A DNA stretch of 64,000 bases from contig NZ_PVWF01000004.1 of assembly GCF_003003995.1 (NCBI RefSeq), positions 1 through 64,000 of the forward strand, read 5' to 3'. The translations under genes were made by a program, and so were the position numbers. Position 1 is the stretch's first letter. Every line of letters begins with the position of its first letter. Shown here piece by piece: positions 1 to 64,000 of this stretch. The notes under the pieces were generated by a model. That model was not told where the DNA came from. It was given only the letters and a program-made list of their open reading frames with translations, and did not search any database. This stretch comes from Pleurocapsa sp. CCALA 161. Its GTDB lineage: Bacteria; Cyanobacteriota; Cyanobacteriia; Cyanobacteriales; Xenococcaceae.

Positions 1-170
1 CGCTCCCGACTTCTTTTTTTCTTCTAGTTCTCAAACTCTCTTGACAACTGCTTTTCAGACTTAAGTTGTGACCAATGATTCTTTATTTGAAGATATCGTT
101 CATTCTTTGACTGGTTGGGACTATATTTTGGATGCCTTATCTCTCTAGCCACTTTTGAGAATTGGTATCA

Positions 171-310
171 TTACTTGTTACTTGTTACTTGTTACTTGTT
201 ACTTGTTACTTGTTACTTGTTACTTGTTACTTGTTACTTGTTACTCGTTACTCGTTACTTGTTACTTGTTACTTGTTACTTGTTACTCGTTACTCGTTAC
301 TCGTTACTCA
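171..310. repeat. 20-copy heptamer tandem repeat (TTACTTG/TTACTCG)
   Basis: Twenty consecutive 7-bp units run without interruption. Most read TTACTTG, five read TTACTCG and the last reads TTACTCA. The variant units cluster in two blocks (units 11-12 and 17-19), which suggests growth by slippage of blocks. The array stays open in two frames and would encode a repeating LLLVTCY-type peptide, but it has no ribosome site or conserved flank, so I treat it as non-coding. It resembles the short tandemly repeated repetitive (STRR) heptamers known from heterocystous cyanobacteria. Confidence 0.97.
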
Positions 311-345
311 ATTTTTCAAGTAACCTATATGAAACGGATTTAGTA
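304..345. repeat. Dispersed element, copy 1 (right flank of heptamer array)
   Basis: The 39 bases at 304-342 recur at 8106-8144 with two mismatches. In both places they follow directly on heptamer units. The element ends in CGGATTTAGTA, whose reverse complement TACTAAATCCG opens the second copy at 8014. The rest of 1-355 outside the array shows no gene I can support. Confidence 0.85.
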
Positions 346-355
346 TAAGCCCTAA

Positions 356-1579
356 TTAAGTTTTGGGAGGAATATAAGACTTTTGGCGACCAATAATTTT
401 CCAGATTAAAGGAAAGCGAGATAGCAAAATTAAACTACTCAAAAAGATTACTATAGCTATCCTCAACTTACTCTCTAGGCTGATTTGCAAGTCTCCCAAA
501 TAATGAGAACCTAACAATACTGTATGACCAACTGCCAAAATTAAACCAGGTACTGTCAAAAGATGAATTTTGCGCCAGCGCTTACCAAGTTTTTGCTGTA
601 GGCGATCGCTACTAGTCAGAGCAGCAGGCAACATTAACCCTAGACTCAAAATACCCAAGACCATGCCCAAACGATGTTGAGGTAACATAAAGGCAATCCC
701 ATCTAAATTCCAATTTAAGGAGTGGTCTAACATATGGGCAGTATGAGCCAAGGCAAGGACAAATGCGCCCACGCCGATTAGACGACGATATTGCAAGGGG
801 ACAGTCCAAAAAGCCCCCAGAGGACGGGCAATTAACGCCAGCATCAGCAGCAGCAAAGCACCATGTCCCGTGTAGTCCACCATGGCATCAGAGCGCAGTA
901 GAGTTAAAATTCCAATTGCTAATGTAACCCAGCCTCCTAATCTAAATAATTGACTACGTCGATCTGCACTCACTTGAGAAGCAGACATCCCCACTCCCAA
1001 CATCATCGGCGCTGTTCCCAAGCCAAAACAAAGCATTGTGATCGCCCCAGCTAGTAAACCACCTGTTTCTACTGCTTTGAGCTGTGCCGTGTATAAAAAA
1101 CCACAGGGAATCAGTCCCCAGACTGCACCCAACAGGGCGGGAGTACACCACTGTTGTTGAGTAGAAAGCTGATTTATACCTGAATTTAAACGATTGTGAA
1201 TTGCTCCTGAAACGGGATGTAAAAAAGGTAAACGCGGTAGCCAGTTGGGTTTTATTTGTCCAATCCCCAACCAAATTAGCAAACTTCCCGTCAAGATTGC
1301 CATAAACTGCCTGAGACTACTGCCAATACCTGCTAGTTGTCCACTGGCAACTACAATTGATCCTAATCCCCCTAAAGCAGCACCTACCAAGGCATAGCTA
1401 AGAACTCGACCCAGATTCAGCAGCAGATGAAACTGCCAAGGATTAATTTGATTAATTGTATTTTGGCGATTATCGCCTTGAGACAATGCTAAGGCTACTG
1501 TCAATGGGCCACACATCCCCATGCAATGACCAAAACTTCCCAAAAATCCCAAGACACAAATGAGCAGTAAATCTAACAC
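356..1579 (-). CDS. TauE/SafE (UreH_2-like) membrane protein with C-terminal heme-type membrane domain
   Basis: This is a polytopic inner-membrane protein of 407 residues. Residues 1-225 match the sulfite exporter TauE/SafE family, UreH_2 subgroup. The first helix carries the signature GHCMGMCGP (residues 17-25, Cys19 and Cys23), and a second Cys lies in GLIPCGF (Cys159). This subgroup is linked to metal or thiol handling and cytochrome maturation, and its substrate is not firmly known. Residues 240-395 form a second set of helices with regularly placed histidines (His279, His282, His339, His352), resembling a ferric-reductase/MsrQ-like heme membrane domain. The start is GTG with no clear ribosome site. 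No operon partner is visible, because the next gene upstream is an unrelated helicase. The specific role is unknown. Confidence 0.8.
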   Translation of the reverse strand: MLDLLLICVLGFLGSFGHCMGMCGPLTVALALSQGDNRQNTINQINPWQFHLLLNLGRVLSYALVGAALGGLGSIVVASGQLAGIGSSLRQFMAILTGSLLIWLGIGQIKPNWLPRLPFLHPVSGAIHNRLNSGINQLSTQQQWCTPALLGAVWGLIPCGFLYTAQLKAVETGGLLAGAITMLCFGLGTAPMMLGVGMSASQVSADRRSQLFRLGGWVTLAIGILTLLRSDAMVDYTGHGALLLLMLALIARPLGAFWTVPLQYRRLIGVGAFVLALAHTAHMLDHSLNWNLDGIAFMLPQHRLGMVLGILSLGLMLPAALTSSDRLQQKLGKRWRKIHLLTVPGLILAVGHTVLLGSHYLGDLQISLESKLRIAIVIFLSSLILLSRFPLIWKIIGRQKSYIPPKT

Positions 1580-1719
1580 TTATTCTTAATGGTGAACTTC
1601 TTGATCTATTCGTAGCAGATTATTTAGATTATCTATATTATTTAGCATACTTTATGAGTCCTGATAGGCTCTCTACCCCCCAGTCATACTATTTGTAGGC
1701 AACATTTAAGTATTTCATA

Positions 1720-4080
1720 TTACTTTTCTACCTTGGTTTTTATTCCGTGTAAGTGTTGAATTAAAGCTGGCAAAATAGGACAGGGTTTTTTCTGTTGCAG
1801 ACTAGCGGGTTGATCGGGTCGAAATACACTCCAGCGAAACGGACCCAACTCTTCAGCAGACATCCACAGTAGACGTTTAGCCCTAGTCATAGCTACATAT
1901 AGCAGACGGTATTCTTCAGCTTGTTTGAGTTTAACGGCTTCTTGCCATGCAGCCATGGGTTGAGGAATGACTTGAAGCTGTTGGGGGGATATGTATTGAT
2001 GGTGTACTATGCTTCTAATCTGAGCGCGAGCAACTTCTGAAAGAGTAAAGCTGCCAAGAAACTTACCAGCATTGGGTATCCAAGGTTCACCTGGGAGAAT
2101 ATCTTGGTGTAGAAAAGGAATAAACACATAGTCCCAATCTAATCCCTTGGCTTTATGCATGGTAATAATCGTCACCTGGTTAGCACGGGTATAGCGATCG
2201 CCATCGTCTTCTTCTACTCCTTCAAAATTTTCGGCACTGACAATCTCGGTTAAAGTTCGAATTGTCGCTTTAGTTGAGCTTTCTGTTCTAGTTTGCTGAC
2301 TAACCTTTTCTGATAGTTTTTGCAGGGTGGCTAATTCCGAACCTGTATATTTAAGAGTCATCCCTAAAAAAGGAATTAATTGATAATGGGGTAACTCCAT
2401 TCTGGCACGGAGAAGATTCACACAGTAGCGACGGGCTTGTTCTACCTGGGGTTTATGGGCTGGCTGTAAGAGAGTGGGGTACAAAAACTGTTCGGGAGAT
2501 GTAGCTAGAGCATTGAGATCTTGGGTCGGTATTAAACTTCGCTGCTGAAGCACTTCTAAAGCTGCTTTGAGATTATCTGGAGAATGGGGGCGATCAATAA
2601 ATTGCAGTAATTTAAGAATTTCAGCAGGTATTTGGGAATATCTTTCACTTTCTCCCACTTCATAAATATTGATGCCGTGTTCTCTGGAGAGATAGGCTAA
2701 TTCTTCGGCTAAAAACCGCGCCTGACGATTTTCTCTGACTAATATTGCAGCATTTCTGTGGGGGTGAGCAGCAAGTAAAGCGATCGCCTGTTGTGCAATT
2801 AAGGTTGCTGTCTGATAGACATCATCGGGGCTACAAATTACTACACCGCTACCTTCGGGCTGCGGATTAGCATCGGGCTGCGGATCGCCAGGTTCAACCA
2901 TGATTATGTTCTGCAAGCGAAAAGGCAGTGACGACTGGGGTTGGGGAAATTTAGACCACTGTTGATTGACCCAATTAACAACAAAATTAGCGCTATTAAT
3001 AATAATCTTGCTGCTGCGCCCCGCCTGATTCATAGTAGTTAGGTTATTTTGCTCTTGGCAGCTTTCACAAAACCAGTTGAAATAGATCGGATCTGCTGGG
3101 GTAAAGGTAGAGTTGATCGCCTGATTAGGATCGCCCACTCGTACCAAATTGGGAGCTGCATCAGGTTGTTCTCCATTCCCCGCCAGAATTGAAATCAACT
3201 TTTCTTGAAGGGGGCTAGAATCCTGGGCTTCATCCTCAAATACCCCATAAACTTGGTTTTGCCACAGCAATCGCATGGGCGGATATTCCAACACTTTAAG
3301 CGCAGCGAGAATCATATCGTCATAATCGATCAGGTCTTGCGATCGCATAGACTGTTGATATTCTGCATATAGTCCCGCGGCAATTTCCAAAATGCCATAC
3401 TCATCAGTAGCATTTTGGCTTAATTCCTTTAGCTCTTGGGGTAATAGCCCTGAACTTTTTGCTTCCCGCACTACTGTGTTAGTTAACCCTGGTAATACCT
3501 CTGTTCGCAACACCGACTGACGACGTAATCTTTCTGTCTCTTCACCATCAAACTGCACTCCTTCTAAAAGTCTCTGATACTGCCCAGGATGTCCCGCGAT
3601 CCATTTTTCTACCGCCCCGCGAATCAGGCGATGCCCCGTATTTGGCACCACAATTGTGACTCGATCTAAATTTAGTCCCGATAATTCTCGATGTGAATTA
3701 GCAATATTAAGCGCCAAACCATGAAGAGTATGCACGATAAAACCCCCTGGTGGCAGCATTAAATCTTTGAGGCGATCGCGAATCTTACTTTTAATATTGG
3801 CAGCAGCGGAACGAGTATAGGTGACCACTACTAGCTGTTTGCGACTGTGAAGCTGATTTTGGGCAATGGCGATCGCCGCAGCAACCGATAAACTATGAGA
3901 CTTTCCCGCCCCTGGTACGGCAGAAACGGCCATTTCTCCACCCCGCCAGTTTGCCAAACCTTGCTGTCCCGTACGTAAGCTATTTTTTAGCCGTTCTAAT
4001 TCTGCCTCCAGCCACTTTGCTCTTTCTGCGGTTGAAATATTGGAGAACTTAGATTGGTTCTGCTGCTTGGAAGATAGCAT
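1720..4080 (-). CDS. UvrD/PcrA-type superfamily 1 ATP-dependent DNA helicase
   Basis: This 786-residue protein is a superfamily 1A helicase that unwinds DNA 3'-5' using ATP. The Walker A loop is VPGAGKS (Lys60), slightly unlike the usual AGAGTGKT. Motif II reads EDEAQD near residue 283. Motif V (TMHKAKGLDWDYVF) lies near residue 640 and motif VI (YVAMTRAK) near residue 740. The order and spacing fit UvrD/Rep, but the protein is shorter at the C-terminus than UvrD. The cyanobacterial paralogue of this type has no assigned pathway, and repair or replication restart is the family expectation. The start is ATG. It lies 140 bp downstream of nothing related, so it is probably monocistronic. Confidence 0.88.
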   Translation of the reverse strand: MLSSKQQNQSKFSNISTAERAKWLEAELERLKNSLRTGQQGLANWRGGEMAVSAVPGAGKSHSLSVAAAIAIAQNQLHSRKQLVVVTYTRSAAANIKSKIRDRLKDLMLPPGGFIVHTLHGLALNIANSHRELSGLNLDRVTIVVPNTGHRLIRGAVEKWIAGHPGQYQRLLEGVQFDGEETERLRRQSVLRTEVLPGLTNTVVREAKSSGLLPQELKELSQNATDEYGILEIAAGLYAEYQQSMRSQDLIDYDDMILAALKVLEYPPMRLLWQNQVYGVFEDEAQDSSPLQEKLISILAGNGEQPDAAPNLVRVGDPNQAINSTFTPADPIYFNWFCESCQEQNNLTTMNQAGRSSKIIINSANFVVNWVNQQWSKFPQPQSSLPFRLQNIIMVEPGDPQPDANPQPEGSGVVICSPDDVYQTATLIAQQAIALLAAHPHRNAAILVRENRQARFLAEELAYLSREHGINIYEVGESERYSQIPAEILKLLQFIDRPHSPDNLKAALEVLQQRSLIPTQDLNALATSPEQFLYPTLLQPAHKPQVEQARRYCVNLLRARMELPHYQLIPFLGMTLKYTGSELATLQKLSEKVSQQTRTESSTKATIRTLTEIVSAENFEGVEEDDGDRYTRANQVTIITMHKAKGLDWDYVFIPFLHQDILPGEPWIPNAGKFLGSFTLSEVARAQIRSIVHHQYISPQQLQVIPQPMAAWQEAVKLKQAEEYRLLYVAMTRAKRLLWMSAEELGPFRWSVFRPDQPASLQQKKPCPILPALIQHLHGIKTKVEK

Positions 4081-4254
4081 CTAAATTATTTGCGAAAAAC
4101 AATACTCGATTGTCACTAGTTTAGTGCATCAGTACTTAATATTAAAATGTGGCGATGATTTCAATTATTGGGCAACCCAAATTTTAAACATGATTAGCAA
4201 ATACAAGGGGCTTATTAGGTTGGGTAGATTATCGATCTTTTCACTCCTAGATTC

Positions 4255-4749
4255 TCAAATTAACCACTTGGGTGGAACATGTAAAAATAAAGTGCTGCGG
4301 GCGATAGGAGTGCCAATTGGCGGAATTTTCAGCCCCATTACTCCTGCTTTTTTAACCTCAATTTGACCTTGAATAGCTCCCCAGAGCATCATTTCTGCCC
4401 AGTTTCCCAAATCGGGCTGATGTCCCACCAAGGCTATTTTGGCATCGGGATGTTGAACTTGATATTGCTGTTGCCACTTTACCCATTCAGCGATCGCGCC
4501 ATCGGGCTTTAAAGGAGCAAAAGTTTCAATAGTTTTAGCTAAACTTGCTTGCTGAAGAATTTCTGCGGTTTGATAAGCTCGCACTAAAGGGCTGCTGAGA
4601 AGCAAATCGAATTTTAAGCCCACACTTAGCAAACGCTGCGCCACTTGAGCGGTTTTATCTTGACCTTTTTTAATTAAAGGACGCTGCTCATCATCGGCAT
4701 AAGTTCCCTTCTCAGCAGCAATACCATGACGAATTAAATATACTTCCAT
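4255..4749 (-). CDS. sixA: SixA-type phosphohistidine phosphatase
   Basis: This small histidine phosphatase of the phosphoglycerate mutase superfamily is 164 residues from the chosen ATG. The catalytic RHG motif sits at residues 7-9 (YLIRHGI), and the second His is in LVGHQPDLG. SSPLVRAYQTAEIL is the usual substrate-side helix. SixA removes phosphate from histidine of phosphotransfer proteins such as HPt domains. The frame is open further upstream into the DHH gene, but the family begins at MEVYLIRHG, so I place the start at 4749. It follows the DHH phosphoesterase by 28 bp on the same strand and probably shares its transcript. Confidence 0.88.
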   Translation of the reverse strand: MEVYLIRHGIAAEKGTYADDEQRPLIKKGQDKTAQVAQRLLSVGLKFDLLLSSPLVRAYQTAEILQQASLAKTIETFAPLKPDGAIAEWVKWQQQYQVQHPDAKIALVGHQPDLGNWAEMMLWGAIQGQIEVKKAGVMGLKIPPIGTPIARSTLFLHVPPKWLI

Positions 4750-4777
4750 TACACAACTCAAAAAATGAAAGACTATT

Positions 4778-6001
4778 CTAGTCAGTTGCAATCACACTAT
4801 CATCAGGTTCAACTAGGCGCATTAGTTTTTGTTTGATCTGCCTGTCAAACACTTCCCATTTCAATTTAGTATACTCAGCATTATCGTTAAAGCCATTTAA
4901 AAAGCCGACAGGAATCTCAAAGCCTCCCGCTAAATGTCTACCACCACCAAAAAATCTACCTTGAATATCTTTACCTAATGTTTCTTTGATAAATTCGTCG
5001 GGGTCTAGGGTGATCTTTGTAGTCCGCAAAGAGCCAATTACCAGTTCTTTGTCATCGTCCTCATTATGGACAATACCATATACTACTGCTGTATGAATAT
5101 CTTCTTCCGTAACCAGAAAATCTGCTGCTTGGGGAATGGCATCGCGATCGTCATAACGTAAATAACCAACTCCAGAGATCGAGAAATTTTTTTTAGTAAT
5201 GCAGTTGCGTAAAGCTCTTTCAATTACGTTCATCACTCGACGCGATCGCGCGGATTGCATGATGGCATTTAACAGTTGAGAATCGTAAAAACGACTTAAA
5301 TAAGCAGCAGCAATAAAGTCTTCTTCCTTCGCCTGCATCAAACGGTTGGTATCTGAACGCAAACCGTGCATTAAAGCCGTGGCGCACTTAACGTGATTTT
5401 CATTATTAGAATCAAACTCCAGCATCCCTGACTGGATATACTGGGTCAAAATAGTGGCAGTAGCTCTAGTTTGTGGACGCAGATCGACAAATTCTGCCTT
5501 AATTTCCCCCTGTTTACTGTGATGATCGACTACTACTATTAATGGGATTCCCGCTGCTTCTACCACTGAATAAAGCTGGCTATTTGTTCCCTGACTATCA
5601 ATTAATACACAGCCTTTATAGACCGACAAGTCTTCTTCCTGGAGGGCAGTGTGAACATACTTGGTCGCTGGTAATCCTGTTAGTTTTACCAAAGTAATAT
5701 TTTCTTGGTGAGACAAAATCCCGCCATAAACGATATCACAACTAATTTCATAGTTAGCAGCAATCAGTTGATATGCCCAAGCGCTAGACAAAGCATCAGG
5801 ATCGGGAAAATCTTGAATTACAACAATTTGTCTTTCTCCTCGATGCTGCTCTAAAACTTTGGTCAGCTGATGGATTATTTTAACTAAATCGCTATCTTTT
5901 TTGTCTTTACCAAATTTACCCTCGACAGCTTCAAGCTGTTTTTTAGGCGTAGTTTTGGTGGCTAAACGATGTTCTAGAGAAGTGTTTAGATTAGATGACA
6001 T
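4778..6001 (-). CDS. DHH family phosphoesterase (NrnA-like)
   Basis: This 407-residue protein belongs to the DHH/DHHA1 phosphoesterases, which hydrolyse short oligonucleotides, pAp or cyclic dinucleotide products using Mn2+. The metal-binding motifs are visible: FPDPDALSSAW (D-x-D type) near residue 65 and VVDHHSKQG near residue 158. The C-terminal DHHA1 signature is FGGGRHLAGGFE near residue 350. The N-terminal 30 residues are polar and lysine-rich and probably disordered. The substrate cannot be told from sequence: nanoRNase or phosphodiesterase activity is the family norm. It is the first gene of a likely two-gene unit with sixA. Confidence 0.87.
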   Translation of the reverse strand: MSSNLNTSLEHRLATKTTPKKQLEAVEGKFGKDKKDSDLVKIIHQLTKVLEQHRGERQIVVIQDFPDPDALSSAWAYQLIAANYEISCDIVYGGILSHQENITLVKLTGLPATKYVHTALQEEDLSVYKGCVLIDSQGTNSQLYSVVEAAGIPLIVVVDHHSKQGEIKAEFVDLRPQTRATATILTQYIQSGMLEFDSNNENHVKCATALMHGLRSDTNRLMQAKEEDFIAAAYLSRFYDSQLLNAIMQSARSRRVMNVIERALRNCITKKNFSISGVGYLRYDDRDAIPQAADFLVTEEDIHTAVVYGIVHNEDDDKELVIGSLRTTKITLDPDEFIKETLGKDIQGRFFGGGRHLAGGFEIPVGFLNGFNDNAEYTKLKWEVFDRQIKQKLMRLVEPDDSVIATD

Positions 6002-6146
6002 ATTGTAGGTGTGATAGGTAATGCTAGATTACCCAGTAAGAGAGTAAGTATATTAATTTTTTATTTAGAGCTTTGAGTTTATCATCAACCTATGTCTTCT
6101 GTAACTGTCGGCAGAATGAAACTAAATTAAATGTTTTTGAATGCTC

Positions 6147-6644
6147 TTAAATGCCGATTACGTATTTTTTCCACTCTTGGTTGGAGTTACCCTGAGTGTA
6201 TTTAATTAACTCAAAATGCAGACTACTATAGGGACGACGAGGTTTAGTTTGTAGCGCCATTTCCGCTTCTTTGGGAGTGCGATTGCCTTTTCTCACATTG
6301 CACCTAACACAGGCTGCTACAAGGTTTTCCCAAGTATCACCACCACCTCGCGATCGCGGAATTACATGGTCGATCGTCAACTGGTCGCCTTTAGCTGTAC
6401 AATACTGACAGGTGTTGCTATCTCTTTCTAAAACATTACGACGAGTTAGCGGGATTTCTTTATAGGGTACTCTAACATAATATCTTAAACGGATTACTGT
6501 TGGTAGAGGGAAACCACTATAAATAAATTCGCCCCGATGTTCTAGCTGCTCTGCTTTACCTTTAAGGAGCAAGACTACTGCTCGGCGCCAACTAGTAATA
6601 TTAAGGGGTTCATAGGAAGCATTTAGTACTAAAACCTTACCCAT
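6147..6644 (-). CDS. HNH endonuclease domain protein
   Basis: This 165-residue protein has an HNH nuclease core between residues 80 and 125. Two Cys-x2-Cys pairs (CQYC and CVRC) hold a structural zinc, and the active-site segment is IDHVIPRSRGG, with the Asn in WENLVAACVRCN. The N-terminal 75 residues are the conserved extension of the cyanobacterial stand-alone HNH family. It is not linked to any restriction methylase or mobile element here. Such single-copy chromosomal HNH proteins are widespread in cyanobacteria and their function is not established. The start is ATG. Confidence 0.85.
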   Translation of the reverse strand: MGKVLVLNASYEPLNITSWRRAVVLLLKGKAEQLEHRGEFIYSGFPLPTVIRLRYYVRVPYKEIPLTRRNVLERDSNTCQYCTAKGDQLTIDHVIPRSRGGGDTWENLVAACVRCNVRKGNRTPKEAEMALQTKPRRPYSSLHFELIKYTQGNSNQEWKKYVIGI

Positions 6645-6828
6645 AATAAAGACTTATGTTATTTACAAGGAATGGTAACACAGACGAACTAGTTGATGTA
6701 ACTTCTAGCAGATTGTTTTGCCGATAACCTTTAAGAGCAAACAACTATGTTTTGGCTGTTTTCTTGACTTTATCTATTTCTAGACTAATATTTGTCAATA
6801 ATATTAGCTGATTCTGGAGCATAAATGT

Positions 6829-8013
6829 TTGGATATGGTGAGTTGGCAAGAGCAAAAGTCCAAAAAATTGCCTCAAAATCCCTTATCTTTATTGGTAAAT
6901 CGCCAACGCGCTTGGGTTGAGGTCGATCTAGATGCCCTCGGTCATAATGTCTGCGCGCTCAAATCTTGGCTCAATTCTGCAACAAAATTAATGGCGGTGG
7001 TTAAAGCCGATGCCTATGGTCATGGTGCGGTTACTGTTGCCCAAACAGTTTTAGCTCACGGTGCAGACAGGGTAGCGATCGCTACCCTAGCAGAAGGAGT
7101 TGAATTACGTAACTCGGGAATTACCGCCCCGATCCTAATTCTGGGTGCGATTAATGCCGTGGAAGATATTCAGGCAGTTGCAGCCTGGGATCTTGAAGCA
7201 ACAATTTGTAACCCTGAACAGGCAGTGGTTTTTAATCGCACTTTGGCGAGATTGGATCAGTTTTTAACAGTTCATCTCAAGCTAGATACAGGTATGTCTC
7301 GTCTAGGAACAGATTGGCAGTCAGCCGTTGCGTTTGTTTCTTTAGTAAAAAGCTTATCTCATTTAAAGATTGCCAGCGTCTATTCGCACTTTTCTACGGC
7401 AGACGAAGACGATCGCAAGATCATGGATTTACAACATCAGCGTTTTCAAACAGCGATCGCTCAATTAAAAGCTGCTGGATTCACTCCACCCTTGATTCAT
7501 TTAGCCAATTCTGCTGCTACTCTTGGCGATCGCTCTACTCATTACGACATGGTGCGAGTTGGACTAGCTTTATATGGTTTATATCCCGCTGCTCATCTAA
7601 CTCAGGTACTCAAACTCAAGCCAGTATTACAGGTTAAAGCTAAAATTACCCAGGTAAAAATTATTCCTCCAGGAGAAGGGGTTAGCTATGGTCGCAAGTT
7701 CATTACCCAAGAAGCTACCAAAATAGCAGTGGTGGGAATTGGCTATGCTGACGGTGTACCGCGCAATTTATCCAATCGACTACAGGCAATCGTAGCAGGA
7801 CAGTTAGCATCACAAATTGGCTCAATCACCATGGATCAGCTAATGCTGCGGGTAGATCATCTTCCTCAAGTGCAGCCAGGAGATATCGTGACTTTAATTG
7901 GTCAACAAAATCAACTTAAAATTACTGCCGACGATTGGGCTAATAAACTAGAGACAATTTCTTGGGAAATCCTCTGTGGGTTCAAGCATCGTTTACCCAG
8001 AATTTTTGTATGA
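6829..8013 (+). CDS. alr: Alanine racemase
   Basis: This fold-III PLP enzyme converts L-alanine to D-alanine for peptidoglycan. The PLP lysine is Lys59 in VVKADAYGHG, and the second catalytic Tyr lies in GVSYGRKF near residue 285. IGYADGVPR and the C-terminal WEILCGFKHRLPR are typical of the family, and the full length (394 residues) is normal. The start is uncertain: a TTG at 6829 has GGAG 9 bases upstream at 6816-6819, whereas the in-frame ATG at 6835 is two codons further on with poorer spacing. It is convergent with cysK, with a dispersed repeat between the two. Confidence 0.95.
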   Translation: MDMVSWQEQKSKKLPQNPLSLLVNRQRAWVEVDLDALGHNVCALKSWLNSATKLMAVVKADAYGHGAVTVAQTVLAHGADRVAIATLAEGVELRNSGITAPILILGAINAVEDIQAVAAWDLEATICNPEQAVVFNRTLARLDQFLTVHLKLDTGMSRLGTDWQSAVAFVSLVKSLSHLKIASVYSHFSTADEDDRKIMDLQHQRFQTAIAQLKAAGFTPPLIHLANSAATLGDRSTHYDMVRVGLALYGLYPAAHLTQVLKLKPVLQVKAKITQVKIIPPGEGVSYGRKFITQEATKIAVVGIGYADGVPRNLSNRLQAIVAGQLASQIGSITMDQLMLRVDHLPQVQPGDIVTLIGQQNQLKITADDWANKLETISWEILCGFKHRLPRIFV

Positions 8014-8146
8014 TACTAAATCCGCTTGGCAAAGGTAATGTTTAATTTCTTCGTCAAAATTTGGCTCTGAAATCAAAATAATTAATATTTGCTACTTGTC
8101 ACTCATTACTCAATTTTTCAAGTAACCTCTAGGAAACGGATTTACG
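8014..8146. repeat. Dispersed element, copy 2, between alr and cysK
   Basis: The region between the convergent alr and cysK genes is bounded by TAAATCCG (8017-8024) and its reverse complement CGGATTTA (8137-8144). The right part (8106-8144) matches 304-342 at 37 of 39 positions. It is preceded by three degenerate heptamers (8092-8112), the same arrangement as the 20-copy array of copy 1. It looks like a MITE-like or REP-like element of about 130 bp. Confidence 0.75.
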
Positions 8147-8170
8147 GTGAGGGACTGCTAACCTAACCAA

Positions 8171-9124
8171 TTAATTAAAGACAGGTTGAGCCAGATCGGC
8201 AAATAGAGGCGTGCTTAGATAACGTTCACCGAAGCTAGGTTGAATCATGACAATTAGTCTGTCTTTATTTTCTCGTCTTTGCCCCACTTTAACTGCTGCT
8301 GCGAGGGCTGCACCTGTAGAAATACCCGATAATAAACCTTCTTCGCTAGCTAAACGACGACCATAAGCGATCGCCTCATCATCAGTAACGGTAATAACTT
8401 CGTCAATTAAATCTACTTTTAATACTTCTGGAACAAAGCCAGCACCAATACCTTGAATTTTATGGGATCCTGGTTGCCCTCCTGAAAGGACTGGACTACC
8501 AATAGGTTCAACGGCAATCACCTGTAGTTCGGGTTTATATCTTTTTAATACTTCTGCTGTGCCTGTAATTGTTCCGCCAGTGCCTACTCCTGCCACAAGT
8601 ATGTCTACTTGCCCTTCTGTGTCTGCCCAAATTTCTTCAGCGGTTGTGCTTTTATGAATTTCGGGATTAGCAGGATTGTTAAACTGCTGTAGCATATACG
8701 CATCGGGCAAGTTATCGCTAATTTCTTGAGCTTTGCGGATACAACCTTTCATTCCTTCGCTCCCAGGAGTTAATTCAAGTTGAGCGCCATAAGCTTTCAG
8801 CATCGCTCGTCGCTCTTTGCTCATGGTTTCTGGCATGGTCAAAATTAGCTTATATCCTTTAGCAGCAGCAGCCATTGCCAGAGCGATTCCTGTATTGCCC
8901 GATGTTGGTTCTACCAAAATAGTTTTGCCTGGAATAATTGCCCCCTCAGCTTCGGCAGCATTAATCATATTAACTCCAATACGATCTTTAACAGAAGCGG
9001 CAGGATTCATCCCTTCTAGCTTGACAATGATCTTGGCTACGCATTTTTCAGCTTGAGGAATGCGATTGAGCTGAACTAGTGGAGTTTTACCCACCAGTTC
9101 AGTAATATTTTTAGCGATTTTCAT
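8171..9124 (-). CDS. cysK: Cysteine synthase A (O-acetylserine sulfhydrylase)
   Basis: This PLP enzyme makes L-cysteine from O-acetylserine and sulfide. From the ATG at 9124 it has 317 residues. The PLP lysine is Lys46 in [10 protein letters not shown], and SGNTGIALA binds substrate. [10 protein letters not shown] is the phosphate-binding loop, and [13 protein letters not shown] near the C-terminus is conserved. A TTG three codons upstream keeps the frame open, but [15 protein letters not shown] is the family start. The minus-strand RNA unit at 9299-9529 lies directly upstream and ends about 165 bases before this gene, so leader-type control is possible but unproven. Confidence 0.95.
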
Positions 9125-9298
9125 AGGATGCAAATTTTAGATAGCTTATATTTATTTTGCTTGTTTATTGCCTGCTCTATCTGGCAATTTTTCAATAGTT
9201 CATAATTCTCTAGTTTGTCTCCTGGAGTGATTTTACCTACAAACTAAAAAAGTGTGTTTAACGTGGCTGAAGTTAGCAAATTTTGGCTAATAACTGGC

Positions 9299-9351
9299 AA
9301 AAACTATCCGCCCCCACAAGCTAATAACAGAGTTAATGCTTATGGGGGCGG
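9299..9351 (-). terminator. Rho-independent terminator-like hairpin
   Basis: On the minus strand CCGCCCCCATAAGC (9351-9338) pairs with GCTTGTGGGGGCGG (9321-9308). This gives a 14-bp GC-rich stem with one mismatch and a 16-base loop, and TTTTT follows at 9303-9299. It is one of the strongest terminators in the window. It ends the small transcript before cysK. Confidence 0.8.
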
Positions 9352-9443
9352 TCTAGAGGGTCTCTTAGTCGAAACCTAACTGCTGGAAGGATCTCCAACA
9401 ATGTCTACCTAGTTACTTCCGCAGAAGTTTAAGATGAGACTGC

Positions 9444-9515
9444 TTAAAGAACAGCCCCAGCACACAGCTGGCTATCATCAACTAGGAGACCCATGTTACT
9501 ACTATGTTCTGTCAT
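9444..9515 (-). CDS. 23-residue micro-ORF with extended Shine-Dalgarno
   Basis: ATG at 9515 is preceded 8 bases upstream by AGGAGG, part of a ten-base match (AGGAGGTGAT) to the 16S rRNA anti-SD, which is exceptional for this genome, where most genes have weak sites. The peptide begins MTEHSSNMG and ends LCAGAVL, with one cysteine and no obvious membrane segment. An internal in-frame ATG (codon 8) follows. It could be a leader peptide controlling the downstream terminator and cysK, a free-standing small protein, or chance. I do not recognise the peptide. Confidence 0.4.
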   Translation of the reverse strand: MTEHSSNMGLLVDDSQLCAGAVL

Positions 9516-9571
9516 GGGCATCACCTCCTATATTCTTATAATGGCTAGTTTGATACTTATGTATCTATGAA

Positions 9572-10957
9572 TCAATATAACGAAGTTTGATAGTTTCGGC
9601 AAGATTGGATAAATCTCTTAGCTAAAGCTGTGCTGACACCCCAATGTAGATGTAAATAAGAAGCGTGAACTTGTTGAATGTTCCAGCCTTCTGCGGATAC
9701 CATACTCGATTTATGAACTCCCTGTAATTGCCATTGAGGATACTCAGGGTAGGTAATTAATTGAGAACGATGGAATTCGTGTCCTGTAAGGGTTTGTTGT
9801 GCTGTAACCAAAGGACTGTTTTGTAGAGCGATCGCCTGATGATAGCCCAAAGTTAATTTAGCCTGCATGGTAACTGTACTAGGGATAATTCCCACCATTG
9901 GCCATGATTGCTTCTGCAAGTCGATCAATTGTTCGCAGAGATACATTAATCCTCCGCATTCAGCATAAGTTGGTAGATTCGCTTCTATGAGCTGTTTTAG
10001 CTGTTGCAAAACACTTTTGTTTGACGCTAGCTGTGGAGCAAATATTTCAGGGAAACCACCCCCAAAATACAATCCGTGAAGGCGATCGGGAATATCTCGA
10101 TCTTGAAGCGGACTCCAAAATACTAACTCTGCTCCTAATTGAGTCAACAGGTCTAAATTATCCTGATAGTAGAAATTAAATGCCCGATCTCTGGCAACGC
10201 CAATTCTAACGCTGGCAGATTGTTGCTGTTGGCATAGACTTGGTGTTGCTTTATCTGTAGCTGATTTTTGACGAATCAGGGGGAATAATTTATCCCAATT
10301 AAAAGATGTTTTGACTAAATCAGCTAGTTGTGCAAAGACATGACTAATATTCGCTAGTTCGCAAGAGGGAACTAAGCCCAGGTGGCGATCGGGGATAGCT
10401 ACTGCTGTATTGCGCCTCAAAACTCCTAATATTGGCAGATTAATACTCTTTAATGCCGTCTCTAATAGTTCCAAATGGCGATCGCTCGCTACTTGATTAA
10501 GAATTACCCCCACAATCTTGACTTGAGGATCTAGGTTGACATAACCATAGGCGATTGCTGCTATAGAAGTTGATAAGCTAGAACAATTTAAAACAAGTAA
10601 TACAGGTAAATTTAAAATTCTGGCGATATGAGCGGTACTGCCATAATCGTTGCGAGCTGCTGGTTCAGGATGATCAATACCGTCAAACAACCCCATTACT
10701 CCTTCTATGACTACCCATTCAACATTTTGGGCATGACGTTGAAAACAATCTTGGACATAATGGGGAGAAGTTAAAACAGGATCTAAATTACGACAGGGTA
10801 AGCCTGTTACGGCAGTGTGAAACATCGGGTCAATATAATCTGGCCCTACTTTAAAAGATTGAACTCGCCTATTTTCTGCTGCTAGATATGCCAGTATGCC
10901 TAGTGTAACAGTTGTTTTACCGACTCCAGAGCGATCGCCTGCAATGATTAAACCCAT
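9572..10957 (-). CDS. cbiA: Cobyrinate a,c-diamide synthase
   Basis: This 461-residue CbiA/CobB enzyme amidates the a and c side chains of cobyrinate (anaerobic-type cobalamin pathway) using glutamine and ATP. The N-terminal P-loop reads GDRSGVGKTT (residues 8-17). The C-terminal class I glutamine amidotransferase (GATase_3) has its nucleophile in YAECGGLMY, and the late conserved HEFHRS and ASYLHLHWG segments are present. The length is normal. The start is ATG. It stands alone, with no other cobalamin genes in the window, and no cobalamin riboswitch was seen upstream. The alternative names cbiA and cobB describe the same activity. Confidence 0.93.
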   Translation of the reverse strand: MGLIIAGDRSGVGKTTVTLGILAYLAAENRRVQSFKVGPDYIDPMFHTAVTGLPCRNLDPVLTSPHYVQDCFQRHAQNVEWVVIEGVMGLFDGIDHPEPAARNDYGSTAHIARILNLPVLLVLNCSSLSTSIAAIAYGYVNLDPQVKIVGVILNQVASDRHLELLETALKSINLPILGVLRRNTAVAIPDRHLGLVPSCELANISHVFAQLADLVKTSFNWDKLFPLIRQKSATDKATPSLCQQQQSASVRIGVARDRAFNFYYQDNLDLLTQLGAELVFWSPLQDRDIPDRLHGLYFGGGFPEIFAPQLASNKSVLQQLKQLIEANLPTYAECGGLMYLCEQLIDLQKQSWPMVGIIPSTVTMQAKLTLGYHQAIALQNSPLVTAQQTLTGHEFHRSQLITYPEYPQWQLQGVHKSSMVSAEGWNIQQVHASYLHLHWGVSTALAKRFIQSCRNYQTSLY

Positions 10958-11117
10958 TTCATCTATCTTTAGTGAGAAATATAAATAAGCTCAACCTGAA
11001 TTTTAGTTGGAATTTTGGGAACTATAAAAAAAGGTACGACAGAAGAATTTTACTGCGGAGATTTTTAATTCCTTTTTATTACTTTTGCTTATTTCCTCCA
11101 AAACTTTCAACATTATC

Positions 11118-12338
11118 ATGAATAATAATTTTCAGAGTCCATTACAGGTTCTCATAGCAAAATCTAAAGCAACTTGGTCTGGTTGTATTGAAATAGAGGA
11201 ACCAAAAGATCCTTCAATAAGCTGGAATGTCTATCTACTGCAAGGAAAAATACAGTATATAAACACCAATTTAGGTCAACAAGAGCGATTAGATTATCTT
11301 TGGCAACGATTTAAGCTAGGTTCAGAATGTCCTCAAGTTGAGCAACAGGAGGTTTCGGAATACGTTCAATTATGTCAAGCCCTATCTAGCCAACAGCCAA
11401 CGGAGACAGACGTTAAACAGCAATTATTTAGATTTTGCCGTGAGGGATTAGCTAACGTTTTAAGTATTGATAAAACTAATATAGAGCTAGTTCCAGCGAA
11501 AAGAATTAATAAAGCAATTATCAACTTCAGCTTGGAGAAATTAGGTGAAAAATTAGAAGATCAGGTGAAGATTAGCAGACAGATGCGAGGCTATATTAGT
11601 TCGCCTTTTAGTCGCCTATATTTAGAACAAAAAAATGCCCTTAAGTTTTATCAAATTTGGAAACCCAAATATACTACCCCAGAATTAAAAAAGATCGCTG
11701 ATAGCCACAAGCTGTCAACTTTTGTTAGTTTGTTTGTCGCCAAAAACAGCTTCTATCAAATTGCCACTAAAACTAATACTGATACATATTTTTTGGCAAA
11801 ACATTTGGAAGAGTCCATTACCGAAAAATTAATCGATCTTTTTCCCTTTAAAGAACTTACTACAGAAGAGCTTCGTCTCAAACATCAGGCTCAAGAAGAT
11901 ACTTCAGCTTTACCACAGGTTCAACCTAGTGTGATGAATCCCGCCAATACCTCTCAATCATCAACCTTAGTCGCCTGCATTGATGATAGTAAGGCAGTTC
12001 AGAAACAAGTAAAAATGACCTTAGAGGCGGGAGGTTATCAAGTACTTAGTATTCTCGATCCTACCTTGGCCTTAAAACAATTATCTCAACATCAACCTGT
12101 GGTAATTTTCATGGACATAAATATGCCTAATCTCAATGGTTATGATTTATGTAGCCTCTTGAGAAAATCTGAAAGATTTAAAGATATTCCCATTGTTATG
12201 TTGACGGGAAGAGATGGCATGATTGATCGGGTTAGAGCCAAACTAGTTGGAGCTACTGACTATTTAACCAAACCTTGCGATCCCAACAAGTTGATTACTT
12301 TAGCTAAAACATTAGAAAATGTGACGGCAAATGTTTAA
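11118..12338 (+). CDS. pilG: PatA-type response regulator of the pilus chemosensory operon
   Basis: The N-terminal 270 residues form a PATAN (PatA N-terminal, DUF4388-like) domain, recognisable from the WNVYLLQGKIQYINT segment. The C-terminal 120 residues are a CheY-like receiver with acidic pocket IDDSK, phospho-acceptor in FMDINMPN, Thr in MLTGRDG and Lys in YLTKPC. It is the first gene of a five-gene operon in the order PATAN-RR, CheY, CheW, MCP, hybrid CheA. That order matches the Synechocystis Tax3/Pil locus and the Nostoc hmp locus, which control type IV pili and motility. A TTG start at 11085 is possible. I prefer the ATG at 11118 because it begins the conserved domain. Confidence 0.85.
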   Translation: MNNNFQSPLQVLIAKSKATWSGCIEIEEPKDPSISWNVYLLQGKIQYINTNLGQQERLDYLWQRFKLGSECPQVEQQEVSEYVQLCQALSSQQPTETDVKQQLFRFCREGLANVLSIDKTNIELVPAKRINKAIINFSLEKLGEKLEDQVKISRQMRGYISSPFSRLYLEQKNALKFYQIWKPKYTTPELKKIADSHKLSTFVSLFVAKNSFYQIATKTNTDTYFLAKHLEESITEKLIDLFPFKELTTEELRLKHQAQEDTSALPQVQPSVMNPANTSQSSTLVACIDDSKAVQKQVKMTLEAGGYQVLSILDPTLALKQLSQHQPVVIFMDINMPNLNGYDLCSLLRKSERFKDIPIVMLTGRDGMIDRVRAKLVGATDYLTKPCDPNKLITLAKTLENVTANV

Positions 12339-12471
12339 TTTTGAGAGAGCAGATCGAGCCAAATCATTGTGATTAGTAACTGCAAGCATGGTAGTTTTAG
12401 GTAATTTTTGGGAATTATAAAATCAGCCAGATTATTCATTTGAAAATAATTGGAAAAAGTAATTAATTATT

Positions 12472-12837
12472 ATGAAAACTGTACTTATTGTTGAAGATAC
12501 TCATGCAGAAAGACAAATGAGTTCTGCTTTATTGTCCCATGCTGGTTTTGAGGTGGCTGTAGCCGACAGTGCAGAAACCGCCTGGTCATGGCTCAATACT
12601 AATCCTATGCCTAATCTAATCTTATTAGACATTGTGATGCCTGGAGAAAGCGGACTAGATCTATGTCGCAAAATTAGAGAACACGATAAATGGAAAAATA
12701 TTCCAATTTTGTTCTGTAGTTCTAAAGCCGAAGAATTTGATCGTTTTTGGGCAATACGTCAAGGTGGAAATGAATATATTACGAAACCTTATGTTCCCCA
12801 AAATTTGGTAGATAAAGTAAATCAGTTTGTTAATTAA
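12472..12837 (+). CDS. pilH: CheY-like response regulator of the pilus chemosensory operon
   Basis: This 121-residue stand-alone receiver has the phospho-acceptor Asp53 in LILLDIVMPG, an acidic pair in VEDTH, Ser83/Ser84 in place of Thr, and Lys105 in YITKPY. All catalytic residues for phosphorylation are present. There is no output domain, so it acts by protein contact, most likely on the pilus motor ATPases, as for PilH/HmpB. It lies 133 bp after the PATAN regulator and 217 bp before cheW. Those gaps are large for an operon, and internal promoters are possible. Confidence 0.87.
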   Translation: MKTVLIVEDTHAERQMSSALLSHAGFEVAVADSAETAWSWLNTNPMPNLILLDIVMPGESGLDLCRKIREHDKWKNIPILFCSSKAEEFDRFWAIRQGGNEYITKPYVPQNLVDKVNQFVN

Positions 12838-13054
12838 TTGACTGTGAGCCTATATTTATTTGGTAATTTAGCTTTGACTAAGACTAATTGAAAATTTGAG
12901 CCAGTTAATTAAAAATAATTTTACTCAGAATATTCACAACGGTAAATTGTAATCAATCAATCAAAGTTAACTCTTAGTAATTAATACTTAAAAATGTTTT
13001 TTATGGCTGCCATTAATAATCACCTCACCGTGTATAGTTAGATTTTTCTGCTTT

Positions 13055-13543
13055 ATGGTTATTCATCAAGAATACTTTACCGTTGAATTAGGGTCAAAAA
13101 TTACTTTAGGATTGCCTTTGAATGAGATGGGCATCGTCGCCCAATTCGATTTATCTAATATTTGTACTGTACCTGGCGTAGCTGACTTTTGGTATGGAGT
13201 TGTCAATTTCAAAGGTTCTTTATTGTGGATTTTAGATAGCGATCGCTATTTTAATTTGAATCTTAAGCATAATGAGCTAGCCCAAAAACTTACAGCAGTA
13301 GTTGTTAAAAATCGGCAGTTTGACAGTGAAAAACAAGTAGCTATCGTTACTCAGCAATTAAAAGGCATTGTGGCAATAGAACCATCTTGTTATCAACCTC
13401 TAGCTGATGATGCTCCGCCTCAGTTACGTCAGTGCTGTTCTAACCTCGCTCAGATCGAAGCAGAAGCCCAGACTATTTATCTGCTTGATCCTGCTGCTTT
13501 GTTGCAACAGCTACACCAACAATCAATGCTGGTATCAACCTAA
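13055..13543 (+). CDS. pilI: CheW-like adaptor of the pilus chemosensory operon
   Basis: This 162-residue protein is a single CheW domain that bridges the receptor PilJ and the kinase PilL. VVNFKGSLLWILD is the conserved CheW strand pair near residues 50-62. The C-terminal segment with LLQQLHQQ is helical. The length is typical. It lies 38 bp before the MCP gene, so the two are probably cotranscribed. The assignment rests on fold pattern and gene order more than on catalytic residues, since CheW has none. Confidence 0.85.
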   Translation: MVIHQEYFTVELGSKITLGLPLNEMGIVAQFDLSNICTVPGVADFWYGVVNFKGSLLWILDSDRYFNLNLKHNELAQKLTAVVVKNRQFDSEKQVAIVTQQLKGIVAIEPSCYQPLADDAPPQLRQCCSNLAQIEAEAQTIYLLDPAALLQQLHQQSMLVST

Positions 13544-13581
13544 ATTAAATTGCATCTATTGAACTATTAGGAATCAAGTCT

Positions 13582-15987
13582 ATGTCCGATCATACTGGTG
13601 ATATTGTAAGTAAAATAGTTGAGGCTAATGCCCTAGAAAATGCAGGGCAAGTAGAACAGGCGATCGCTCTATACCGAGAAATTTCCGAGCTAGATCGTAG
13701 TGGAAATTATGGTAATGTTGCCAGGGAAGCTTTAGCCAATCTCGAACAGACAAAAGCTACTGTTAGCGATGTTTATACTGTTCAACAAACTAAGAGTAAT
13801 AATTTTTGGGCGAAAATCAATCTTCGCACCAGAACCACTTTAATTATGGTGGCTATCAGTACTTTGTCCACGATTGCAGTAAGCACGATTGCCTATGGCT
13901 TTGCCAGGCAGTCTATGACTAGGCAAATTACAACTGCCCAACAAAAAACCGCCTCAGAAGTGGCAAATAAAGTTGCCTTTTATATGCGGGAACGTTTTGG
14001 GGATATTCAAATTATGTCTAATTTGACAATCTTAACCAATCCTCAACTGCGAGCAACTACAACTGCCAAGGATAAGCAGGCTGCCTTAGATTCTTTTATC
14101 AAAGCTTATGTAATCTATGATAGCGTCGCTGTTGCCGATGTTCAGGGCAATGTTCTGGCTCAATCCACAGGTAAAACTTTACCCAATTTACTTAGTTCCA
14201 GTTATTTCCAAACAGCCATCAAAGCTAATGCTCCCATCATTAGCCAGCCTCAGTTGTCAGAAGGCTCTAATGTTTTAGCAGTTTATTTGGCTGCGCCGAT
14301 CAAGGATCAGGTGACAGGTAAAATTGTGGCTATGATCCGAGCGAGAATACCAGTTAAATATCTGCGAGATGTAATTCTTGCGGTTGGTCAAGAAGAAAAT
14401 TATCTGTTGAACAATCAAGGACAAATTTTTGCGACTTCTGAAGAGTCAGAATTTAAAAAAATTCAAACTCTGCCAGGAAGCGTTCAAGCCGCAGGGGATC
14501 ACTTGGACTTCTTTGGACAGTTGCAAAACGATCAGGGAAATTCTCCAGGAACAGAAAAGGAAGCAGCGACGGGGAACAAATCTTTGATTACTGAGGACAA
14601 GATCGCCTCCTATATTCCTTTTTCCTCATTTAAAGATGAATTTCGCTCCCAGTTACCAAACTTAGGCTGGAGTACAATTACTACTGTTGATAAAAAACAG
14701 GCTCTTGAAGCACAACAGGAACTGTTAATTTCTTTTGCCGCAGGAACACTGATAATTTCTGCTTTAGTAGGAGCGATCGCTTCTTTGATTGGGTATAAAG
14801 CAACTCAACCTATATTAGAAGCTTTAGATGCCGTAAAACAATTAGGGAACGGCAACTTTGATGTACGGATTCCTGTCAAAGGACAAGATGAACTAGCTGA
14901 CTTGAGTTCTAATATCAACAAAATGGCAGGGCAAATTCAAGATTTGCTATTTACTCAAGAAGCCGAAACTAAGCAACAACGCAAAGAAAAAGAGCTGCTA
15001 CAACAGGGAGTAATGGGTCTATTGTTAGATGTTGAAGGGGCGCAAAAAGGAGACTTAACTGTCAAAGCTCAGATGACCGATGGTGCAGTTGGTTCTATTG
15101 CCGATGCCTTTAACGCAACTATGAGAAAACTACGGGAACTTCTGCAAGAAGTACAGGCGGTTTCAACCGAGGTTGGTCAATTATCTTTGGCAGGAGAAGA
15201 CTCGGTACGACAACTTTCTGAATCTGCCCTTAAACAAACTGAAGAAATCAACCAAGCGTTAGGCAGTATTGATGAAATTAATCAGTCCGTAGCTACGGTG
15301 GCTAACTATGCTCAAGAAGCTGCCAAAATTGCTCGTGATGGTTCAATTCAAGCCAAAGAGGGAGATTTAGCCATGGATGCTACGGTTAGCAGTATTGAAA
15401 AAATTCGTGGCACTGTAGCCAACACCTCGAAAAAAGTAAAACAACTGGCAGAATCGTCCCAAGAAATTGCGCAAATCGTGGACATTATCTCGGGTATTTC
15501 TGAAAAAACCAACTTACTAGCATTTAACGCTTCGGTGGAGGCAGCGCGGGCAGGAGAACACGGTGAGGGGTTCAGAATCGTAGCAGAAGAAGTACGCCGT
15601 CTGGCGGATCGAATTACCGAAGCGACTAAAGATATTCAACGGCTGGTTAGTACAATTCAGCAAGATACTACTTCAGTGCTGCAAGGGATGGAAACCAGTA
15701 CTTCTGAGGTGGTCAATGGTAGTGAATTAGTTCAGCTAACTAAACTTAACCTGCGTAGCTTGGCAAACACCAGTAAACAAATTGATGAATATCTTAAATA
15801 CATTTCCACCAGTACTATTGACCAAACTAATACTTCTGAGGTGGTCAACCAGAAAATTAACGGTATTGCCACCATCGCTAAAATCAACTCGACTGAAGCT
15901 CAAAATGTGGTGCAGTCACTGCAAACTTTAGTATCTGAAGCTAACAATCTCCAGGCTTCTATTTCTCAGTTTAAGCTAGAAGCTTAG
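13582..15987 (+). CDS. pilJ: Methyl-accepting chemotaxis protein (PilJ/HmpD type)
   Basis: This is an 801-residue membrane receptor. Residues 5-60 are a short cytoplasmic helical segment resembling one TPR unit (QVEQAIALYREI). TM1 is about residues 88-110, then comes a periplasmic Cache-like sensor (110-370), TM2 (about 380-405) and HAMP (405-460). A second HAMP-like stretch (about 475-530) leads to a long coiled-coil signalling domain whose hairpin tip reads EKTNLLAFNASVEAARAG. It has no GAF bilin-binding domain, unlike the phototaxis receptor PixJ, which places it in the Tax3/Hmp class controlling pilus function. A ribosome site TAGGAA lies about 10 bases upstream. Confidence 0.9.
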   Translation: MSDHTGDIVSKIVEANALENAGQVEQAIALYREISELDRSGNYGNVAREALANLEQTKATVSDVYTVQQTKSNNFWAKINLRTRTTLIMVAISTLSTIAVSTIAYGFARQSMTRQITTAQQKTASEVANKVAFYMRERFGDIQIMSNLTILTNPQLRATTTAKDKQAALDSFIKAYVIYDSVAVADVQGNVLAQSTGKTLPNLLSSSYFQTAIKANAPIISQPQLSEGSNVLAVYLAAPIKDQVTGKIVAMIRARIPVKYLRDVILAVGQEENYLLNNQGQIFATSEESEFKKIQTLPGSVQAAGDHLDFFGQLQNDQGNSPGTEKEAATGNKSLITEDKIASYIPFSSFKDEFRSQLPNLGWSTITTVDKKQALEAQQELLISFAAGTLIISALVGAIASLIGYKATQPILEALDAVKQLGNGNFDVRIPVKGQDELADLSSNINKMAGQIQDLLFTQEAETKQQRKEKELLQQGVMGLLLDVEGAQKGDLTVKAQMTDGAVGSIADAFNATMRKLRELLQEVQAVSTEVGQLSLAGEDSVRQLSESALKQTEEINQALGSIDEINQSVATVANYAQEAAKIARDGSIQAKEGDLAMDATVSSIEKIRGTVANTSKKVKQLAESSQEIAQIVDIISGISEKTNLLAFNASVEAARAGEHGEGFRIVAEEVRRLADRITEATKDIQRLVSTIQQDTTSVLQGMETSTSEVVNGSELVQLTKLNLRSLANTSKQIDEYLKYISTSTIDQTNTSEVVNQKINGIATIAKINSTEAQNVVQSLQTLVSEANNLQASISQFKLEA

Positions 15988-16076
15988 AAGGACGATTTGC
16001 AGCGAGTACTATTACTTCAGCAAAGTAATTAGTTACCGACACTAAGTAATAATTTATTGAAGAAATCTAAATTAAA

Positions 16077-19000
16077 ATGAGTTCTCAGTTAGATCCAGCA
16101 ATCCTCGCTGCCATTACCGCCGAAGCACGCCAGTGTTTTCTAGATGAAGATGCCCCTGAGTATCTAGAGATGTTAAGGTCAGGGATTCAAGACCGCGCCA
16201 ATCCAGACTTTACTTCTTTATTTAGAGCTGCTCATTCCCTCAAAGGTGGTGCTGGGTTGGCCTGTTTAACCAGTTTGCAACAACTAGCTCACAAGCTGGA
16301 AGATGTTTTAGTGGGACTACAACAATCACAGATTGCCGAAGTCGAGCTTGCTTGGGCTTTAGTTGAAAATAGTGTTGATGAGATTGGCTTTGTGGTGAGT
16401 CAGGCGCACAATGTTGATGAGGCGATCGCCAATCCTGAATTGATTATTGCGCTGGAATCTTTGGTAAGCACTGTTGCCAATTCAGATTCAAATGCTCAAG
16501 AATCTAGCGAACAGGGAAGTAGTGATAATCAGGATTTTATTCGCCACACTTTAACAACTGAATTAGCCAGTAGTTTTGATGCGATTGAAGAATTAGAGTT
16601 AGACACCGAACCAGAATTGCTTGAGCCGTTATTGTCAGGTTTTGCTGATGAATGTGGCTTTTTAGCTCAAACGTTAGATCTTCCCTGGCTAGGAGAAGCC
16701 GTTACACCGATCGCTAAAGCATTAGAGTCAGACGGGATCGAGGCTTTATTGCTAACTAAAGATATTATTAGTCAGTTACGCCATAAAATTACTGAGTATT
16801 TAGAACAGGAAGCATCAAGTTCAGCAGATTCGTCCACAACCCAGCAAGCAAATCAAAGCCTAGTAACAAAAACTTTAAACGAAGATTTAGAGGAATTATG
16901 CCAAGCGATCGCTGCTTTGGAGATGGATACTCCCGAAGAGATTATTAAAGAAGCCATAGCAGGTTTTACAGATGAATGTACTTTCTTGAGTGAAACATTA
17001 GAATTACCTTGGTTAATTCAAGCACTTGCTCCCATTGAAAAATTATTAACTAATTGCGATTCTCTAGAAGCACTCTTAACAGTACAGGAATTAGTAGGGG
17101 AAATTCGTCAGCAGCGCGATATTTATTTAGCCAATAGTGCTGCTCCAGCCGAATTAGATGACGAACCAGAGGCAATTATCAGTAGTCAGGTTAATCAAAA
17201 TCGTCAAGATGACCAGGCTTTATATTCACAGGCTGGATCGTTTGATTTTGGTGAAAGTGATGAAGATACAGCGTTGTCCACCGTCATGTTTGAACCGCCT
17301 GCTGCTGCTCAAGGCAAAATGGTTACCAAAGTAGCAGAAGCCTCAAAACCTGCTGCTAATAATCAAGTTAAGATTTCTCTAGAAAGACTAGAGGGTATAA
17401 CTAATAACGTCGAAGAATTGATCCTGAGTCAATCTCGTATTAGTCGTCAACAGAGGGTTTTAAATCAGGCAAATCGCCGTTTGCGATCGCTAACTCGTCA
17501 GTTCGAACCGATTCGAGAACAGATTCAAGATTTATATAATCAACTTGCTGTTGGCTCATTTGGCAACTCTGACGCAGATTTGGCAGCCGTTAAAAATAAT
17601 CAAAATGGGTTTGATTCTTTGGAAATGGATCGCTATACCGACCTACATTCTAGTCTACAAACTTTCCAAGAATTAATGCTCCAGATTCAGGAAACCCGCA
17701 CTGATATTGATTTTATCGACCGAGAAATAGTAGAGAATCTAGAACAAAGCGAGAAGAATCTGAACACTCTATATTCCAAAGTTACTGATTCACGACTAGT
17801 TCCTTTTGAAACTCTGGCTAAAAGATTTATTCCCCAAATTCGTGGTTTGAGTCAACGTTTTGATAAGTTAGTGGATTTAAAAATTGAAGGAAAAAATACT
17901 TTAGTCGATCAAATTTTACTCGAACAGCTGCAAACTCCCTTAACCCATTTGCTCAATAATGCCTTCGATCATGGGATTGAATCTAAATATGAGCGTCTGG
18001 CTGCCAAAAAACCAGAAACAGCGACGATCGCTCTCAATGCCAAGCTACAAAATAATCAGCTAGTGATTACGATTAAAGATGATGGGGGCGGTATTAATCC
18101 TGAGAAAGTTTTTCAGCGAGCAGTGCAGCGAGGAATTTGCCCTCCTCATAAATCAATCCAAGATTTTCGATCAGAAGAAATAGTTAACTGGATTTTTGAA
18201 CCAGATTTTTCTACCGCTGCTCAGGTAAGCGATATTTCTGGTCGGGGTATGGGATTAGATATTGTTTTGAATTTAATTCGTCAACTGCGGGGTCAGCTTT
18301 TTGTCACGACTGATGTTGGTTCAGGCTCTACCTTTACGATCAGCCTACCTTTAAACCTGAGTTTGCAGTCTTTGATGCTGATTCAGCTACAAAACAGATT
18401 GATCGCCATTCCTCACACCAGTATCTTGGAGATGATACCCTATCAAGAACTAGATTTTACCAATGACAGCCAAGAGAATTTAAACTGGCAAGGTAAGACA
18501 ATTTCTTTGGCATCTGTGTCTAGTCTGTTTCCCTGCCCGCGAAAACCTCTGCAATTGGCACAAGGTCAAGTAGGGATTATTTTAGAAACTTCTTTTGATC
18601 CTTTAGCTATTTTAGTAGATGCGATCGCTGGGGAAGAAAAATTAATTGTTAAACCTTTTGATGAAACTATTCCTGTCCCGACCTATATTGTAGGCTGTAC
18701 TATTCTTGGTACAGGAGAAGTAATTCCCGTGATTATGCCCCAAGGAATTACCAAAGATGCTCTTTCCTCTATCTCGATTAAAAATAGCACTACTACTGTC
18801 GCCCAAACTGCATCTACTATTTTAATCGCCGAAGATTCGGTAGCAACTAGAAGAATGCTTGAAAAGCTCTTACTGGCTGCGGGTTATCAGGTATTAGTCT
18901 GTCGTGATGGACAGGAAGCATTAGACCAAATTGGACAATATCAAGGACGGATTGATTTAATTCTCTCGGATATTGAAATGCCTAGAGTTAATGGTTTTGA

Positions 19001-19184
19001 ACTTTTGGAAAAAGTTCGCGCTCAACCCGCCTTTAAAAAGACACCGATTGTGATGGCAACCTCTCGTACAGGAGATCGCCACCGACAAGAAGCTGAACGT
19101 TTAGGAGCAACCGACTATCTGAGTAAACCAGTTCAACCACAGGAATTAATCGACACGGTGGCGAGTTTATTGGCTAAAAAATAA
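16077..19184 (+). CDS. pilL: Hybrid CheA histidine kinase with C-terminal receiver
   Basis: This 1035-residue kinase phosphorylates the operon's receivers. The order is: an HPt domain with phospho-His53 in AAHSLKGGAG; two tandem copies of a module of about 95 residues (about 150-245 and 260-355) sharing F-x-DEC-x-FL and LPWL motifs; a dimerisation region with coiled coil (about 430-600); an HATPase with N box LLNNAFDHGIE and G boxes DDGGGI and GRGMGLD; a CheW-like regulatory domain; and a receiver with Asp965 (LSDIEMP) and Lys1017. The duplicated modules lack the phospho-His signature. The gene ends 16 bp from the convergent alaS. Confidence 0.9.
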   Translation: MSSQLDPAILAAITAEARQCFLDEDAPEYLEMLRSGIQDRANPDFTSLFRAAHSLKGGAGLACLTSLQQLAHKLEDVLVGLQQSQIAEVELAWALVENSVDEIGFVVSQAHNVDEAIANPELIIALESLVSTVANSDSNAQESSEQGSSDNQDFIRHTLTTELASSFDAIEELELDTEPELLEPLLSGFADECGFLAQTLDLPWLGEAVTPIAKALESDGIEALLLTKDIISQLRHKITEYLEQEASSSADSSTTQQANQSLVTKTLNEDLEELCQAIAALEMDTPEEIIKEAIAGFTDECTFLSETLELPWLIQALAPIEKLLTNCDSLEALLTVQELVGEIRQQRDIYLANSAAPAELDDEPEAIISSQVNQNRQDDQALYSQAGSFDFGESDEDTALSTVMFEPPAAAQGKMVTKVAEASKPAANNQVKISLERLEGITNNVEELILSQSRISRQQRVLNQANRRLRSLTRQFEPIREQIQDLYNQLAVGSFGNSDADLAAVKNNQNGFDSLEMDRYTDLHSSLQTFQELMLQIQETRTDIDFIDREIVENLEQSEKNLNTLYSKVTDSRLVPFETLAKRFIPQIRGLSQRFDKLVDLKIEGKNTLVDQILLEQLQTPLTHLLNNAFDHGIESKYERLAAKKPETATIALNAKLQNNQLVITIKDDGGGINPEKVFQRAVQRGICPPHKSIQDFRSEEIVNWIFEPDFSTAAQVSDISGRGMGLDIVLNLIRQLRGQLFVTTDVGSGSTFTISLPLNLSLQSLMLIQLQNRLIAIPHTSILEMIPYQELDFTNDSQENLNWQGKTISLASVSSLFPCPRKPLQLAQGQVGIILETSFDPLAILVDAIAGEEKLIVKPFDETIPVPTYIVGCTILGTGEVIPVIMPQGITKDALSSISIKNSTTTVAQTASTILIAEDSVATRRMLEKLLLAAGYQVLVCRDGQEALDQIGQYQGRIDLILSDIEMPRVNGFELLEKVRAQPAFKKTPIVMATSRTGDRHRQEAERLGATDYLSKPVQPQELIDTVASLLAKK

Positions 19185-19200
19185 CCTCTGACTGCATAAT

Positions 19201-21885
19201 CTAACCTAAACCCTCAATTAACTGTTGTTTGGCAGTAGCTAAAGCCTCGTCTAATTTACTGGCATCTCTCGCACCAGCCTGTGCCAAATTTGGTCTACCA
19301 CCACCTCCACCACCGCAGATTTTAGAGATCGCACCGATGAATTTACCTGCCTGTAATTGTTTCTCTTTGATTACTTTTTGACTAAAAGCAGCAACTAAGC
19401 TAACTTTCCCTGGTTCGGGAATTGAAGCAATCACTACCGCAGCTTCGCCTAATTTTTGTTGTAGTCTTTCAGCAGCAGACTGGAGGGATTTCGCATCCAT
19501 GTCTCCCATATTTGCTACTAAAATCTTATATTCACCCACGCTTTGAGCCTGAGATAGTTTACTATCTGATTTTGCTAATGCCAGTTCTTGTTTTGCTGCT
19601 TCTAATTCTTTTTGAGTAGCCTTTAATTCGTTTTGCAGACTGTTAACGCGATCGCTAATTTCTTCAGGTTTGATTTTAAAAGTACTGCTTAATTCCTTGA
19701 CTACTTTGTCTCGCAGGTTAAGATAATCTAAAATAGCTGCCCCTGCTACAGCTTCGATTCTTCTGACTCCTGAAGCAATACCCGTTTCAGAGATAATTTT
19801 AAACACGCCAATTTCCGCAGTATTGGTAACGTGAGTGCCACCACAAAGTTCCATTGACACTCCAGGAAAATCAATTACCCTCACTTCATCCCCATATTTT
19901 TCGCCGAACATCGCTGTTGCACCTTTTGCTTTAGCCTCGGCGATGGGCATTACATTAACATCAGCTTCATGTGCTTCAGAAATCCAGGTATTAACTAATT
20001 CTTCTACCTGTTGTATATCATCAGCAGTTAAAGCACGAGGAGAATTAAAGTCAAATCGTAGGCGATCAAAGTTTACTAACGAACCTGCTTGAGACACAGA
20101 GTCATCAACCACTTTTTTTAATGCAGCTTGTAATAAATGGGTGGCGGTATGGTTTGCCTGTACTCGACGACGGCAAGCGCGATCTATAGTGGCGTTAACG
20201 ACATCTCCTACCTTGACAGTACCTCGTTCTACCTTACCTTTATGAATTAAGATGTTACCTTGTTTTTGCACATCTTCAATGCGGATTAAGACATCATCGC
20301 CAGAAAGATATCCGCGATCGCCAATTTGCCCCCCAGACTCCCCATAAAAGGGTGTTTGGTCGAGAATAATCTGTACGCGATCGCCAGCAGCAGCCTCAGG
20401 GGTGTTTCGGGTCAGGGCGTTTCGCGAAATGTCCCTACTCTCACCATCATCATTACTAACCACAATACCCATAATCTGAGACTGGATAGCTAGTTGGGTA
20501 TAGCCTAAGAAACTAGTCTCATCACTGCTTTTGACTATTTCACCAAGTGCATTTTGAGTCATCAGATCGATAGCCTCATGGGAATCCTGGGAACGAGTTT
20601 TTTGCTCCTCCATTTCTCGCTCAAAATTTTCGAGATCGATAGTTAATCCTTGTTCTTCAGCAATTTCTTGAGTTAATTCTAAAGGAAAGCCATAAGTATC
20701 ATAAAGTTCAAAGGCATCCTTGCCTGAAATTTTTGGTTGAGAAAGGTTGGCGGTTTTAGCAATAATCTCTGCTAAGAGCTTCTCTCCTCTAGCTAAGGTT
20801 TTCAGGAATTGTGTTTCTTCCCGCTGTAACTGATTTTTAATAAAATCTTCTCGTTCTCTAACAGTCGGATACGCAGATTCAGCAAGAGCGATCGCTGTTT
20901 GAGCCACCTGAGTAATAAAATTACCCTCAATGCCAATTAATCTACCGTGACGAATTACTCGACGAATCAAACGACGTAATATATAACCGCGATCAGTATT
21001 TGATGCTGTTACCCCATCGGCAATTAAGTGAACTACTGCTCTAACATGATCGCCAATTACCTTGAGAGAAGTTTTTGTTTTCTCGTCGGCTTGATTGTAA
21101 TTTATGGCGGCAATTTCCGCTGCCATCTTAATAATCGGCAGAATTAAATCGGTTTCAAAGTTATTGGGTACTTGCTGGAGGATTTGCGCCATCCTTTCTA
21201 AACCCAAACCTGTATCAATATTTTTATTTTCTAACGGCGTAAGATCTCCCTCTAGATCTCGGTTGTACTGCATAAATACCAAGTTATAAAACTCGATAAA
21301 TCTGCTGTCGTCTTCCAAATCAATCTGTTCATCCCCCAATTCAGGATGAAAATCGTAATATAACTCCGAACAAGGACCACAAGGACCAGTTATCCCCGAT
21401 TGCCAAAAATTATCTTTCTTGCCCATGCGCTGAATACGATTTTCAGCAATGCCAATCTGATCGCGCCAAATTGCAAAAGCTTCATCATCCTCTTCAAATA
21501 CACTAGGCACAATGCGCTCTGCTGGTAAACCATAAACTTGTGTCGAAAGTTCCCAAGCCCAGGCGATCGCTTCTTCTTTAAAATAATCTCCAAAGCTAAA
21601 GTTCCCCAACATCTCAAAAAAGGTATGATGTCTGGCGGTACGTCCCACATTCTCAATATCGTTGGTGCGGATACACTTTTGAGAACTAGCAGCGCGGGGA
21701 GAGGATGCTCTGCGCTGTCCCAAAAAGATCGGCTTAAACGGCAGCATTCCTGCAATAGTCAACATTACTGTGGGATCTTCGGGGATTAAAGAGGCGCTAG
21801 GTAATATTTTGTGCTGTTTAGCTTCGTAGAATTTTAAAAATTTGTCGCGGATTTCGCTACCGCTGAGGTATGGGAGATCTGCCAT
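19201..21885 (-). CDS. alaS: Alanyl-tRNA synthetase
   Basis: This 894-residue class II synthetase charges tRNA-Ala. Motif 1 lies in the first 60 residues ([14 protein letters not shown]), and the aminoacylation core runs to about residue 450. The editing domain has the zinc motifs HTATHLL and CGGTHV, and the C-terminal C-Ala domain ends in the glycine-rich [16 protein letters not shown]. An in-frame insertion around residues 483-496 ([15 protein letters not shown]) is encoded by a palindromic repeat at 20400-20438 and lies in a loop just before the editing domain. The frame is intact, so the enzyme is presumably active. It is convergent with pilL and divergent from hisC. Confidence 0.96.
20400..20438. 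repeat. Palindromic repeat translated inside alaS
   Basis: The stretch contains TTTCGCGAAA flanked by AGGG and CCCT, and a second GTGTTTCGGG arm beside it. It has the form of the small GC-rich palindromes with a GTAGGGaCATTTCGCGAAA core that are dispersed in cyanobacterial genomes. Here it is read in frame as about 13 extra residues of AlaS. Its GC content is above that of the flanking gene. Confidence 0.6.
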
Positions 21886-22031
21886 AGTAGTTTAGATAAA
21901 TGCAGTTTGCGTATTTATTTATTTTTACACTTTTCTAGTGCTATTGAGCCTCACCCTGAAAAGCAATCACTATGCTTGAGAACTATGGAAAAACAAACAA
22001 TATACTATAAATATATTGCTCATTAATCGAC

Positions 22032-23081
22032 ATGAACTATTTTCGTCCTGCGATCGCCACAATACAAGGCTATATCCCTGGAGAACAGCCGAAGCCAGGA
22101 ACACCAATTATTAAACTCAATACCAATGAAAATCCTTATCCCCCATCACCTCAAGCATTAGAAGTGTTACGCAGCCTAGATAGTGAGTGGTTAAGACGCT
22201 ATCCCGATCCTTATTCGCGAGATTTCTGCAAGGCTATTAGTGAAGCTTTAGATGTACCTGCTGATTGGATAATTGTCAGCAACGGTAGCGACGATCTACT
22301 AAATATTTTGATTCGCGCCTGTGCCGAGGGAAAAGAGCGTAAAGTGGTCTATCCAACACCGTCTTACGTTCTTTACCGTACCCTAGCATCATTACAGGCG
22401 GCGGAGGTAGTAGAAGTTGCTTATCCTCAGGATTATCAACTACCTATTGTGGAATTAGCTGCCGCCGGAGGTGCGGTTACTTTAATTGCTACTCCTAATA
22501 GTCCTTCTGGTCACATTGTATCTCTCAAAGATTTACGGCAGTTGGCTAGTAGAGTGTCGGGGATTCTAGCTATTGACGAAGCTTATGTTGATTTTGCCGA
22601 TTATTCGGCTTTGTCTCTGGCTCAAGAATTTGAAAACGTAATTATTTTACGTACCCTATCTAAGGGTTATTCTCTCGCTGGTTTACGTTTGGGTTTTGGC
22701 ATTGCTAATCCCCAGCTGCTTTCAAATCTATTTAAAGTTAAAGATAGTTATAACGTTGATGCTCTGGCGATCCTAATTGGCGCGGCTGCGATGAAGGATC
22801 AAGCATATAAAAATAACTGTGTCGAAAAAGTAAAGCGATCGCGCAGTAAACTAGCAATAGATCTTAGACAAATCGGTTTTGAAGTCCAAGATTCTCAGGG
22901 GAACTTCTTGTTAGTCACCCCACCTAATCAGCAAGCAGCAAAGATTTACCAATCTTTAAAAGAAAAAAATATCTTAGTTCGCTATTTCCAATTGCCAGGA
23001 TTATCAGATAAGCTACGCATTACTGTGGGGACTGATGAACAAAATCACCAATTACTTCAGGCGATTAACCTAAGTGCCTAA
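22032..23081 (+). CDS. hisC: Histidinol-phosphate aminotransferase
   Basis: This 349-residue fold-I PLP aminotransferase catalyses the seventh step of histidine synthesis. LNTNENPYPPSP is the family N-terminal signature. ATPNSPSG and IDEAYVDF line the PLP site, and the Schiff-base lysine is in LRTLSKGYSLAGLRLG. The C-terminal RITVGTDEQN binds substrate phosphate. The length is normal. It is divergent from alaS with 146 bp between them, where an AT-rich run (TATACTATAAATATAT, near 21999-22017) could supply promoter elements. hisH is present separately at 45965-46597, so histidine genes are scattered, as is usual in cyanobacteria. Confidence 0.95.
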   Translation: MNYFRPAIATIQGYIPGEQPKPGTPIIKLNTNENPYPPSPQALEVLRSLDSEWLRRYPDPYSRDFCKAISEALDVPADWIIVSNGSDDLLNILIRACAEGKERKVVYPTPSYVLYRTLASLQAAEVVEVAYPQDYQLPIVELAAAGGAVTLIATPNSPSGHIVSLKDLRQLASRVSGILAIDEAYVDFADYSALSLAQEFENVIILRTLSKGYSLAGLRLGFGIANPQLLSNLFKVKDSYNVDALAILIGAAAMKDQAYKNNCVEKVKRSRSKLAIDLRQIGFEVQDSQGNFLLVTPPNQQAAKIYQSLKEKNILVRYFQLPGLSDKLRITVGTDEQNHQLLQAINLSA

Positions 23082-23108
23082 ACAAAATTAATTACACATT
23101 ATTATTCA

Positions 23109-23137
23109 CCTTTTCCCTTTCCCCCTTTCCCTTTACC
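23109..23137. repeat. Polypyrimidine mirror repeat
   Basis: Just after hisC the plus strand carries an almost pure C/T run that is mirror-symmetric about a CCCCC centre (CCCTTT on the left, TTTCCC on the right). The rest of 23082-23237 shows only a half-copy of a GTAGaGGCGAACGGG-type repeat at 23197-23211. Confidence 0.6.
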
Positions 23138-23237
23138 CAATTTCAACTAGGAAATTAATTTTACACGACTACTTATAACTTTGACGATGTTATTTCGTAG
23201 AGGCGAACGGGCTTTCTTCCCCACCTTTTCTTTTAAC

Positions 23238-23969
23238 TTACTCTCCTTGAGGAAAACGCTCCCATAAATCCGTGCCTTGTCTAAGACTTTGATGATTGCC
23301 ATTACCTAAGATGATGTGATCTAGCAGCGGGATATCTAAACACTGTGAACCCTGCAACAATTGTTCGGTTAAATAAATGTCTTCGGCAGAAGGATCTAAA
23401 CTTCCTGATGGGTGATTATGAGCAACTATTAATTTAGTTGCTCCTTGCCGTACAGTTTCTCTAAAAATTTCGCGAGGATGTATTAAGGTTTCCGTAGCCG
23501 TACCAATGGTTAAAATTTTGGTAGCTAGTAGATAGTTTTTTACATCCAGCATTAAGATCGCAAAATGCTCCTGATTTTGCCACATTAAGTCACTACTCAA
23601 TACTGCTGCTGCGGATGCAGGATTATCGATCGCCACTCGTTCATGTGGTTTAAAGATAAAGGCGCGTTTACCTAATTCCACTGCTGCAATGATAGTAGCC
23701 GCCTTAGCAGGGCCAATCCCAGGAATTCTCATCAACTCGCGAGGATTAACATCCCTCAACACATCTAAAGGTGCGCGTCTGTATTTACCTAATTCCTGTA
23801 GTATATGTTGGGCTAAACCAATTGCTGATAAGTTTCCTTTAGTTTGCCCTGTACTAATTAAAATAGCAATCAGTTCTGCTTCAGAAAGATTCTTTGCTCC
23901 TACCGCCATCAATCTTTCACGAGGCCTCTCACTGACGGGCAAGTCAGCAATTCTAAGGCGATAAGTCAT
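23238..23969 (-). CDS. radC: RadC family JAB/MPN-domain protein
   Basis: This 243-residue protein has an N-terminal helix-hairpin-helix region ([16 protein letters not shown], near residue 85). A C-terminal JAB1/MPN metalloprotease-fold domain carries the metal motif [14 protein letters not shown]. The family was named for a supposed repair role that was later withdrawn for E. coli, so the true function is not established. Length and motifs are standard. The start is ATG. It is convergent with hisC, and 69 bp separate it from pyrR upstream on the same strand. Confidence 0.92.
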
Positions 23970-24038
23970 AACTTGGCAAAATAATATTTTTGTATGACAA
24001 ATATAACCCAGATATTACATTGATTAAATAAGCTACAT

Positions 24039-24575
24039 CTAATCTTTAATTAATTCCACTGCATCTTTACCGTCGAGATCGTTTAAGTATACTTTGACCT
24101 TTTCTTCTGAAGCTGTCGGCAATTTTTTACCAATAAAGTCAGGATGTATGGGGAGTTCTCGATGTCCTCTATCAACTAGTACTGCTAACCTAATTAATTC
24201 TGGTCTACCATACTCTGTGACGGCATTCAGAGCAGCACGGATAGTACGACCTTTGTAGATTACATCATCTACTAACACTACAGTTTTATCTGTCAAATCC
24301 ATAGGAATTTTGGTTTGAGCAGGAATGCGAGTCCGAATTTTATCTAAATCGTCACGATAGAAAGTAACATCGATCGCACCTACGGCAACAGATGTGTTTT
24401 CCAAAATCTCCATTTGTTTAGCTAATAAATGAGCTAAAGGTACACCCTTGGTATGAATGCCTAACAAAATAGTTTGCGATAAATCTGCCGATTTTTCGAC
24501 AATTTGAGAAGCTAAACGGTTGATCGTACGACGAATTTCTTCAGCAGACAATATAGTAACTACTTGAGCTGACAT
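24039..24575 (-). CDS. pyrR: Bifunctional pyr operon regulator / uracil phosphoribosyltransferase
   Basis: This 178-residue type I phosphoribosyltransferase has the PRPP loop [18 protein letters not shown] near residue 92. The family converts uracil to UMP and, in some bacteria, binds pyr mRNA. It is divergently transcribed from pyrC with a gap of about 109 bp, a placement that suggests pyrimidine-linked regulation. I saw no convincing PyrR-binding anti-antiterminator in that gap. The start is ATG and the length is typical. Confidence 0.92.
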
Positions 24576-24684
24576 TTATTACGGTGAGCAAACACTGCTT
24601 ATTTCTGGTATTTATTGATTATATAGCTCAAGTTAAAAGTCAGTGAGATTAAGCTAGTGCCTAATTTGTACAGGAATCAAAATA

Positions 24685-25719
24685 ATGACCAATCAAACTA
24701 AGCAAGTAGTGATCAATTCACCATTGGATATGCATCTGCATTTTCGCGAGGGTGCAATGGCGCAAACGGTAATTCCTTTGACCTCCCATGCTTTTGCAGG
24801 AGGGGTAATTATGCCTAATTTAGTGCCAGTAGTGGATAATTTAGAGCGTTTAACAGGATATCTGCAAGAGATTAAAACTAATGTTGGTCAGGATGTGTTT
24901 GAGCCTTACATGACAGTATTTTTTAAAAACTATACTTATCAAGAGTTAGAACAGTTAAAGCCATATATTTTAGGAGTCAAGCTTTATCCTGCGGGAGTAA
25001 CTACCAATAGTGAAAATGGGGTTGCAGCCTTAAATCACGCCGAGGCTACGATTAAGTATCTTGAAGAGTTAGAAATTCCTTTATTAGTCCATGGAGAAAC
25101 TCATGGCTTTGTGATGGATCGAGAAAAGCTATTCTTGCCAATTTTTGAGCATTTGGCGCAGAAGTTTCCTCAATTAAAAATTATCATGGAGCATATCACT
25201 ACAGCCGAGGCGATATCTCTGTTGGATCGATATGAGAATATTTACGCCACTGTAACTTTGCATCATCTAATTATTACTTTAGATGACCTAGCAGGGGGCT
25301 TGCTTCGACCACATTTATTCTGTAAACCAATCCCTAAGCGTCCAGAAGATCGTGCTGCGCTACTTGATGCTGCCATTAAGGCTCATCCTAAACTGATGTT
25401 TGGTAGTGACTCTGCACCTCATCCCCTCGACAAAAAAGAAGCTTGTGGTTGTGCTGCGGGGATCTTTACTGCGCCGATCGCCTTACAGGCTTTAGTAGAG
25501 TTATTTGACCGACATCAGGCGATCGCTAATTTGCAGGCTTTTGTTTCCGATCATGCTCAACGTATTTATGGCATCCAACCACCACAAAAATCAGTAACTT
25601 TAGTTGCCACTCCATTCAAAGTACCCTCTATGTATGGCACTGTTACCCCCATGTTTGCTAACCAAGAAATATCTTGGTCGATTGCTCGAATCGACACCGC
25701 GATTAGTTGCAGTTTGTAA
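24685..25719 (+). CDS. pyrC: Dihydroorotase
   Basis: This 344-residue class II dihydroorotase performs the third step of pyrimidine synthesis, cyclising carbamoyl-aspartate. Zinc ligands His17 and His19 lie in DMHLHFREG. The carboxylated lysine is in [11 protein letters not shown] near residue 99, further His ligands are in LLVHGETHG and IMEHITT, and the catalytic Asp is in [15 protein letters not shown] ribosome site lies about 10 bases upstream of the ATG. It is adjacent to and divergent from pyrR. Confidence 0.95.
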
Positions 25720-25838
25720 ATATTATTGATGTAAAAATCGCATTTAGAATTGCCTTTTGTTGAGTTTTGGTAAGTTTCGCTACCAACAGTTGAAAAAATC
25801 AATGACAGCATGGGTGTAATTCTCCAACATCATGCAGC

Positions 25839-25994
25839 ATGAATAACCACGCATCACTCGTAATTGCTTCAATTTTAGGTTTAGTCGCTGGAATGAGCCA
25901 TGGTATGGTTTCTCACTACCAAAATCTGCCTTTTTCTCTGTCAGAGCAGGTTCTTGAATCAATTAACGTTAGTAATGGTAAAAGTTTTAATTAA
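25839..25994 (+). CDS. Possible 51-residue single-pass small protein
   Basis: In the 378-bp gap after pyrC an ATG at 25839 opens a 51-codon frame starting MNNHASLVIASILGL. A hydrophobic stretch of about 15 residues is followed by a His-rich patch (SHGMVSH) and a polar tail. It could be a signal-anchored small protein. There is no good ribosome site, and a 60-codon minus-strand frame overlaps it, so support is limited to composition. I do not recognise it. Confidence 0.3.
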   Translation: MNNHASLVIASILGLVAGMSHGMVSHYQNLPFSLSEQVLESINVSNGKSFN

Positions 25995-26097
25995 AATTTA
26001 ATTAAAAGCTCAAATATTAAAAAATCCAAAAAGTAGCTATTGTTACAATTTTTTGGGGATAATAGTAACTAATTTACTATTGTCGAGGTTGTAACAG

Positions 26098-26301
26098 ATG
26101 CAGTCACCTACATCAAGGGGAAATTTATCTGCCTCCTATGCATTGATCGCGATTCCTTTAGTAGCTCTAATTACTTTTGTGGTTGGCTATACTGCTTCTC
26201 GCGCTGCTTTAGAGCAAACTCAAAACCAAAATGCAGTTTCTGAAGATTATAATTTGGTTATTCCACATGAAGCTAGCTTGTGGAGCGATTTTGCTAGATA
26301 G
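26098..26301 (+). CDS. Small single-pass membrane protein, unknown
   Basis: This 67-residue protein has a polar N-terminus (MQSPTSRGNLSAS). One strong transmembrane helix follows at about residues 15-35 (LIAIPLVALITFVVGYTA), then an acidic tail ending WSDFAR. GAGG at about 26083 is a plausible ribosome site 11 bases before the ATG. A HIP1-based hairpin follows at 26364-26404. It has the look of the small membrane proteins that are easily missed in cyanobacteria. I cannot name a family. Confidence 0.55.
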   Translation: MQSPTSRGNLSASYALIAIPLVALITFVVGYTASRAALEQTQNQNAVSEDYNLVIPHEASLWSDFAR

Positions 26302-26363
26302 TTGAAATATTAGCTGCTGATCAATTAAGAGATTATTGAAAGTTAAACTAAATTAACAGGGAA

Positions 26364-26404
26364 AAGGCGATCGCATTGATATATTTATACTTTGCGATCG
26401 CCTT
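26364..26404. terminator. HIP1-pair hairpin between convergent genes
   Basis: AAGGCGATCGCA (26364-26375) and its exact reverse complement TGCGATCGCCTT (26393-26404) enclose a 17-base AT-rich loop. It lies between the plus-strand gene ending at 26301 and the minus-strand gene ending at 26430, so it can terminate both. There is no long T run, so efficiency is uncertain. Confidence 0.65.
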
Positions 26405-26429
26405 GTTCAATAATTACAATAATTTAAAT

Positions 26430-26609
26430 TTAAAGTTCGTAACAAAACAAACCCATCTGAGGTAGCTCAAAACACCATTGATTGGAAGTTACAACCGACT
26501 GTTTTTTTGCTTGACTATCATTATTTGTTTTCTGAGATGCCTGTGCAGGCAAGGTATTTAGACTAAAAATAGTTAGGGCTAGTAAGATGTAAGATAATTG
26601 ATTCTTCAT
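26430..26609 (-). CDS. Small secreted protein, unknown
   Basis: From the ATG at 26609 it has 59 residues. A clear signal peptide (MKNQLSYILLALTIFSLNTL) ends in a PAQASQ cleavage site. The mature part of about 33 residues is polar and ends in an aromatic cysteine pair, WCFELPQMGLFCYEL. Upstream in-frame sequence exists, but it would bury the signal peptide. The two cysteines nine residues apart could form a disulfide in the periplasm. It lies downstream of the GT-C-like membrane protein on the same strand. No family is recognised. Confidence 0.55.
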   Translation of the reverse strand: MKNQLSYILLALTIFSLNTLPAQASQKTNNDSQAKKQSVVTSNQWCFELPQMGLFCYEL

Positions 26610-26738
26610 GGTGTTTAAGGGTTGATAATTAAGTTTTATTAAGTTTTCTTTTTTTATATAAAGCCAGTATAAAATTGACACCATCAATGAGAAGTGATTA
26701 TTGTCACTCTTCAAAACCCTATCTAGTCACTCGATCAA

Positions 26739-28472
26739 TTACTTAACTTCAAGTTGGGATTGGTTTGGCTGCTGCTCTAAAAGACAAGAGCCTTTTAATA
26801 GCTTTAGAGTATCGGTGGATACAGCTAAACAAGACGGAATTATCTTGATTAGTGCAGGGGGATATTTTGACTTTAATTGCGCGATCGCTTGTTGGGTTTG
26901 CTTTGACCAGGAACTATTAATTAACCAATTTTTATTGAGTAAGTATTGGGTAGTAAAAGCATCGTGATCAAGCAGTAAGTAATTTACATGATATTGCTGA
27001 ATAAAAGACTGAATATTTTTTAGCTCATGACTATATTGAGCCTGCAATAAATCAACCGTTCTTTGTTTTATTTGCTCATAATAAGCAGGATGATATGCCA
27101 GGGCAAACTCATCACCGACTAAAATAGATCGCTGGGAAAAAGCTGGTATATTATTAACTTCTATACTTAAGGATGCTACGAGGATATCTTTCGGCTGTTG
27201 GGCTAAATATTGATATATTTCCTTGGCTGTACCCACTCGCCAATCTTGAAACCAATTAATTGAAATATAGGGAATAGCAGGAAAAATAACTACCGTTAAG
27301 GCAAATAAAGTAATTAAGGTTATTTTAGTTTTTGCTAATAAATTGAATTGCTGTTTATTCTTCAACCATTGCCAACTTGAGTTTAGATAAATAGTCAAGA
27401 CAATACCTGATGAGATCGCCAAGACAAACTGAATTGTGTGATATGTATAACGGCTAGGTAGATGTAGTTTTGGCAATAGTAAATGTGCCAAAAAAAACAT
27501 TAGCAACGATGCTATTGTTACTTGAATTAAGATATTGATATTTTTAGTAGTTAGCTTAGAGATTGGTATTTTTTTATTTAATACCCAAGGTAATATTAAT
27601 CCACTCCAAACTATCGTCGGAAACAATGGTAGAGTTAAACCACTAGAACCAGCCAACCAATATTTAAGGAAGCCTACACCAAAAAAAGGACTTCTTCCTC
27701 CTAAGTTAAATTCTGGCATTTGCTGCATTTGTAGAGCAGTAACAGTTGTTGCTAATTGTGCGGGTTTTTGGGTCAGCGGGTAAAGAGCGATCGCTGTCAC
27801 CATAAATCCGATAATCCACCAGATATAATACTTTTTTTGATTGGTGAAGCTAATTATATTATTTCTATTTTTCTTACTTTGAAAGACGATTAATCTAAGA
27901 CTAAGTATTACCATCTCGATTAAGATAATATGAGGATAAAATATTCCCTGTAGTAACAATAAAATTAAACAGGGAATAAGAGAATTTAGAGATAGATAAT
28001 ATAAGAAAGCAGCTAATAATGGATAAATAAAAGCTCTAGGGGTAGCTGAAACCAAATCATCATTGAGCCAAATTAATTGGTTGATTAATAAGCTGCTAAT
28101 AAACCCAGCCAAAGGTAGAGAAAATATTTGCAGCGTAAACCAGTATATATAAATAGTAGTAAAGCCAGCTAACACTGGCGGTAAGAGCTTGGCGAATAGA
28201 ATTGGCTCAATTCCAAGTTTTGCAGCGAATAAGTATAAAAATTTAAATCCAATTGGAGCAAGACTAGAAAAGTAATTAGCAATTAAATCATTGCGAAATA
28301 AATCAGCATCAACAAATCTTTGTAGCCAAACCACGTGCTGTCTAGCATCATCTTGGACGATATATTCTTGATTAAAAACAAAATAATAAAAGCAAAATCC
28401 GTAATAGAAGGCAACCAGCAAACTAATCCCCAAGCAGAAATTAGCACCCCGATGGTTATGATTATTTAACAT
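26739..28472 (-). CDS. Polytopic membrane protein, GT-C glycosyltransferase-like
   Basis: This 577-residue protein has about ten or more transmembrane helices. The first periplasmic loop, straight after TM1, carries QDDARQHVVW near residue 40. Acidic pairs in this position are typical of GT-C enzymes that use lipid-linked sugars. The C-terminal 120 residues are soluble (from about YQYLAQQPKDIL onward) and probably periplasmic. No nucleotide-sugar motif is seen. The composition is AT-rich compared with neighbours. A role in transferring sugar to lipid or surface polymer is inferred only from topology. Confidence 0.6.
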   Translation of the reverse strand: MLNNHNHRGANFCLGISLLVAFYYGFCFYYFVFNQEYIVQDDARQHVVWLQRFVDADLFRNDLIANYFSSLAPIGFKFLYLFAAKLGIEPILFAKLLPPVLAGFTTIYIYWFTLQIFSLPLAGFISSLLINQLIWLNDDLVSATPRAFIYPLLAAFLYYLSLNSLIPCLILLLLQGIFYPHIILIEMVILSLRLIVFQSKKNRNNIISFTNQKKYYIWWIIGFMVTAIALYPLTQKPAQLATTVTALQMQQMPEFNLGGRSPFFGVGFLKYWLAGSSGLTLPLFPTIVWSGLILPWVLNKKIPISKLTTKNINILIQVTIASLLMFFLAHLLLPKLHLPSRYTYHTIQFVLAISSGIVLTIYLNSSWQWLKNKQQFNLLAKTKITLITLFALTVVIFPAIPYISINWFQDWRVGTAKEIYQYLAQQPKDILVASLSIEVNNIPAFSQRSILVGDEFALAYHPAYYEQIKQRTVDLLQAQYSHELKNIQSFIQQYHVNYLLLDHDAFTTQYLLNKNWLINSSWSKQTQQAIAQLKSKYPPALIKIIPSCLAVSTDTLKLLKGSCLLEQQPNQSQLEVK

Positions 28473-28742
28473 TTACTGAGTATATCTAATCTGGCAAAAC
28501 TGGCAAAACTAGCGTAACTGTTGCAGTTTTTTGTTGGCAAAATTCATCATCTCAACGGCATTAGCATAGACAGGTAGTCCTAAAGAGGTAAGGATATAGA
28601 ATTTAAGAAATGTAGATTATGTGATCTCTATGCCAGCAGATTTACCACTTTGTCCCGAGGTATTGCTTTGAGTTTGATCCCCCAAATAGATTAAAGTTAA
28701 AAATCTAGGTTTTATTACCCACAAGAAATATAAGGCGATCGC

Positions 28743-30770
28743 ATGGCTGCTGTAACTACTGCCCCCAGAAATTTTAACTTTCCTCTCACTGCCGTTATTG
28801 GTCAAGAATCGATTAAGCTGGCTTTATTACTATCGGCAGTCGATCCAGAATTGGGAGGTGTCGCGATCGCTGGTCGTCGTGGAACGGCTAAATCGGTTAT
28901 GGCACGGGCGATCTATAATCTTTTGCCACCGATTGAAATTATTCAGGGTTCTCTCTACAATTGTGACCCTAATCAGCCTGGAAACTGGGATGATGATACC
29001 GCAGTTAAATACGGCAATACTGCTACAGAAGATATTCCTACACAAATTGTGTCTGCTCCTTTTGTGCAGATACCTTTAGGGGTAACAGAAGATCGGCTAT
29101 TGGGTTCGGTGGATGTGGAAGAATCGGTTAAACAAGGTGAGCCAATATTTCAGCCAGGATTACTAGCCCAGGCGCATCAAGGAGTTTTATATATCGATGA
29201 AATTAATCTCTTGGACGATCAAATTGCCAATCAGCTCTTAACGGTTTTAGCTGATGGACGCAATGTCATTGAACGAGAAGGCATTAGCTTCCAGCATCCT
29301 TGTAAACCAATTTTGATTGCTACCTATAATCCTGAAGAAGGGGGATTGCGGGAGCATTTACTAGATCGCATTGCGATCGCTCTTTCTGCCGATACTGTCT
29401 TATCCCTCGAACAGCGAGTTGAAGCGGTAAACCAAGTAATTGATTTTACTAATTCCCCTAAAGACTTTATCACAGCTTATGAAGGAGATATCGATAGTCT
29501 GAAGACCGATATTATTCTGGCGCGGGAATGGCTCAAGGAAGTCAAAATAAGCCACGATCAGATTATGTATTTGGTACAGGAAGCAGTCAGAGGAACAGTT
29601 GAAGGACATCGTGCCGAACTGTTTGCTGTCAGGGTAGCTAAAGCCTGTGCTGCTCTAGACGGACGAGATCACGTGACTGCGGATGATTTACGTAAAGCAG
29701 TAGAGCTAGTCATTATCCCCCGTGCCACCACTATTGAAGTTCCCCCAGAAGACGCGCCTCAACCACCACCACCGCCACCACAGCAGCAGCTAGAGGACGA
29801 ATCAAATCAAGATCAGGATGAAGACGAGACAGAAAACGAACAGGAAGAACAGGAGCAAGAACAAGAGCCACCAGCAATTCCCGATGAGTTTATCTTTGAT
29901 ATTGAAGGAGTTGTGTTAGATCCCGAAGTGTTAACCTTTGCTCAAACTATGCAGCGACAGGGGAAATCAGGGGCGCGAAATTTAATCTTTTCCGATGATC
30001 GCGGACGCTATATCAAACCAATGATTCCCAAAGGAAAGGTCAAACGGATTGCGATCGATGCTACTCTGCGTAATGCTGCCCCCTATCAAAAGGCACGACG
30101 GGAGCGTAACCCTGGCAGAAATGTAATTATTGAACAGAGCGATCTACGTTCCAAACGGATGGCGCGGAAAGCTGGGTCGTTAATTATATTTGTCGTGGAT
30201 GCTTCTGGTTCGATGGCTTTAAACAGAATGCAGTCAGCTAAAGGTGCAGTGATGCGCTTGTTAACCGAAGCCTACGAAAATCGCGATCAAATCTCTTTGA
30301 TTCCCTTCCGTGGGGAACGTGCCGAAGTATTGCTCCCACCTACCCGTTCGATTACGATGGCAAAAGGCAGATTAGAATCTTTGCCCTGTGGTGGCGGTTC
30401 GCCTTTATCCCATGGTTTAACCCAGGCGGTAAACGTGGGTATCAATGCCCAAATGTCGGGAGATATCGGACAGGTAGTAATCGTTGCTATTACCGATGGA
30501 CGAGGTAATATTCCTTTGTCCCGTTCGTTAGGAGAAGTCCCCGAAGAAGGAGCAGAAAAGCCCAACATCAAAGAAGAACTGCTAAATATTGCAGGCAAAG
30601 TGCGAGGGATGGGCATGAAATTACTCGTAATTGATACCGAAAGCCGTTTTGTGTCCACTGGTTTTGCCAAAGAACTAGCTAAACAAGCTGGTGGCACTTA
30701 TTATCATTTGCCCAAAGCTACAGATCGAGCGATCGCCGATATGGCAAGAGGCGCAATTGCTCAAATGTAA
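28743..30770 (+). CDS. chlD: Magnesium chelatase subunit D
   Basis: This 675-residue protein, with ChlI and ChlH, inserts Mg2+ into protoporphyrin IX, the first committed step to chlorophyll. The N-terminal AAA+ domain (residues 1-330) has the loop [14 protein letters not shown] and Walker [10 protein letters not shown] proline-rich and then acidic linker (about 335-385) leads to a C-terminal von Willebrand A domain with MIDAS motif [10 protein letters not shown]. The start ATG directly follows a HIP1 site. A second, near-identical copy of its last 47 bases lies beyond the hicAB genes downstream. Confidence 0.96.
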
Positions 30771-30774
30771 TTAA
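30728..30774 (+). repeat. Direct repeat, left copy (chlD 3' end)
   Basis: These 47 bases cover the last chlD codons and the stop. They recur at 31192-31238 with one mismatch (CAAATG against CAGATG). The two copies flank hicA and hicB. Confidence 0.93.
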
Positions 30775-30784
30775 TGTGTAGTTA

Positions 30785-30973
30785 ATGAAAGTAAAAGAGA
30801 TAATTAAGCTAGTTGAACAAGATGGCTGGTATTTAGCTAGAACCAAAGGTAGTCATCGCCAATACAAACATCAAATTAAAATGGGTTTAGTGACAATTCC
30901 AGGTAAATTAAGTGATGAACTAGCTTCTGGAACGTTAAATAGTATTCTGAAGCAAGCAGGTTTAAAACAATGA
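30785..30973 (+). CDS. hicA: HicA-family mRNA interferase toxin
   Basis: This 62-residue protein has a double-stranded-RNA-binding-like fold. The catalytic His24 sits in TKGSHRQYKH, the family signature, and the C-terminus GTLNSILKQAGL is conserved. HicA cleaves mRNA without need of ribosomes and is neutralised by HicB. It starts only 14 bp after the chlD stop and overlaps hicB by 4 bases (ATGA). The close packing after chlD may place it under the chlD promoter. Confidence 0.9.
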   Translation: MKVKEIIKLVEQDGWYLARTKGSHRQYKHQIKMGLVTIPGKLSDELASGTLNSILKQAGLKQ

Positions 30974-31182
30974 AATATTTAACATTGATTGAAAAGACAG
31001 GTACTGGTTATTCTGCCTACTCTCCAGATCTAGCAGGATGTGTATCTACGGGATCAACAATTGAAGAAGTCACTGCCAATATGGAAGAAGCAATTCAGTT
31101 TCATCTTGAAGGCTTGAAACTAGAAGGCTATGAAATTCCCGAGCCAAAAACCACTTCTATATATATCGAAGCTTTAGTTTAG
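30970..31182 (+). CDS. hicB: HicB-family antitoxin
   Basis: This 70-residue protein has the partial RNase H-like HicB fold, recognised from TGYSAYSPDLAGCVSTGST and the following helix EEVTANMEEAIQFHLEGL. It lacks the C-terminal DNA-binding extension found in longer HicB proteins, so autoregulation would need another mechanism. It overlaps hicA by ATGA. The right copy of the chlD-end repeat begins 9 bases after its stop. Confidence 0.9.
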   Translation: MKYLTLIEKTGTGYSAYSPDLAGCVSTGSTIEEVTANMEEAIQFHLEGLKLEGYEIPEPKTTSIYIEALV

Positions 31183-31191
31183 ATCGATCAA

Positions 31192-31238
31192 AGCGATCGC
31201 CGATATGGCAAGAGGCGCAATTGCTCAGATGTAATTAA
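31192..31238 (+). repeat. Direct repeat, right copy (chlD 3' end)
   Basis: This copy matches 30728-30774 at 46 of 47 positions. It includes the sense codons and stop of chlD but is not attached to any reading frame here. The spacing between copies is 464 bp, exactly enclosing hicAB. Confidence 0.93.
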
Positions 31239-31355
31239 CTTTCATTAGCATAGTTTAGTTAAGCAAGGAAGCAGATTAATTTCTAAAACCCAGGTAGCTA
31301 ACCTTTTCCCTACACCCCTGCCCAAACTATTGTATATTTAATTACACTTACCTAC

Positions 31356-31568
31356 TTAAGTTGTATTTTTGTCGGTATGCCCAGGTAAAGTATTTCCAAA
31401 CCATACTTTAGCCAACAGGGCTTTATAGTGAGTCTCCTTGATCATCATCTGTCCATAAAGGTAAATCAGATATTCTAGGGCTTGTTCACGAGTCATGTTC
31501 TCAACACCGTCGGCAAAGGAACGGAGATGAAATTCTTGTTCCAAAGACAATTTGATTGGTTCGTTCAC
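31356..31568 (-). CDS. nblA: Phycobilisome degradation protein NblA
   Basis: This 70-residue NblA family protein is identified by LSLEQEFHLRSF, the family's signature helix, followed by MTREQALEYLIYLYGQMM. NblA dimers bind phycobiliprotein alpha subunits and recruit the Clp protease under nitrogen or sulfur starvation. The start is GTG at 31568, with AAGGA about 10 bases upstream. Upstream, TATAAT (about 31630) is a possible -10. I found no clear GTA-N8-TAC NtcA site. It lies 95 bp downstream of a CHAT protease-like gene on the same strand. Confidence 0.95.
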   Translation of the reverse strand: MNEPIKLSLEQEFHLRSFADGVENMTREQALEYLIYLYGQMMIKETHYKALLAKVWFGNTLPGHTDKNTT

Positions 31569-31663
31569 TTATTTATTGTCCTTACGTAGTTTTGCTAAAT
31601 CTATACGTATGACAGCAAAAAAATAAGCATTATATTATTGATTATCTATAGCTATTGAATTTG

Positions 31664-34270
31664 TTAAAGCCAATTGCCCAACAGCACATAAGGTGCCCAG
31701 TAAAACGGGTGTTTATACCAGCGACTGTGTAATAGCTTTAGCTGAGCTTGTCGTACTGCTTCAGCTTTAGGTACTTGAGCTAATAATTCCTGATAAAAAC
31801 TACTCATAAGTTTAGCAGTAGCTTGGTCATTAACTGACCAGAGAGTAGCCAAAGTGCTTTTTGCTCCTGCCCTAACTGCCATTCCCGCCATTCCTAGTGC
31901 TGCTCGATTATCCCCCGTTGCTGTTTCACAGGCGCTTAAGACTAGTAACTCGATCGCTTTGGTTAAATCGCCACTCCTAGCCTTGAGGATACTGTCTAAC
32001 TCGTTGATGTTAATCCGCTCATCCCAAGCCAGGAGAAAAGTATCTTCTAGGGAAGAACTAAACTGTCCGTGGGTAGCAATATGGATAAGAGGATAATCTG
32101 AGTATTGAATTTCTTGTTTGAGTGCTTCACTAGTGAAGTCTTGATTGACTAAAACTCGACTATCAATTCGCGATGCAATCTCCTTAAGCTCTGAGGTGAC
32201 ATATTCTAATCCCGCAAAATCATCAACTTTCTCGGTCAAACCCGCAATGAGAGTTTTGAGCTTTACTTGTGTTAAGGAACGAGGATTAAGTAACTGTAGT
32301 CCTGGAGTCAGGGCAATGCTATAGTCTTCAATCAGATAATGTTGACCGTCAAACAGGGCGCTAAAAGGAATGTTGGCGAATGCACCATCGGGAATAATGA
32401 CTAAAGTTTTGATCGAATTTTTGCTTAAACCATCAACAGCAGGACGAATCACTAAGTCGTATAGTTTTTGTGCTGAACGAGAAAAATTACGCCGACTACG
32501 AATGACTAGATGGTGACGAAACTGTTCAATAACTTGCTCAAGCTGTGCTTGCGAGATTTTCTGGCTGTAGTGTTGGAGGGGTTGATTTGGTAAACTGAGA
32601 ATAACTTCTAGGCGATCGCTTAAAATAATGGGATAAATTACTGCTGCGTGGGGATCTAAACGATCAATATCAATCTCTTGAGCGTCTAAACAGGCTTCGC
32701 GAAAAAAGTGATTCAGTTCCGCAAGCTGGAGAGATTCCATCACTTTTCGAGCTTTTTCTAGACTTGACTGAGCAATAGTTTCTCCTGCATCACTTTCTAG
32801 TAATAAGCTAACTAGCCCTCGATAAACAGGTTCGACACTATTGCGAAAAGAAGACTGTACATCAGGGTTGATCGCGACTAAATCGCGACTCAAAGACTTA
32901 AGTAATTCTACTGCCTGAGTATAATTAGCGATCGCCTGATCGGACTCGCCTAAAGCCTGATTAATTCTGCCTAGCTGCCATTGCCAAAGATAGCTTACTT
33001 CGGGCGCATTAATACCTTGAGCGAGAATTAGAGCTGCTTGAGTATACTGCTGGGCGTTTGACCAATCTGTTAATTTTTCTCTAATTTGTCCTCGCAATCC
33101 TAAACCATAAGACTGAGCCTGGGGATAGGAGATTGTCTTGGCTTGCTCGATTGTTGCTGCTAAAAATTGCTCAATGTCTGCTACCTGACTCTGCTTGAGC
33201 CCCCAGTTGTAAGTTAGTTGAACCAGTTCAAGCCAACTATGAGCAAAATTGAGGCGACGGTCAATATTAGTTCGATTAACTGTTAATCTAGCCAACTCTG
33301 CCTTAATTTGAGTAACTAAAGCCCAACTTTGCTGCCCAGGAAGACGGGGAACGCTTGACCTAGTATTTAATTGAGCAAGATAAATCTGAAGAGGTAAATC
33401 AGTCTGCCAGCAATTATCTTGCTGTTGACAAGTTGCTAATCCTTGCTGAAAAAGCTTTAAAGCTTTTTCAGGCTGATGAGTTTTGTAAGTATTGCCCAGT
33501 AATAGTAAAATTTTGCTCTGTTCGTCCGTAGAATCTAAACGAGTGGCAATAGTTAAGCTCGATCTTAAAACTTCTCGCGCTCCCTTGATTTCTCCTACTA
33601 GTCGCAGGATATCGCCATAGCTTCTTAGTCCTGCTACCTTAAGTTCGGAGTCAGACTGTTGTTCTAAAACGTTTGATACCTCGGTTAGACTGTTCAGGGC
33701 GCGTCGATATAATCCCAACTGTTTAAAAGCACTTGCCTGATTAATTGAAGTGCGAATTACACCTGATTCATCTCCAACCTGCTGATAATTTGTCTGAGCT
33801 TGTTGCCAAGTTGCGATCGCTTGTTCTGCTTCTCCCTGACTTAGCTGTAAAATCCCTTGATTGTTTAATACCTGTGCTATCGCCCGAACTTTTTTAGTTT
33901 CGCTTAAGTTAGGGTCATTATGCAGTAACTTTAAACTTGCGTTAATATTTGCAGTTGCCTGTGACCAATTATTCAACTGGCTTTGAGCTAGTGCTAAATG
34001 GCTCATAACCCTGGCACGACCTAAAGAATCTTGTGGGTCATATATTTCTATTGCCTGCTGCCACAAATCTGCTGCCTGTTTAAATTGAGAGATTGAATAA
34101 AAATATTTTCCCTGAGTTTCAAGTTGGGCAGCACTTTTAGTTGCTACTATCTGTTGCTCGGTGGGGACTGTCGCAAAAACCGCAACAAGCTTATTAGGCA
34201 AGAAACTCATCGACAACCCAACTATTGCTACAAACAGCAACAAGTAACTTCGACGAAGTTTAAAAGGCAT
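31664..34270 (-). CDS. Secreted or membrane-anchored TPR-CHAT caspase-like protein
   Basis: This 868-residue protein begins with a hydrophobic export segment (about residues 8-33). At least eight TPR-like helical pairs follow (about 40-500; for example QGEAEQAIATWQQAQTNYQQ). A C-terminal CHAT domain (about 570-868) has the caspase-type dyad His734 in HIATHGQFS and Cys781 in VLSACET, so it should be catalytically competent. Most cyanobacterial TPR-CHAT proteins are of unknown target; some relatives are activated proteases in defence or cell-death pathways. The next gene on the strand is nblA, and no RAMP or gasdermin-like partner is visible. Confidence 0.88.
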   Translation of the reverse strand: MPFKLRRSYLLLFVAIVGLSMSFLPNKLVAVFATVPTEQQIVATKSAAQLETQGKYFYSISQFKQAADLWQQAIEIYDPQDSLGRARVMSHLALAQSQLNNWSQATANINASLKLLHNDPNLSETKKVRAIAQVLNNQGILQLSQGEAEQAIATWQQAQTNYQQVGDESGVIRTSINQASAFKQLGLYRRALNSLTEVSNVLEQQSDSELKVAGLRSYGDILRLVGEIKGAREVLRSSLTIATRLDSTDEQSKILLLLGNTYKTHQPEKALKLFQQGLATCQQQDNCWQTDLPLQIYLAQLNTRSSVPRLPGQQSWALVTQIKAELARLTVNRTNIDRRLNFAHSWLELVQLTYNWGLKQSQVADIEQFLAATIEQAKTISYPQAQSYGLGLRGQIREKLTDWSNAQQYTQAALILAQGINAPEVSYLWQWQLGRINQALGESDQAIANYTQAVELLKSLSRDLVAINPDVQSSFRNSVEPVYRGLVSLLLESDAGETIAQSSLEKARKVMESLQLAELNHFFREACLDAQEIDIDRLDPHAAVIYPIILSDRLEVILSLPNQPLQHYSQKISQAQLEQVIEQFRHHLVIRSRRNFSRSAQKLYDLVIRPAVDGLSKNSIKTLVIIPDGAFANIPFSALFDGQHYLIEDYSIALTPGLQLLNPRSLTQVKLKTLIAGLTEKVDDFAGLEYVTSELKEIASRIDSRVLVNQDFTSEALKQEIQYSDYPLIHIATHGQFSSSLEDTFLLAWDERININELDSILKARSGDLTKAIELLVLSACETATGDNRAALGMAGMAVRAGAKSTLATLWSVNDQATAKLMSSFYQELLAQVPKAEAVRQAQLKLLHSRWYKHPFYWAPYVLLGNWL

Positions 34271-34381
34271 AGAAACACCAACTAAAGATTCATAATTACT
34301 GATAGAATGCCCATTTCCTAATTTGCAGTTAGCATTGATAACTATCCGCAGTCAACGGTTTGATTGAAAAAATAGATCATT

Positions 34382-35608
34382 TCAGTTGAAAACTGCTGTA
34401 ATTGCTGCTTCAAGAGCGATCGCAATATGTGTCCAGTGAGTTCCCCCCTGACAGAAGACAATATAGGGTTCTCGCAAAGGGCCATCGGCAGAGAATTCGG
34501 AGGTACTACCGTCAATAAATGTGCCTCCTGCCATCACTAATTGACTGGCATATCCAGGCATTTCTCCAGGAATGGGTTCAACATAGGAATCGACGGGAGA
34601 ATGTTGTTGAATCGCCCGACAAAAAGCAATCAGCTTCTCGGCTGATCCTAGCTGTACTGCCTGAATCAGATCGCGACGGGGTTCTAGCGGTAAAGGATTA
34701 ACCCGATAGCCTAGCTGTTCAAAAACATAGGCGATGAGATGACTTCCCTTAATAGCTTCTCCGACCATTTGGGGTGCGAGAAACAATCCCTGAAACAGCA
34801 GACGATTTTGGTCAAAAGTTGCGCCACCACTGCTGCCAATTCCAGGTGCGGTTAAGCGACAGGCTGCCATTTCAACTAATTCTTTTTTCCCCGCAATGTA
34901 TCCCCCTGCCGTCACAATTGTTCCCCCAGGATTCTTAATCAAAGAACCCGCCATTAAATCTACTCCAACTGCTGTTGGTTCAAGGTCAGAGACAAATTCG
35001 CCATAGCAGTTATCGACAAAACAAACCGTATTTGGATTTTGCTGTTTAACGGACTCAACAATTCTTTGGATCTCTGAAATTGATAAACTTTGTCGCCAGG
35101 AATAACCGCAAGATCTCTGGATTAACACTAGACGAGTCTTCTTGGTAACGGCGGTATTCAACCCCGACCAGTCAATTGTGCCTTGTTCGGTCAATTCAAG
35201 CTGACGATAATCAATTTGCCAGTCTTTTAAAGACCCCTGATGCTGACCTCGTAAGCCAATTACTTCCTCTAGAGTGTCGTAGGGTGCGCCAGCCACGGCT
35301 AACATCTCATCCCCTGGTCGCAATACGCCATATAAACCACAGGCGATCGCCTGAGTTCCTGAAACGAACTGTACCCGTACCGCAGCCGCTTCCGCCTCCA
35401 TGACTTGAGCAAAAACTCGATCTAAGGTTTCCCGTCCCAAATCGTTATGTCCATAGCCACTAACGCTAGCAAAATGCTGCACTCCCAAGCGATGATCGCG
35501 CAAAGCAATTAAAACTTTTTTGAGATTTTGCTTGACCTGAGCGTCAATTTTCGAAAAAATCGGTATTAGTGCTTTTTCTGCTTCTAACAGCAGGCGATCG
35601 CTTTTCAT
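34382..35608 (-). CDS. Methionine gamma-lyase-like PLP protein (aluminum-resistance family)
   Basis: This 408-residue fold-I PLP enzyme is annotated in the family as methionine gamma-lyase-like or aluminum resistance protein. The internal PLP lysine is in MAGSLIKNPGGTIVTAGG near residue 227. FVSGTQAIACGLYGVL and FVDNCYGEF are conserved cofactor-side segments, and GGTHWTHIAIALE is the conserved C-terminal segment. The substrate is not established. It is separate from CHAT by 111 bp on the same strand, and divergent from desC. Confidence 0.87.
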   Translation of the reverse strand: MKSDRLLLEAEKALIPIFSKIDAQVKQNLKKVLIALRDHRLGVQHFASVSGYGHNDLGRETLDRVFAQVMEAEAAAVRVQFVSGTQAIACGLYGVLRPGDEMLAVAGAPYDTLEEVIGLRGQHQGSLKDWQIDYRQLELTEQGTIDWSGLNTAVTKKTRLVLIQRSCGYSWRQSLSISEIQRIVESVKQQNPNTVCFVDNCYGEFVSDLEPTAVGVDLMAGSLIKNPGGTIVTAGGYIAGKKELVEMAACRLTAPGIGSSGGATFDQNRLLFQGLFLAPQMVGEAIKGSHLIAYVFEQLGYRVNPLPLEPRRDLIQAVQLGSAEKLIAFCRAIQQHSPVDSYVEPIPGEMPGYASQLVMAGGTFIDGSTSEFSADGPLREPYIVFCQGGTHWTHIAIALEAAITAVFN

Positions 35609-35842
35609 GATTTTTAATGGAGTGCTGAGATTAATCTTCCGTCATCTATTGAGTCATGCTTTTGCAGTTTATCTTGGTAGGGACACATTCTAATTATTAA
35701 TCTGAAACGAATTTCCTGACTGAGTATTTTGAGCATAAAAACCAACAGCATTTATTTCTGTTGTGTTGCAGGTGCTACTGGTTAGATGATGTATTAAATT
35801 ACACCATCAATAATTATATAGAGTTGAGATTTAGGTTTATAA

Positions 35843-36676
35843 ATGACAATTGTGACATCCAAAAATATTCCTCCTGCTTGGGGAACAATTATTTACCTGG
35901 CTATAATTCATTTTGTAGCTTTATTTGCGATATTGCCCAGCAATTTTAGCTGGGGTGCGTTGGGGGTAGCGTTTATCCTATACGTAATTACCGCAGGAGT
36001 GGGTATTACTCTGGGATTCCATCGTCTCGTCGCTCATCGTAGCTATCAAGTTCCTCAACTACTGGAGTATTGTTTGATTTTTTGTGGCACTTTAGCTGGT
36101 CAAGGAGGCCCTTTGGATTGGATTGGACTGCATCGGATTCATCATCAATATTCCGATTTAGAATCCGATCCCCATAATTCTTTGAAAGGCTTTTTTTGGA
36201 GTCATCTCGGCTGGATGCTTTGTCAAAACCCTGCTAACGAGAAAATTGCTCGTTATACCAAGGATATTTCAGGCGATCGCTTTTATCAATTTTGTCAGCA
36301 TGGTATGATTCCTATCCAGCTTGTTTTAGCGGGAAGTTTATATTATTTTGGCGGTCTACCCTGGGTAATTTGGGGCGTTTTTGTCAGGCTGGTAGTGGTG
36401 TTTCACTGTACTTGGTTTGTCAATAGCGCAACTCATAAATTTGGCTATAAAAGCTATGAATCTGACGACACATCCCTCAACTGTTGGTGGGTAGCACTGC
36501 TTACTTTTGGTGAAGGTTGGCATAATAATCATCATGCTTTTCAATATTCTGCTCGTCATGGTCTAGAGTGGTGGGAAATTGACCTAACTTGGATGATGAT
36601 TAAAACTTTATCTTTTTTAGGACTGGCGACTAACGTTAAGCTGCCACCAAACAAGGGTAAACGAGTGACTAGCTAA
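35843..36676 (+). CDS. desC: Acyl-lipid delta-9 fatty acid desaturase
   Basis: This 277-residue di-iron membrane enzyme introduces the first double bond into stearoyl groups on glycerolipids, using ferredoxin. The three histidine boxes are HRLVAH (60-65), HRIHH (97-101) and HNNHH (227-231), and hydrophobic pairs lie before boxes 1 and 3. EGWHNNHHAFQYSARHG matches cyanobacterial DesC closely. DesC expression is often constitutive compared with desA/desB. The gene ends inside one arm of a hairpin shared with the convergent STAS gene. Confidence 0.93.
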   Translation: MTIVTSKNIPPAWGTIIYLAIIHFVALFAILPSNFSWGALGVAFILYVITAGVGITLGFHRLVAHRSYQVPQLLEYCLIFCGTLAGQGGPLDWIGLHRIHHQYSDLESDPHNSLKGFFWSHLGWMLCQNPANEKIARYTKDISGDRFYQFCQHGMIPIQLVLAGSLYYFGGLPWVIWGVFVRLVVVFHCTWFVNSATHKFGYKSYESDDTSLNCWWVALLTFGEGWHNNHHAFQYSARHGLEWWEIDLTWMMIKTLSFLGLATNVKLPPNKGKRVTS

Positions 36677-36715
36677 TGCCTTTAGTGCAATTCTAATTGC
36701 AATGAAGGCATTAGC
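36672..36715. terminator. Bidirectional hairpin overlapping desC and STAS gene ends
   Basis: GCTAATGCCTT (36672-36682) and AAGGCATTAGC (36705-36715) form a perfect 11-bp stem. Inside it TGCAATT (36686-36692) pairs with AATTGCA (36695-36701). The left arm includes the desC stop, and the rest encodes the last residues of the STAS protein, so termination and coding overlap. Confidence 0.75.
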
Positions 36716-37026
36716 CGTTGTAAGTTCTTGAGTGACTTACTCTGCCAAGGATTTTTTTTAGCGCCAATGATCATCATTTGAATATTTTGGCGCTTGCGCA
36801 CATTAATTACGAATCTGGATAGAATGCTGATCCCCGAACTATTGAGAAAATTGAGTTGGGTTAGATCTAAAACGATTTGCTGAGGTTCTTGTTGAGCAAC
36901 TTTATTGAGTAGCTCAGAAATTAAAGCATATTCGCCACTACCGTTGAGTCTTAGAGAACCGTCAAAAGTAATTTGGTGGGATGTTTGATCGTAGATGACG
37001 CTGTAGTTTTTACTTCTTATCTCCAT
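36682..37026 (-). CDS. STAS-domain anti-sigma antagonist-like protein
   Basis: This 114-residue single STAS domain has the phosphorylatable serine in FLNSSGISILSRF near residue 63, the usual SpoIIAA position. Such proteins are phosphorylated by a cognate kinase and dephosphorylated by a PP2C phosphatase, and signal by switching partners. Both enzymes are encoded directly upstream on the same strand, which makes this the likely output of a complete module. The target (sigma factor or diguanylate cyclase) is not encoded beside it, except for the divergent GGDEF protein beyond the phosphatase. Confidence 0.85.
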   Translation of the reverse strand: MEIRSKNYSVIYDQTSHQITFDGSLRLNGSGEYALISELLNKVAQQEPQQIVLDLTQLNFLNSSGISILSRFVINVRKRQNIQMMIIGAKKNPWQSKSLKNLQRLMPSLQLELH

Positions 37027-37151
37027 AAATCGTCTCTAAAAAAGTTTTGGCCGTAGTGACTCAATCAGTGGTGTCTCAAAATTAGCTTTAGCTATAGTCA
37101 AAAAAAGCAATTTTTCAAGGTTCAGCTATCTTAACCTCGAAACCATCTAAA

Positions 37152-37754
37152 TCAAATTAATAGCTGTACCATAGTTGTCACGTTGATGGCATAAGAATGA
37201 TTGACTAATGGCTCAAAATGCCAGCCAATCCTAGCATCATAGTCGTGAAGCATAGTTAGCAAACCCAAGTTTGAGAATTTCTGGTTTTCTTCGAGGGCAT
37301 TGTGTTCTAATTGCGCCAGATACATTTCACTGGGATTGCCATCCAGCAGTTTGTTAATTTGTTGCTGAAAATGCTTGGTTTGCTTAATAGTAATGCTATT
37401 TTTCAGCTGTAAAATAATAATATTAGGAATTAGCTGAATTTGAATGCTGATGGGAAAAGAAGCTGCTTTAATACAGTACTTCATGCCGTTTTCTAACAAT
37501 TCATTGGCGATGTAGCTCACTGCACTTTTGACCTCGTCTTGCTTGGCAAGATCTGGCTGTTGATCGTTCTCACCCAAAAAAAAAGTACTGAGGTAATTGG
37601 CTAAAAAATCTGCTGACAGACAGTTATTGCGCCATCGCTGCTGTAGAGGAATCGAACCAGGAGAAAAGCTGAGAATCAAATATTCTGTACTAGGAGGCAA
37701 ATTTTGCCGAAAGTCCCCCATGATTTGCTCAAAAGCAAAGTTGCTGGTATTCAT
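37152..37754 (-). CDS. SiaB-like (DUF6272) STAS kinase
   Basis: This 200-residue protein resembles the SiaB family of GHKL-fold protein kinases that phosphorylate STAS proteins. The N box is visible as YIANELLENGMKYC near residue 90, and a later LGLLTMLHDYDA segment stands in for the G boxes. The sequence is otherwise diverged from RsbW. It sits between the receiver-PP2C phosphatase (18 bp) and the STAS gene (125 bp). Gene order is a large part of the evidence. Confidence 0.72.
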   Translation of the reverse strand: MNTSNFAFEQIMGDFRQNLPPSTEYLILSFSPGSIPLQQRWRNNCLSADFLANYLSTFFLGENDQQPDLAKQDEVKSAVSYIANELLENGMKYCIKAASFPISIQIQLIPNIIILQLKNSITIKQTKHFQQQINKLLDGNPSEMYLAQLEHNALEENQKFSNLGLLTMLHDYDARIGWHFEPLVNHSYAINVTTMVQLLI

Positions 37755-37772
37755 AGAAACTAGTTATTGATC

Positions 37773-39497
37773 TTATTTTCGTTTCAAAACCACTAGGGTA
37801 ATATCATCGTAAACTTGCTCAATGCCAATATGCGATCGCAAATCCTGAATTACCGCCTGGCGAATATCTTGGGCTGATTGTTGCCAATTTTGCTGCACTA
37901 CAGCAGATAATTGTTCTAAACCATAATGGATTCCCTGAGAGTTTTCCGCCTCCGTGATACCATCGGTATATAGTATGGCTACGTCTGATTTGCCCAGGGG
38001 AATTTTTGTTTCAAAGACAAAATCGGCAATACTTTCTGCTAAACCAAGGGGAAATCCTAAATCCACCGTATCAATTCTTTCGATCTTGCCTTGGCGGCTC
38101 AGCAGAATTTCTTCGTGTTGACCGCTAATACTGAGAACACCTTCGTAATAATCGACTAGAGATAAAGAAATATTTTTATCAGAGTTTAAACGCTGTACAT
38201 TTTTATAAATTGTGCGATTAAGTACCTCAAATAAACGTTTGGGATCGGTTTCATTATTTTCAATCAGAGTGCGAATTGCCGTCTGCACCATCAACATCAA
38301 GACACCACTTTCTAAACCATGTCCTGAAACATCACCAATACCAATAATAATTCTGCCTTGATGCTGCACCACATCATAGTAGTCTCCGCCAATTTCAGCA
38401 GCAGCTTCGCTAAATCCCGCAATTTCTAGCGCCTCGATCTGCTGTAGCTCTTTTTCCTTGGGTAACAACATTTTTTGCAGTTTTTGATTGACTTCCAACT
38501 CACTACTAAGACGAGTATTTTCTACCTGCAAGCAATTATTAAACTGACTAATTTTTTGATTAGCTTGAGCTAACTGCTGTACGTAGATTGATTCTAAGTC
38601 TCGCCATTTTTTTTGTTCTAAACAAGCTCCCAGCCTAGCTTTTAATAATATGGAGTTAAAAGGTTTGGTTAAGTAGTCTTCAGCTCCCATTTCGATACAT
38701 TTAACGACGCTATCGATTTGCTCTAGCGCTGAAATCATAATGGTGGGAATATGTTTCCAAGGACTATTACGAATCCATTTTAAAACCTGATAACCATCTA
38801 TTTCGGGCATGATAATATCCAGCAGAATCAGATCGAAAGCTCCTGTTTGAATCATCTCGATGGCTTGCTTACCATCTTGTGCTGTTGCAGCCTGGTAACC
38901 TTCAGCCTGAACCTGTTGAGCTAATATTTCTCGATTCATGGCGCTGTCATCAACTACCAAAATCATCTGACCTTTGCTAGCTTTGGCTAATTGATGGTCA
39001 GCCAAAGAAAAGTTGTCTAGCAGGGGATTGGTATCGATATCTAGAACAATATCCTCGAAAAACTCTTCTGAAGCAACAACCTCTATTAGTCCTGAGATCT
39101 CCTGTAAAAGTAGGTTAGCTGCACGATTAATCTGCTCTATCTCCAGCATAAAATTTTGGTCTACTTGTGGAATCAATTGCTGACACCGAGCAATTACCAA
39201 TTGAGTTGTTTTCTCCCACTGACTCTTTAATTGAGGATTATTAATCATTGCCTGTAAACTCTGCCAATCTCCAGTTAAAATAGCGGGATCAAGCACAATG
39301 TTAACTGAAGTCAATAATTCTCTGCCAGAGGCGCGAATTTGCTCTAGTTCCTGAAGATAAGTCACATCTTGATGTTTATTTTCGGCAATGGCGGCGATGA
39401 TCATGTCGCTATAGCCAATAATCCTGTTGATCGCTAGGCTTAATTCTTGGCGAAGTTGGAATAGCCGAGATAAGTGTGATTTACTGTCGGTAAGCAT
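37773..39497 (-). CDS. Receiver-PP2C (SpoIIE-type) phosphatase
   Basis: This protein has 574 residues from the ATG at 39497. The N-terminal about 170 residues are helical and include LRQELSLAINRIIGYSDMI, which looks like a histidine-kinase dimerisation helix whose phospho-His is lost. Next comes a receiver (VVDDSAMNRE, LLDIIMPEIDG, YLTKPF) and a coiled coil. A SpoIIE-type PP2C domain follows, with metal-site motifs EIGGDYYD, GDVSGHGLESG and ILYTDGITEAEN. It should dephosphorylate the STAS partner under control of a two-component input. A TTG start at 39539 is possible. It is divergent from the GGDEF-EAL gene with about 300 bp between, where I see no further feature. Confidence 0.9.
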   Translation of the reverse strand: MLTDSKSHLSRLFQLRQELSLAINRIIGYSDMIIAAIAENKHQDVTYLQELEQIRASGRELLTSVNIVLDPAILTGDWQSLQAMINNPQLKSQWEKTTQLVIARCQQLIPQVDQNFMLEIEQINRAANLLLQEISGLIEVVASEEFFEDIVLDIDTNPLLDNFSLADHQLAKASKGQMILVVDDSAMNREILAQQVQAEGYQAATAQDGKQAIEMIQTGAFDLILLDIIMPEIDGYQVLKWIRNSPWKHIPTIMISALEQIDSVVKCIEMGAEDYLTKPFNSILLKARLGACLEQKKWRDLESIYVQQLAQANQKISQFNNCLQVENTRLSSELEVNQKLQKMLLPKEKELQQIEALEIAGFSEAAAEIGGDYYDVVQHQGRIIIGIGDVSGHGLESGVLMLMVQTAIRTLIENNETDPKRLFEVLNRTIYKNVQRLNSDKNISLSLVDYYEGVLSISGQHEEILLSRQGKIERIDTVDLGFPLGLAESIADFVFETKIPLGKSDVAILYTDGITEAENSQGIHYGLEQLSAVVQQNWQQSAQDIRQAVIQDLRSHIGIEQVYDDITLVVLKRK

Positions 39498-39804
39498 AAA
39501 ATAAATGTCAGCCTGACTAAAGCTCAAATGGGGATGCAAGATTGTTATTTACCTATATTGCCCAGATCTTATCCAAAATGTTGACAATTAGCTTTATTTA
39601 AGCGAAGACGGTACTAGATTTTAATCCGAGTCACCGTCGTTTAGCAATTTAACTTTTAAGTTCTAGCTTATGAATAATAGACAATTAAATTAGAATAGAT
39701 ATTTTAGTGTGATTTTATTTTACTTTCAGTCCAGCAATGTCTTTGAATTTAATTGGGTTGCCAAAATATAAAATAAGCGTTAGCTAATAGTTATAGTTGA
39801 TTAG

Positions 39805-42315
39805 ATGTTTTACGAAATGCAGTTCAAAGTAGGAAAAGTAGCCCAGTTAAAAGCAGCTACTTTATCCTCGTCTAGCCTCACAATCAACAAATTACGTGAG
39901 GCAAAAATTATTTTTGACGCTCATAATAACTGTTTGTTTTTAAATCAAGCAGCGGAACAAATATTTCGCGATCGCTCTAATGTTTCTTTACTAGGAGATT
40001 GGATTCGAGATAAAGTTCAAGCTGGGTTGACTCAACCAATAGTCTGTAAGCTACAAAAGCTTCCTTTGAAACTAGCTGCGACTGATGAATCTGAATTGCA
40101 AGTAGCCGTTATTCTGCAACAGCAAAAGGAATCTGATACATTTTGGCAAGAATTAAATCAACATAAGTCTTTAGCTATTCGTGAGCCAAAAATTAAACCT
40201 AACCATCTTGATGAAAATGGAACATTGTCTTTAAAATCTGCTAATCAAACTATTAGCTATGACCGCTTAACTGGACTCCCTAATCATGATTTATTGTTGG
40301 AGCATATTGAACAAGAAATTAGATTTTGCCAGAGCAAACCAGACTATAATTTTGCGGTTTTGTTTGTTGATGTTAATCGTTTTAAAGTAATTAATAGTAG
40401 TTTGGGGAGAATTATTGGCGATCGCCTGTTAATTGCGATCGCACAACGGCTCAAAATTTGTTTGCGAACGCAGGATTTTATTGCTCGCATGGGTAATGAT
40501 GAATTTGTTATTTTATTAAGCAATGTTGAACATTTAAACTATGCTACTAATGTTGCTAATAGGATCTATCATGAGCTATCAGTAACCTTTAATTTAGGGG
40601 GATATGAAGTCTTTATTGAAGCTAATATTGGGATTGCGGTGGGCGATCGCGAATACAATCGAGCAGAAAATTTACTCCGAGATGCAGAATTAGCTCTATC
40701 TAATGCTAAAAGACAAAATAGACTTCCTTATGAAATTTTTAGTCAATCTATGCGAGGTAAAGCTCTAACTTTATTGCAGTTAGAAAATGACCTTAGAGGT
40801 GCGATCAAAAGAGAAGAATTTATTCTGCACTACCAACCAATTATTTCTTTAGTTAGCAATAAAATCAAAGGATTTGAAGTATTAGTTCGTTGGCAACATC
40901 CCCAAAAAGGTTTGGTTTCTCCTGGAGAATTTATTCCCCTAGCAGAAGATACAGGATTAATCATTCCTTTAGGATTTTGGGTTTTAAAAGAAGCCTGCTT
41001 ACAAATGTATAATTGGCAACAGCAGTTTAATGGTTTAAGTGAATGGAAGATAAGCGTTAATATTGCTAGTAAACAGTTGGCAATGCCAAATTTTGTAGCT
41101 GAAGTAGAGAAAATTTTAGTAGAAACTAAGTTAAATCCTCATAATTTAAAACTAGAGATTACTGAAAGTTCTTTAGTTGAAGATACACAACAAACTATCG
41201 CTATTCTTAAGCAACTTAAAGCTTCAGGGATTGAATTTTCTTTAGATGATTTTGGTACGGGTTATTCATCATTAAGCTATTTACATCAATTCCCCTTTGA
41301 TACCCTCAAAATTGATCGTTCTTTTGTTAATAGTATTGGTGATAATATTGAAAAATTAGGCATTGTTAGAGCCATCGTCACCTTGGCGCGTAATTTAGGG
41401 ATGGACACGATTGCTGAAGGGATTGAAACCGTCAATCAGCTAACTAGATTAAAGGCTCTTAAATGCGAATATGGTCAGGGTTACTATCTGTCTAAACCTC
41501 TGGATAAAATGGTTTTAGAAAATTTGATTGCAGCAGATTTAGCTAAACCATTGAAACTCGAATCGGCAGGTTATCGCTCCTTAATGGATGATGAATTAGC
41601 CAGGGAACAACTATTATTTCAAATTGAACAACTGCGCCATGAATTAAACGAAGTTAAATTAGAAAAAAACGATCTAGAAATTGTCTTAGAAAATGCCACC
41701 GAACATGCCGATTTAGTGGAATCTCAGCTACATAATGAAATTTGCGATCGCCAAAAAGCACAGGCCGCTCTTAGTCTAGCTAATCGAGAATTAGAACAGC
41801 TTAGTGTGCTGGATTGTTTAACCCAGGTAGCTAATCGTCGTCGGTTTAATGATTATTTAATTCAAAAGTGGCAAGAGCTTTCCCAGCAAGAAAGTGATCT
41901 CTCTCTAATTCTTTGCGATATTGATTACTTCAAACTTTATAATGATACCTATGGTCATCTTGTCGGCGACTACTGTTTACAGCAGGTAGCTTTAGCAATT
42001 GAATGCGTCATGGAATCAATTCCTGGTTTAGTTGCTCGTTATGGTGGTGAAGAATTTGGGATCATCTTACCGAATATTGATGCGCTCCAAGCATTAAAAA
42101 TTGCTAATAAAATTGCGGTTAACGTCAAAAATCTGCACGTTACCCACCAAGAATCTATAGTTAGTAACTATGTCACCATTAGTTTAGGAGTTCATAGCCT
42201 AATTCCTTCCTCAGAATCAACTCCTGAATTACTCATTGCTTTAGCAGACAAGGGACTATATCAAGCAAAAGCGACAGGTAGAAATCGGGCTTGTTTATAT
42301 ATGGAAGACCTATGA
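39805..42315 (+). CDS. GGDEF-EAL-GGDEF cyclic-di-GMP signalling protein
   Basis: This 836-residue protein has an unusual order. The N-terminal about 130 residues are PAS-like. The first GGDEF domain (about 160-315) has a degenerate active site, MGNDEF. The EAL domain (about 335-585) has EVL in FEVLVRW and the catalytic DDFGTGYSSL, so phosphodiesterase activity is likely. A coiled coil (610-665) leads to a second GGDEF domain (670-836) with an intact RYGGEEFG site. The C-terminal domain is the probable cyclase, and the first may be a GTP-sensing regulatory unit. No transmembrane helix is seen, so it is cytoplasmic. Confidence 0.92.
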   Translation: MFYEMQFKVGKVAQLKAATLSSSSLTINKLREAKIIFDAHNNCLFLNQAAEQIFRDRSNVSLLGDWIRDKVQAGLTQPIVCKLQKLPLKLAATDESELQVAVILQQQKESDTFWQELNQHKSLAIREPKIKPNHLDENGTLSLKSANQTISYDRLTGLPNHDLLLEHIEQEIRFCQSKPDYNFAVLFVDVNRFKVINSSLGRIIGDRLLIAIAQRLKICLRTQDFIARMGNDEFVILLSNVEHLNYATNVANRIYHELSVTFNLGGYEVFIEANIGIAVGDREYNRAENLLRDAELALSNAKRQNRLPYEIFSQSMRGKALTLLQLENDLRGAIKREEFILHYQPIISLVSNKIKGFEVLVRWQHPQKGLVSPGEFIPLAEDTGLIIPLGFWVLKEACLQMYNWQQQFNGLSEWKISVNIASKQLAMPNFVAEVEKILVETKLNPHNLKLEITESSLVEDTQQTIAILKQLKASGIEFSLDDFGTGYSSLSYLHQFPFDTLKIDRSFVNSIGDNIEKLGIVRAIVTLARNLGMDTIAEGIETVNQLTRLKALKCEYGQGYYLSKPLDKMVLENLIAADLAKPLKLESAGYRSLMDDELAREQLLFQIEQLRHELNEVKLEKNDLEIVLENATEHADLVESQLHNEICDRQKAQAALSLANRELEQLSVLDCLTQVANRRRFNDYLIQKWQELSQQESDLSLILCDIDYFKLYNDTYGHLVGDYCLQQVALAIECVMESIPGLVARYGGEEFGIILPNIDALQALKIANKIAVNVKNLHVTHQESIVSNYVTISLGVHSLIPSSESTPELLIALADKGLYQAKATGRNRACLYMEDL

Positions 42316-42351
42316 AAACTCAGATAATCTTGGTAGTTCTCAAGAAAAAAT

Positions 42352-43014
42352 ATGAGTAAAGAAAGTTTTGGGGTAGATAATCGACTATATGAATACTTAC
42401 TCTCCGTATCCCTAAGAGAACACGAGGTACTGGCTAAATTACGTCAAGAAACTAGCCAACATTCCGCTAGCATTATGCAAATATCTGCCGATCAGGGGCA
42501 GTTTATGGCATTGCTAGTCAAGCTGCTGGGGGCTAAGAAAACTTTGGATATTGGTGTGTTTACAGGCTATAGCTCTTTAGTGGTGGCGCTGGCGCTACCT
42601 GAATCGGGAACAGTAATCGCTTGCGATCGCGACCCCCAATGTACCAAAATTGCTCGTCGTTATTGGGAATTAGCAGGAGTAGCCCATAAAGTCGATCTAC
42701 GTCTTGCACCAGCTTTAGACACCCTCGATCAATTGATTGCCGATGGTGAATCTGGCAGTTTTGACTTTGCCTTTATTGATGCTGATAAACTTAACTACTC
42801 TAACTATTATGAACGGGCTTTAACTCTCTTGCGTCCTGGAGGAATAGTGGCGATTGACAATGTTCTTTGGTTTGGTGGCGTTGTCGATCCTGATGATACA
42901 GATAAAAGAACGGTTGCCATTCGGGAATTTAATCAAAAACTCCATCAAGACAACCGAGTAGAAATTTGTATGTTAGCGATCGCCGATGGTTTAACCCTGG
43001 CGCTTAAGCATTAA
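42352..43014 (+). CDS. SAM-dependent O-methyltransferase (CCoAOMT/COMT-like)
   Basis: This 220-residue class I methyltransferase belongs to the cation-dependent O-methyltransferase family 3. The SAM motif I is TLDIGVFTGYSSL near residue 66, ACDRDP follows, and metal-binding acids lie in FAFIDADKLNY and AIDNVLWFG. Members methylate catechol-type substrates, and the cyanobacterial substrate is unknown. It lies 36 bp after the GGDEF-EAL gene and may be cotranscribed. Confidence 0.9.
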   Translation: MSKESFGVDNRLYEYLLSVSLREHEVLAKLRQETSQHSASIMQISADQGQFMALLVKLLGAKKTLDIGVFTGYSSLVVALALPESGTVIACDRDPQCTKIARRYWELAGVAHKVDLRLAPALDTLDQLIADGESGSFDFAFIDADKLNYSNYYERALTLLRPGGIVAIDNVLWFGGVVDPDDTDKRTVAIREFNQKLHQDNRVEICMLAIADGLTLALKH

Positions 43015-43023
43015 TTTTCTGAG

Positions 43024-43078
43024 CTGTAGGAGCGAACGCCCTAAAGGATTAGCTTCGCGTCGCTGTTCGCCCCTACAG
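43024..43078. terminator. Inverted GTAGGgGCGAAC repeat between convergent genes
   Basis: CTGTAGGAGCGAACGCC (43024-43040) is nearly the reverse complement of GCTGTTCGCCCCTACAG (43062-43078), with 14 of 17 positions pairing. The sequence belongs to the GTAGGGGCGAAC-type repeat dispersed in cyanobacteria. It lies between the convergent methyltransferase and exbD genes and may serve as a terminator. Confidence 0.6.
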
Positions 43079-43088
43079 AATATGCCAT

Positions 43089-43667
43089 TTATGGTAATGG
43101 TGGACTAGGAGGATTAGGAGAATTAGAAAAAGGATCGATGCTGTTGGGCAAGCCAGGCAAAGCGCTAGGTAGAGCAGGATTCACTCCTGGAGTTGCAGGA
43201 ACTTGTGCTGGTTGAGAACCTTCTGGTAGAGTAGCCAACGCCACGCGATCGCCTCCCACTTCCCGCAGAATATCTAAAACTTCGACCACTTCTCTGTAGG
43301 TTGAGTTTTTAGCGGCATACAAAGTCATCAAACCATCAGGATTAGCCTGTTGATATTTCTTAATTTCCCATTTCAAATCGCTGCGACTAACTAAATTCTT
43401 ATCAACGTATAGCTGACCAATATCATCAATAGTTACAATCAAAATATTTTGCAACTGTGGCGTGCCAGTTTTTGCTTGAGGCAAATCGAGGCTGATTGCT
43501 TGTTGACGAGAAAAATTAACCGCAGCTAAGACAAAAAAGATCAAAATACAAAAAATAACGTCAATTAGAGGCAAGATTTCAATATGCGCTCCACTTTGGT
43601 GGCTGTCATCCTGCCACAGATTCATGGATTTAATTGGCTTAGGCTGGTACTTTCGTTTACGACTCAT
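43089..43667 (-). CDS. exbD: ExbD/TolR biopolymer transport protein
   Basis: This 192-residue protein has one transmembrane helix (about residues 33-53, LPLIDVIFCILIFFVLAA) carrying the conserved Asp that couples proton flow. A periplasmic ExbD domain (about 60-145) follows, then a proline-rich tail of about 45 residues ending in PSPPLP. With ExbB it forms a proton channel that energises a TonB-type or Tol-type partner. The tail is longer than in E. coli ExbD. It follows exbB by 53 bp on the same strand, and no tonB gene lies beside the pair. Confidence 0.9.
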   Translation of the reverse strand: MSRKRKYQPKPIKSMNLWQDDSHQSGAHIEILPLIDVIFCILIFFVLAAVNFSRQQAISLDLPQAKTGTPQLQNILIVTIDDIGQLYVDKNLVSRSDLKWEIKKYQQANPDGLMTLYAAKNSTYREVVEVLDILREVGGDRVALATLPEGSQPAQVPATPGVNPALPSALPGLPNSIDPFSNSPNPPSPPLP

Positions 43668-43720
43668 GTAATTAATTACTGATTATTTGCGAAGCTGATC
43701 CTTTAGGACTAATTACTTGT

Positions 43721-44422
43721 TCACTGCTTAGGTGGTTTAATCTCGACAAAGGAATATTGATCGTTGCTGACAATACTAGTAGGTTCTTCTTCTGATTCTA
43801 ATTGTGACCAGCGATCGCGATACATAACTTCGAGACGACTACCAGTGCGACGCAAAATTCTCACTTGATTTGCCCAAAAAGCCTGAAACATTCGATAAAA
43901 ACTGAGACTAACAATGGCGACTAATAAACCTGCTGCCGTAGAGATCAATGATTCACCAATACCCAAAGTTACTCCAGAAGAATCTGCTGTACCCAAGTCA
44001 CTAATTTTAATAGAACTTAAGGCTTGAATCAGACCCCAAACTGTTCCAAATAATCCTAATAAAGGAGAAAGAGCAATAATTGCCTCTAATATTTTGTCTC
44101 CCTTACGCATCCTCGCTACTTGTTCTTCAGCAGCGGATTCTAGAGCGAGATGAAACATGTCTGGATCGGGGTTGGATAGCCGAAAAGGTGAATAAACGAA
44201 ATTTCCTAAAGGGTGATTAATATGTTCTTGAGCAATTTTACCTACTAAATTCCAGTTACGTTCGGCAGCTTCCATGATTTGATTAAAAATTTTCTTCTCT
44301 TGGAAAACGACTCGTGACCAAAACCAAAGCCGTTCGAGGATGGTTGCAATCGATAGTACTGAAAGAAGCAGCAGGGGATACATAGAAATACCACCCTTGT
44401 CAATAATTTCTAAAAAATTCAT
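43721..44422 (-). CDS. exbB: ExbB/MotA/TolQ proton channel protein
   Basis: This 233-residue protein has three transmembrane helices (about residues 12-30, 108-135 and 155-178). The conserved segments [21 protein letters not shown] and [17 protein letters not shown] form the channel wall around ExbD. The length is typical of the cyanobacterial family. It is the promoter-proximal gene of the exbBD pair. A 254-bp gap separates it from the divergent serpin gene, where I see a TATAAT at 44646 oriented toward the serpin. Confidence 0.9.
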
Positions 44423-44676
44423 TTTACGCCAATTACCTCTTAATATAATTTTTAATTAAAATTACTTGAACAGTTTAAACAGTTTAGGCTATTCCAGTTT
44501 AAGTCCATAAATACAAATAACACAGGTTATCTGTAAATCTTGGTTATCTAAAATTTTTCTAACATGGGTTTTGATTGATGTCTATAGCCAAGGAATTTAG
44601 TATTTTACCTCAACAACTTAATATATTTTTCGCGTCTTAAACTACTATAATCTGCACTGTTAACAACTAATTACTC

Positions 44677-45948
44677 ATGAACCGTAATACTCTTTGGGGA
44701 ACTTTCGCTGTTATTTTACTACTTGGTTTGGCGGTATTAGTATCTAAGCAAGAAGCAAGTTCGATTAGTCCTCTTAATCAATCAGCTACTGCACCTAAGC
44801 TAATGGTTAGCCAATCAGATCAGCTAAATCAGTTAGTAAACGCCAATAATCACTTTGGCTTTGCTTTATTTGCTCAACTACAACCACAAAAATCTCAGCC
44901 TCAAAATATATTTATTTCACCTCAAAGTATAGCGATCGCACTTGCCATGACACGCAATGGTACGGGCAGAACAACTCAAGCAGAAATGACCCAAGTTCTG
45001 GGATTAGAGCAATTTGACGCAGCAACAGTAAATGCTAGCTACGCTGAGTTAATTAAAACTTTAAACAGTGCCGATGGTGATCTAGAATTGGCGATCGCCA
45101 ATTCTTTATGGGTCAATCAAAATATTAGTTTAAAACAGCAGTTTATTAAAACTACTCAAGACTTTTATCAGGGATCATTAACTAACCTAGACTTTAGCAA
45201 CCCCTCCGCTAAGAATAAGATCAATCAATGGGTAGCTAGCAAAACCGCCAACCAAATTCCTGAGATTGTTGATTCCATTTCTCCTGAAGACGCTCTTTAT
45301 TTAATCAACGCGATCTACTTTAAAGGAAACTGGACAAATAAGTTCGATCCTAACGCTACTACAGAACAACCTTTTTATCTGGATTCTAATCAAACAAAAC
45401 CCGTAGCCATGATGAGTCAGACAGGAGACTATCGCTACTATGAAAATGAGCAGTTCCAAGCAATTCGTCTACCCTATGGCAAACAGGGTCAACTAGGAAT
45501 GTATATTTTTCTACCCCAAAAAAATAGTAGTTTAAAGCAATTCAATCAGCAGTTAAATTTAGCTAATTGGCAAGAATGGTTAAAACAAATGCGATCGCAA
45601 TCAGGCAATATTTCTCTGCCAAAGTTTAAGCTGGAATATGACACAGAGTTAAAAGATGTCCTGTCATCTTTGGGGATGCAGCAGGCATTTAATTTTGCTC
45701 AAGCAGACTTTTCTGCCATGACGGATAGTGCTGTAGCGATTAATACGGTCAAACATAAGGCAGTAATTGAGGTTAACGAAGAGGGGACCGAAGCTGCGGG
45801 AGTTACCTCTACTGGTATCCGCATTACTTCAATACCTCAACAACCCTTTAACATGAACATCGATCGCCCTTTTTTCTGCGCCATCGGCGATGATAGTACA
45901 GAAACGCTACTTTTTATGGGTAATGTTGTCAACCCTCAACAGAATTAG
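44677..45948 (+). CDS. Serpin family serine protease inhibitor
   Basis: This 423-residue protein has an N-terminal hydrophobic segment (residues 8-23) that should export or anchor it. The serpin fold is complete: NIFISPQSIAIALAMT, YLINAIYFKGNW and the C-terminal DRPFFCAIGD are family signatures. The reactive loop has an intact inhibitory hinge, EEGTEAAGVTSTG (from residue 368), so trapping activity is expected. Counting 17 residues from the hinge Glu puts the scissile bond near Thr384-Ser385, with an uncertainty of a few residues. Bacterial serpins are uncommon. TATAAT at 44646-44651 is a likely -10. Confidence 0.93.
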   Translation: MNRNTLWGTFAVILLLGLAVLVSKQEASSISPLNQSATAPKLMVSQSDQLNQLVNANNHFGFALFAQLQPQKSQPQNIFISPQSIAIALAMTRNGTGRTTQAEMTQVLGLEQFDAATVNASYAELIKTLNSADGDLELAIANSLWVNQNISLKQQFIKTTQDFYQGSLTNLDFSNPSAKNKINQWVASKTANQIPEIVDSISPEDALYLINAIYFKGNWTNKFDPNATTEQPFYLDSNQTKPVAMMSQTGDYRYYENEQFQAIRLPYGKQGQLGMYIFLPQKNSSLKQFNQQLNLANWQEWLKQMRSQSGNISLPKFKLEYDTELKDVLSSLGMQQAFNFAQADFSAMTDSAVAINTVKHKAVIEVNEEGTEAAGVTSTGIRITSIPQQPFNMNIDRPFFCAIGDDSTETLLFMGNVVNPQQN

Positions 45949-45964
45949 TTTTGAGCAACATCCC

Positions 45965-46597
45965 TTAACTTTTTTGATTTTGCACTAGGCTGACAAAGTT
46001 AGCCAGAATCTTTAAACCATTTTCCGAAGACTTTTCTGGATGAAACTGAACTGCCATAAGATTATCATGGGCGATCGCTGCTGTTACCGTTTGTGAACCA
46101 TGAGTCACCATCGCCGAATTAAATTGAGACTCTTGGGGGTCGGCATAAAACGAGTTGACAAAATAAACATAAGGATCTTGGGGCAAATCTTGCCAAAGCT
46201 GATGATCGGGTTGGTTAAACTTAAGTTGATTCCAACCAATCTGCGGAATCGTAATTCCAGGCTCGTTTTTAAAGCGACGCACCATACCAGGAACAATCCC
46301 CAATCCTCGTTCAGTTCCTTCAGCCGATCCTTCAAACAAAAGCTGTAGTCCTACACAAATACCTAAAAACGGTTTCCCGCTAGCAACGACTTGCTTAATT
46401 GTCTCTTCCAAATTACGCTCTCTAATATTTCTCATGGCAGGATCGAATGCTCCCACTCCTGGTAAAACAACGGCATCCGCAGCCAAAATATCGACCGCAG
46501 CATTAGTTATGTGAGGCACTGCACCAGCCTTCTCCAAACCTTTGCAAGCAGAATGCAGATTTCCCGTATCGTAGTCAATCACAGCCAAATTAACCAT
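45965..46597 (-). CDS. hisH: Imidazole glycerol phosphate synthase, glutaminase subunit
   Basis: This 210-residue class I glutamine amidotransferase supplies ammonia to HisF in histidine and purine-linked synthesis. The nucleophile Cys is in FLGICVGLQLLFEGS, and the His-Glu pair is in VQFHPEKS. VVLPGVGAFDPAM is the family N-terminal signature. The length is normal. It is convergent with the serpin gene with 16 bp between, and no other his genes are adjacent. Confidence 0.95.
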   Translation of the reverse strand: MVNLAVIDYDTGNLHSACKGLEKAGAVPHITNAAVDILAADAVVLPGVGAFDPAMRNIRERNLEETIKQVVASGKPFLGICVGLQLLFEGSAEGTERGLGIVPGMVRRFKNEPGITIPQIGWNQLKFNQPDHQLWQDLPQDPYVYFVNSFYADPQESQFNSAMVTHGSQTVTAAIAHDNLMAVQFHPEKSSENGLKILANFVSLVQNQKS

Positions 46598-46794
46598 TTT
46601 CTACCGTCACCATTTCACCATTGAATACTCTCTATATCATTATTTTAAACAACTTTGGTCACAGCCTTGTTGTTCTACCCATACCATTGAATTTAATCTC
46701 TACCAATATTTTCAATTATGTAACTAGGCGGTGTGATCTTGCCCTGTCTGTAGTAGCTTAAAACTTATAGCTAATTACTTATGGCTCAAGAATA

Positions 46795-47190
46795 ATGAAA
46801 CCAACTTTTAAAAATACGTTAGCATGGGAACAAGCTCAGGTGTTGATGCAGCCAGCTATGCTCAGGGTTGTAGACAATATTCGTAAGGAAATCGAAAATT
46901 CTCATTGGAAAGGAACATATAAGGAAGTTACAGCACCTATTCCTGGTTATCATCTTTGTCTTACTTCCGCTAATTATCAAATAGAAATTGATATTTGGGA
47001 ACTTTGTTACAAAGTTTGTTTTCAAGAATATGAGCCAATTCAACACATATTTAGTCAAGAGAATGAAGCTGCTTATCCCGTCGAAATAGACACTCGTCTT
47101 TTAGATGATTTAGGAGAGATAGACTGGCAGTTATTAGAATCTAAAGCACAACAGTCTGTTAGAAAAGTTTTTAGTACTTTACCTGAATAA
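46795..47190 (+). CDS. Conserved hypothetical protein
   Basis: This 131-residue soluble protein has no signal peptide. It is mixed alpha/beta with an aromatic middle (WELCYKVCFQEYEP, two Cys) and an acidic second half. I do not recognise a named family. A short ORF with a strong ribosome site follows 26 bases later (47217), which suggests it was once the first gene of a pair. Degenerate AGCTTA/ACTTAT-type heptamers lie just upstream (46755-46786). Confidence 0.7.
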   Translation: MKPTFKNTLAWEQAQVLMQPAMLRVVDNIRKEIENSHWKGTYKEVTAPIPGYHLCLTSANYQIEIDIWELCYKVCFQEYEPIQHIFSQENEAAYPVEIDTRLLDDLGEIDWQLLESKAQQSVRKVFSTLPE

Positions 47191-47216
47191 TAAATTCTTA
47201 TTCAGGAGAAAAAGCA

Positions 47217-47309
47217 ATGAGTCGTCAAGTGAACATCCTAGAATTTACACGGCTAACCGACGATTACCATACCATTGGCTTAAATCCTGCTCAATTCTAT
47301 CCAGAATAG
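47217..47309 (+). pseudogene. Truncated 30-codon ORF with strong ribosome site
   Basis: ATG at 47217 follows AGGAG at 47203-47207, well spaced. The frame begins MSRQVNILEFTRLTDDYHT, reads like the folded start of a normal protein, and stops after 30 codons at 47309. It overlaps the end of the minus-strand nucleotidyltransferase gene. The likeliest reading is the remnant of a second gene of the 46795 unit, cut by rearrangement. Confidence 0.45.
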
Positions 47310-48102
47310 CGATCGCATCTATGATTGATTTTGCCTCAACTGATAACAAAGCAAACACGTTCTCAATCCGTTCTTGATAGTTTTTTGGGCAAAGCGCAAA
47401 GCTTTTGGCAATTGCCACTGCGCCTTTCTCATTCAATAGGTACTCTTCATTAAGGGCAAATAATACTTGATTCATACAAGCCACACTACGAAAACAACAA
47501 CCTGCTGCATAGGCAACATCACCGCGTATAACTGCCTTTCGGGCAATAGATAATGAAAAACTAATTTCCCAAGCAAACTTATTAATCGTGGCTTGTTTAA
47601 GCTCAATCGGGTAGGGTTTTGTTTTAGCCTTGAGAGTGTCTAAAAAGCGATCGGGATCGTGAAGTGGTAGACAAATGGCAACCTCACCCATATAAATCGA
47701 GGAGACAAAGCCATGAGGATGTCCAGGTTGATAATCAATCGTAATTTTTCCTGCTTGACAATCATCAATTACACAGCTAACCTGAGCCAAATCTCGGTAG
47801 AGCAAATCTACAGATACACCTTCTACTTTTAGCCAACCACCACCATTGATCCATCTTCCCCATTCACCAATTGAAGTGATTAAATTGGCGCGGTGGTGAT
47901 CGTCAAGTTCAGAGGCAAGGTGATTTAGAGCGATCAGATCAAATGAACTTTCTGATTCGTAATAAATTCCTATATCCACATCTGACTTCTGGGTATAGTT
48001 GCCTCTTGCCCTTGAACCTCCTAAAGCGATCGCAGAAATTCCTTGAATTGAGCGCAAACGAGCTACAAGGTGTTCGATCAATTGAGACAGTTGCTCATTC
48101 AT
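47245..48102 (-). CDS. Nucleotidyltransferase-fold protein
   Basis: This 285-residue protein has a DNA polymerase beta-type nucleotidyltransferase core. ALGGSRARGNYTQKSDVDIGIYY (about residues 26-48) contains the GGS and D-x-D motifs, and a further acid is in GVSVDLLYRD near residue 100. The C-terminal half is helical, as in kanamycin or aminoglycoside nucleotidyltransferases. The substrate is unknown, and it should not be taken as a resistance gene on this evidence. It lies 36 bp after glgB's end on the same strand, and its 3' end overlaps the truncated ORF on the other strand. Confidence 0.8.
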   Translation of the reverse strand: MNEQLSQLIEHLVARLRSIQGISAIALGGSRARGNYTQKSDVDIGIYYESESSFDLIALNHLASELDDHHRANLITSIGEWGRWINGGGWLKVEGVSVDLLYRDLAQVSCVIDDCQAGKITIDYQPGHPHGFVSSIYMGEVAICLPLHDPDRFLDTLKAKTKPYPIELKQATINKFAWEISFSLSIARKAVIRGDVAYAAGCCFRSVACMNQVLFALNEEYLLNEKGAVAIAKSFALCPKNYQERIENVFALLSVEAKSIIDAIAILDRIEQDLSQWYGNRRLAV

Positions 48103-48138
48103 ATTGACTCCATTTTCAGCATAAACAAGGTAGTCTAA

Positions 48139-50433
48139 TTAATTTCCTTGCAAAGCTGCCTGAGTTTTCTTGCGGTCTAGCTTCAGCATCAAAACACCCA
48201 GAGGAGGCAAACAGAGATCTAACGAAAAAGGCATATTGTGGCAAGACCAGTCATCTGTCCATTTACCGCCATAGTTACCCATATTGCTACCGCCATACTT
48301 ACCAGCATCGCTATTAAATATTTCGGTATAAAAACCCTTTTCAGGAACACCAATGCGGTAGTGACTATGGGGTTGAGGAGTGAAATTGCAGACGGCAACT
48401 ATAAATTCATTAGCATCTTGACCACGACGAATAAATGCCACGACGCTATGACGATTATCACTACAGTCGATCCATTGAAAACCTGCTTCCTCGAAATCTT
48501 GACTATATAGTGCAGGCTCGCTCTTATAGATTCTATTCAGGTCAGCAAAAAACTGCTTCAAAGCTTTATGACGATGATAGTTTAGTAAATCCCATTCTAA
48601 ATCTATCCAAACATTCCATTCACTCCACTGGGCAAATTCCATGCTCATAAACATAGTCTTCTTGCCAGGATGGGTAAACATATAACCAAATAGACAACGC
48701 ACATTAGCAAATTTCTGCCATTCGTCTCCAGGCATCTTACCAATGATATTGCTCTTCCCGTGAACAATCTCATCATGAGATAGAGCAAGCATGTAGTTTT
48801 CGCTATGGTGATACCACATACTAAAAGTTAGATTGTTCTGATGAAATTGGCGAAACCAAGGATCCATGTTGAAATAATCCAACATATCGTGCATCCAGCC
48901 CATATTCCACTTCATGTTAAAGCCTAAGCCACCAGTATAGGTAGGCCAAGAAACCATTGGCCAGGAAGTCGATTCTTCAGCAATGGACAATATTCCAGGA
49001 TAATAACTAAACAAGAGGCTGTTGACTTGACGTAAGAAATTTGCAGCTTCGATGTTTTCACAACCACCATATTCGTTGGCAATCCACTCTCCATCTTTAC
49101 GACAGTAGTTAAGGTAAAGCATCGAGGCTACAGCATCAACTCTAATGCCATCGATATGATATTTATCGAACCAGAAAAGAGCGTTTGCTACTAGAAAGTT
49201 ACGTACTTCGTTGCGATGGTAGTTAAAAACAAGAGTTCCCCATTCTTTGTGTTCACCCTTGCGCGGATCGCTATGTTCGTAGAGGTGAGTTCCATCAAAA
49301 AAGGCTAAACCGTGACCATCTTTGGGGAAATGACCAGGAACCCAGTCAACAATTACGCCAATGCCATTGTTATGACACTGATCGACTAAGTACATGAAAT
49401 CTTCAGGGTTGCCAAAGCGAGAAGTTGGAGCATAGTATCCTGTTACTTGATATCCCCATGAACCATCAAAAGGATGTTCGGCAACAGGTAGCACTTCAAT
49501 ATGGGTATAGCCTAATTCTTTGACGTAAGGAATCAGCTTATCTACTAATTCGTAATAGCTTAGAAAACGTGCCTTCGGTTTCCATTCGGACACAACCACT
49601 GGTTCGCCCGCTCCAGAAAGTAGCTTGGTTGGTTCATCTACCGAACCGTGCATCCAAGAGCCTAAATGCAGTTCATAGATTGAGATTGGTTGTTCTAAAG
49701 GAGTACTGCGACGACGTTTTTCCATCCATTCGGCATCGTTCCATTGATAGCTGTCAAGATTAGCCACAATTGAGGCTGTTTTAGGTCTAACTTCTTGCTG
49801 AAAACCATAAGGGTCGGATTTTTCATAGATATGCCCTTCCCAGTTTTTTACCTCATATTTATAAGCAGCACCATAAGTTATTTCAGGCACAAATAATTCC
49901 CAAATGCCGCTATTGCCTTTGCGCATCTGGTGCTTTCTACCATCCCAGCTATTAAAATCGCCTAATACAGAGACATTGCGAGCATTAGGAGCCCAAAGAG
50001 CAAAATATACCCCAGTAACACCGTCTATTTTGGCAGTGTGTGCGCCCAATTTCTCGTAAATACGATGATGATTTCCTTCCGCAAAAAGATGAATATCAAG
50101 CTCTGTCAGCCTAGGTGAATCAAAGGCGTAGGGATCGTAAATAACTCTTTCGCTATCTCCTTCTTTGATCCGTAATTGGTAGTTAGCCAGCTCAGGATTT
50201 TTGACTACACAAACAAAAAAATGAGGGTTATGCATTGGTTGCATGGGATACTCGGTTCTTTCTTCGGGGCAAACTACCCAGGCAGCAGAAGCATCGGGAA
50301 GATAGGCACGAATTACCCAGCTTTGAACTTTTCCGTTCTCTTTATAAGGATGGCGACCCAATACCTCAAAAGGATTATGGTGAAGATTATGAACGATCTG
50401 ATTGACTTGTTCGGGAGCAATGGTAAGAGACAT
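48139..50433 (-). CDS. glgB: 1,4-alpha-glucan branching enzyme
   Basis: This 764-residue GH13 enzyme makes the alpha-1,6 branches of glycogen. The N-terminal N1 and CBM48 modules cover residues 1-220 ([31 protein letters not shown]). The catalytic barrel holds the nucleophile Asp in [15 protein letters not shown], the acid Glu in [10 protein letters not shown] and the Asp in [12 protein letters not shown]-terminal beta domain follows. The frame opens with TTG-ATG, and I take the ATG at 50433. It is upstream of the nucleotidyltransferase, possibly on the same transcript. Confidence 0.96.
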
Positions 50434-50615
50434 CAAAGTATCAATATCAGGGGTGTATATTTATGTGGTCAGTTTGTTAAAAGAGATGCTGAACAGGCAT
50501 TAATTAAAGCCAGTCAGAAAATTAAAGTGGTAGTTTTATTTATAGCGTTTGTATGAATACTTTAACTAGTTTTAAGCACAATACAAATAAATTCTTATTT
50601 TTTAGCCAAAATACT

Positions 50616-50975
50616 TTAATAGAAAGGAATTATAGTTTTAATCAGTTTTCTAATTTGTAGCAAAAAGATAAGTTGCTGGATATCTCCCTTGATTTCTGGC
50701 TGAAAACGCGCTTCTGTTAGCTCTGCCTCTAGTTCCTCGTATTCACTAGCTGACAAAGGCTTTCCATCTACAGGCGATCGCCCGCCCAAAATGACCTCGG
50801 TACGCAAAATTTCTTCGGGAACATCATGTGCAGGAGGCAGAGCTAAACATGGCAACGGTTGAAGGCAAGTCAGTAAAAGGATTACTAGAGCTGGTTTACC
50901 TAAAGAAAAAATCTTCAAATTATGCTGATGTCTATCTTTTAAAATATCAAATTCAATTATTCTGGTTATTTCCAT
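50616..50975 (-). CDS. Small exported conserved cyanobacterial protein
   Basis: From the ATG at 50975 it has 119 residues. A basic N-terminal region is followed by a hydrophobic stretch (KPALVILLLTCLQPLPCLAL, about residues 28-47) that ends in an AL-P signal-peptidase-like site. The mature part contains PEEILRTEVILGGRSPVDG and a C-terminal LLQIRKLIKTIIPFY. I recall this mature pattern from cyanobacterial hypothetical proteins but know no function. A TTG upstream start (51029) is less likely. It is divergent from the M48 peptidase gene. Confidence 0.65.
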   Translation of the reverse strand: MEITRIIEFDILKDRHQHNLKIFSLGKPALVILLLTCLQPLPCLALPPAHDVPEEILRTEVILGGRSPVDGKPLSASEYEELEAELTEARFQPEIKGDIQQLIFLLQIRKLIKTIIPFY

Positions 50976-51115
50976 ACAGTCAAGCGATCGCTCGCTCCAA
51001 CAATAATTATTGAGGATCAAATCAAGCAAAAATATCTCGAAAATACTAAGATCTAAAGTACCACAGCTAGTTGTATTGGAAAGTTAGCTACTGTCCTAAT
51101 TGTTAGATCTTACTC

Positions 51116-51979
51116 ATGAATTTATCAAAACAAGCTTTAATTGGTCTAAAAGCCGATCGCTTTCGTCATCCCCTCGATTTACAGGCTACTAATACCCTGA
51201 AGCAGCTACCAGGGATAGATATCGCAATTCGGAGTGTTTTGGGTTCGGTAGCGGAACAATTTTTCTATCTCAATAATATTGCCTCAAGTGTTTTAGTCAG
51301 TGAAAAACAGCTACCTCACCTGCATAAATTATTAATTGAAGCCTGTGAGATCCTCGATCTAGAACCACCCCAGCTTTATATACAGCAAAATCCGACTCCC
51401 AACGCCTACACCTTCGCCATGAGGGGGAAACAGCCTTTTGTGGTGCTGCATACATCCTTAATTGAAATGCTCACTCCTGAAGAAATCCAGGCGGTGATTG
51501 CTCACGAATTAGGACATTTGAAGTGCGAACATGGAGTTTATTTAACCATGGCAAATCTAGTAGTATTAGCCGCTAATCTGCTGCCACCTTGGGGAACAGT
51601 GTTGGCTCAGTCATTACAGGATCAAATGCTGCAATGGGTTCGCTGTGCTGAATTTAGTTGCGATCGCGCAGCACTACTAGCTATTCAAGATCCCAAAGTA
51701 GTCATGTCTGTTTTAATGAAGTTGGCAGGTGGATCGCCAACTCTCGCACCCCAGTTGAATCTTGATGCCTTTATCGAACAGGCTAAGGCCTACGATTCTA
51801 TAGGTACAGATAGTTTGGGGGAAATGCTTCAGGCTGCCCAAACGGCGCAATTAACTCATCCTGTTCCCGTGATTCGCGCTAGGGAAATCGAACGCTGGGG
51901 GAGTTCTGCTGAATATCAGTCTATTTTAGATAAACGTCAATTAGGTACAGAGCAAAAATTAGGCTGGAGTAACTGGTAA
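51116..51979 (+). CDS. M48 family zinc metallopeptidase
   Basis: This 287-residue peptidase has the zinc motif HELGHLKCEH near residue 138 and the third-ligand region CAEFSCDRAALLA near residue 182. Hydrophobic helices flank the active site (MANLVVLAANLLPPWG), so it is probably membrane-associated, like HtpX and Oma1 relatives. Substrates are unknown, and membrane protein quality control is the family expectation. The start is ATG. Degenerate AAGCTAT heptamers follow the gene at 51994-52018. Confidence 0.9.
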   Translation: MNLSKQALIGLKADRFRHPLDLQATNTLKQLPGIDIAIRSVLGSVAEQFFYLNNIASSVLVSEKQLPHLHKLLIEACEILDLEPPQLYIQQNPTPNAYTFAMRGKQPFVVLHTSLIEMLTPEEIQAVIAHELGHLKCEHGVYLTMANLVVLAANLLPPWGTVLAQSLQDQMLQWVRCAEFSCDRAALLAIQDPKVVMSVLMKLAGGSPTLAPQLNLDAFIEQAKAYDSIGTDSLGEMLQAAQTAQLTHPVPVIRAREIERWGSSAEYQSILDKRQLGTEQKLGWSNW

Positions 51980-51993
51980 ACGAGCTTTGCTTT

Positions 51994-52018
51994 TAGCTAT
52001 AAGCTATAAGTTATAAGC
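51994..52018. repeat. Degenerate AAGCTAT heptamers
   Basis: Three or more units of the form AGCTATA/AGTTATA lie in tandem just after the M48 gene. A related AAAGCTT heptamer run lies at 52523-52543 before pyrD. Both are intergenic and short. Confidence 0.55.
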
Positions 52019-52108
52019 TTTTAAAAGTAAATTTGGTGGCTGGTAGCTGGTCATCATAAAATTAATTTTGTTGGTAATTGTTTAAATAAAGAGTTGAAAT
52101 CAAAAAAA

Positions 52109-52393
52109 ATGCCAAAAGCAATTTGGAATGGTCAAGTTTTAGCCCAAAGCGATCGCACAGAAGTAGTAGAAGGAAATCAATATTTTCCCCCAGATTCAAT
52201 TAATCAAGAGTTTTTTAAAGCTAGTTCAACCCATACTAGCTGTCCGTGGAAGGGTCAAGCAAGCTACTATACGTTGGTAGTTGATGGCAAAGAAAACCCC
52301 GATGCTGCCTGGTATTATCCTGAAACTAAAGAAAAAGCCAATAATATTAAAGGGTACGTAGCTTTTTGGAAAGGAGTTAAAGTAGAAGCCTAA
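52109..52393 (+). CDS. DUF427 domain protein
   Basis: This 94-residue protein is one DUF427 domain. KAIWNGQVLAQSDRTEVVEGN, the SCPWKGQASYY segment and the C-terminal DAAWYYPET are characteristic. The conserved Cys-Pro-Trp-Lys-Gly suggests a ligand pocket, but the function is unknown. The upstream in-frame TTG at 52094 is unlikely. A 10-bp perfect hairpin at 52464-52494 follows as a terminator. Confidence 0.85.
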   Translation: MPKAIWNGQVLAQSDRTEVVEGNQYFPPDSINQEFFKASSTHTSCPWKGQASYYTLVVDGKENPDAAWYYPETKEKANNIKGYVAFWKGVKVEA

Positions 52394-52463
52394 GCCTAAA
52401 GCGATCGCAACTTCCTAAATATATCAAATCATTAATTCCCTAATTCAATGTAGGTATTATTAG

Positions 52464-52494
52464 ACAACCATCAGGTTTTAATCTTGATGGTTGT
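52464..52494 (+). terminator. Rho-independent terminator after DUF427
   Basis: ACAACCATCA (52464-52473) pairs perfectly with TGATGGTTGT (52485-52494) around an 11-base loop. GATTATTTTG follows. It sits 71 bp after the DUF427 stop. Confidence 0.75.
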
Positions 52495-52566
52495 GATTAT
52501 TTTGATCGCTATTTTAAACTGAAAGCTTAAAGCTTAGAGCTAATTAATTTGTTAGTTAAAAACACA

Positions 52567-53718
52567 ATGCTCAACTTCACCAAACCTTTTTATCCTTTGC
52601 TTTTGGCTACTGTTAAAAGCGATCCTGAGACGGCTCATCGTCAGATGCTGAAAACATTGAATAACCTAGAAGTTAACCGTCATTCTGTGTGGGGTAGTTT
52701 GGCAATTAGACAATTAGAAAAATCTTTTTGTGTTCAAGATAATCGTCTACAACAAACTCTCTGGGGATTAGATTTTAACAATCCTCTGGGGCTGGCAGCA
52801 GGTTTTGATAAAGACGGCACAGCAGCAGGAATGTGGAGTAGCTTTGGTTTTGGTTTTGCCGAATTGGGTGCTGTCACTCTCCACTCTCAACCAGGAAATC
52901 CTCGCCCACGTATGTTTCGTCTCCCAGAAGACCAAGCGGCACTTAATCGCATGGGTGCAAATAATCTCGGTGCAGCAGTGATGGCGGATACTTTAAGACA
53001 AACTTGGAACAGACAACCCCGCAGTATACCGATTGGGATTAATTTGTGTAAATCAAAAATCGCAGCTTTAAATGAGGCAGCAGCAGATTATGTGGGCAGC
53101 TTTAAATATTTACAGGATGTGGCAGATTACTTTGTAATTAATGTCAGTTCACCTAATACGCCAGGATTGCGATCGCTCCAGTCAGGTGAACAGTTAGAAC
53201 CAATCTTAGCGGGTTTACAGCAGTCCAACACCCAGCAAAAGCCGATTCTAATCAAAATTGCTCCAGATCTTGAGTGGAATGACATCAAAGATATTCTGGA
53301 CTTAGCGACTAACTACAATCTTGCTGGGGTGATTGCTACCAATACCACAATCCGCCGTGATGGTTTGAATACCAAGATTTTAAAAGAGACAGGCAAGAGT
53401 ATCCAAGATGAAGCGGGTGGTATTAGTGGTTTGCCAGTAAAACAACGCTCGACTGAAGTAATCCGTTTTATCTATCAAGAAACAGCAGGAAAGCTACCCA
53501 TAATTGGCGTTGGTGGCATTTTTAATGCTGATGATGCCTGGGCGAAAATTATTGCTGGGGCGAGTATCCTCCAGATTTATACAGGATGGGTATATGAAGG
53601 CCCTTGGATGGTTAACCAGGTGCTATCGGGTTTGTTATCTAAACTAGACGAACAAGGTTTAGATTATCTTGGGGATGCGGTAGGCTTAGAGCATAAAGCA
53701 GCTTCGCTCCAGCGATAA
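52567..53718 (+). CDS. pyrD: Dihydroorotate dehydrogenase (quinone)
   Basis: From the ATG at 52567 it has 383 residues. This class 2 enzyme oxidises dihydroorotate to orotate and passes electrons to membrane quinone. [13 protein letters not shown] and [17 protein letters not shown] bind FMN and substrate, [12 protein letters not shown] holds the catalytic Ser, and [13 protein letters not shown] binds FMN phosphate. The N-terminal helix ([18 protein letters not shown]) is the membrane-associating part of class 2. The in-frame TTG start at 52549 is less likely. Confidence 0.94.
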
Positions 53719-53780
53719 GATCGATTTAACAAAGTATTAAACTCGGCTGTAGGCTTACATTGAGCAATATTTCTTAATCT

Positions 53781-53804
53781 CTTTGCGTCTTTGCCCCTCT
53801 GCGC
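53781..53804. repeat. Degenerate CTTTGCGT octamers
   Basis: Three 8-bp units (CTTTGCGT, CTTTGCCC, CTCTGCGC) follow in tandem between pyrD and pheS. The pattern belongs to the CTTTGCG-type repeats seen between genes in many cyanobacteria. Confidence 0.6.
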
Positions 53805-53857
53805 GAGATAATTACTTGTAGTCTCAACCTTTACTTCGACTGAATTAATTATCCTGA

Positions 53858-54850
53858 ATGACTTCGATCCTCGAACAACTAACCGAATTAAATACCGTCG
53901 CTGTCAAGGCGATCGCTTCTAGCAATAGCTTAGATGACCTCGAACAGCTAAGACTTAAGTATTTGGGTAAAAAAGGCGAACTATCGCAAATTTTGCGCGG
54001 GATGGGTAAATTATCTCCAGAAGAAAGACCTGTGGTTGGTTCTCAGGCTAACGTAGTTAAGGAAGAAGTGCAAACCAGTCTCGAACAGCGTAAACACAAC
54101 CTCCTGCAAGCACAGATAGAGGCGCAAATTAAGGCAGAAAGCATCGATGTGACTATGCCTGGGGTAAATCGTCCTTTGGGGCGCATTCACCCCCTTAACG
54201 GTGTAGTAGATCGAGTGCTAGATATCTTTGTGGGGTTGGGCTATACCGTGGCCACAGGACCACAAATAGAGACGGATTATTACAATTTTGAGGCGCTCAA
54301 CACTCCTGCGGATCATCCCGCCAGAGACATGCAGGATACTTTTTATTTGCCTGGGGGAAATTTATTACGCACCCATACTTCCTCAGTACAAATTCGCTAC
54401 ATGGAAAATCATCAGCCACCGATTAGAATTATTGCTCCTGGTCGGGTATATCGTCGAGATACTGTGGATGCCACCCATTCTGCGGTGTTTAATCAGGTAG
54501 AAATTTTGGCGATTGACCGAGGCTTAAAATTTACTGACCTGAAAGGCACGATTAAAGTATTTCTCCAGCAAATGTTTGGCGACGATTTACCCGTACAATT
54601 TCGCACTAGTTATTTTCCTTTTACCGAACCTTCAGCAGAGGTAGATGTGCAGTGGCGAGGACAATGGTTAGAGGTTATGGGTTGTGGAATGGTTGACCCC
54701 AACGTTTTAGAAGCCGTCGGTTACGATCCTGAAATCTATACAGGTTTTGCAGCAGGTTTTGGGGTGGAAAGATTTGCCATGGTATTACATCAAATTGACG
54801 ATATTCGCCGTTTATACAATAGCGATCTGCGTTTCCTTAATCAATTTTAA
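53858..54850 (+). CDS. pheS: Phenylalanyl-tRNA synthetase alpha subunit
   Basis: This 330-residue class II catalytic subunit has an N-terminal coiled coil (residues 1-90, typical for tRNA contact). Motif 2 is in [24 protein letters not shown], and motif 3 is in [28 protein letters not shown] lines the phenylalanine pocket. The length is typical. pheT is not in the window, so the subunit genes are unlinked here, as is common in cyanobacteria. The CHAD gene follows within 5 bases. Confidence 0.95.
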
Positions 54851-54854
54851 TTTA

Positions 54855-55842
54855 ATGATGAGCGATAGCAATAGTGTAATTACTTTAAAAGAATTAGCCC
54901 ACGAGGCGATCGCTAAACACAGTCGCCGAATATTTAAGCATGAAGCTGGAGTAATAAAAGATCGAGATCCCGAAGACCTACATCAAATGCGAGTAGGCAT
55001 GAGACGTATACAAAGTGCGATCGCACTTTTTGGATTTGGCGATGGATTTACCAAAGAGCGTGACGATTAAAAACACGGTTAAAATTGGGCATTCTTTAGG
55101 TAAACTCAGAGATTTGGATGTTTTGCTATCTGTCTTAACAGATAACTATCGACCGCTACTATCAACTAAAGAGCAGAAAAATTTAGATAAAGCACTCCAA
55201 CATCTGAGTAAAAAACGTAAACATAAACTAGCACAGGTACGTAAAACTCTCAACAGCAAACTATATTTGAATTTTAAGCAGGAACTAAATGATTGGCTTG
55301 AGCAACCAAAATATACGGTATCTGGAGATTATTCTCTTAATTTTGTGCTGCCAGATCTGCTTTTACCTTCAGTGTCCCAATTTTTACTGCATCCAGGCTG
55401 GTTAGTGGGAGTAGAACTTCAACAGGGAGAATTAAAATTTCTGGAAATTTCTAATCTGGATGCAACAGATCGACTTTTAAAATCAGAAGACGTTTATTTG
55501 CACGATCTACGTAAATCAGCCAAGAGAACTCGCTATAGTTTAGAGTTATTTGCTCAATGCTACGGAGAGACTTATCATCTTTACCTAAAACAAGTAGAAG
55601 CAGTTCAAGAAATTTTGGGAGAGATTCAAGATCTTCATGTTTTGATCGAGGTACTAGAAAAAGTATTGCGATTAGGCTCCGCCTACGCTCCGAGATCGCC
55701 AATCACCAAAAAATTGCCCGAACTAGCTGATTTACTCTCAAAAACTAGATTTCAAAAATGGCTAGAATGGCAAGTCTTAGAGAAACAATTTCTTACAGAT
55801 AAAACTCGCTCAGAGTTCAGGCAGATAATACAGCAAGCTTAA
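54855..55842 (+). pseudogene. CHAD-domain gene split by a frameshift
   Basis: Two overlapping frames together make one CHAD (conserved histidine alpha-helical) protein of about 328 residues. The first runs from ATG 54855 to a stop at 55070 and reads HQMRVGMRRIQSAIALFGF. The second continues to 55842 and picks up as AMDLPKSVTIKN...GKLRDLDVLL. The best join is loss of one base around 55026-55040 (TTTTT or GG), that is, one extra base here. CHAD proteins bind polyphosphate and keep conserved His residues (HDLRKSAKRTRY). Either a real mutation, a sequencing error or +1 frameshifting explains it. A GC-rich repeat is inserted at 55668-55700. Confidence 0.85.
55668..55700. repeat. GCGATTAGGCTCCGC-type repeat inside the CHAD gene
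   Basis: A GC-rich insert starts with GCGATTAGGCTCCGCCTA and ends in GAGATCGCC. It is translated as GSAYAPRSP between two normal CHAD helices. A shorter relative occurs on the other strand at the end of sulP. Confidence 0.6.
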
Positions 55843-55905
55843 TATCAAGGAATTAAATTAAAATAAATCCAAATAAACGCATAAACTATACGCAGCATCA
55901 TTTTA

Positions 55906-56562
55906 ATGACTATTGAGCTAGACCATTTGTTTATCTGTTCCCAAGTAAAGGCACTAGAGTTAGAACACTTATTAGACTTGGGACTTATTAAAGGTCGTTC
56001 CAATACTCATCCTGGACAAGGTACGGCTAATCAGTGTATCTTCTGGCAGAATTTCATGTTGGAATTATTGTTTATTGTCGATGAAACGGAAGTATCTAGC
56101 CCAATTATTGCCCCAACCCATCTTCAGGAAAGATGCAATTATCAACAAACTGGCTACTCTCCTTTTGGTGTTGCTTTTCGTCGTCAGGCACCAGATTTGG
56201 TGTTACCATTTAAAACTTGGACATACAAGCCACCTTATCTACCAAAACCGCTTCAGATTGATATTGCTGCGGATACAAATCCATCTGAGCCGCTTCTATT
56301 CGTAGTACCTTTTAACCAGAAGCACCATACTCAACCAATTAATCATCCTGCGGGAATGAGACAGGTAACTGGAATACAAATAATTATTCCTGCTACCACA
56401 GCCTTATCTATGGCTGCTCAGGCAATTGATCGCCAGGGCTTATTAAAATTTTTCCCAGGGAAAGAGCATAAAGATCATTTAGTCACCATTGAATTTGATC
56501 GCAACCTTCAACAACGACAGCAAGATTTTCGTCCTTATCTACCCCTACAATTTCGCTGGTAG
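55906..56562 (+). CDS. VOC/glyoxalase-like domain protein
   Basis: This 218-residue protein of the glyoxalase-like (PF13468-type) VOC fold begins IELDHLFICS, a metal-site strand pattern, and has NFMLELLFIVDE as the next conserved strand. SPFGVAFRR and the HPAGMRQVTG region follow. No enzymatic activity can be assigned. It lies between the CHAD gene and sulP and is not obviously linked to either. Confidence 0.75.
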   Translation: MTIELDHLFICSQVKALELEHLLDLGLIKGRSNTHPGQGTANQCIFWQNFMLELLFIVDETEVSSPIIAPTHLQERCNYQQTGYSPFGVAFRRQAPDLVLPFKTWTYKPPYLPKPLQIDIAADTNPSEPLLFVVPFNQKHHTQPINHPAGMRQVTGIQIIIPATTALSMAAQAIDRQGLLKFFPGKEHKDHLVTIEFDRNLQQRQQDFRPYLPLQFRW

Positions 56563-56594
56563 GATATAAACTACCCCACCTCAGAGGAGAATAA

Positions 56595-56621
56595 ATGATC
56601 TCGTCACATGACCAAAGCTAA
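56595..56621 (+). other. 8-codon upstream ORF overlapping the sulP start
   Basis: GAGGAGA at 56584-56590 is ideally placed for ATG 56595, which opens eight codons and stops at 56619-56621. The sulP ATG (56608) lies inside it in another frame and has no ribosome site of its own. Translation of sulP may depend on coupling to this short ORF. Confidence 0.45.
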
Positions 56622-58311
56622 AACCCGAAACTTATTCTCAATTCAAATGCCTGGTTTGAGAAAACTGTTGTCTTATCGCCGTAAATGGTTACGAGGCGAT
56701 GTGTTGGCGGGTTTGACAGTGGCTGCATATTTAATTCCGCAATGTATGGCTTATGGCGAGTTAGCAGGAGTTGAGCCAGTAGCGGGTTTGTGGGCAATTT
56801 TACCACCGATGATTATCTATGCCATCTTTGGTTCTTCGACTCAGCTATCGGTTGGGCCAGAATCCAGTACGGCAGTAATGACGGCTGTAGCGATCGCGCC
56901 TTTAGCAGCAAAGGGAAGTGATACTTATGTTAGTCTGGCTGCGTTGCTGGCAATCATTGTCGGGTTGCTGTGTACGGTAGGTTATCTCGCTAGATTAGGT
57001 TTTTTAGCCGACCTACTTTCCAAGCCTGTGCTGATTGGCTACATGGCAGGAATTGCTCTAATTATGATCGGTGGACAAATAGGTAAGATTGCCAAAATTG
57101 AGATTGAAGCAGATACTTTTTTTGGTCAGATTAGCGAATTTGTGAGTAAGTTACAGCTAGTTCATACGCCAACTTTAATCTTGGGCATTGCTGTCTTGGT
57201 TTTCCTGTTTACTTTACAGCGTCGTTTTCCAACTGCACCCATACCTTTGATAGCTGTTTTATGCTCTACCGCAGCCGTGGCAATCTTTAATCTCGATCAT
57301 CGCGGAGTGGCGGTGGTAGGAGTAATTCCCGCTGGCTTACCCCAGTTTGCCCTTCCCCAAATATCGGTGCGTGATTTTAGTTCTTTAATTGCTGCTGCGG
57401 TTGGCATTGCTATTGTCGGCTATTCTGATAATGTTTTGACAGCTAGGGCATTCGCCAGTCGCAACAACTATAAAATTGATGCCAATCAAGAACTATTGGC
57501 TTTGGGTTTAGCCAATTTTGGTAATGGACTGATACAGGGATTTCCGATTAGTGGTAGTGGTAGTCGTACCGTGATTGGGGATTCAGTAGGAAGCAAAAGC
57601 CAGTTGTTTTCCTTAGTAGCAATGGTAGCAGTAATTATTGTGTTGCTGTTTTTACGTCCTGTGTTGGGCTTATTTCCGAAAGCTGCTTTAGGGGCAATTG
57701 TGATTTATGCTGCCACCAAATTAATTGAAATTGCCGAATTTGTTAGGCTATATCGATTTCGGCGTAGTGAATTTTTCCTGGCTGTTGTCACTACCCTTGC
57801 CGTATTAGCAACCGATATCTTAGTCGGCGTAGGTATAGCGGTTGGTCTGTCGGTAATTGAGCTATTTTCTAGGGTTGCCCGTTCCCATGATGCGGTACTC
57901 GGAACTGTTCCTAATTTAGCAGGACTTCATGATATTAATGACTGGGAAGGAGCGAAAACCATTCCAGGACTGGTAATATATCGCTATGATGCGCCTTTAT
58001 GTTTTGCTAATGCGGAGAATTTTAAACAGCGATCGCTTTTAGCCATTGAAACCGAAACAACACCCGTGGAATGGTTAGTTCTCAATATGGAAGCCAATGT
58101 AGAAATCGATATCACCGCAATTGATATGCTGTCAGAATTGCGTGCTGAATTAGCTACTAAAAACATCACCTTTGCTATGGCGCGAGTCAAACAAGATCTA
58201 TATTTAAGTCTCGAACGCGCAGGATTTTTGAACAACACTCAAGTCGAATATATTTATCCTACTCTACCTACAGCGATCAAAGGCTACGCGGAGCGTAATC
58301 GCCGCTTTTGA
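56608..58311 (+). CDS. SulP/SLC26 family anion transporter
   Basis: This 567-residue protein has about 12-14 membrane helices, beginning GDVLAGLTVAAYLIPQCMAYGELAG, the SulP signature. A cytoplasmic STAS domain follows (about 440-560). It has SVGPESSTAVMT where BicA-type bicarbonate carriers, as I recall them, have EPTGPMT. Sulfate or another anion is therefore more likely than bicarbonate, but the substrate is inferred. The last codons (GYAERNR) are encoded by a dispersed repeat. A persulfide dioxygenase gene follows 126 bp later, which fits a sulfur theme. Confidence 0.88.
   Translation: MTKAKTRNLFSIQMPGLRKLLSYRRKWLRGDVLAGLTVAAYLIPQCMAYGELAGVEPVAGLWAILPPMIIYAIFGSSTQLSVGPESSTAVMTAVAIAPLAAKGSDTYVSLAALLAIIVGLLCTVGYLARLGFLADLLSKPVLIGYMAGIALIMIGGQIGKIAKIEIEADTFFGQISEFVSKLQLVHTPTLILGIAVLVFLFTLQRRFPTAPIPLIAVLCSTAAVAIFNLDHRGVAVVGVIPAGLPQFALPQISVRDFSSLIAAAVGIAIVGYSDNVLTARAFASRNNYKIDANQELLALGLANFGNGLIQGFPISGSGSRTVIGDSVGSKSQLFSLVAMVAVIIVLLFLRPVLGLFPKAALGAIVIYAATKLIEIAEFVRLYRFRRSEFFLAVVTTLAVLATDILVGVGIAVGLSVIELFSRVARSHDAVLGTVPNLAGLHDINDWEGAKTIPGLVIYRYDAPLCFANAENFKQRSLLAIETETTPVEWLVLNMEANVEIDITAIDMLSELRAELATKNITFAMARVKQDLYLSLERAGFLNNTQVEYIYPTLPTAIKGYAERNRRF
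58282..58303. repeat. GGCTACGCGGAGCG repeat at the sulP 3' end
   Basis: The reverse complement reads GGCGATTACGCTCCGCGTAG, matching the core of the repeat at 55668-55685 apart from substitutions and a short indel. It supplies the final residues of SulP, so the C-terminus may be longer than the ancestral one. Confidence 0.5.
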
Positions 58312-58437
58312 ACAAAGGAAAGTGTAGTTAAACTGTATCTACTTGGAAAACTGGAAATTACGGTAAATGTTCAGATTCTGCTTGCAACTGCTGGACAAGG
58401 CGATCTCATACTAAATTACATAATATGTAATAGATTA

Positions 58438-59148
58438 ATGGAGACGACAATGTTATTTCGTCAGCTATATGACAGCGAATCTAGCACCTATACTTACTTA
58501 TTAGCAGATTTAGCTATTAAACAAGCTATATTAATCGATCCTGTTTTAGACCAGCTAGAACGAGATTCGAGGCTGCTTCAAGAATTAGGCTTAAATCTGC
58601 GCTACTGTCTAGAAACTCATATCCATGCTGACCATATCACGGCGACAGGTAAGCTACGAGAACTAACTGGCTGTTTAGGTATTCTCCCCATCAAGGCTCA
58701 AGCTGATTGCGCCAACCACTATATTCAGGATCGGGAAGACTTGAAATTAGGTTCGATTACGATTAAAGCGATCTCTACTCCAGGTCATACCGATAGCCAT
58801 ATGGCTTATTTAGTTAATGGAGAAAGAGTCTTAACAGGAGATGCCTTATTTATTCGTGGATGTGGTCGCACCGACTTTCAAAATGGTGACGCAGGTACGC
58901 TATATAATTCAGTCACAAGCAAGTTATTTACTCTACCCGACAGCACCTTAGTTTATCCTGCCCATGATTATCGCGGACAGACAGTTTCAACTATTGGTGA
59001 AGAAAAAAGCTGGAATCCTCGCTTTGTGGGTAGAGATCGAGCTAATTTTATCCAGTTTATGAATAATCTCAATCTTCCCAATCCTCAAAAGATGATGGAA
59101 GCAGTACCAGCTAACAAACAATGTGGTCAAAAGGTAGAATATGGGTAA
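58438..59148 (+). CDS. ETHE1-like persulfide dioxygenase (MBL fold)
   Basis: This 236-residue metallo-beta-lactamase-fold protein has the motif THIHADH near residue 61, the later ligands in STPGHTDSH and YPAHDYRG, and the family segment LFIRGCGRTDFQNGDAGTLY. These match ETHE1-type enzymes, which oxidise glutathione persulfide to sulfite with one iron. The first Met could be at 58438 or four codons later. It sits downstream of SulP, consistent with sulfide/sulfite handling. Confidence 0.9.
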   Translation: METTMLFRQLYDSESSTYTYLLADLAIKQAILIDPVLDQLERDSRLLQELGLNLRYCLETHIHADHITATGKLRELTGCLGILPIKAQADCANHYIQDREDLKLGSITIKAISTPGHTDSHMAYLVNGERVLTGDALFIRGCGRTDFQNGDAGTLYNSVTSKLFTLPDSTLVYPAHDYRGQTVSTIGEEKSWNPRFVGRDRANFIQFMNNLNLPNPQKMMEAVPANKQCGQKVEYG

Positions 59149-59512
59149 AAAATTTTGCTTTCAGACAAATTTTTCGTCTCAAGAATCTGGTGCTAAACCT
59201 CCATCGATTAATGTTCTTAATCCGAACTCAGGTTAACCAACTTATAGAACCCATTTGAGATCTAGAGAAGGAGCAAGTAAAATCATCACTAGCAGGCAAT
59301 AGCGATAAAGAGAAGGTAATTTGGCAATTTTCATCTTAATTTGCTCTTTTTTGTGACTTAAGCTTTAGTTTGCAGGAAAATTGCGATCGCATTTGTAATT
59401 AAAGTTACTGATCTTGTTTGACTACTAATTATTTGTGAGGTTACTTGTGAGGGTTTCTAGACGAAGTTGAGCAATGTGACTAATTATTTTTATTTCTCTT
59501 TTAATTGCTTAA
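59149..59512. other. Intergenic region, mostly featureless
   Basis: This is a 364-bp gap between convergent genes. One HIP1 site lies at 59384-59391. A 30-codon minus-strand frame (59334-59242) encodes a peptide beginning MKIAKLPSLYRYCLLVMILL, with one hydrophobic stretch, but it lacks a clear ribosome site. I see no strong terminator. Confidence 0.5.
59242..59334 (-). CDS. Doubtful 30-residue hydrophobic micro-ORF
   Basis: ATG at 59334, stop at 59244-59242. The peptide has a basic N-terminus (MKIAKLPSLYRY) and then a single hydrophobic run ending WVL, like the very small thylakoid proteins. No Shine-Dalgarno and no known family were seen. Confidence 0.2.
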   Translation of the reverse strand: MKIAKLPSLYRYCLLVMILLAPSLDLKWVL

Positions 59513-59872
59513 TTAGCTTCCTCGATAAGTACTGTAAGACCAAGGCGAAACTAACAAGGGAACGTGATAATGAACCTGAAGATCGCTGATGCCAAAGCGG
59601 AGGGGAATTTCATCTAAAAAAGCAGGATCGGGATAATTTCCGTAGCGAGCAAAATAATTACCTACCAAAAAAATTAGTTCATATATCCCTATTTCCAATT
59701 CCTCTCCTGTCAAGAGTGGTTCATTGGTGCGTCCATCATGATTGGTTTTTGTGGTTTTTAAGAGAGTTTTAGAATCTATTTTAAGATCTAGTTGCCAAAG
59801 TGCGATCGCAATTCCTGTTCCAGGACAACCGTTAGCCGTATCTAATACATGAGTAGTTAGTTTACCTGACAT
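59513..59872 (-). CDS. uraH: 5-Hydroxyisourate hydrolase
   Basis: This 119-residue transthyretin-like protein hydrolyses 5-hydroxyisourate, the product of urate oxidation. THVLDTANGCPGTG is the N-terminal signature, RTNEPLL holds the conserved Arg, and the C-terminus ends YRGS, the diagnostic motif separating HIU hydrolase from animal transthyretin. The other urate genes (uricase, OHCU decarboxylase) are not in the window. The start is ATG. Confidence 0.93.
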   Translation of the reverse strand: MSGKLTTHVLDTANGCPGTGIAIALWQLDLKIDSKTLLKTTKTNHDGRTNEPLLTGEELEIGIYELIFLVGNYFARYGNYPDPAFLDEIPLRFGISDLQVHYHVPLLVSPWSYSTYRGS

Positions 59873-59968
59873 AAATATTGATTGTTTGATTGTTTGATTA
59901 AATAATTATTCTCATCCTAATTTAATGTAGCGAACCTCATTTAAGTTTGTGCCAAAATGGCGCTGTCG

Positions 59969-62053
59969 TTATGACTGCTTGTCGTCGTCATTGTTGATGA
60001 TAATTTGCTTAAGAGGAATCGAAATCGAGACAGTAGTACCTTTGCCGATGCCAGGACTTTCTAAAGAGATAGTACCCTGCATTAAATCCATCAGATTACG
60101 CGAAATAGCCAACCCTAAACCTGTTCCCCCAAACTTTCTGGTAGTTGAACCATCGATCATGACAAAGGGATTAAAGAGTTTATGCTGTTGGCTGGGGTCG
60201 ATCCCAATACCTGTATCTTCGATTTTAATGACAACGTATTGGTTCAGTTGTGGCCATGTTTTGGGATGACTATCGATTAGAGAACTAGGGGGATGATCTT
60301 CTTCAGTAGTTATTGCTGGTTGGGAAAAAGAAATATTATTGATTGAAGCTTGAATATCTTTTTGGTATGTGCCTTTTGAAGCTAAGGAATATTGATAATT
60401 ATCAAATTCTCGATCGTTTGTTAAGAGTTGTGTGGCGATCGCGATCGTGATCCTACCGCGATCGGTAAACTTAACGGCGTTACTAACAATGTTGATTAAT
60501 ACCTGCTTTAGTTTGGCTTGATCTGCCATAACGTAAATCTTTTTTTCCCAAACAGGCATCTCTAAATGCAAATTTTTCTGTTGGATAGAAACTAAATGAA
60601 GATTGACCGCTTCACTAAGTATTTTGTCTAAATTGACGGGTTCAATCTTTACTGACAGTTTTCCCGCCTCAATCTTGGAAATATCTAGTACATCATTGAT
60701 GATGCCCAAAAGGTGAATGGCTGCATCATCTGCCTGCTGTAAAAATTCTCGTTCCTCCTCTTTGCTGTCACAATAACCGTCTTGAACCACGCGAATACAG
60801 TTGATGATGCCGTTAAGAGGAGTCCTCAGTTCATGAGAAGTAGTGGCTAAAAATTCGCTTTTCAACTGGTTGGCAGTCTGAGCCTGTTTCCAAGCCATCA
60901 CGATTTCATCTCCCCAAGCTCGGAGTCGACTCACCATATCGTTGAGAGAGAGAGAAAGCTGATTAAATTCGCGAATTTGAAAATTTTCTGGCAGGCGATC
61001 GATCTTAGAATGTAAATGTTCATCTTTGAGTGAATAATCTCTAATTTGCTCCAAAGGACGAGCCAGTTCACGGGAGAGATAGAGAGTAGCTAACGAACAA
61101 GCAGCGATCAAACCTAGAGTCATACCCACAAGAGCTTGTTGAATGTCCTTGAGAGGTTCTAAGGCAGCATCTAAAGGAGTGACCGCTAAAATGATCCATT
61201 TTTCTCCTTTATTGCTGGTTACGGGAGAAGGAATAGAACTATATCCAGCGACTAATTCAACTCCATCCGTCTCTAGATAAAACAGGTGCAAAAAATCAGG
61301 CTTATTGGCGATCGCATTTTGCATTATTTTGGTTAATCTTTGAGCATCGGGCATTTGTTTAATATTGCGTCCCACTCGCTGCTCAAAAGGATGGGCGAGA
61401 ATTGTGCCATCTTGATCGATGACTACAGGATATCCTTCTAGAGAACCTGGCTCAATAATGTCTTGAGCGAGAACTGCCGATTTGATGCTTAAGGCATAAC
61501 GAAGATTGCCTCGGCGATCATAGATAGGAGCAGTCAACCATAATTTGAGTTGACGACCTGAGGGATTTTCACTTACTTCCTCAGAATTTCTGACTAAAGG
61601 TGTAGTTGATGCAACTAATTGGACATCCACTTGAGATGCAGTGGTAAAAACTCGCTGTTTTTTCATCCAGGTACTATTTTCTAGCTCAACTGGCTCTTTA
61701 CAGGTAGAAGCAGTAATAGAACTGGTTTTAAGATTGGTAATCTGAGCGCAGAGTATACCTGCTGGCAAGACTTCTTCTAGTTGAGAGATTAGTAATTCAC
61801 CATTTAAAATGTCTGAGCGGGCGATTGCTGCATCACCAGCACTGGCTAGATTATTTTGCAAAGCTTCAATCGACTGTTGGATAATCTCTCCCTTTCTCAC
61901 GGCACTTTCGGTTAAATTTTGTCTAGCAGTCTCCAAAAAAGCCGAACGAGCTTTTCTGTAGGTGACATATACCCCAACTAACAAGACTGGAACGCTGACT
62001 AAAAGAATGCGCGAGAGTAAGATTCGTCGAAAAGAAGATTGACCATGTGCCAT
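59969..62053 (-). CDS. Cache-HAMP sensor histidine kinase
   Basis: This membrane kinase has 694 residues from the ATG at 62053. TM1 is about residues 10-32 and a periplasmic double-Cache-like sensor spans about 35-300. TM2 is about 305-330, then HAMP and HisKA with the phospho-His in TTSHELRTPLNGIINC near residue 408. HATPase has N box NIVSNAVKFTDRG and G boxes DTGIGID and GTGLGLAISRNLM. A glycine/serine-poor insert lies between the N and G1 boxes (about 575-625). No response regulator is adjacent, so it is an orphan. A GTG at 62080 is an alternative start. Confidence 0.91.
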   Translation of the reverse strand: MAHGQSSFRRILLSRILLVSVPVLLVGVYVTYRKARSAFLETARQNLTESAVRKGEIIQQSIEALQNNLASAGDAAIARSDILNGELLISQLEEVLPAGILCAQITNLKTSSITASTCKEPVELENSTWMKKQRVFTTASQVDVQLVASTTPLVRNSEEVSENPSGRQLKLWLTAPIYDRRGNLRYALSIKSAVLAQDIIEPGSLEGYPVVIDQDGTILAHPFEQRVGRNIKQMPDAQRLTKIMQNAIANKPDFLHLFYLETDGVELVAGYSSIPSPVTSNKGEKWIILAVTPLDAALEPLKDIQQALVGMTLGLIAACSLATLYLSRELARPLEQIRDYSLKDEHLHSKIDRLPENFQIREFNQLSLSLNDMVSRLRAWGDEIVMAWKQAQTANQLKSEFLATTSHELRTPLNGIINCIRVVQDGYCDSKEEEREFLQQADDAAIHLLGIINDVLDISKIEAGKLSVKIEPVNLDKILSEAVNLHLVSIQQKNLHLEMPVWEKKIYVMADQAKLKQVLINIVSNAVKFTDRGRITIAIATQLLTNDREFDNYQYSLASKGTYQKDIQASINNISFSQPAITTEEDHPPSSLIDSHPKTWPQLNQYVVIKIEDTGIGIDPSQQHKLFNPFVMIDGSTTRKFGGTGLGLAISRNLMDLMQGTISLESPGIGKGTTVSISIPLKQIIINNDDDKQS

Positions 62054-62177
62054 AAGGAAAAAGGAAAGACGTAGCCCCACGCTTAAACTAGATCTCTACT
62101 GTTGTATTTTAATCATATCCACTCAAATACCATTTGCCAGATCCATTGAGAGAAAATTAAGCAAATATACAGTATTA

Positions 62178-62864
62178 ATGAACAATCGATTACACACCAC
62201 TGTTATTCTAGCAATGACTGTTGATGGTAAAATTGCCGACTATCAAAATTCTGCTGCTCGGTTTGGTTCTGCCAACGATCGCACTCACCTCGAACAACAG
62301 ATATCTTTAGCAGATGGAGTCTTGTTTGGTGCGGGGACATTGAGAGCTTATGGTACAACTATGTCGGTTTCCCATCGGCAACTATTGCAAGCAAGAAAAG
62401 CGCGATCGCAATCACCCCAGCCGATCCAAATTGTCGTCTCCGCCTCAGCAGATTTAGATCCTCAGTGGCGCTTTTTTCAACAACCGATCCCACGATGGTT
62501 AATTACTATCCCTGGTAATAAGGACAAATGGCATAGCCGAAAAGAGTTTGAGCGAATCTTAATTGCTCCAGAAAATAATTCTCTCATCAATTGGACGACA
62601 ATCTTTCAACAGCTAGCAGAATTAGGTTTAAATAAATTAGCTATCTTGGGTGGAGGGGAACTAATAGCATCTTTATTAGCCGAAAATTTAATTGATGAAT
62701 TGTGGTTGACTCTGTGTCCTGTAATTTTTGGCGGCAATGCTCCTACTCCTGTAGGGGGAACAGGATTTATTCAGTCTCAAGGCAAAAAACTCCAGCTATT
62801 AGAAGTAAAGCAAATAGAGCAAGAATTATTTTTACACTACCTAGCAGTGAACAATGAACAATGA
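62178..62864 (+). CDS. RibD C-terminal (dihydrofolate reductase-fold) reductase
   Basis: This 228-residue protein corresponds to the reductase half of RibD, without the deaminase domain. The start TTVILAMTVDGKIAD and the GVLFGAGTLRAYG and LGGGELIASLLAENLIDELWLT segments bind NADPH and substrate. Stand-alone RibD-C proteins may reduce the pyrimidine intermediate of riboflavin synthesis or other substrates, and the role here is not fixed. It is divergent from the sensor kinase. Confidence 0.87.
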   Translation: MNNRLHTTVILAMTVDGKIADYQNSAARFGSANDRTHLEQQISLADGVLFGAGTLRAYGTTMSVSHRQLLQARKARSQSPQPIQIVVSASADLDPQWRFFQQPIPRWLITIPGNKDKWHSRKEFERILIAPENNSLINWTTIFQQLAELGLNKLAILGGGELIASLLAENLIDELWLTLCPVIFGGNAPTPVGGTGFIQSQGKKLQLLEVKQIEQELFLHYLAVNNEQ

Positions 62865-63034
62865 AGGATTCTCTGCGGTCAGCTTACAGCTTTTGTTAAA
62901 AGCCACACCTCCATCTAGTTTAAGCAACTGGACTGGACTCAAAAAAATCTAAATTGCGATCGGTTATTAGTTAATTGATGATCGGCAATCTAAGATAATA
63001 ATGTTTACCTCATATTCACTGATGCAAATTGAAC

Positions 63035-63511
63035 ATGAATACTCCTGAAACCGATGTTAAAGACCGTAGTTTCGGCGCGTTAATCTATTTATTTCCTTTA
63101 ATCTATTCCCTGCCCTTCGGACTGATCTTACTAGCTCAATTTCCCTGGTTGGCTCAATTTTTCTCTCCTGTCATTGCTTTATATAGCCTTACTAACAGCC
63201 TACCTTTTGCTAGTTTAATCATCTTCTTTGGTTTGTGGCTGGGAGTAGTGAGAAATGACAAAGTGAGCTATTTTTTGCGTTTTAATGGCATGCAGGCAAT
63301 CCTGCTCAATATTATCCAGATTCTTTTTAGTCTGATTATGGCAGTTCTTCTTCCCGCTTTTGGCGCACAAAGCTTAATTAGTGAGACTCTCAACAATACA
63401 ATTTTTATGGGTAGTGTTGCTGCCTGTTTTTTCTGTATGGTTTTTTCTGTGCAGGGTAAATATGCTGAATTACCAGGTATTTCAGAAGCTGCCTCTTCCC
63501 AAATTCGTTAA
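63035..63511 (+). CDS. Tic20-like membrane protein
   Basis: From the ATG at 63035 it has 158 residues and four transmembrane helices (about 15-35, 45-70, 90-115 and 122-142). The family signature is visible in GALIYLFPLIYSLPFG and VRNDKVSYFLRFNGMQAILL, which match cyanobacterial relatives of the plastid import protein Tic20. The function in cyanobacteria is unclear. Upstream TTG (63029) is in frame but less likely. The stop codon lies in a 38-bp perfect palindrome. Confidence 0.86.
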   Translation: MNTPETDVKDRSFGALIYLFPLIYSLPFGLILLAQFPWLAQFFSPVIALYSLTNSLPFASLIIFFGLWLGVVRNDKVSYFLRFNGMQAILLNIIQILFSLIMAVLLPAFGAQSLISETLNNTIFMGSVAACFFCMVFSVQGKYAELPGISEAASSQIR

Positions 63512-63539
63512 TTAATTATTAATAATTAATTAACGAATT
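63502..63539. repeat. 38-bp perfect AT-rich palindrome at a gene end
   Basis: Bases 63502-63520 are exactly the reverse complement of 63521-63539, with no loop. The palindrome contains the stop codon of the Tic20-like gene. It could extrude as a cruciform or act as a terminator stem. Confidence 0.9.
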
Positions 63540-63545
63540 TTGCTC

Positions 63546-63581
63546 AAAAGCGATCGCCTATCCTCAACTGCGATCGCTTTT
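63546..63581. terminator. HIP1-pair hairpin between convergent genes
   Basis: AAAAGCGATCGC (63546-63557) and GCGATCGCTTTT (63570-63581) are exact inverted copies around a 12-base loop. The flanking A and T runs give a U tail in both directions, the form of a bidirectional Rho-independent terminator. Confidence 0.8.
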
Positions 63582-63600
63582 CAACCACTATTTTGATTAG

Positions 63601-63879
63601 CTAAACAGTGCGCGCCTGTTTAATCATTGCCACTAAAGTGTGATGTGCATCTTCAGCATCTTTGAGGGGGTGATCGAATTCTACCCTGACAGGAATAGCT
63701 TCGCCAGCAATTTGAGCTAAGATATTCATTCCTAAGGAATCGATTGATTTCATGACCGCGCTGTCGGTTTGGGGAGCATTACCATAGACTTGGGCGTAAA
63801 GAGCGATCGCTCCAGCATGGTCTTGGTTCATATGTTGACAAATGCGATCGCTAATGGCGGGTGTAATAGCTTCAGACAT
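63601..63879 (-). CDS. DUF2470 domain protein
   Basis: This 92-residue protein is a single DUF2470 domain. ICQHMNQDHAGAIALYAQVYG is the signature helix and EFDHPLKDAEDAHHTLVAMI closes the domain. Related domains occur at the C-terminus of heme-utilisation and flavin-binding pyridoxamine-oxidase-like proteins, so a heme or tetrapyrrole link is possible. The function is unknown. The start is ATG. The remaining 120 bases to the window end show no gene. Confidence 0.88.
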   Translation of the reverse strand: MSEAITPAISDRICQHMNQDHAGAIALYAQVYGNAPQTDSAVMKSIDSLGMNILAQIAGEAIPVRVEFDHPLKDAEDAHHTLVAMIKQARTV

Positions 63880-64000
63880 AATTACTTGAGATCAATAAGA
63901 TAGATTTAAAATCAGCTTGTCTTATCACCATAAACCTAATTGCTAAAGCAATTCAATATTTCTTACCTTACGAATTGTTTGGGGCAACACCCCGACTAGT

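Follow-up and report, generated by a model that had tools for sequence, protein, structure and literature searches.

The window, i.e., the whole 64,000-nucleotide stretch of Pleurocapsa sp. CCALA 161 analyzed here, carries on its minus strand a small unit lying between cobB and cysK. The unit opens with an extended Shine–Dalgarno (SD) sequence, AGGAGGTGAT (9529-9520), which is the first part of what we call segment A; the second part, CCCATG (9518-9513), includes the start codon (ATG 9515-9513). Since the 16S 3' end in two same-genus genomes (G006 and G008) reads ...GGATCACCTCCTTA, the complementarity of AGGAGGTGAT to it spans 10 nt, as an earlier note on this DNA had claimed; a 16S gene was looked for in the window's own assembly and not matched. 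The ORF (9515-9444) has 23 codons (MTEHSSNMGLLVDDSQLCAGAVL) and ends at TAA 9446-9444, likewise as first described; the ORF listing begins at an upstream GTG and has the same stop. Within the ORF lies segment B (CATGGGTCTCCTAGTTGA, 9495-9478), which can pair either with A, closing the SD, or with segments C or C', leaving the SD freer. Both pairings originally proposed between the SD/AUG region and the ORF are present, CCCATG (9518-9513) with CATGGG (9495-9490) and AGGAG (9529-9525) with CTCCT (9488-9484). Absent from that first description were the partners of B past the stop, namely C' (AACTAGGTAGAC, 9414-9403), a genus-specific competitor facing GTCTCCTAGTT of B, and C (TCGACTAAGAGACCC, 9372-9358), the 3' strand of a long-range helix, P3. 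Also absent was the sharing of a strand between hairpin H (CCAGC/GCTGG, 9471-9457) and helix P4, in which GCTGGGG (9461-9455) pairs with TTCCAGC (9388-9382). The unit closes with the intrinsic terminator already reported, CTA-CCGCCCCCATAAGC ... GCTTGTGGGGGCGG-TAG followed by TTTTT (9356-9299), whose stem, read by eye, has 14 bp including one G-U pair. Of 92 non-redundant cyanobacterial copies, 80 or more have a recognizable terminator start, CTA..CCGC, and the 250-nt unit folds with a z of -4.7 against dinucleotide shuffles.

Upstream, a candidate promoter, TTGCCG-17-TATATT (9602-9574, minus strand), overlaps the 3' end of cobB; with 9 of 12 matches it is a weak candidate, since promoter-type sites are no commoner here than in shuffles. 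By eye, TTGAC/TATAGT-like boxes are similarly placed in many Chloroflexota copies. A promoter-like site with 10 of 12 matches also lies on the plus strand (9515-9542), opposite the SD region, and its TATAAT did not recur, by eye, in the relatives inspected. The 5.37-Mb genome has just two places where AGGAGGTGAT is followed by an ATG 2-10 nt on; the one outside the unit was considered as a second copy and rejected, as it sits within a 294-codon reading frame.

That the unit belongs to no known family, as the earlier note had it, holds for the databases: at the Rfam 15 gathering threshold no known-family covariance model matched at the unit in the window, 15 related loci gave only three tRNA matches, none of them at the unit, and neither Pfam nor NCBIfam gave a family match. 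For the literature it probably does not hold. The cyanobacterial sRNA ncl0160 (Mitschke 2011a) is discussed by Brenes-Alvarez et al. 2016 (PMC4734099), and the portion of that paper available to us describes 83 homologues with a conserved 23-25 aa peptide, a possible RBS always 5' of it, 47 TAA, 34 TAG and 2 TGA stops, and some GTG starts. Our unit is likewise a putative small RNA with a 23-25 aa ORF after an RBS, TAA, TAG or TGA stops, and a broad spread in heterocystous and other cyanobacteria. The cyanobacterial branch is therefore very probably ncl0160, matched by these described features and not by sequence. Unlike our unit, ncl0160 comes with no mention of Chloroflexota homologues, SD sequestration or a second fold in the same portion of PMC4734099. 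Yfr6 was considered as an identity and rejected, since, according to the part of PMC1242208 available to us, it differs in having 244 nt and 33 aa. Within the open-licence literature searched, no other paper carried the name ncl0160 and nothing on a Chloroflexota counterpart or a gate mechanism was evident among the papers listed; the unit's peptide and DNA strings were absent from the main texts. The unit is genuine, is conserved over a wide range and has in part been published before. The Chloroflexota homologues and the conserved bistable SD gate appear, within the literature searched, to be new here.

Conservation extends well past the species level: 57 of 60 relatives were matched by blastn, and covariance-model matches were obtained in two phyla. 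Two outcomes that the earlier note would have counted against itself, a lack of conservation past the species and a match to a known RNA family in Rfam, did not occur. A pattern scan in which each species was represented by one genome gave at least 114 stretches and, among the pattern matches listed, 103 were Cyanobacteria and 11 Chloroflexota by title. With a covariance model built from 44 cyanobacterial copies (E<=0.01, strict filters), 123 of 386 genomes of the cyanobacterial phylum matched: 98 of 105 in the order of the window (its own genome and genus counted in), 21 of 24 in the other, oxygenic families of the class outside family f41, 4 of 57 in f41, weakly (E 1.9e-4 to 4e-3), and 0 of 200 in the other classes. 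Family f41 we take to be Cyanobiaceae-like; its loci L276, L277 and L278 are diverged copies in which the SD is AGGAGGAGGTG and the ORF has 17 codons, e.g., MSSSCLTQGLLIAENAG. Another diverged copy, L284, is from a lineage that is presumably Gloeobacter-like, and L279 was dismissed on sequence reading as a chance match.

The same cyanobacterial model (E<=0.01) matched 37 of 301 Chloroflexota genomes, a number that is neither complete nor fully verified because its weakest matches are unread and some copies that were read (e.g., in G574, G582, G470, G488 and G676) are absent from it. Pattern matches with at most one mismatch occur in 75 of the 301, many of them chance sites. When 20 chosen Chloroflexota loci were searched (79 kb in all) with a cyanobacteria-only model, 19 were recovered at E 2.6e-9 to 0.014. 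The order of parts is identical in the two phyla, and a further motif, CCG-N2/3-AGG, precedes the SD by 12-18 nt in 83 of 119 cyanobacterial copies (2 in 100-nt control stretches) and by 13-14 nt in 23 of 36 Chloroflexota copies (1 in the control stretches). One Roseiflexaceae genome, G430, has two different units (L058 and L224), with peptides MSDQRMGVTEVAK and MSDCKRMGVAGSVAR. A phototroph-only spread was considered and rejected: a Photo_RC match was found in 13 of 28 Chloroflexota unit genomes, whose completeness is not stated, and none in the other 15, so the unit seems not to be tied to phototrophy. Mobile copies were also sought; none of eight IMG/VR pattern matches was a unit when read, and a plasmid search gave no match to the unit. 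One of the IMG/VR contigs (L231, 3729-3784, minus strand) has AGGAGGTGATGCCCATG, then a frame of 3 codons and a hairpin, GGCCAC...GTGGCC, its other parts not being family-like.

We then considered what lies next to the unit, surveying 144 loci with duplicate genomes and cut contigs counted in. Many Nostocales have the layout psbD - unit - pterin-4a-carbinolamine dehydratase - SLH/OprB porin, the genus of the window has cobB - unit - cysK, other groups have further layouts, and the Chloroflexota loci have different neighbors. Since these layouts vary, the unit is apparently a gene of its own. The remaining alternative on this side is that it serves as a cis leader or attenuator of whatever lies downstream, here cysK, which we regard as very improbable. 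A cysK cluster does follow in 12 of 13 genus loci (L001-L013) and in two other families (L020 and L025), and among the 144 loci, counted as above, a porin lies near 73, the dehydratase near 53, a cobB-like gene near 42, psbD near 28 and cysK near 17. However, no downstream gene is conserved throughout, the unit-to-dehydratase distance ranges from about 120 to 1,400 nt, the Chloroflexota neighbors differ, and a terminator intervenes. The link to cysK is not supported, because the neighbors change; the earlier suggestions of a leader peptide, taken as acting in cis, and of cysteine/sulfur sensing through cysK fare accordingly, the first being unlikely and sulfur control being rejected on genomic context. 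The other readings offered there, a riboregulator and a dual-function small RNA, are still candidates. Many Nostocales copies are found some 335 nt from the end of a contig, which had raised the suspicion that the unit adjoins rRNA operons; this too was set aside: 15 loci scanned contained no rRNA, and several Nostocales have psbD upstream. In G534, which we take to be Herpetosiphon-like, the unit L205 (G534:C1:5443400) and a 16S 3' end (G534:C1:5447186) are under 4 kb apart, and by coordinates the operon should run toward the unit.

To characterize the reading frame, we compared 119 distinct cyanobacterial ORFs, in which the open frame itself follows from their selection. Lengths are 23 codons in 104, 24 in 14 and 25 in one, stops are TAA in 67 and TAG in 52 (a TGA was seen by eye in the deep copy L267), and neither of the other two frames is free of stops in any of the 119. 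The ATG is 21 nt from the TGGG of B in 101 and 24 nt from it in 18, so every one of the 119 spacings is divisible by three. Among cyanobacterial copies with the A pattern and enough flank (153, plus L146, L147 and L153, which have other tails), none falls outside 23-25 codons. ORFs in the deeper copies found by the model have 17-25 codons, and in two Chloroflexota copies, L200 and L217, the stop is missing at its usual place and the frame runs on. The stop coincides with a predicted hairpin tip in 30 of 36 Chloroflexota copies and lies 11 nt 3' of the A-pairing part in 25 of the 36, the ends of L200 and L217 being imposed in both counts. Judged by the usual footprint of a ribosome, this is close to the position at which termination would leave B free.

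These lengths, and the loop that changes in steps of three, would suit a gene whose product is the micro-protein, with the folds merely tuning its translation, which we think fairly unlikely. In its favor, substitutions in the second half of the ORF show a silent excess when counted over close, mutually non-independent pairs: 73 silent versus 88 replacing in B (expected silent fraction 0.29), 215 versus 198 in the H/P4 arm (0.35) and 48 versus 0 in the last three codons (0.32), with Ala, Val and Leu kept at codons 21-23 in 99, 93 and 97 of 103 sequences. Moreover, ncl0160 is judged "likely translated" in the portion of PMC4734099 available to us. Against it, loop codons 2-8 show only 100 silent versus 649 replacing changes (expected silent fraction 0.18) and all codons 233 versus 490, again over non-independent close pairs. 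The residues encoded by B shift with the helix (HQV, LLV, HLI), the 48:0 for AVL rests on few events because silent codon variants are few and the pairs are not independent, and Chloroflexota peptides have, by eye, little in common with cyanobacterial ones. Some constraint on the second half of the peptide is possible, and frame and stop are better kept than its first third. By eye the peptides are polar and lack the long hydrophobic stretch expected of a type I toxin. The kept frame and stop also bear on the idea that the 10-12 nt SD acts as a decoy, gripping the 16S 3' end and parking or titrating 30S subunits while open. The unusually long complementarity in both phyla, at only two sites in the window's own genome, would fit such a decoy, but neither a kept frame nor a stop would be necessary for it, and we rate it improbable.

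We next turned to the two folds. In alignment A1, comprising 50 cyanobacterial sequences hand-picked for diversity, 93.6% of P3 and P4 cells are paired and 13 of 22 pairs have changed on both sides; such both-side-changed cells number 117, compared to 40.1 in shuffles and 4-15 with slid partners. Taken separately, P3 (i.e., B:C) covaries strongly, with 11 of 15 pairs changed on both sides, and P4, 99.1% paired, has 2 of 7. Hairpin H is 96.8% paired with 2 of 5 pairs changed on both sides, a weak signal since 183 of 500 shuffles equal it. A change running through three strands, CCGGC/GCCGG/CCGGC versus CCAGC/GCTGG/CCAGC, is also seen in A1. GGAGGTGATGCCCATG is invariant across the 50 copies, which were chosen by matching GGAGGTGATGCCCATG, and is variable in some deep copies. 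Segment A can barely covary, because it is fixed by the ribosome; B varies, yet by eye keeps its complementarity to A, reading CTCCT in Xenococcaceae and CATCA in Nostoc, and TCACC, TCGCC, TTGCC or CGCCTCC in Chloroflexota. The reading frame is kept, but the residues of the loop drift.

To more quantitatively compare the two pairings, predicted binding of B was calculated for 35 distinct Chloroflexota copies and for 68 of the 92 non-redundant cyanobacterial copies, i.e., those distinct in B and C in which B and the terminator were found by pattern. In Chloroflexota, the energies were -33.0 kcal/mol with the copy's own C, -23.9 kcal/mol with C taken from other copies and -18.7 kcal/mol with shuffled C; the corresponding cyanobacterial values were -25.4, -18.2 and -9.7 kcal/mol. 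The copy's own C was better than 95% of shuffles in 32 of 35 Chloroflexota and 68 of 68 cyanobacteria. The A:B pairing passed the same mark in 34 of 35 Chloroflexota, but in 50 of 68 cyanobacteria, 18 of the 68 failing it. The two helices have five or more B nucleotides in common in 35 of 35 Chloroflexota and 67 of 68 cyanobacterial copies. Together, these calculations support the notion of a bistable, conserved fold in which A:B and B:C would be mutually exclusive, and the self-sequestering micro-ORF RNA first described is well supported and conserved in two phyla. The interpretation in the earlier note, taken as a whole, is supported in part.

The strand that the exchange of folds would set free raises a further alternative, in which the 3' strand (GUUCCUUCCGGCAGUC...GACCC) pairs with target mRNAs as a trans-acting sRNA, with the ORF there for timing or stability. 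This we hold to be unlikely, though a serious candidate. Among cyanobacteria this stretch shows good conservation, and only one of the two states leaves it unpaired; the unit is a stand-alone gene with its own terminator whose homologues are catalogued as an sRNA in the portion of PMC4734099 available to us. Conversely, P3/P4 pairing alone could account for the conservation of GUUCCUUCCGGCAGUC...GACCC, and the Chloroflexota copies that were read are without it.

We now return to the gate. The free energy needed to open nine bases of the SD was predicted under three conditions, with C left out, with C present and with C shuffled, by a folding calculation that takes no account of kinetics, ribosomes or proteins. 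Over 80 of the 92 cyanobacterial copies (12 were dropped, their terminator start being unrecognized or the room too little), the mean cost was 5.50 kcal/mol without C, 3.02 with C and 5.56 with shuffled C; over 37 distinct Chloroflexota copies, it was 9.96, 4.60 and 9.14 kcal/mol. With C included, the cost was lower by over 1 kcal/mol in 61 of the 80 cyanobacterial copies (6 of 80 with shuffled C) and in 34 of 37 Chloroflexota copies (15 of 37 with shuffled C); it was higher by over 1 kcal/mol in 2 of the 80 cyanobacterial copies, compared to 9 with shuffled C. Copies with a cost below 3 rose from 8 to 46 of 80 in cyanobacteria and, with 20 nt past the stop included, from 0 to 24 of 37 in Chloroflexota. 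For the window copy, C itself had little effect (6.6 versus 6.4), and it is C' that drives the predicted opening, the mean cost over six assumed 5' ends falling from 7.2 for the ORF only to 4.3 for C' and 4.0 at full length. Calothrix L067 showed little net opening in the length scan.

The predicted opening changes as the Chloroflexota transcript lengthens, the mean cost being 2.8 at 20 nt past the stop, 4.5 at 60 and 5.1 at 90. A drop of more than 1 kcal/mol persists in 30 of 37 copies at +60 and 29 of 37 at +90, while 11 and 15 of the 37, respectively, cost 6 or more. In the fold predicted to 60 nt past the stop, the main partner of the SD lies 3' of the stop in 17 of 37, the re-covering sequence often being, by eye, a pyrimidine-rich CCTTCTCC-like stretch. 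Since this later sequence partly re-covers the SD, the Chloroflexota gate may be a pulse and not a lasting opening, and the CCTTCTCC-like stretch is a possible third player in the gate. A CCTTCTCC-like stretch 3' of C is also predicted to re-pair the SD in L032, L086, L189, L191 and others.

We consider it somewhat probable that the unit is a stand-alone micro-mRNA whose SD stays closed until C is made and then opens, briefly or lastingly. Such a gene would consist of a leader, a micro-ORF and a terminator, with the ORF gated by two exclusive folds. While only A and B are transcribed, B would mask the SD and AUG; once C is transcribed, just past the stop, it would capture B and free a very strong SD. 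Conserved pairings and folding energetics both point to this release by C, and we infer that it occurs in cells. The SD is predicted to remain accessible in cyanobacteria, whereas a segment further 3' would mask it again in roughly half of the copies from Chloroflexota. A translating ribosome would unwind B:C. Once it halts at the stop, which lies between B and C, it would have passed B while covering, or not yet having reached, C, so that B should re-pair with A and close the SD; we infer this re-closing from geometry only. A two-state switch run by transcription and the ribosome would allow few rounds of translation, and the free strand would report initiation capacity. The candidate outputs are the peptide, pairing by the freed 3' strand, and 30S binding. 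The rivals weighed above concern this output, and not all of them exclude the gate.

A bolder version extends the same geometry. Here, the unit would be a self-closing, near single-use mRNA in which each ribosome flips B:C to A:B and so records that translation took place. As an old RNA of both phyla, it would sense initiation capacity, be operated by the ribosome and act in trans in its second state. This is a tentative and rather unlikely proposal. If the ribosome itself does work the switch, the unit would be a compact cellular readout of translation capacity.

The gated micro-mRNA that we favor has several analogues. In hok-type type I toxin mRNAs, which are also small, metastable structures mask the SD while the RNA is being transcribed; however, the complete hok transcript is closed and is opened by processing, whereas here C would open the SD and no hydrophobic toxin is encoded. 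The ermC and trp/his-type attenuators set A:B against B:C pairing around a short ORF, but theirs governs a downstream gene in cis, while here the gated ORF would be the unit's own and the downstream gene is unconserved. RNAIII/hld and SgrS/SgrT are dual-function RNAs that place a short ORF and conserved structure on one small transcript, as the unit would. Although it occurs in 98 of 105 sampled genomes of the order (e.g., Nostoc and Anabaena) and in some Chloroflexota, with a two-state ribosome-binding site that compensatory changes have preserved, the RNA is absent from Rfam, the RNA family database searched, and is assigned no function in the portion of PMC4734099 available to us.

A sub-group of Chloroflexota copies, L217-L221, builds the same gate from other letters. 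Its B is GGGCCGCCTCC, the partner of B is GGAGG plus GCCC of the SD region, and C is the complement of B, an arrangement that is either convergent or deeply diverged.
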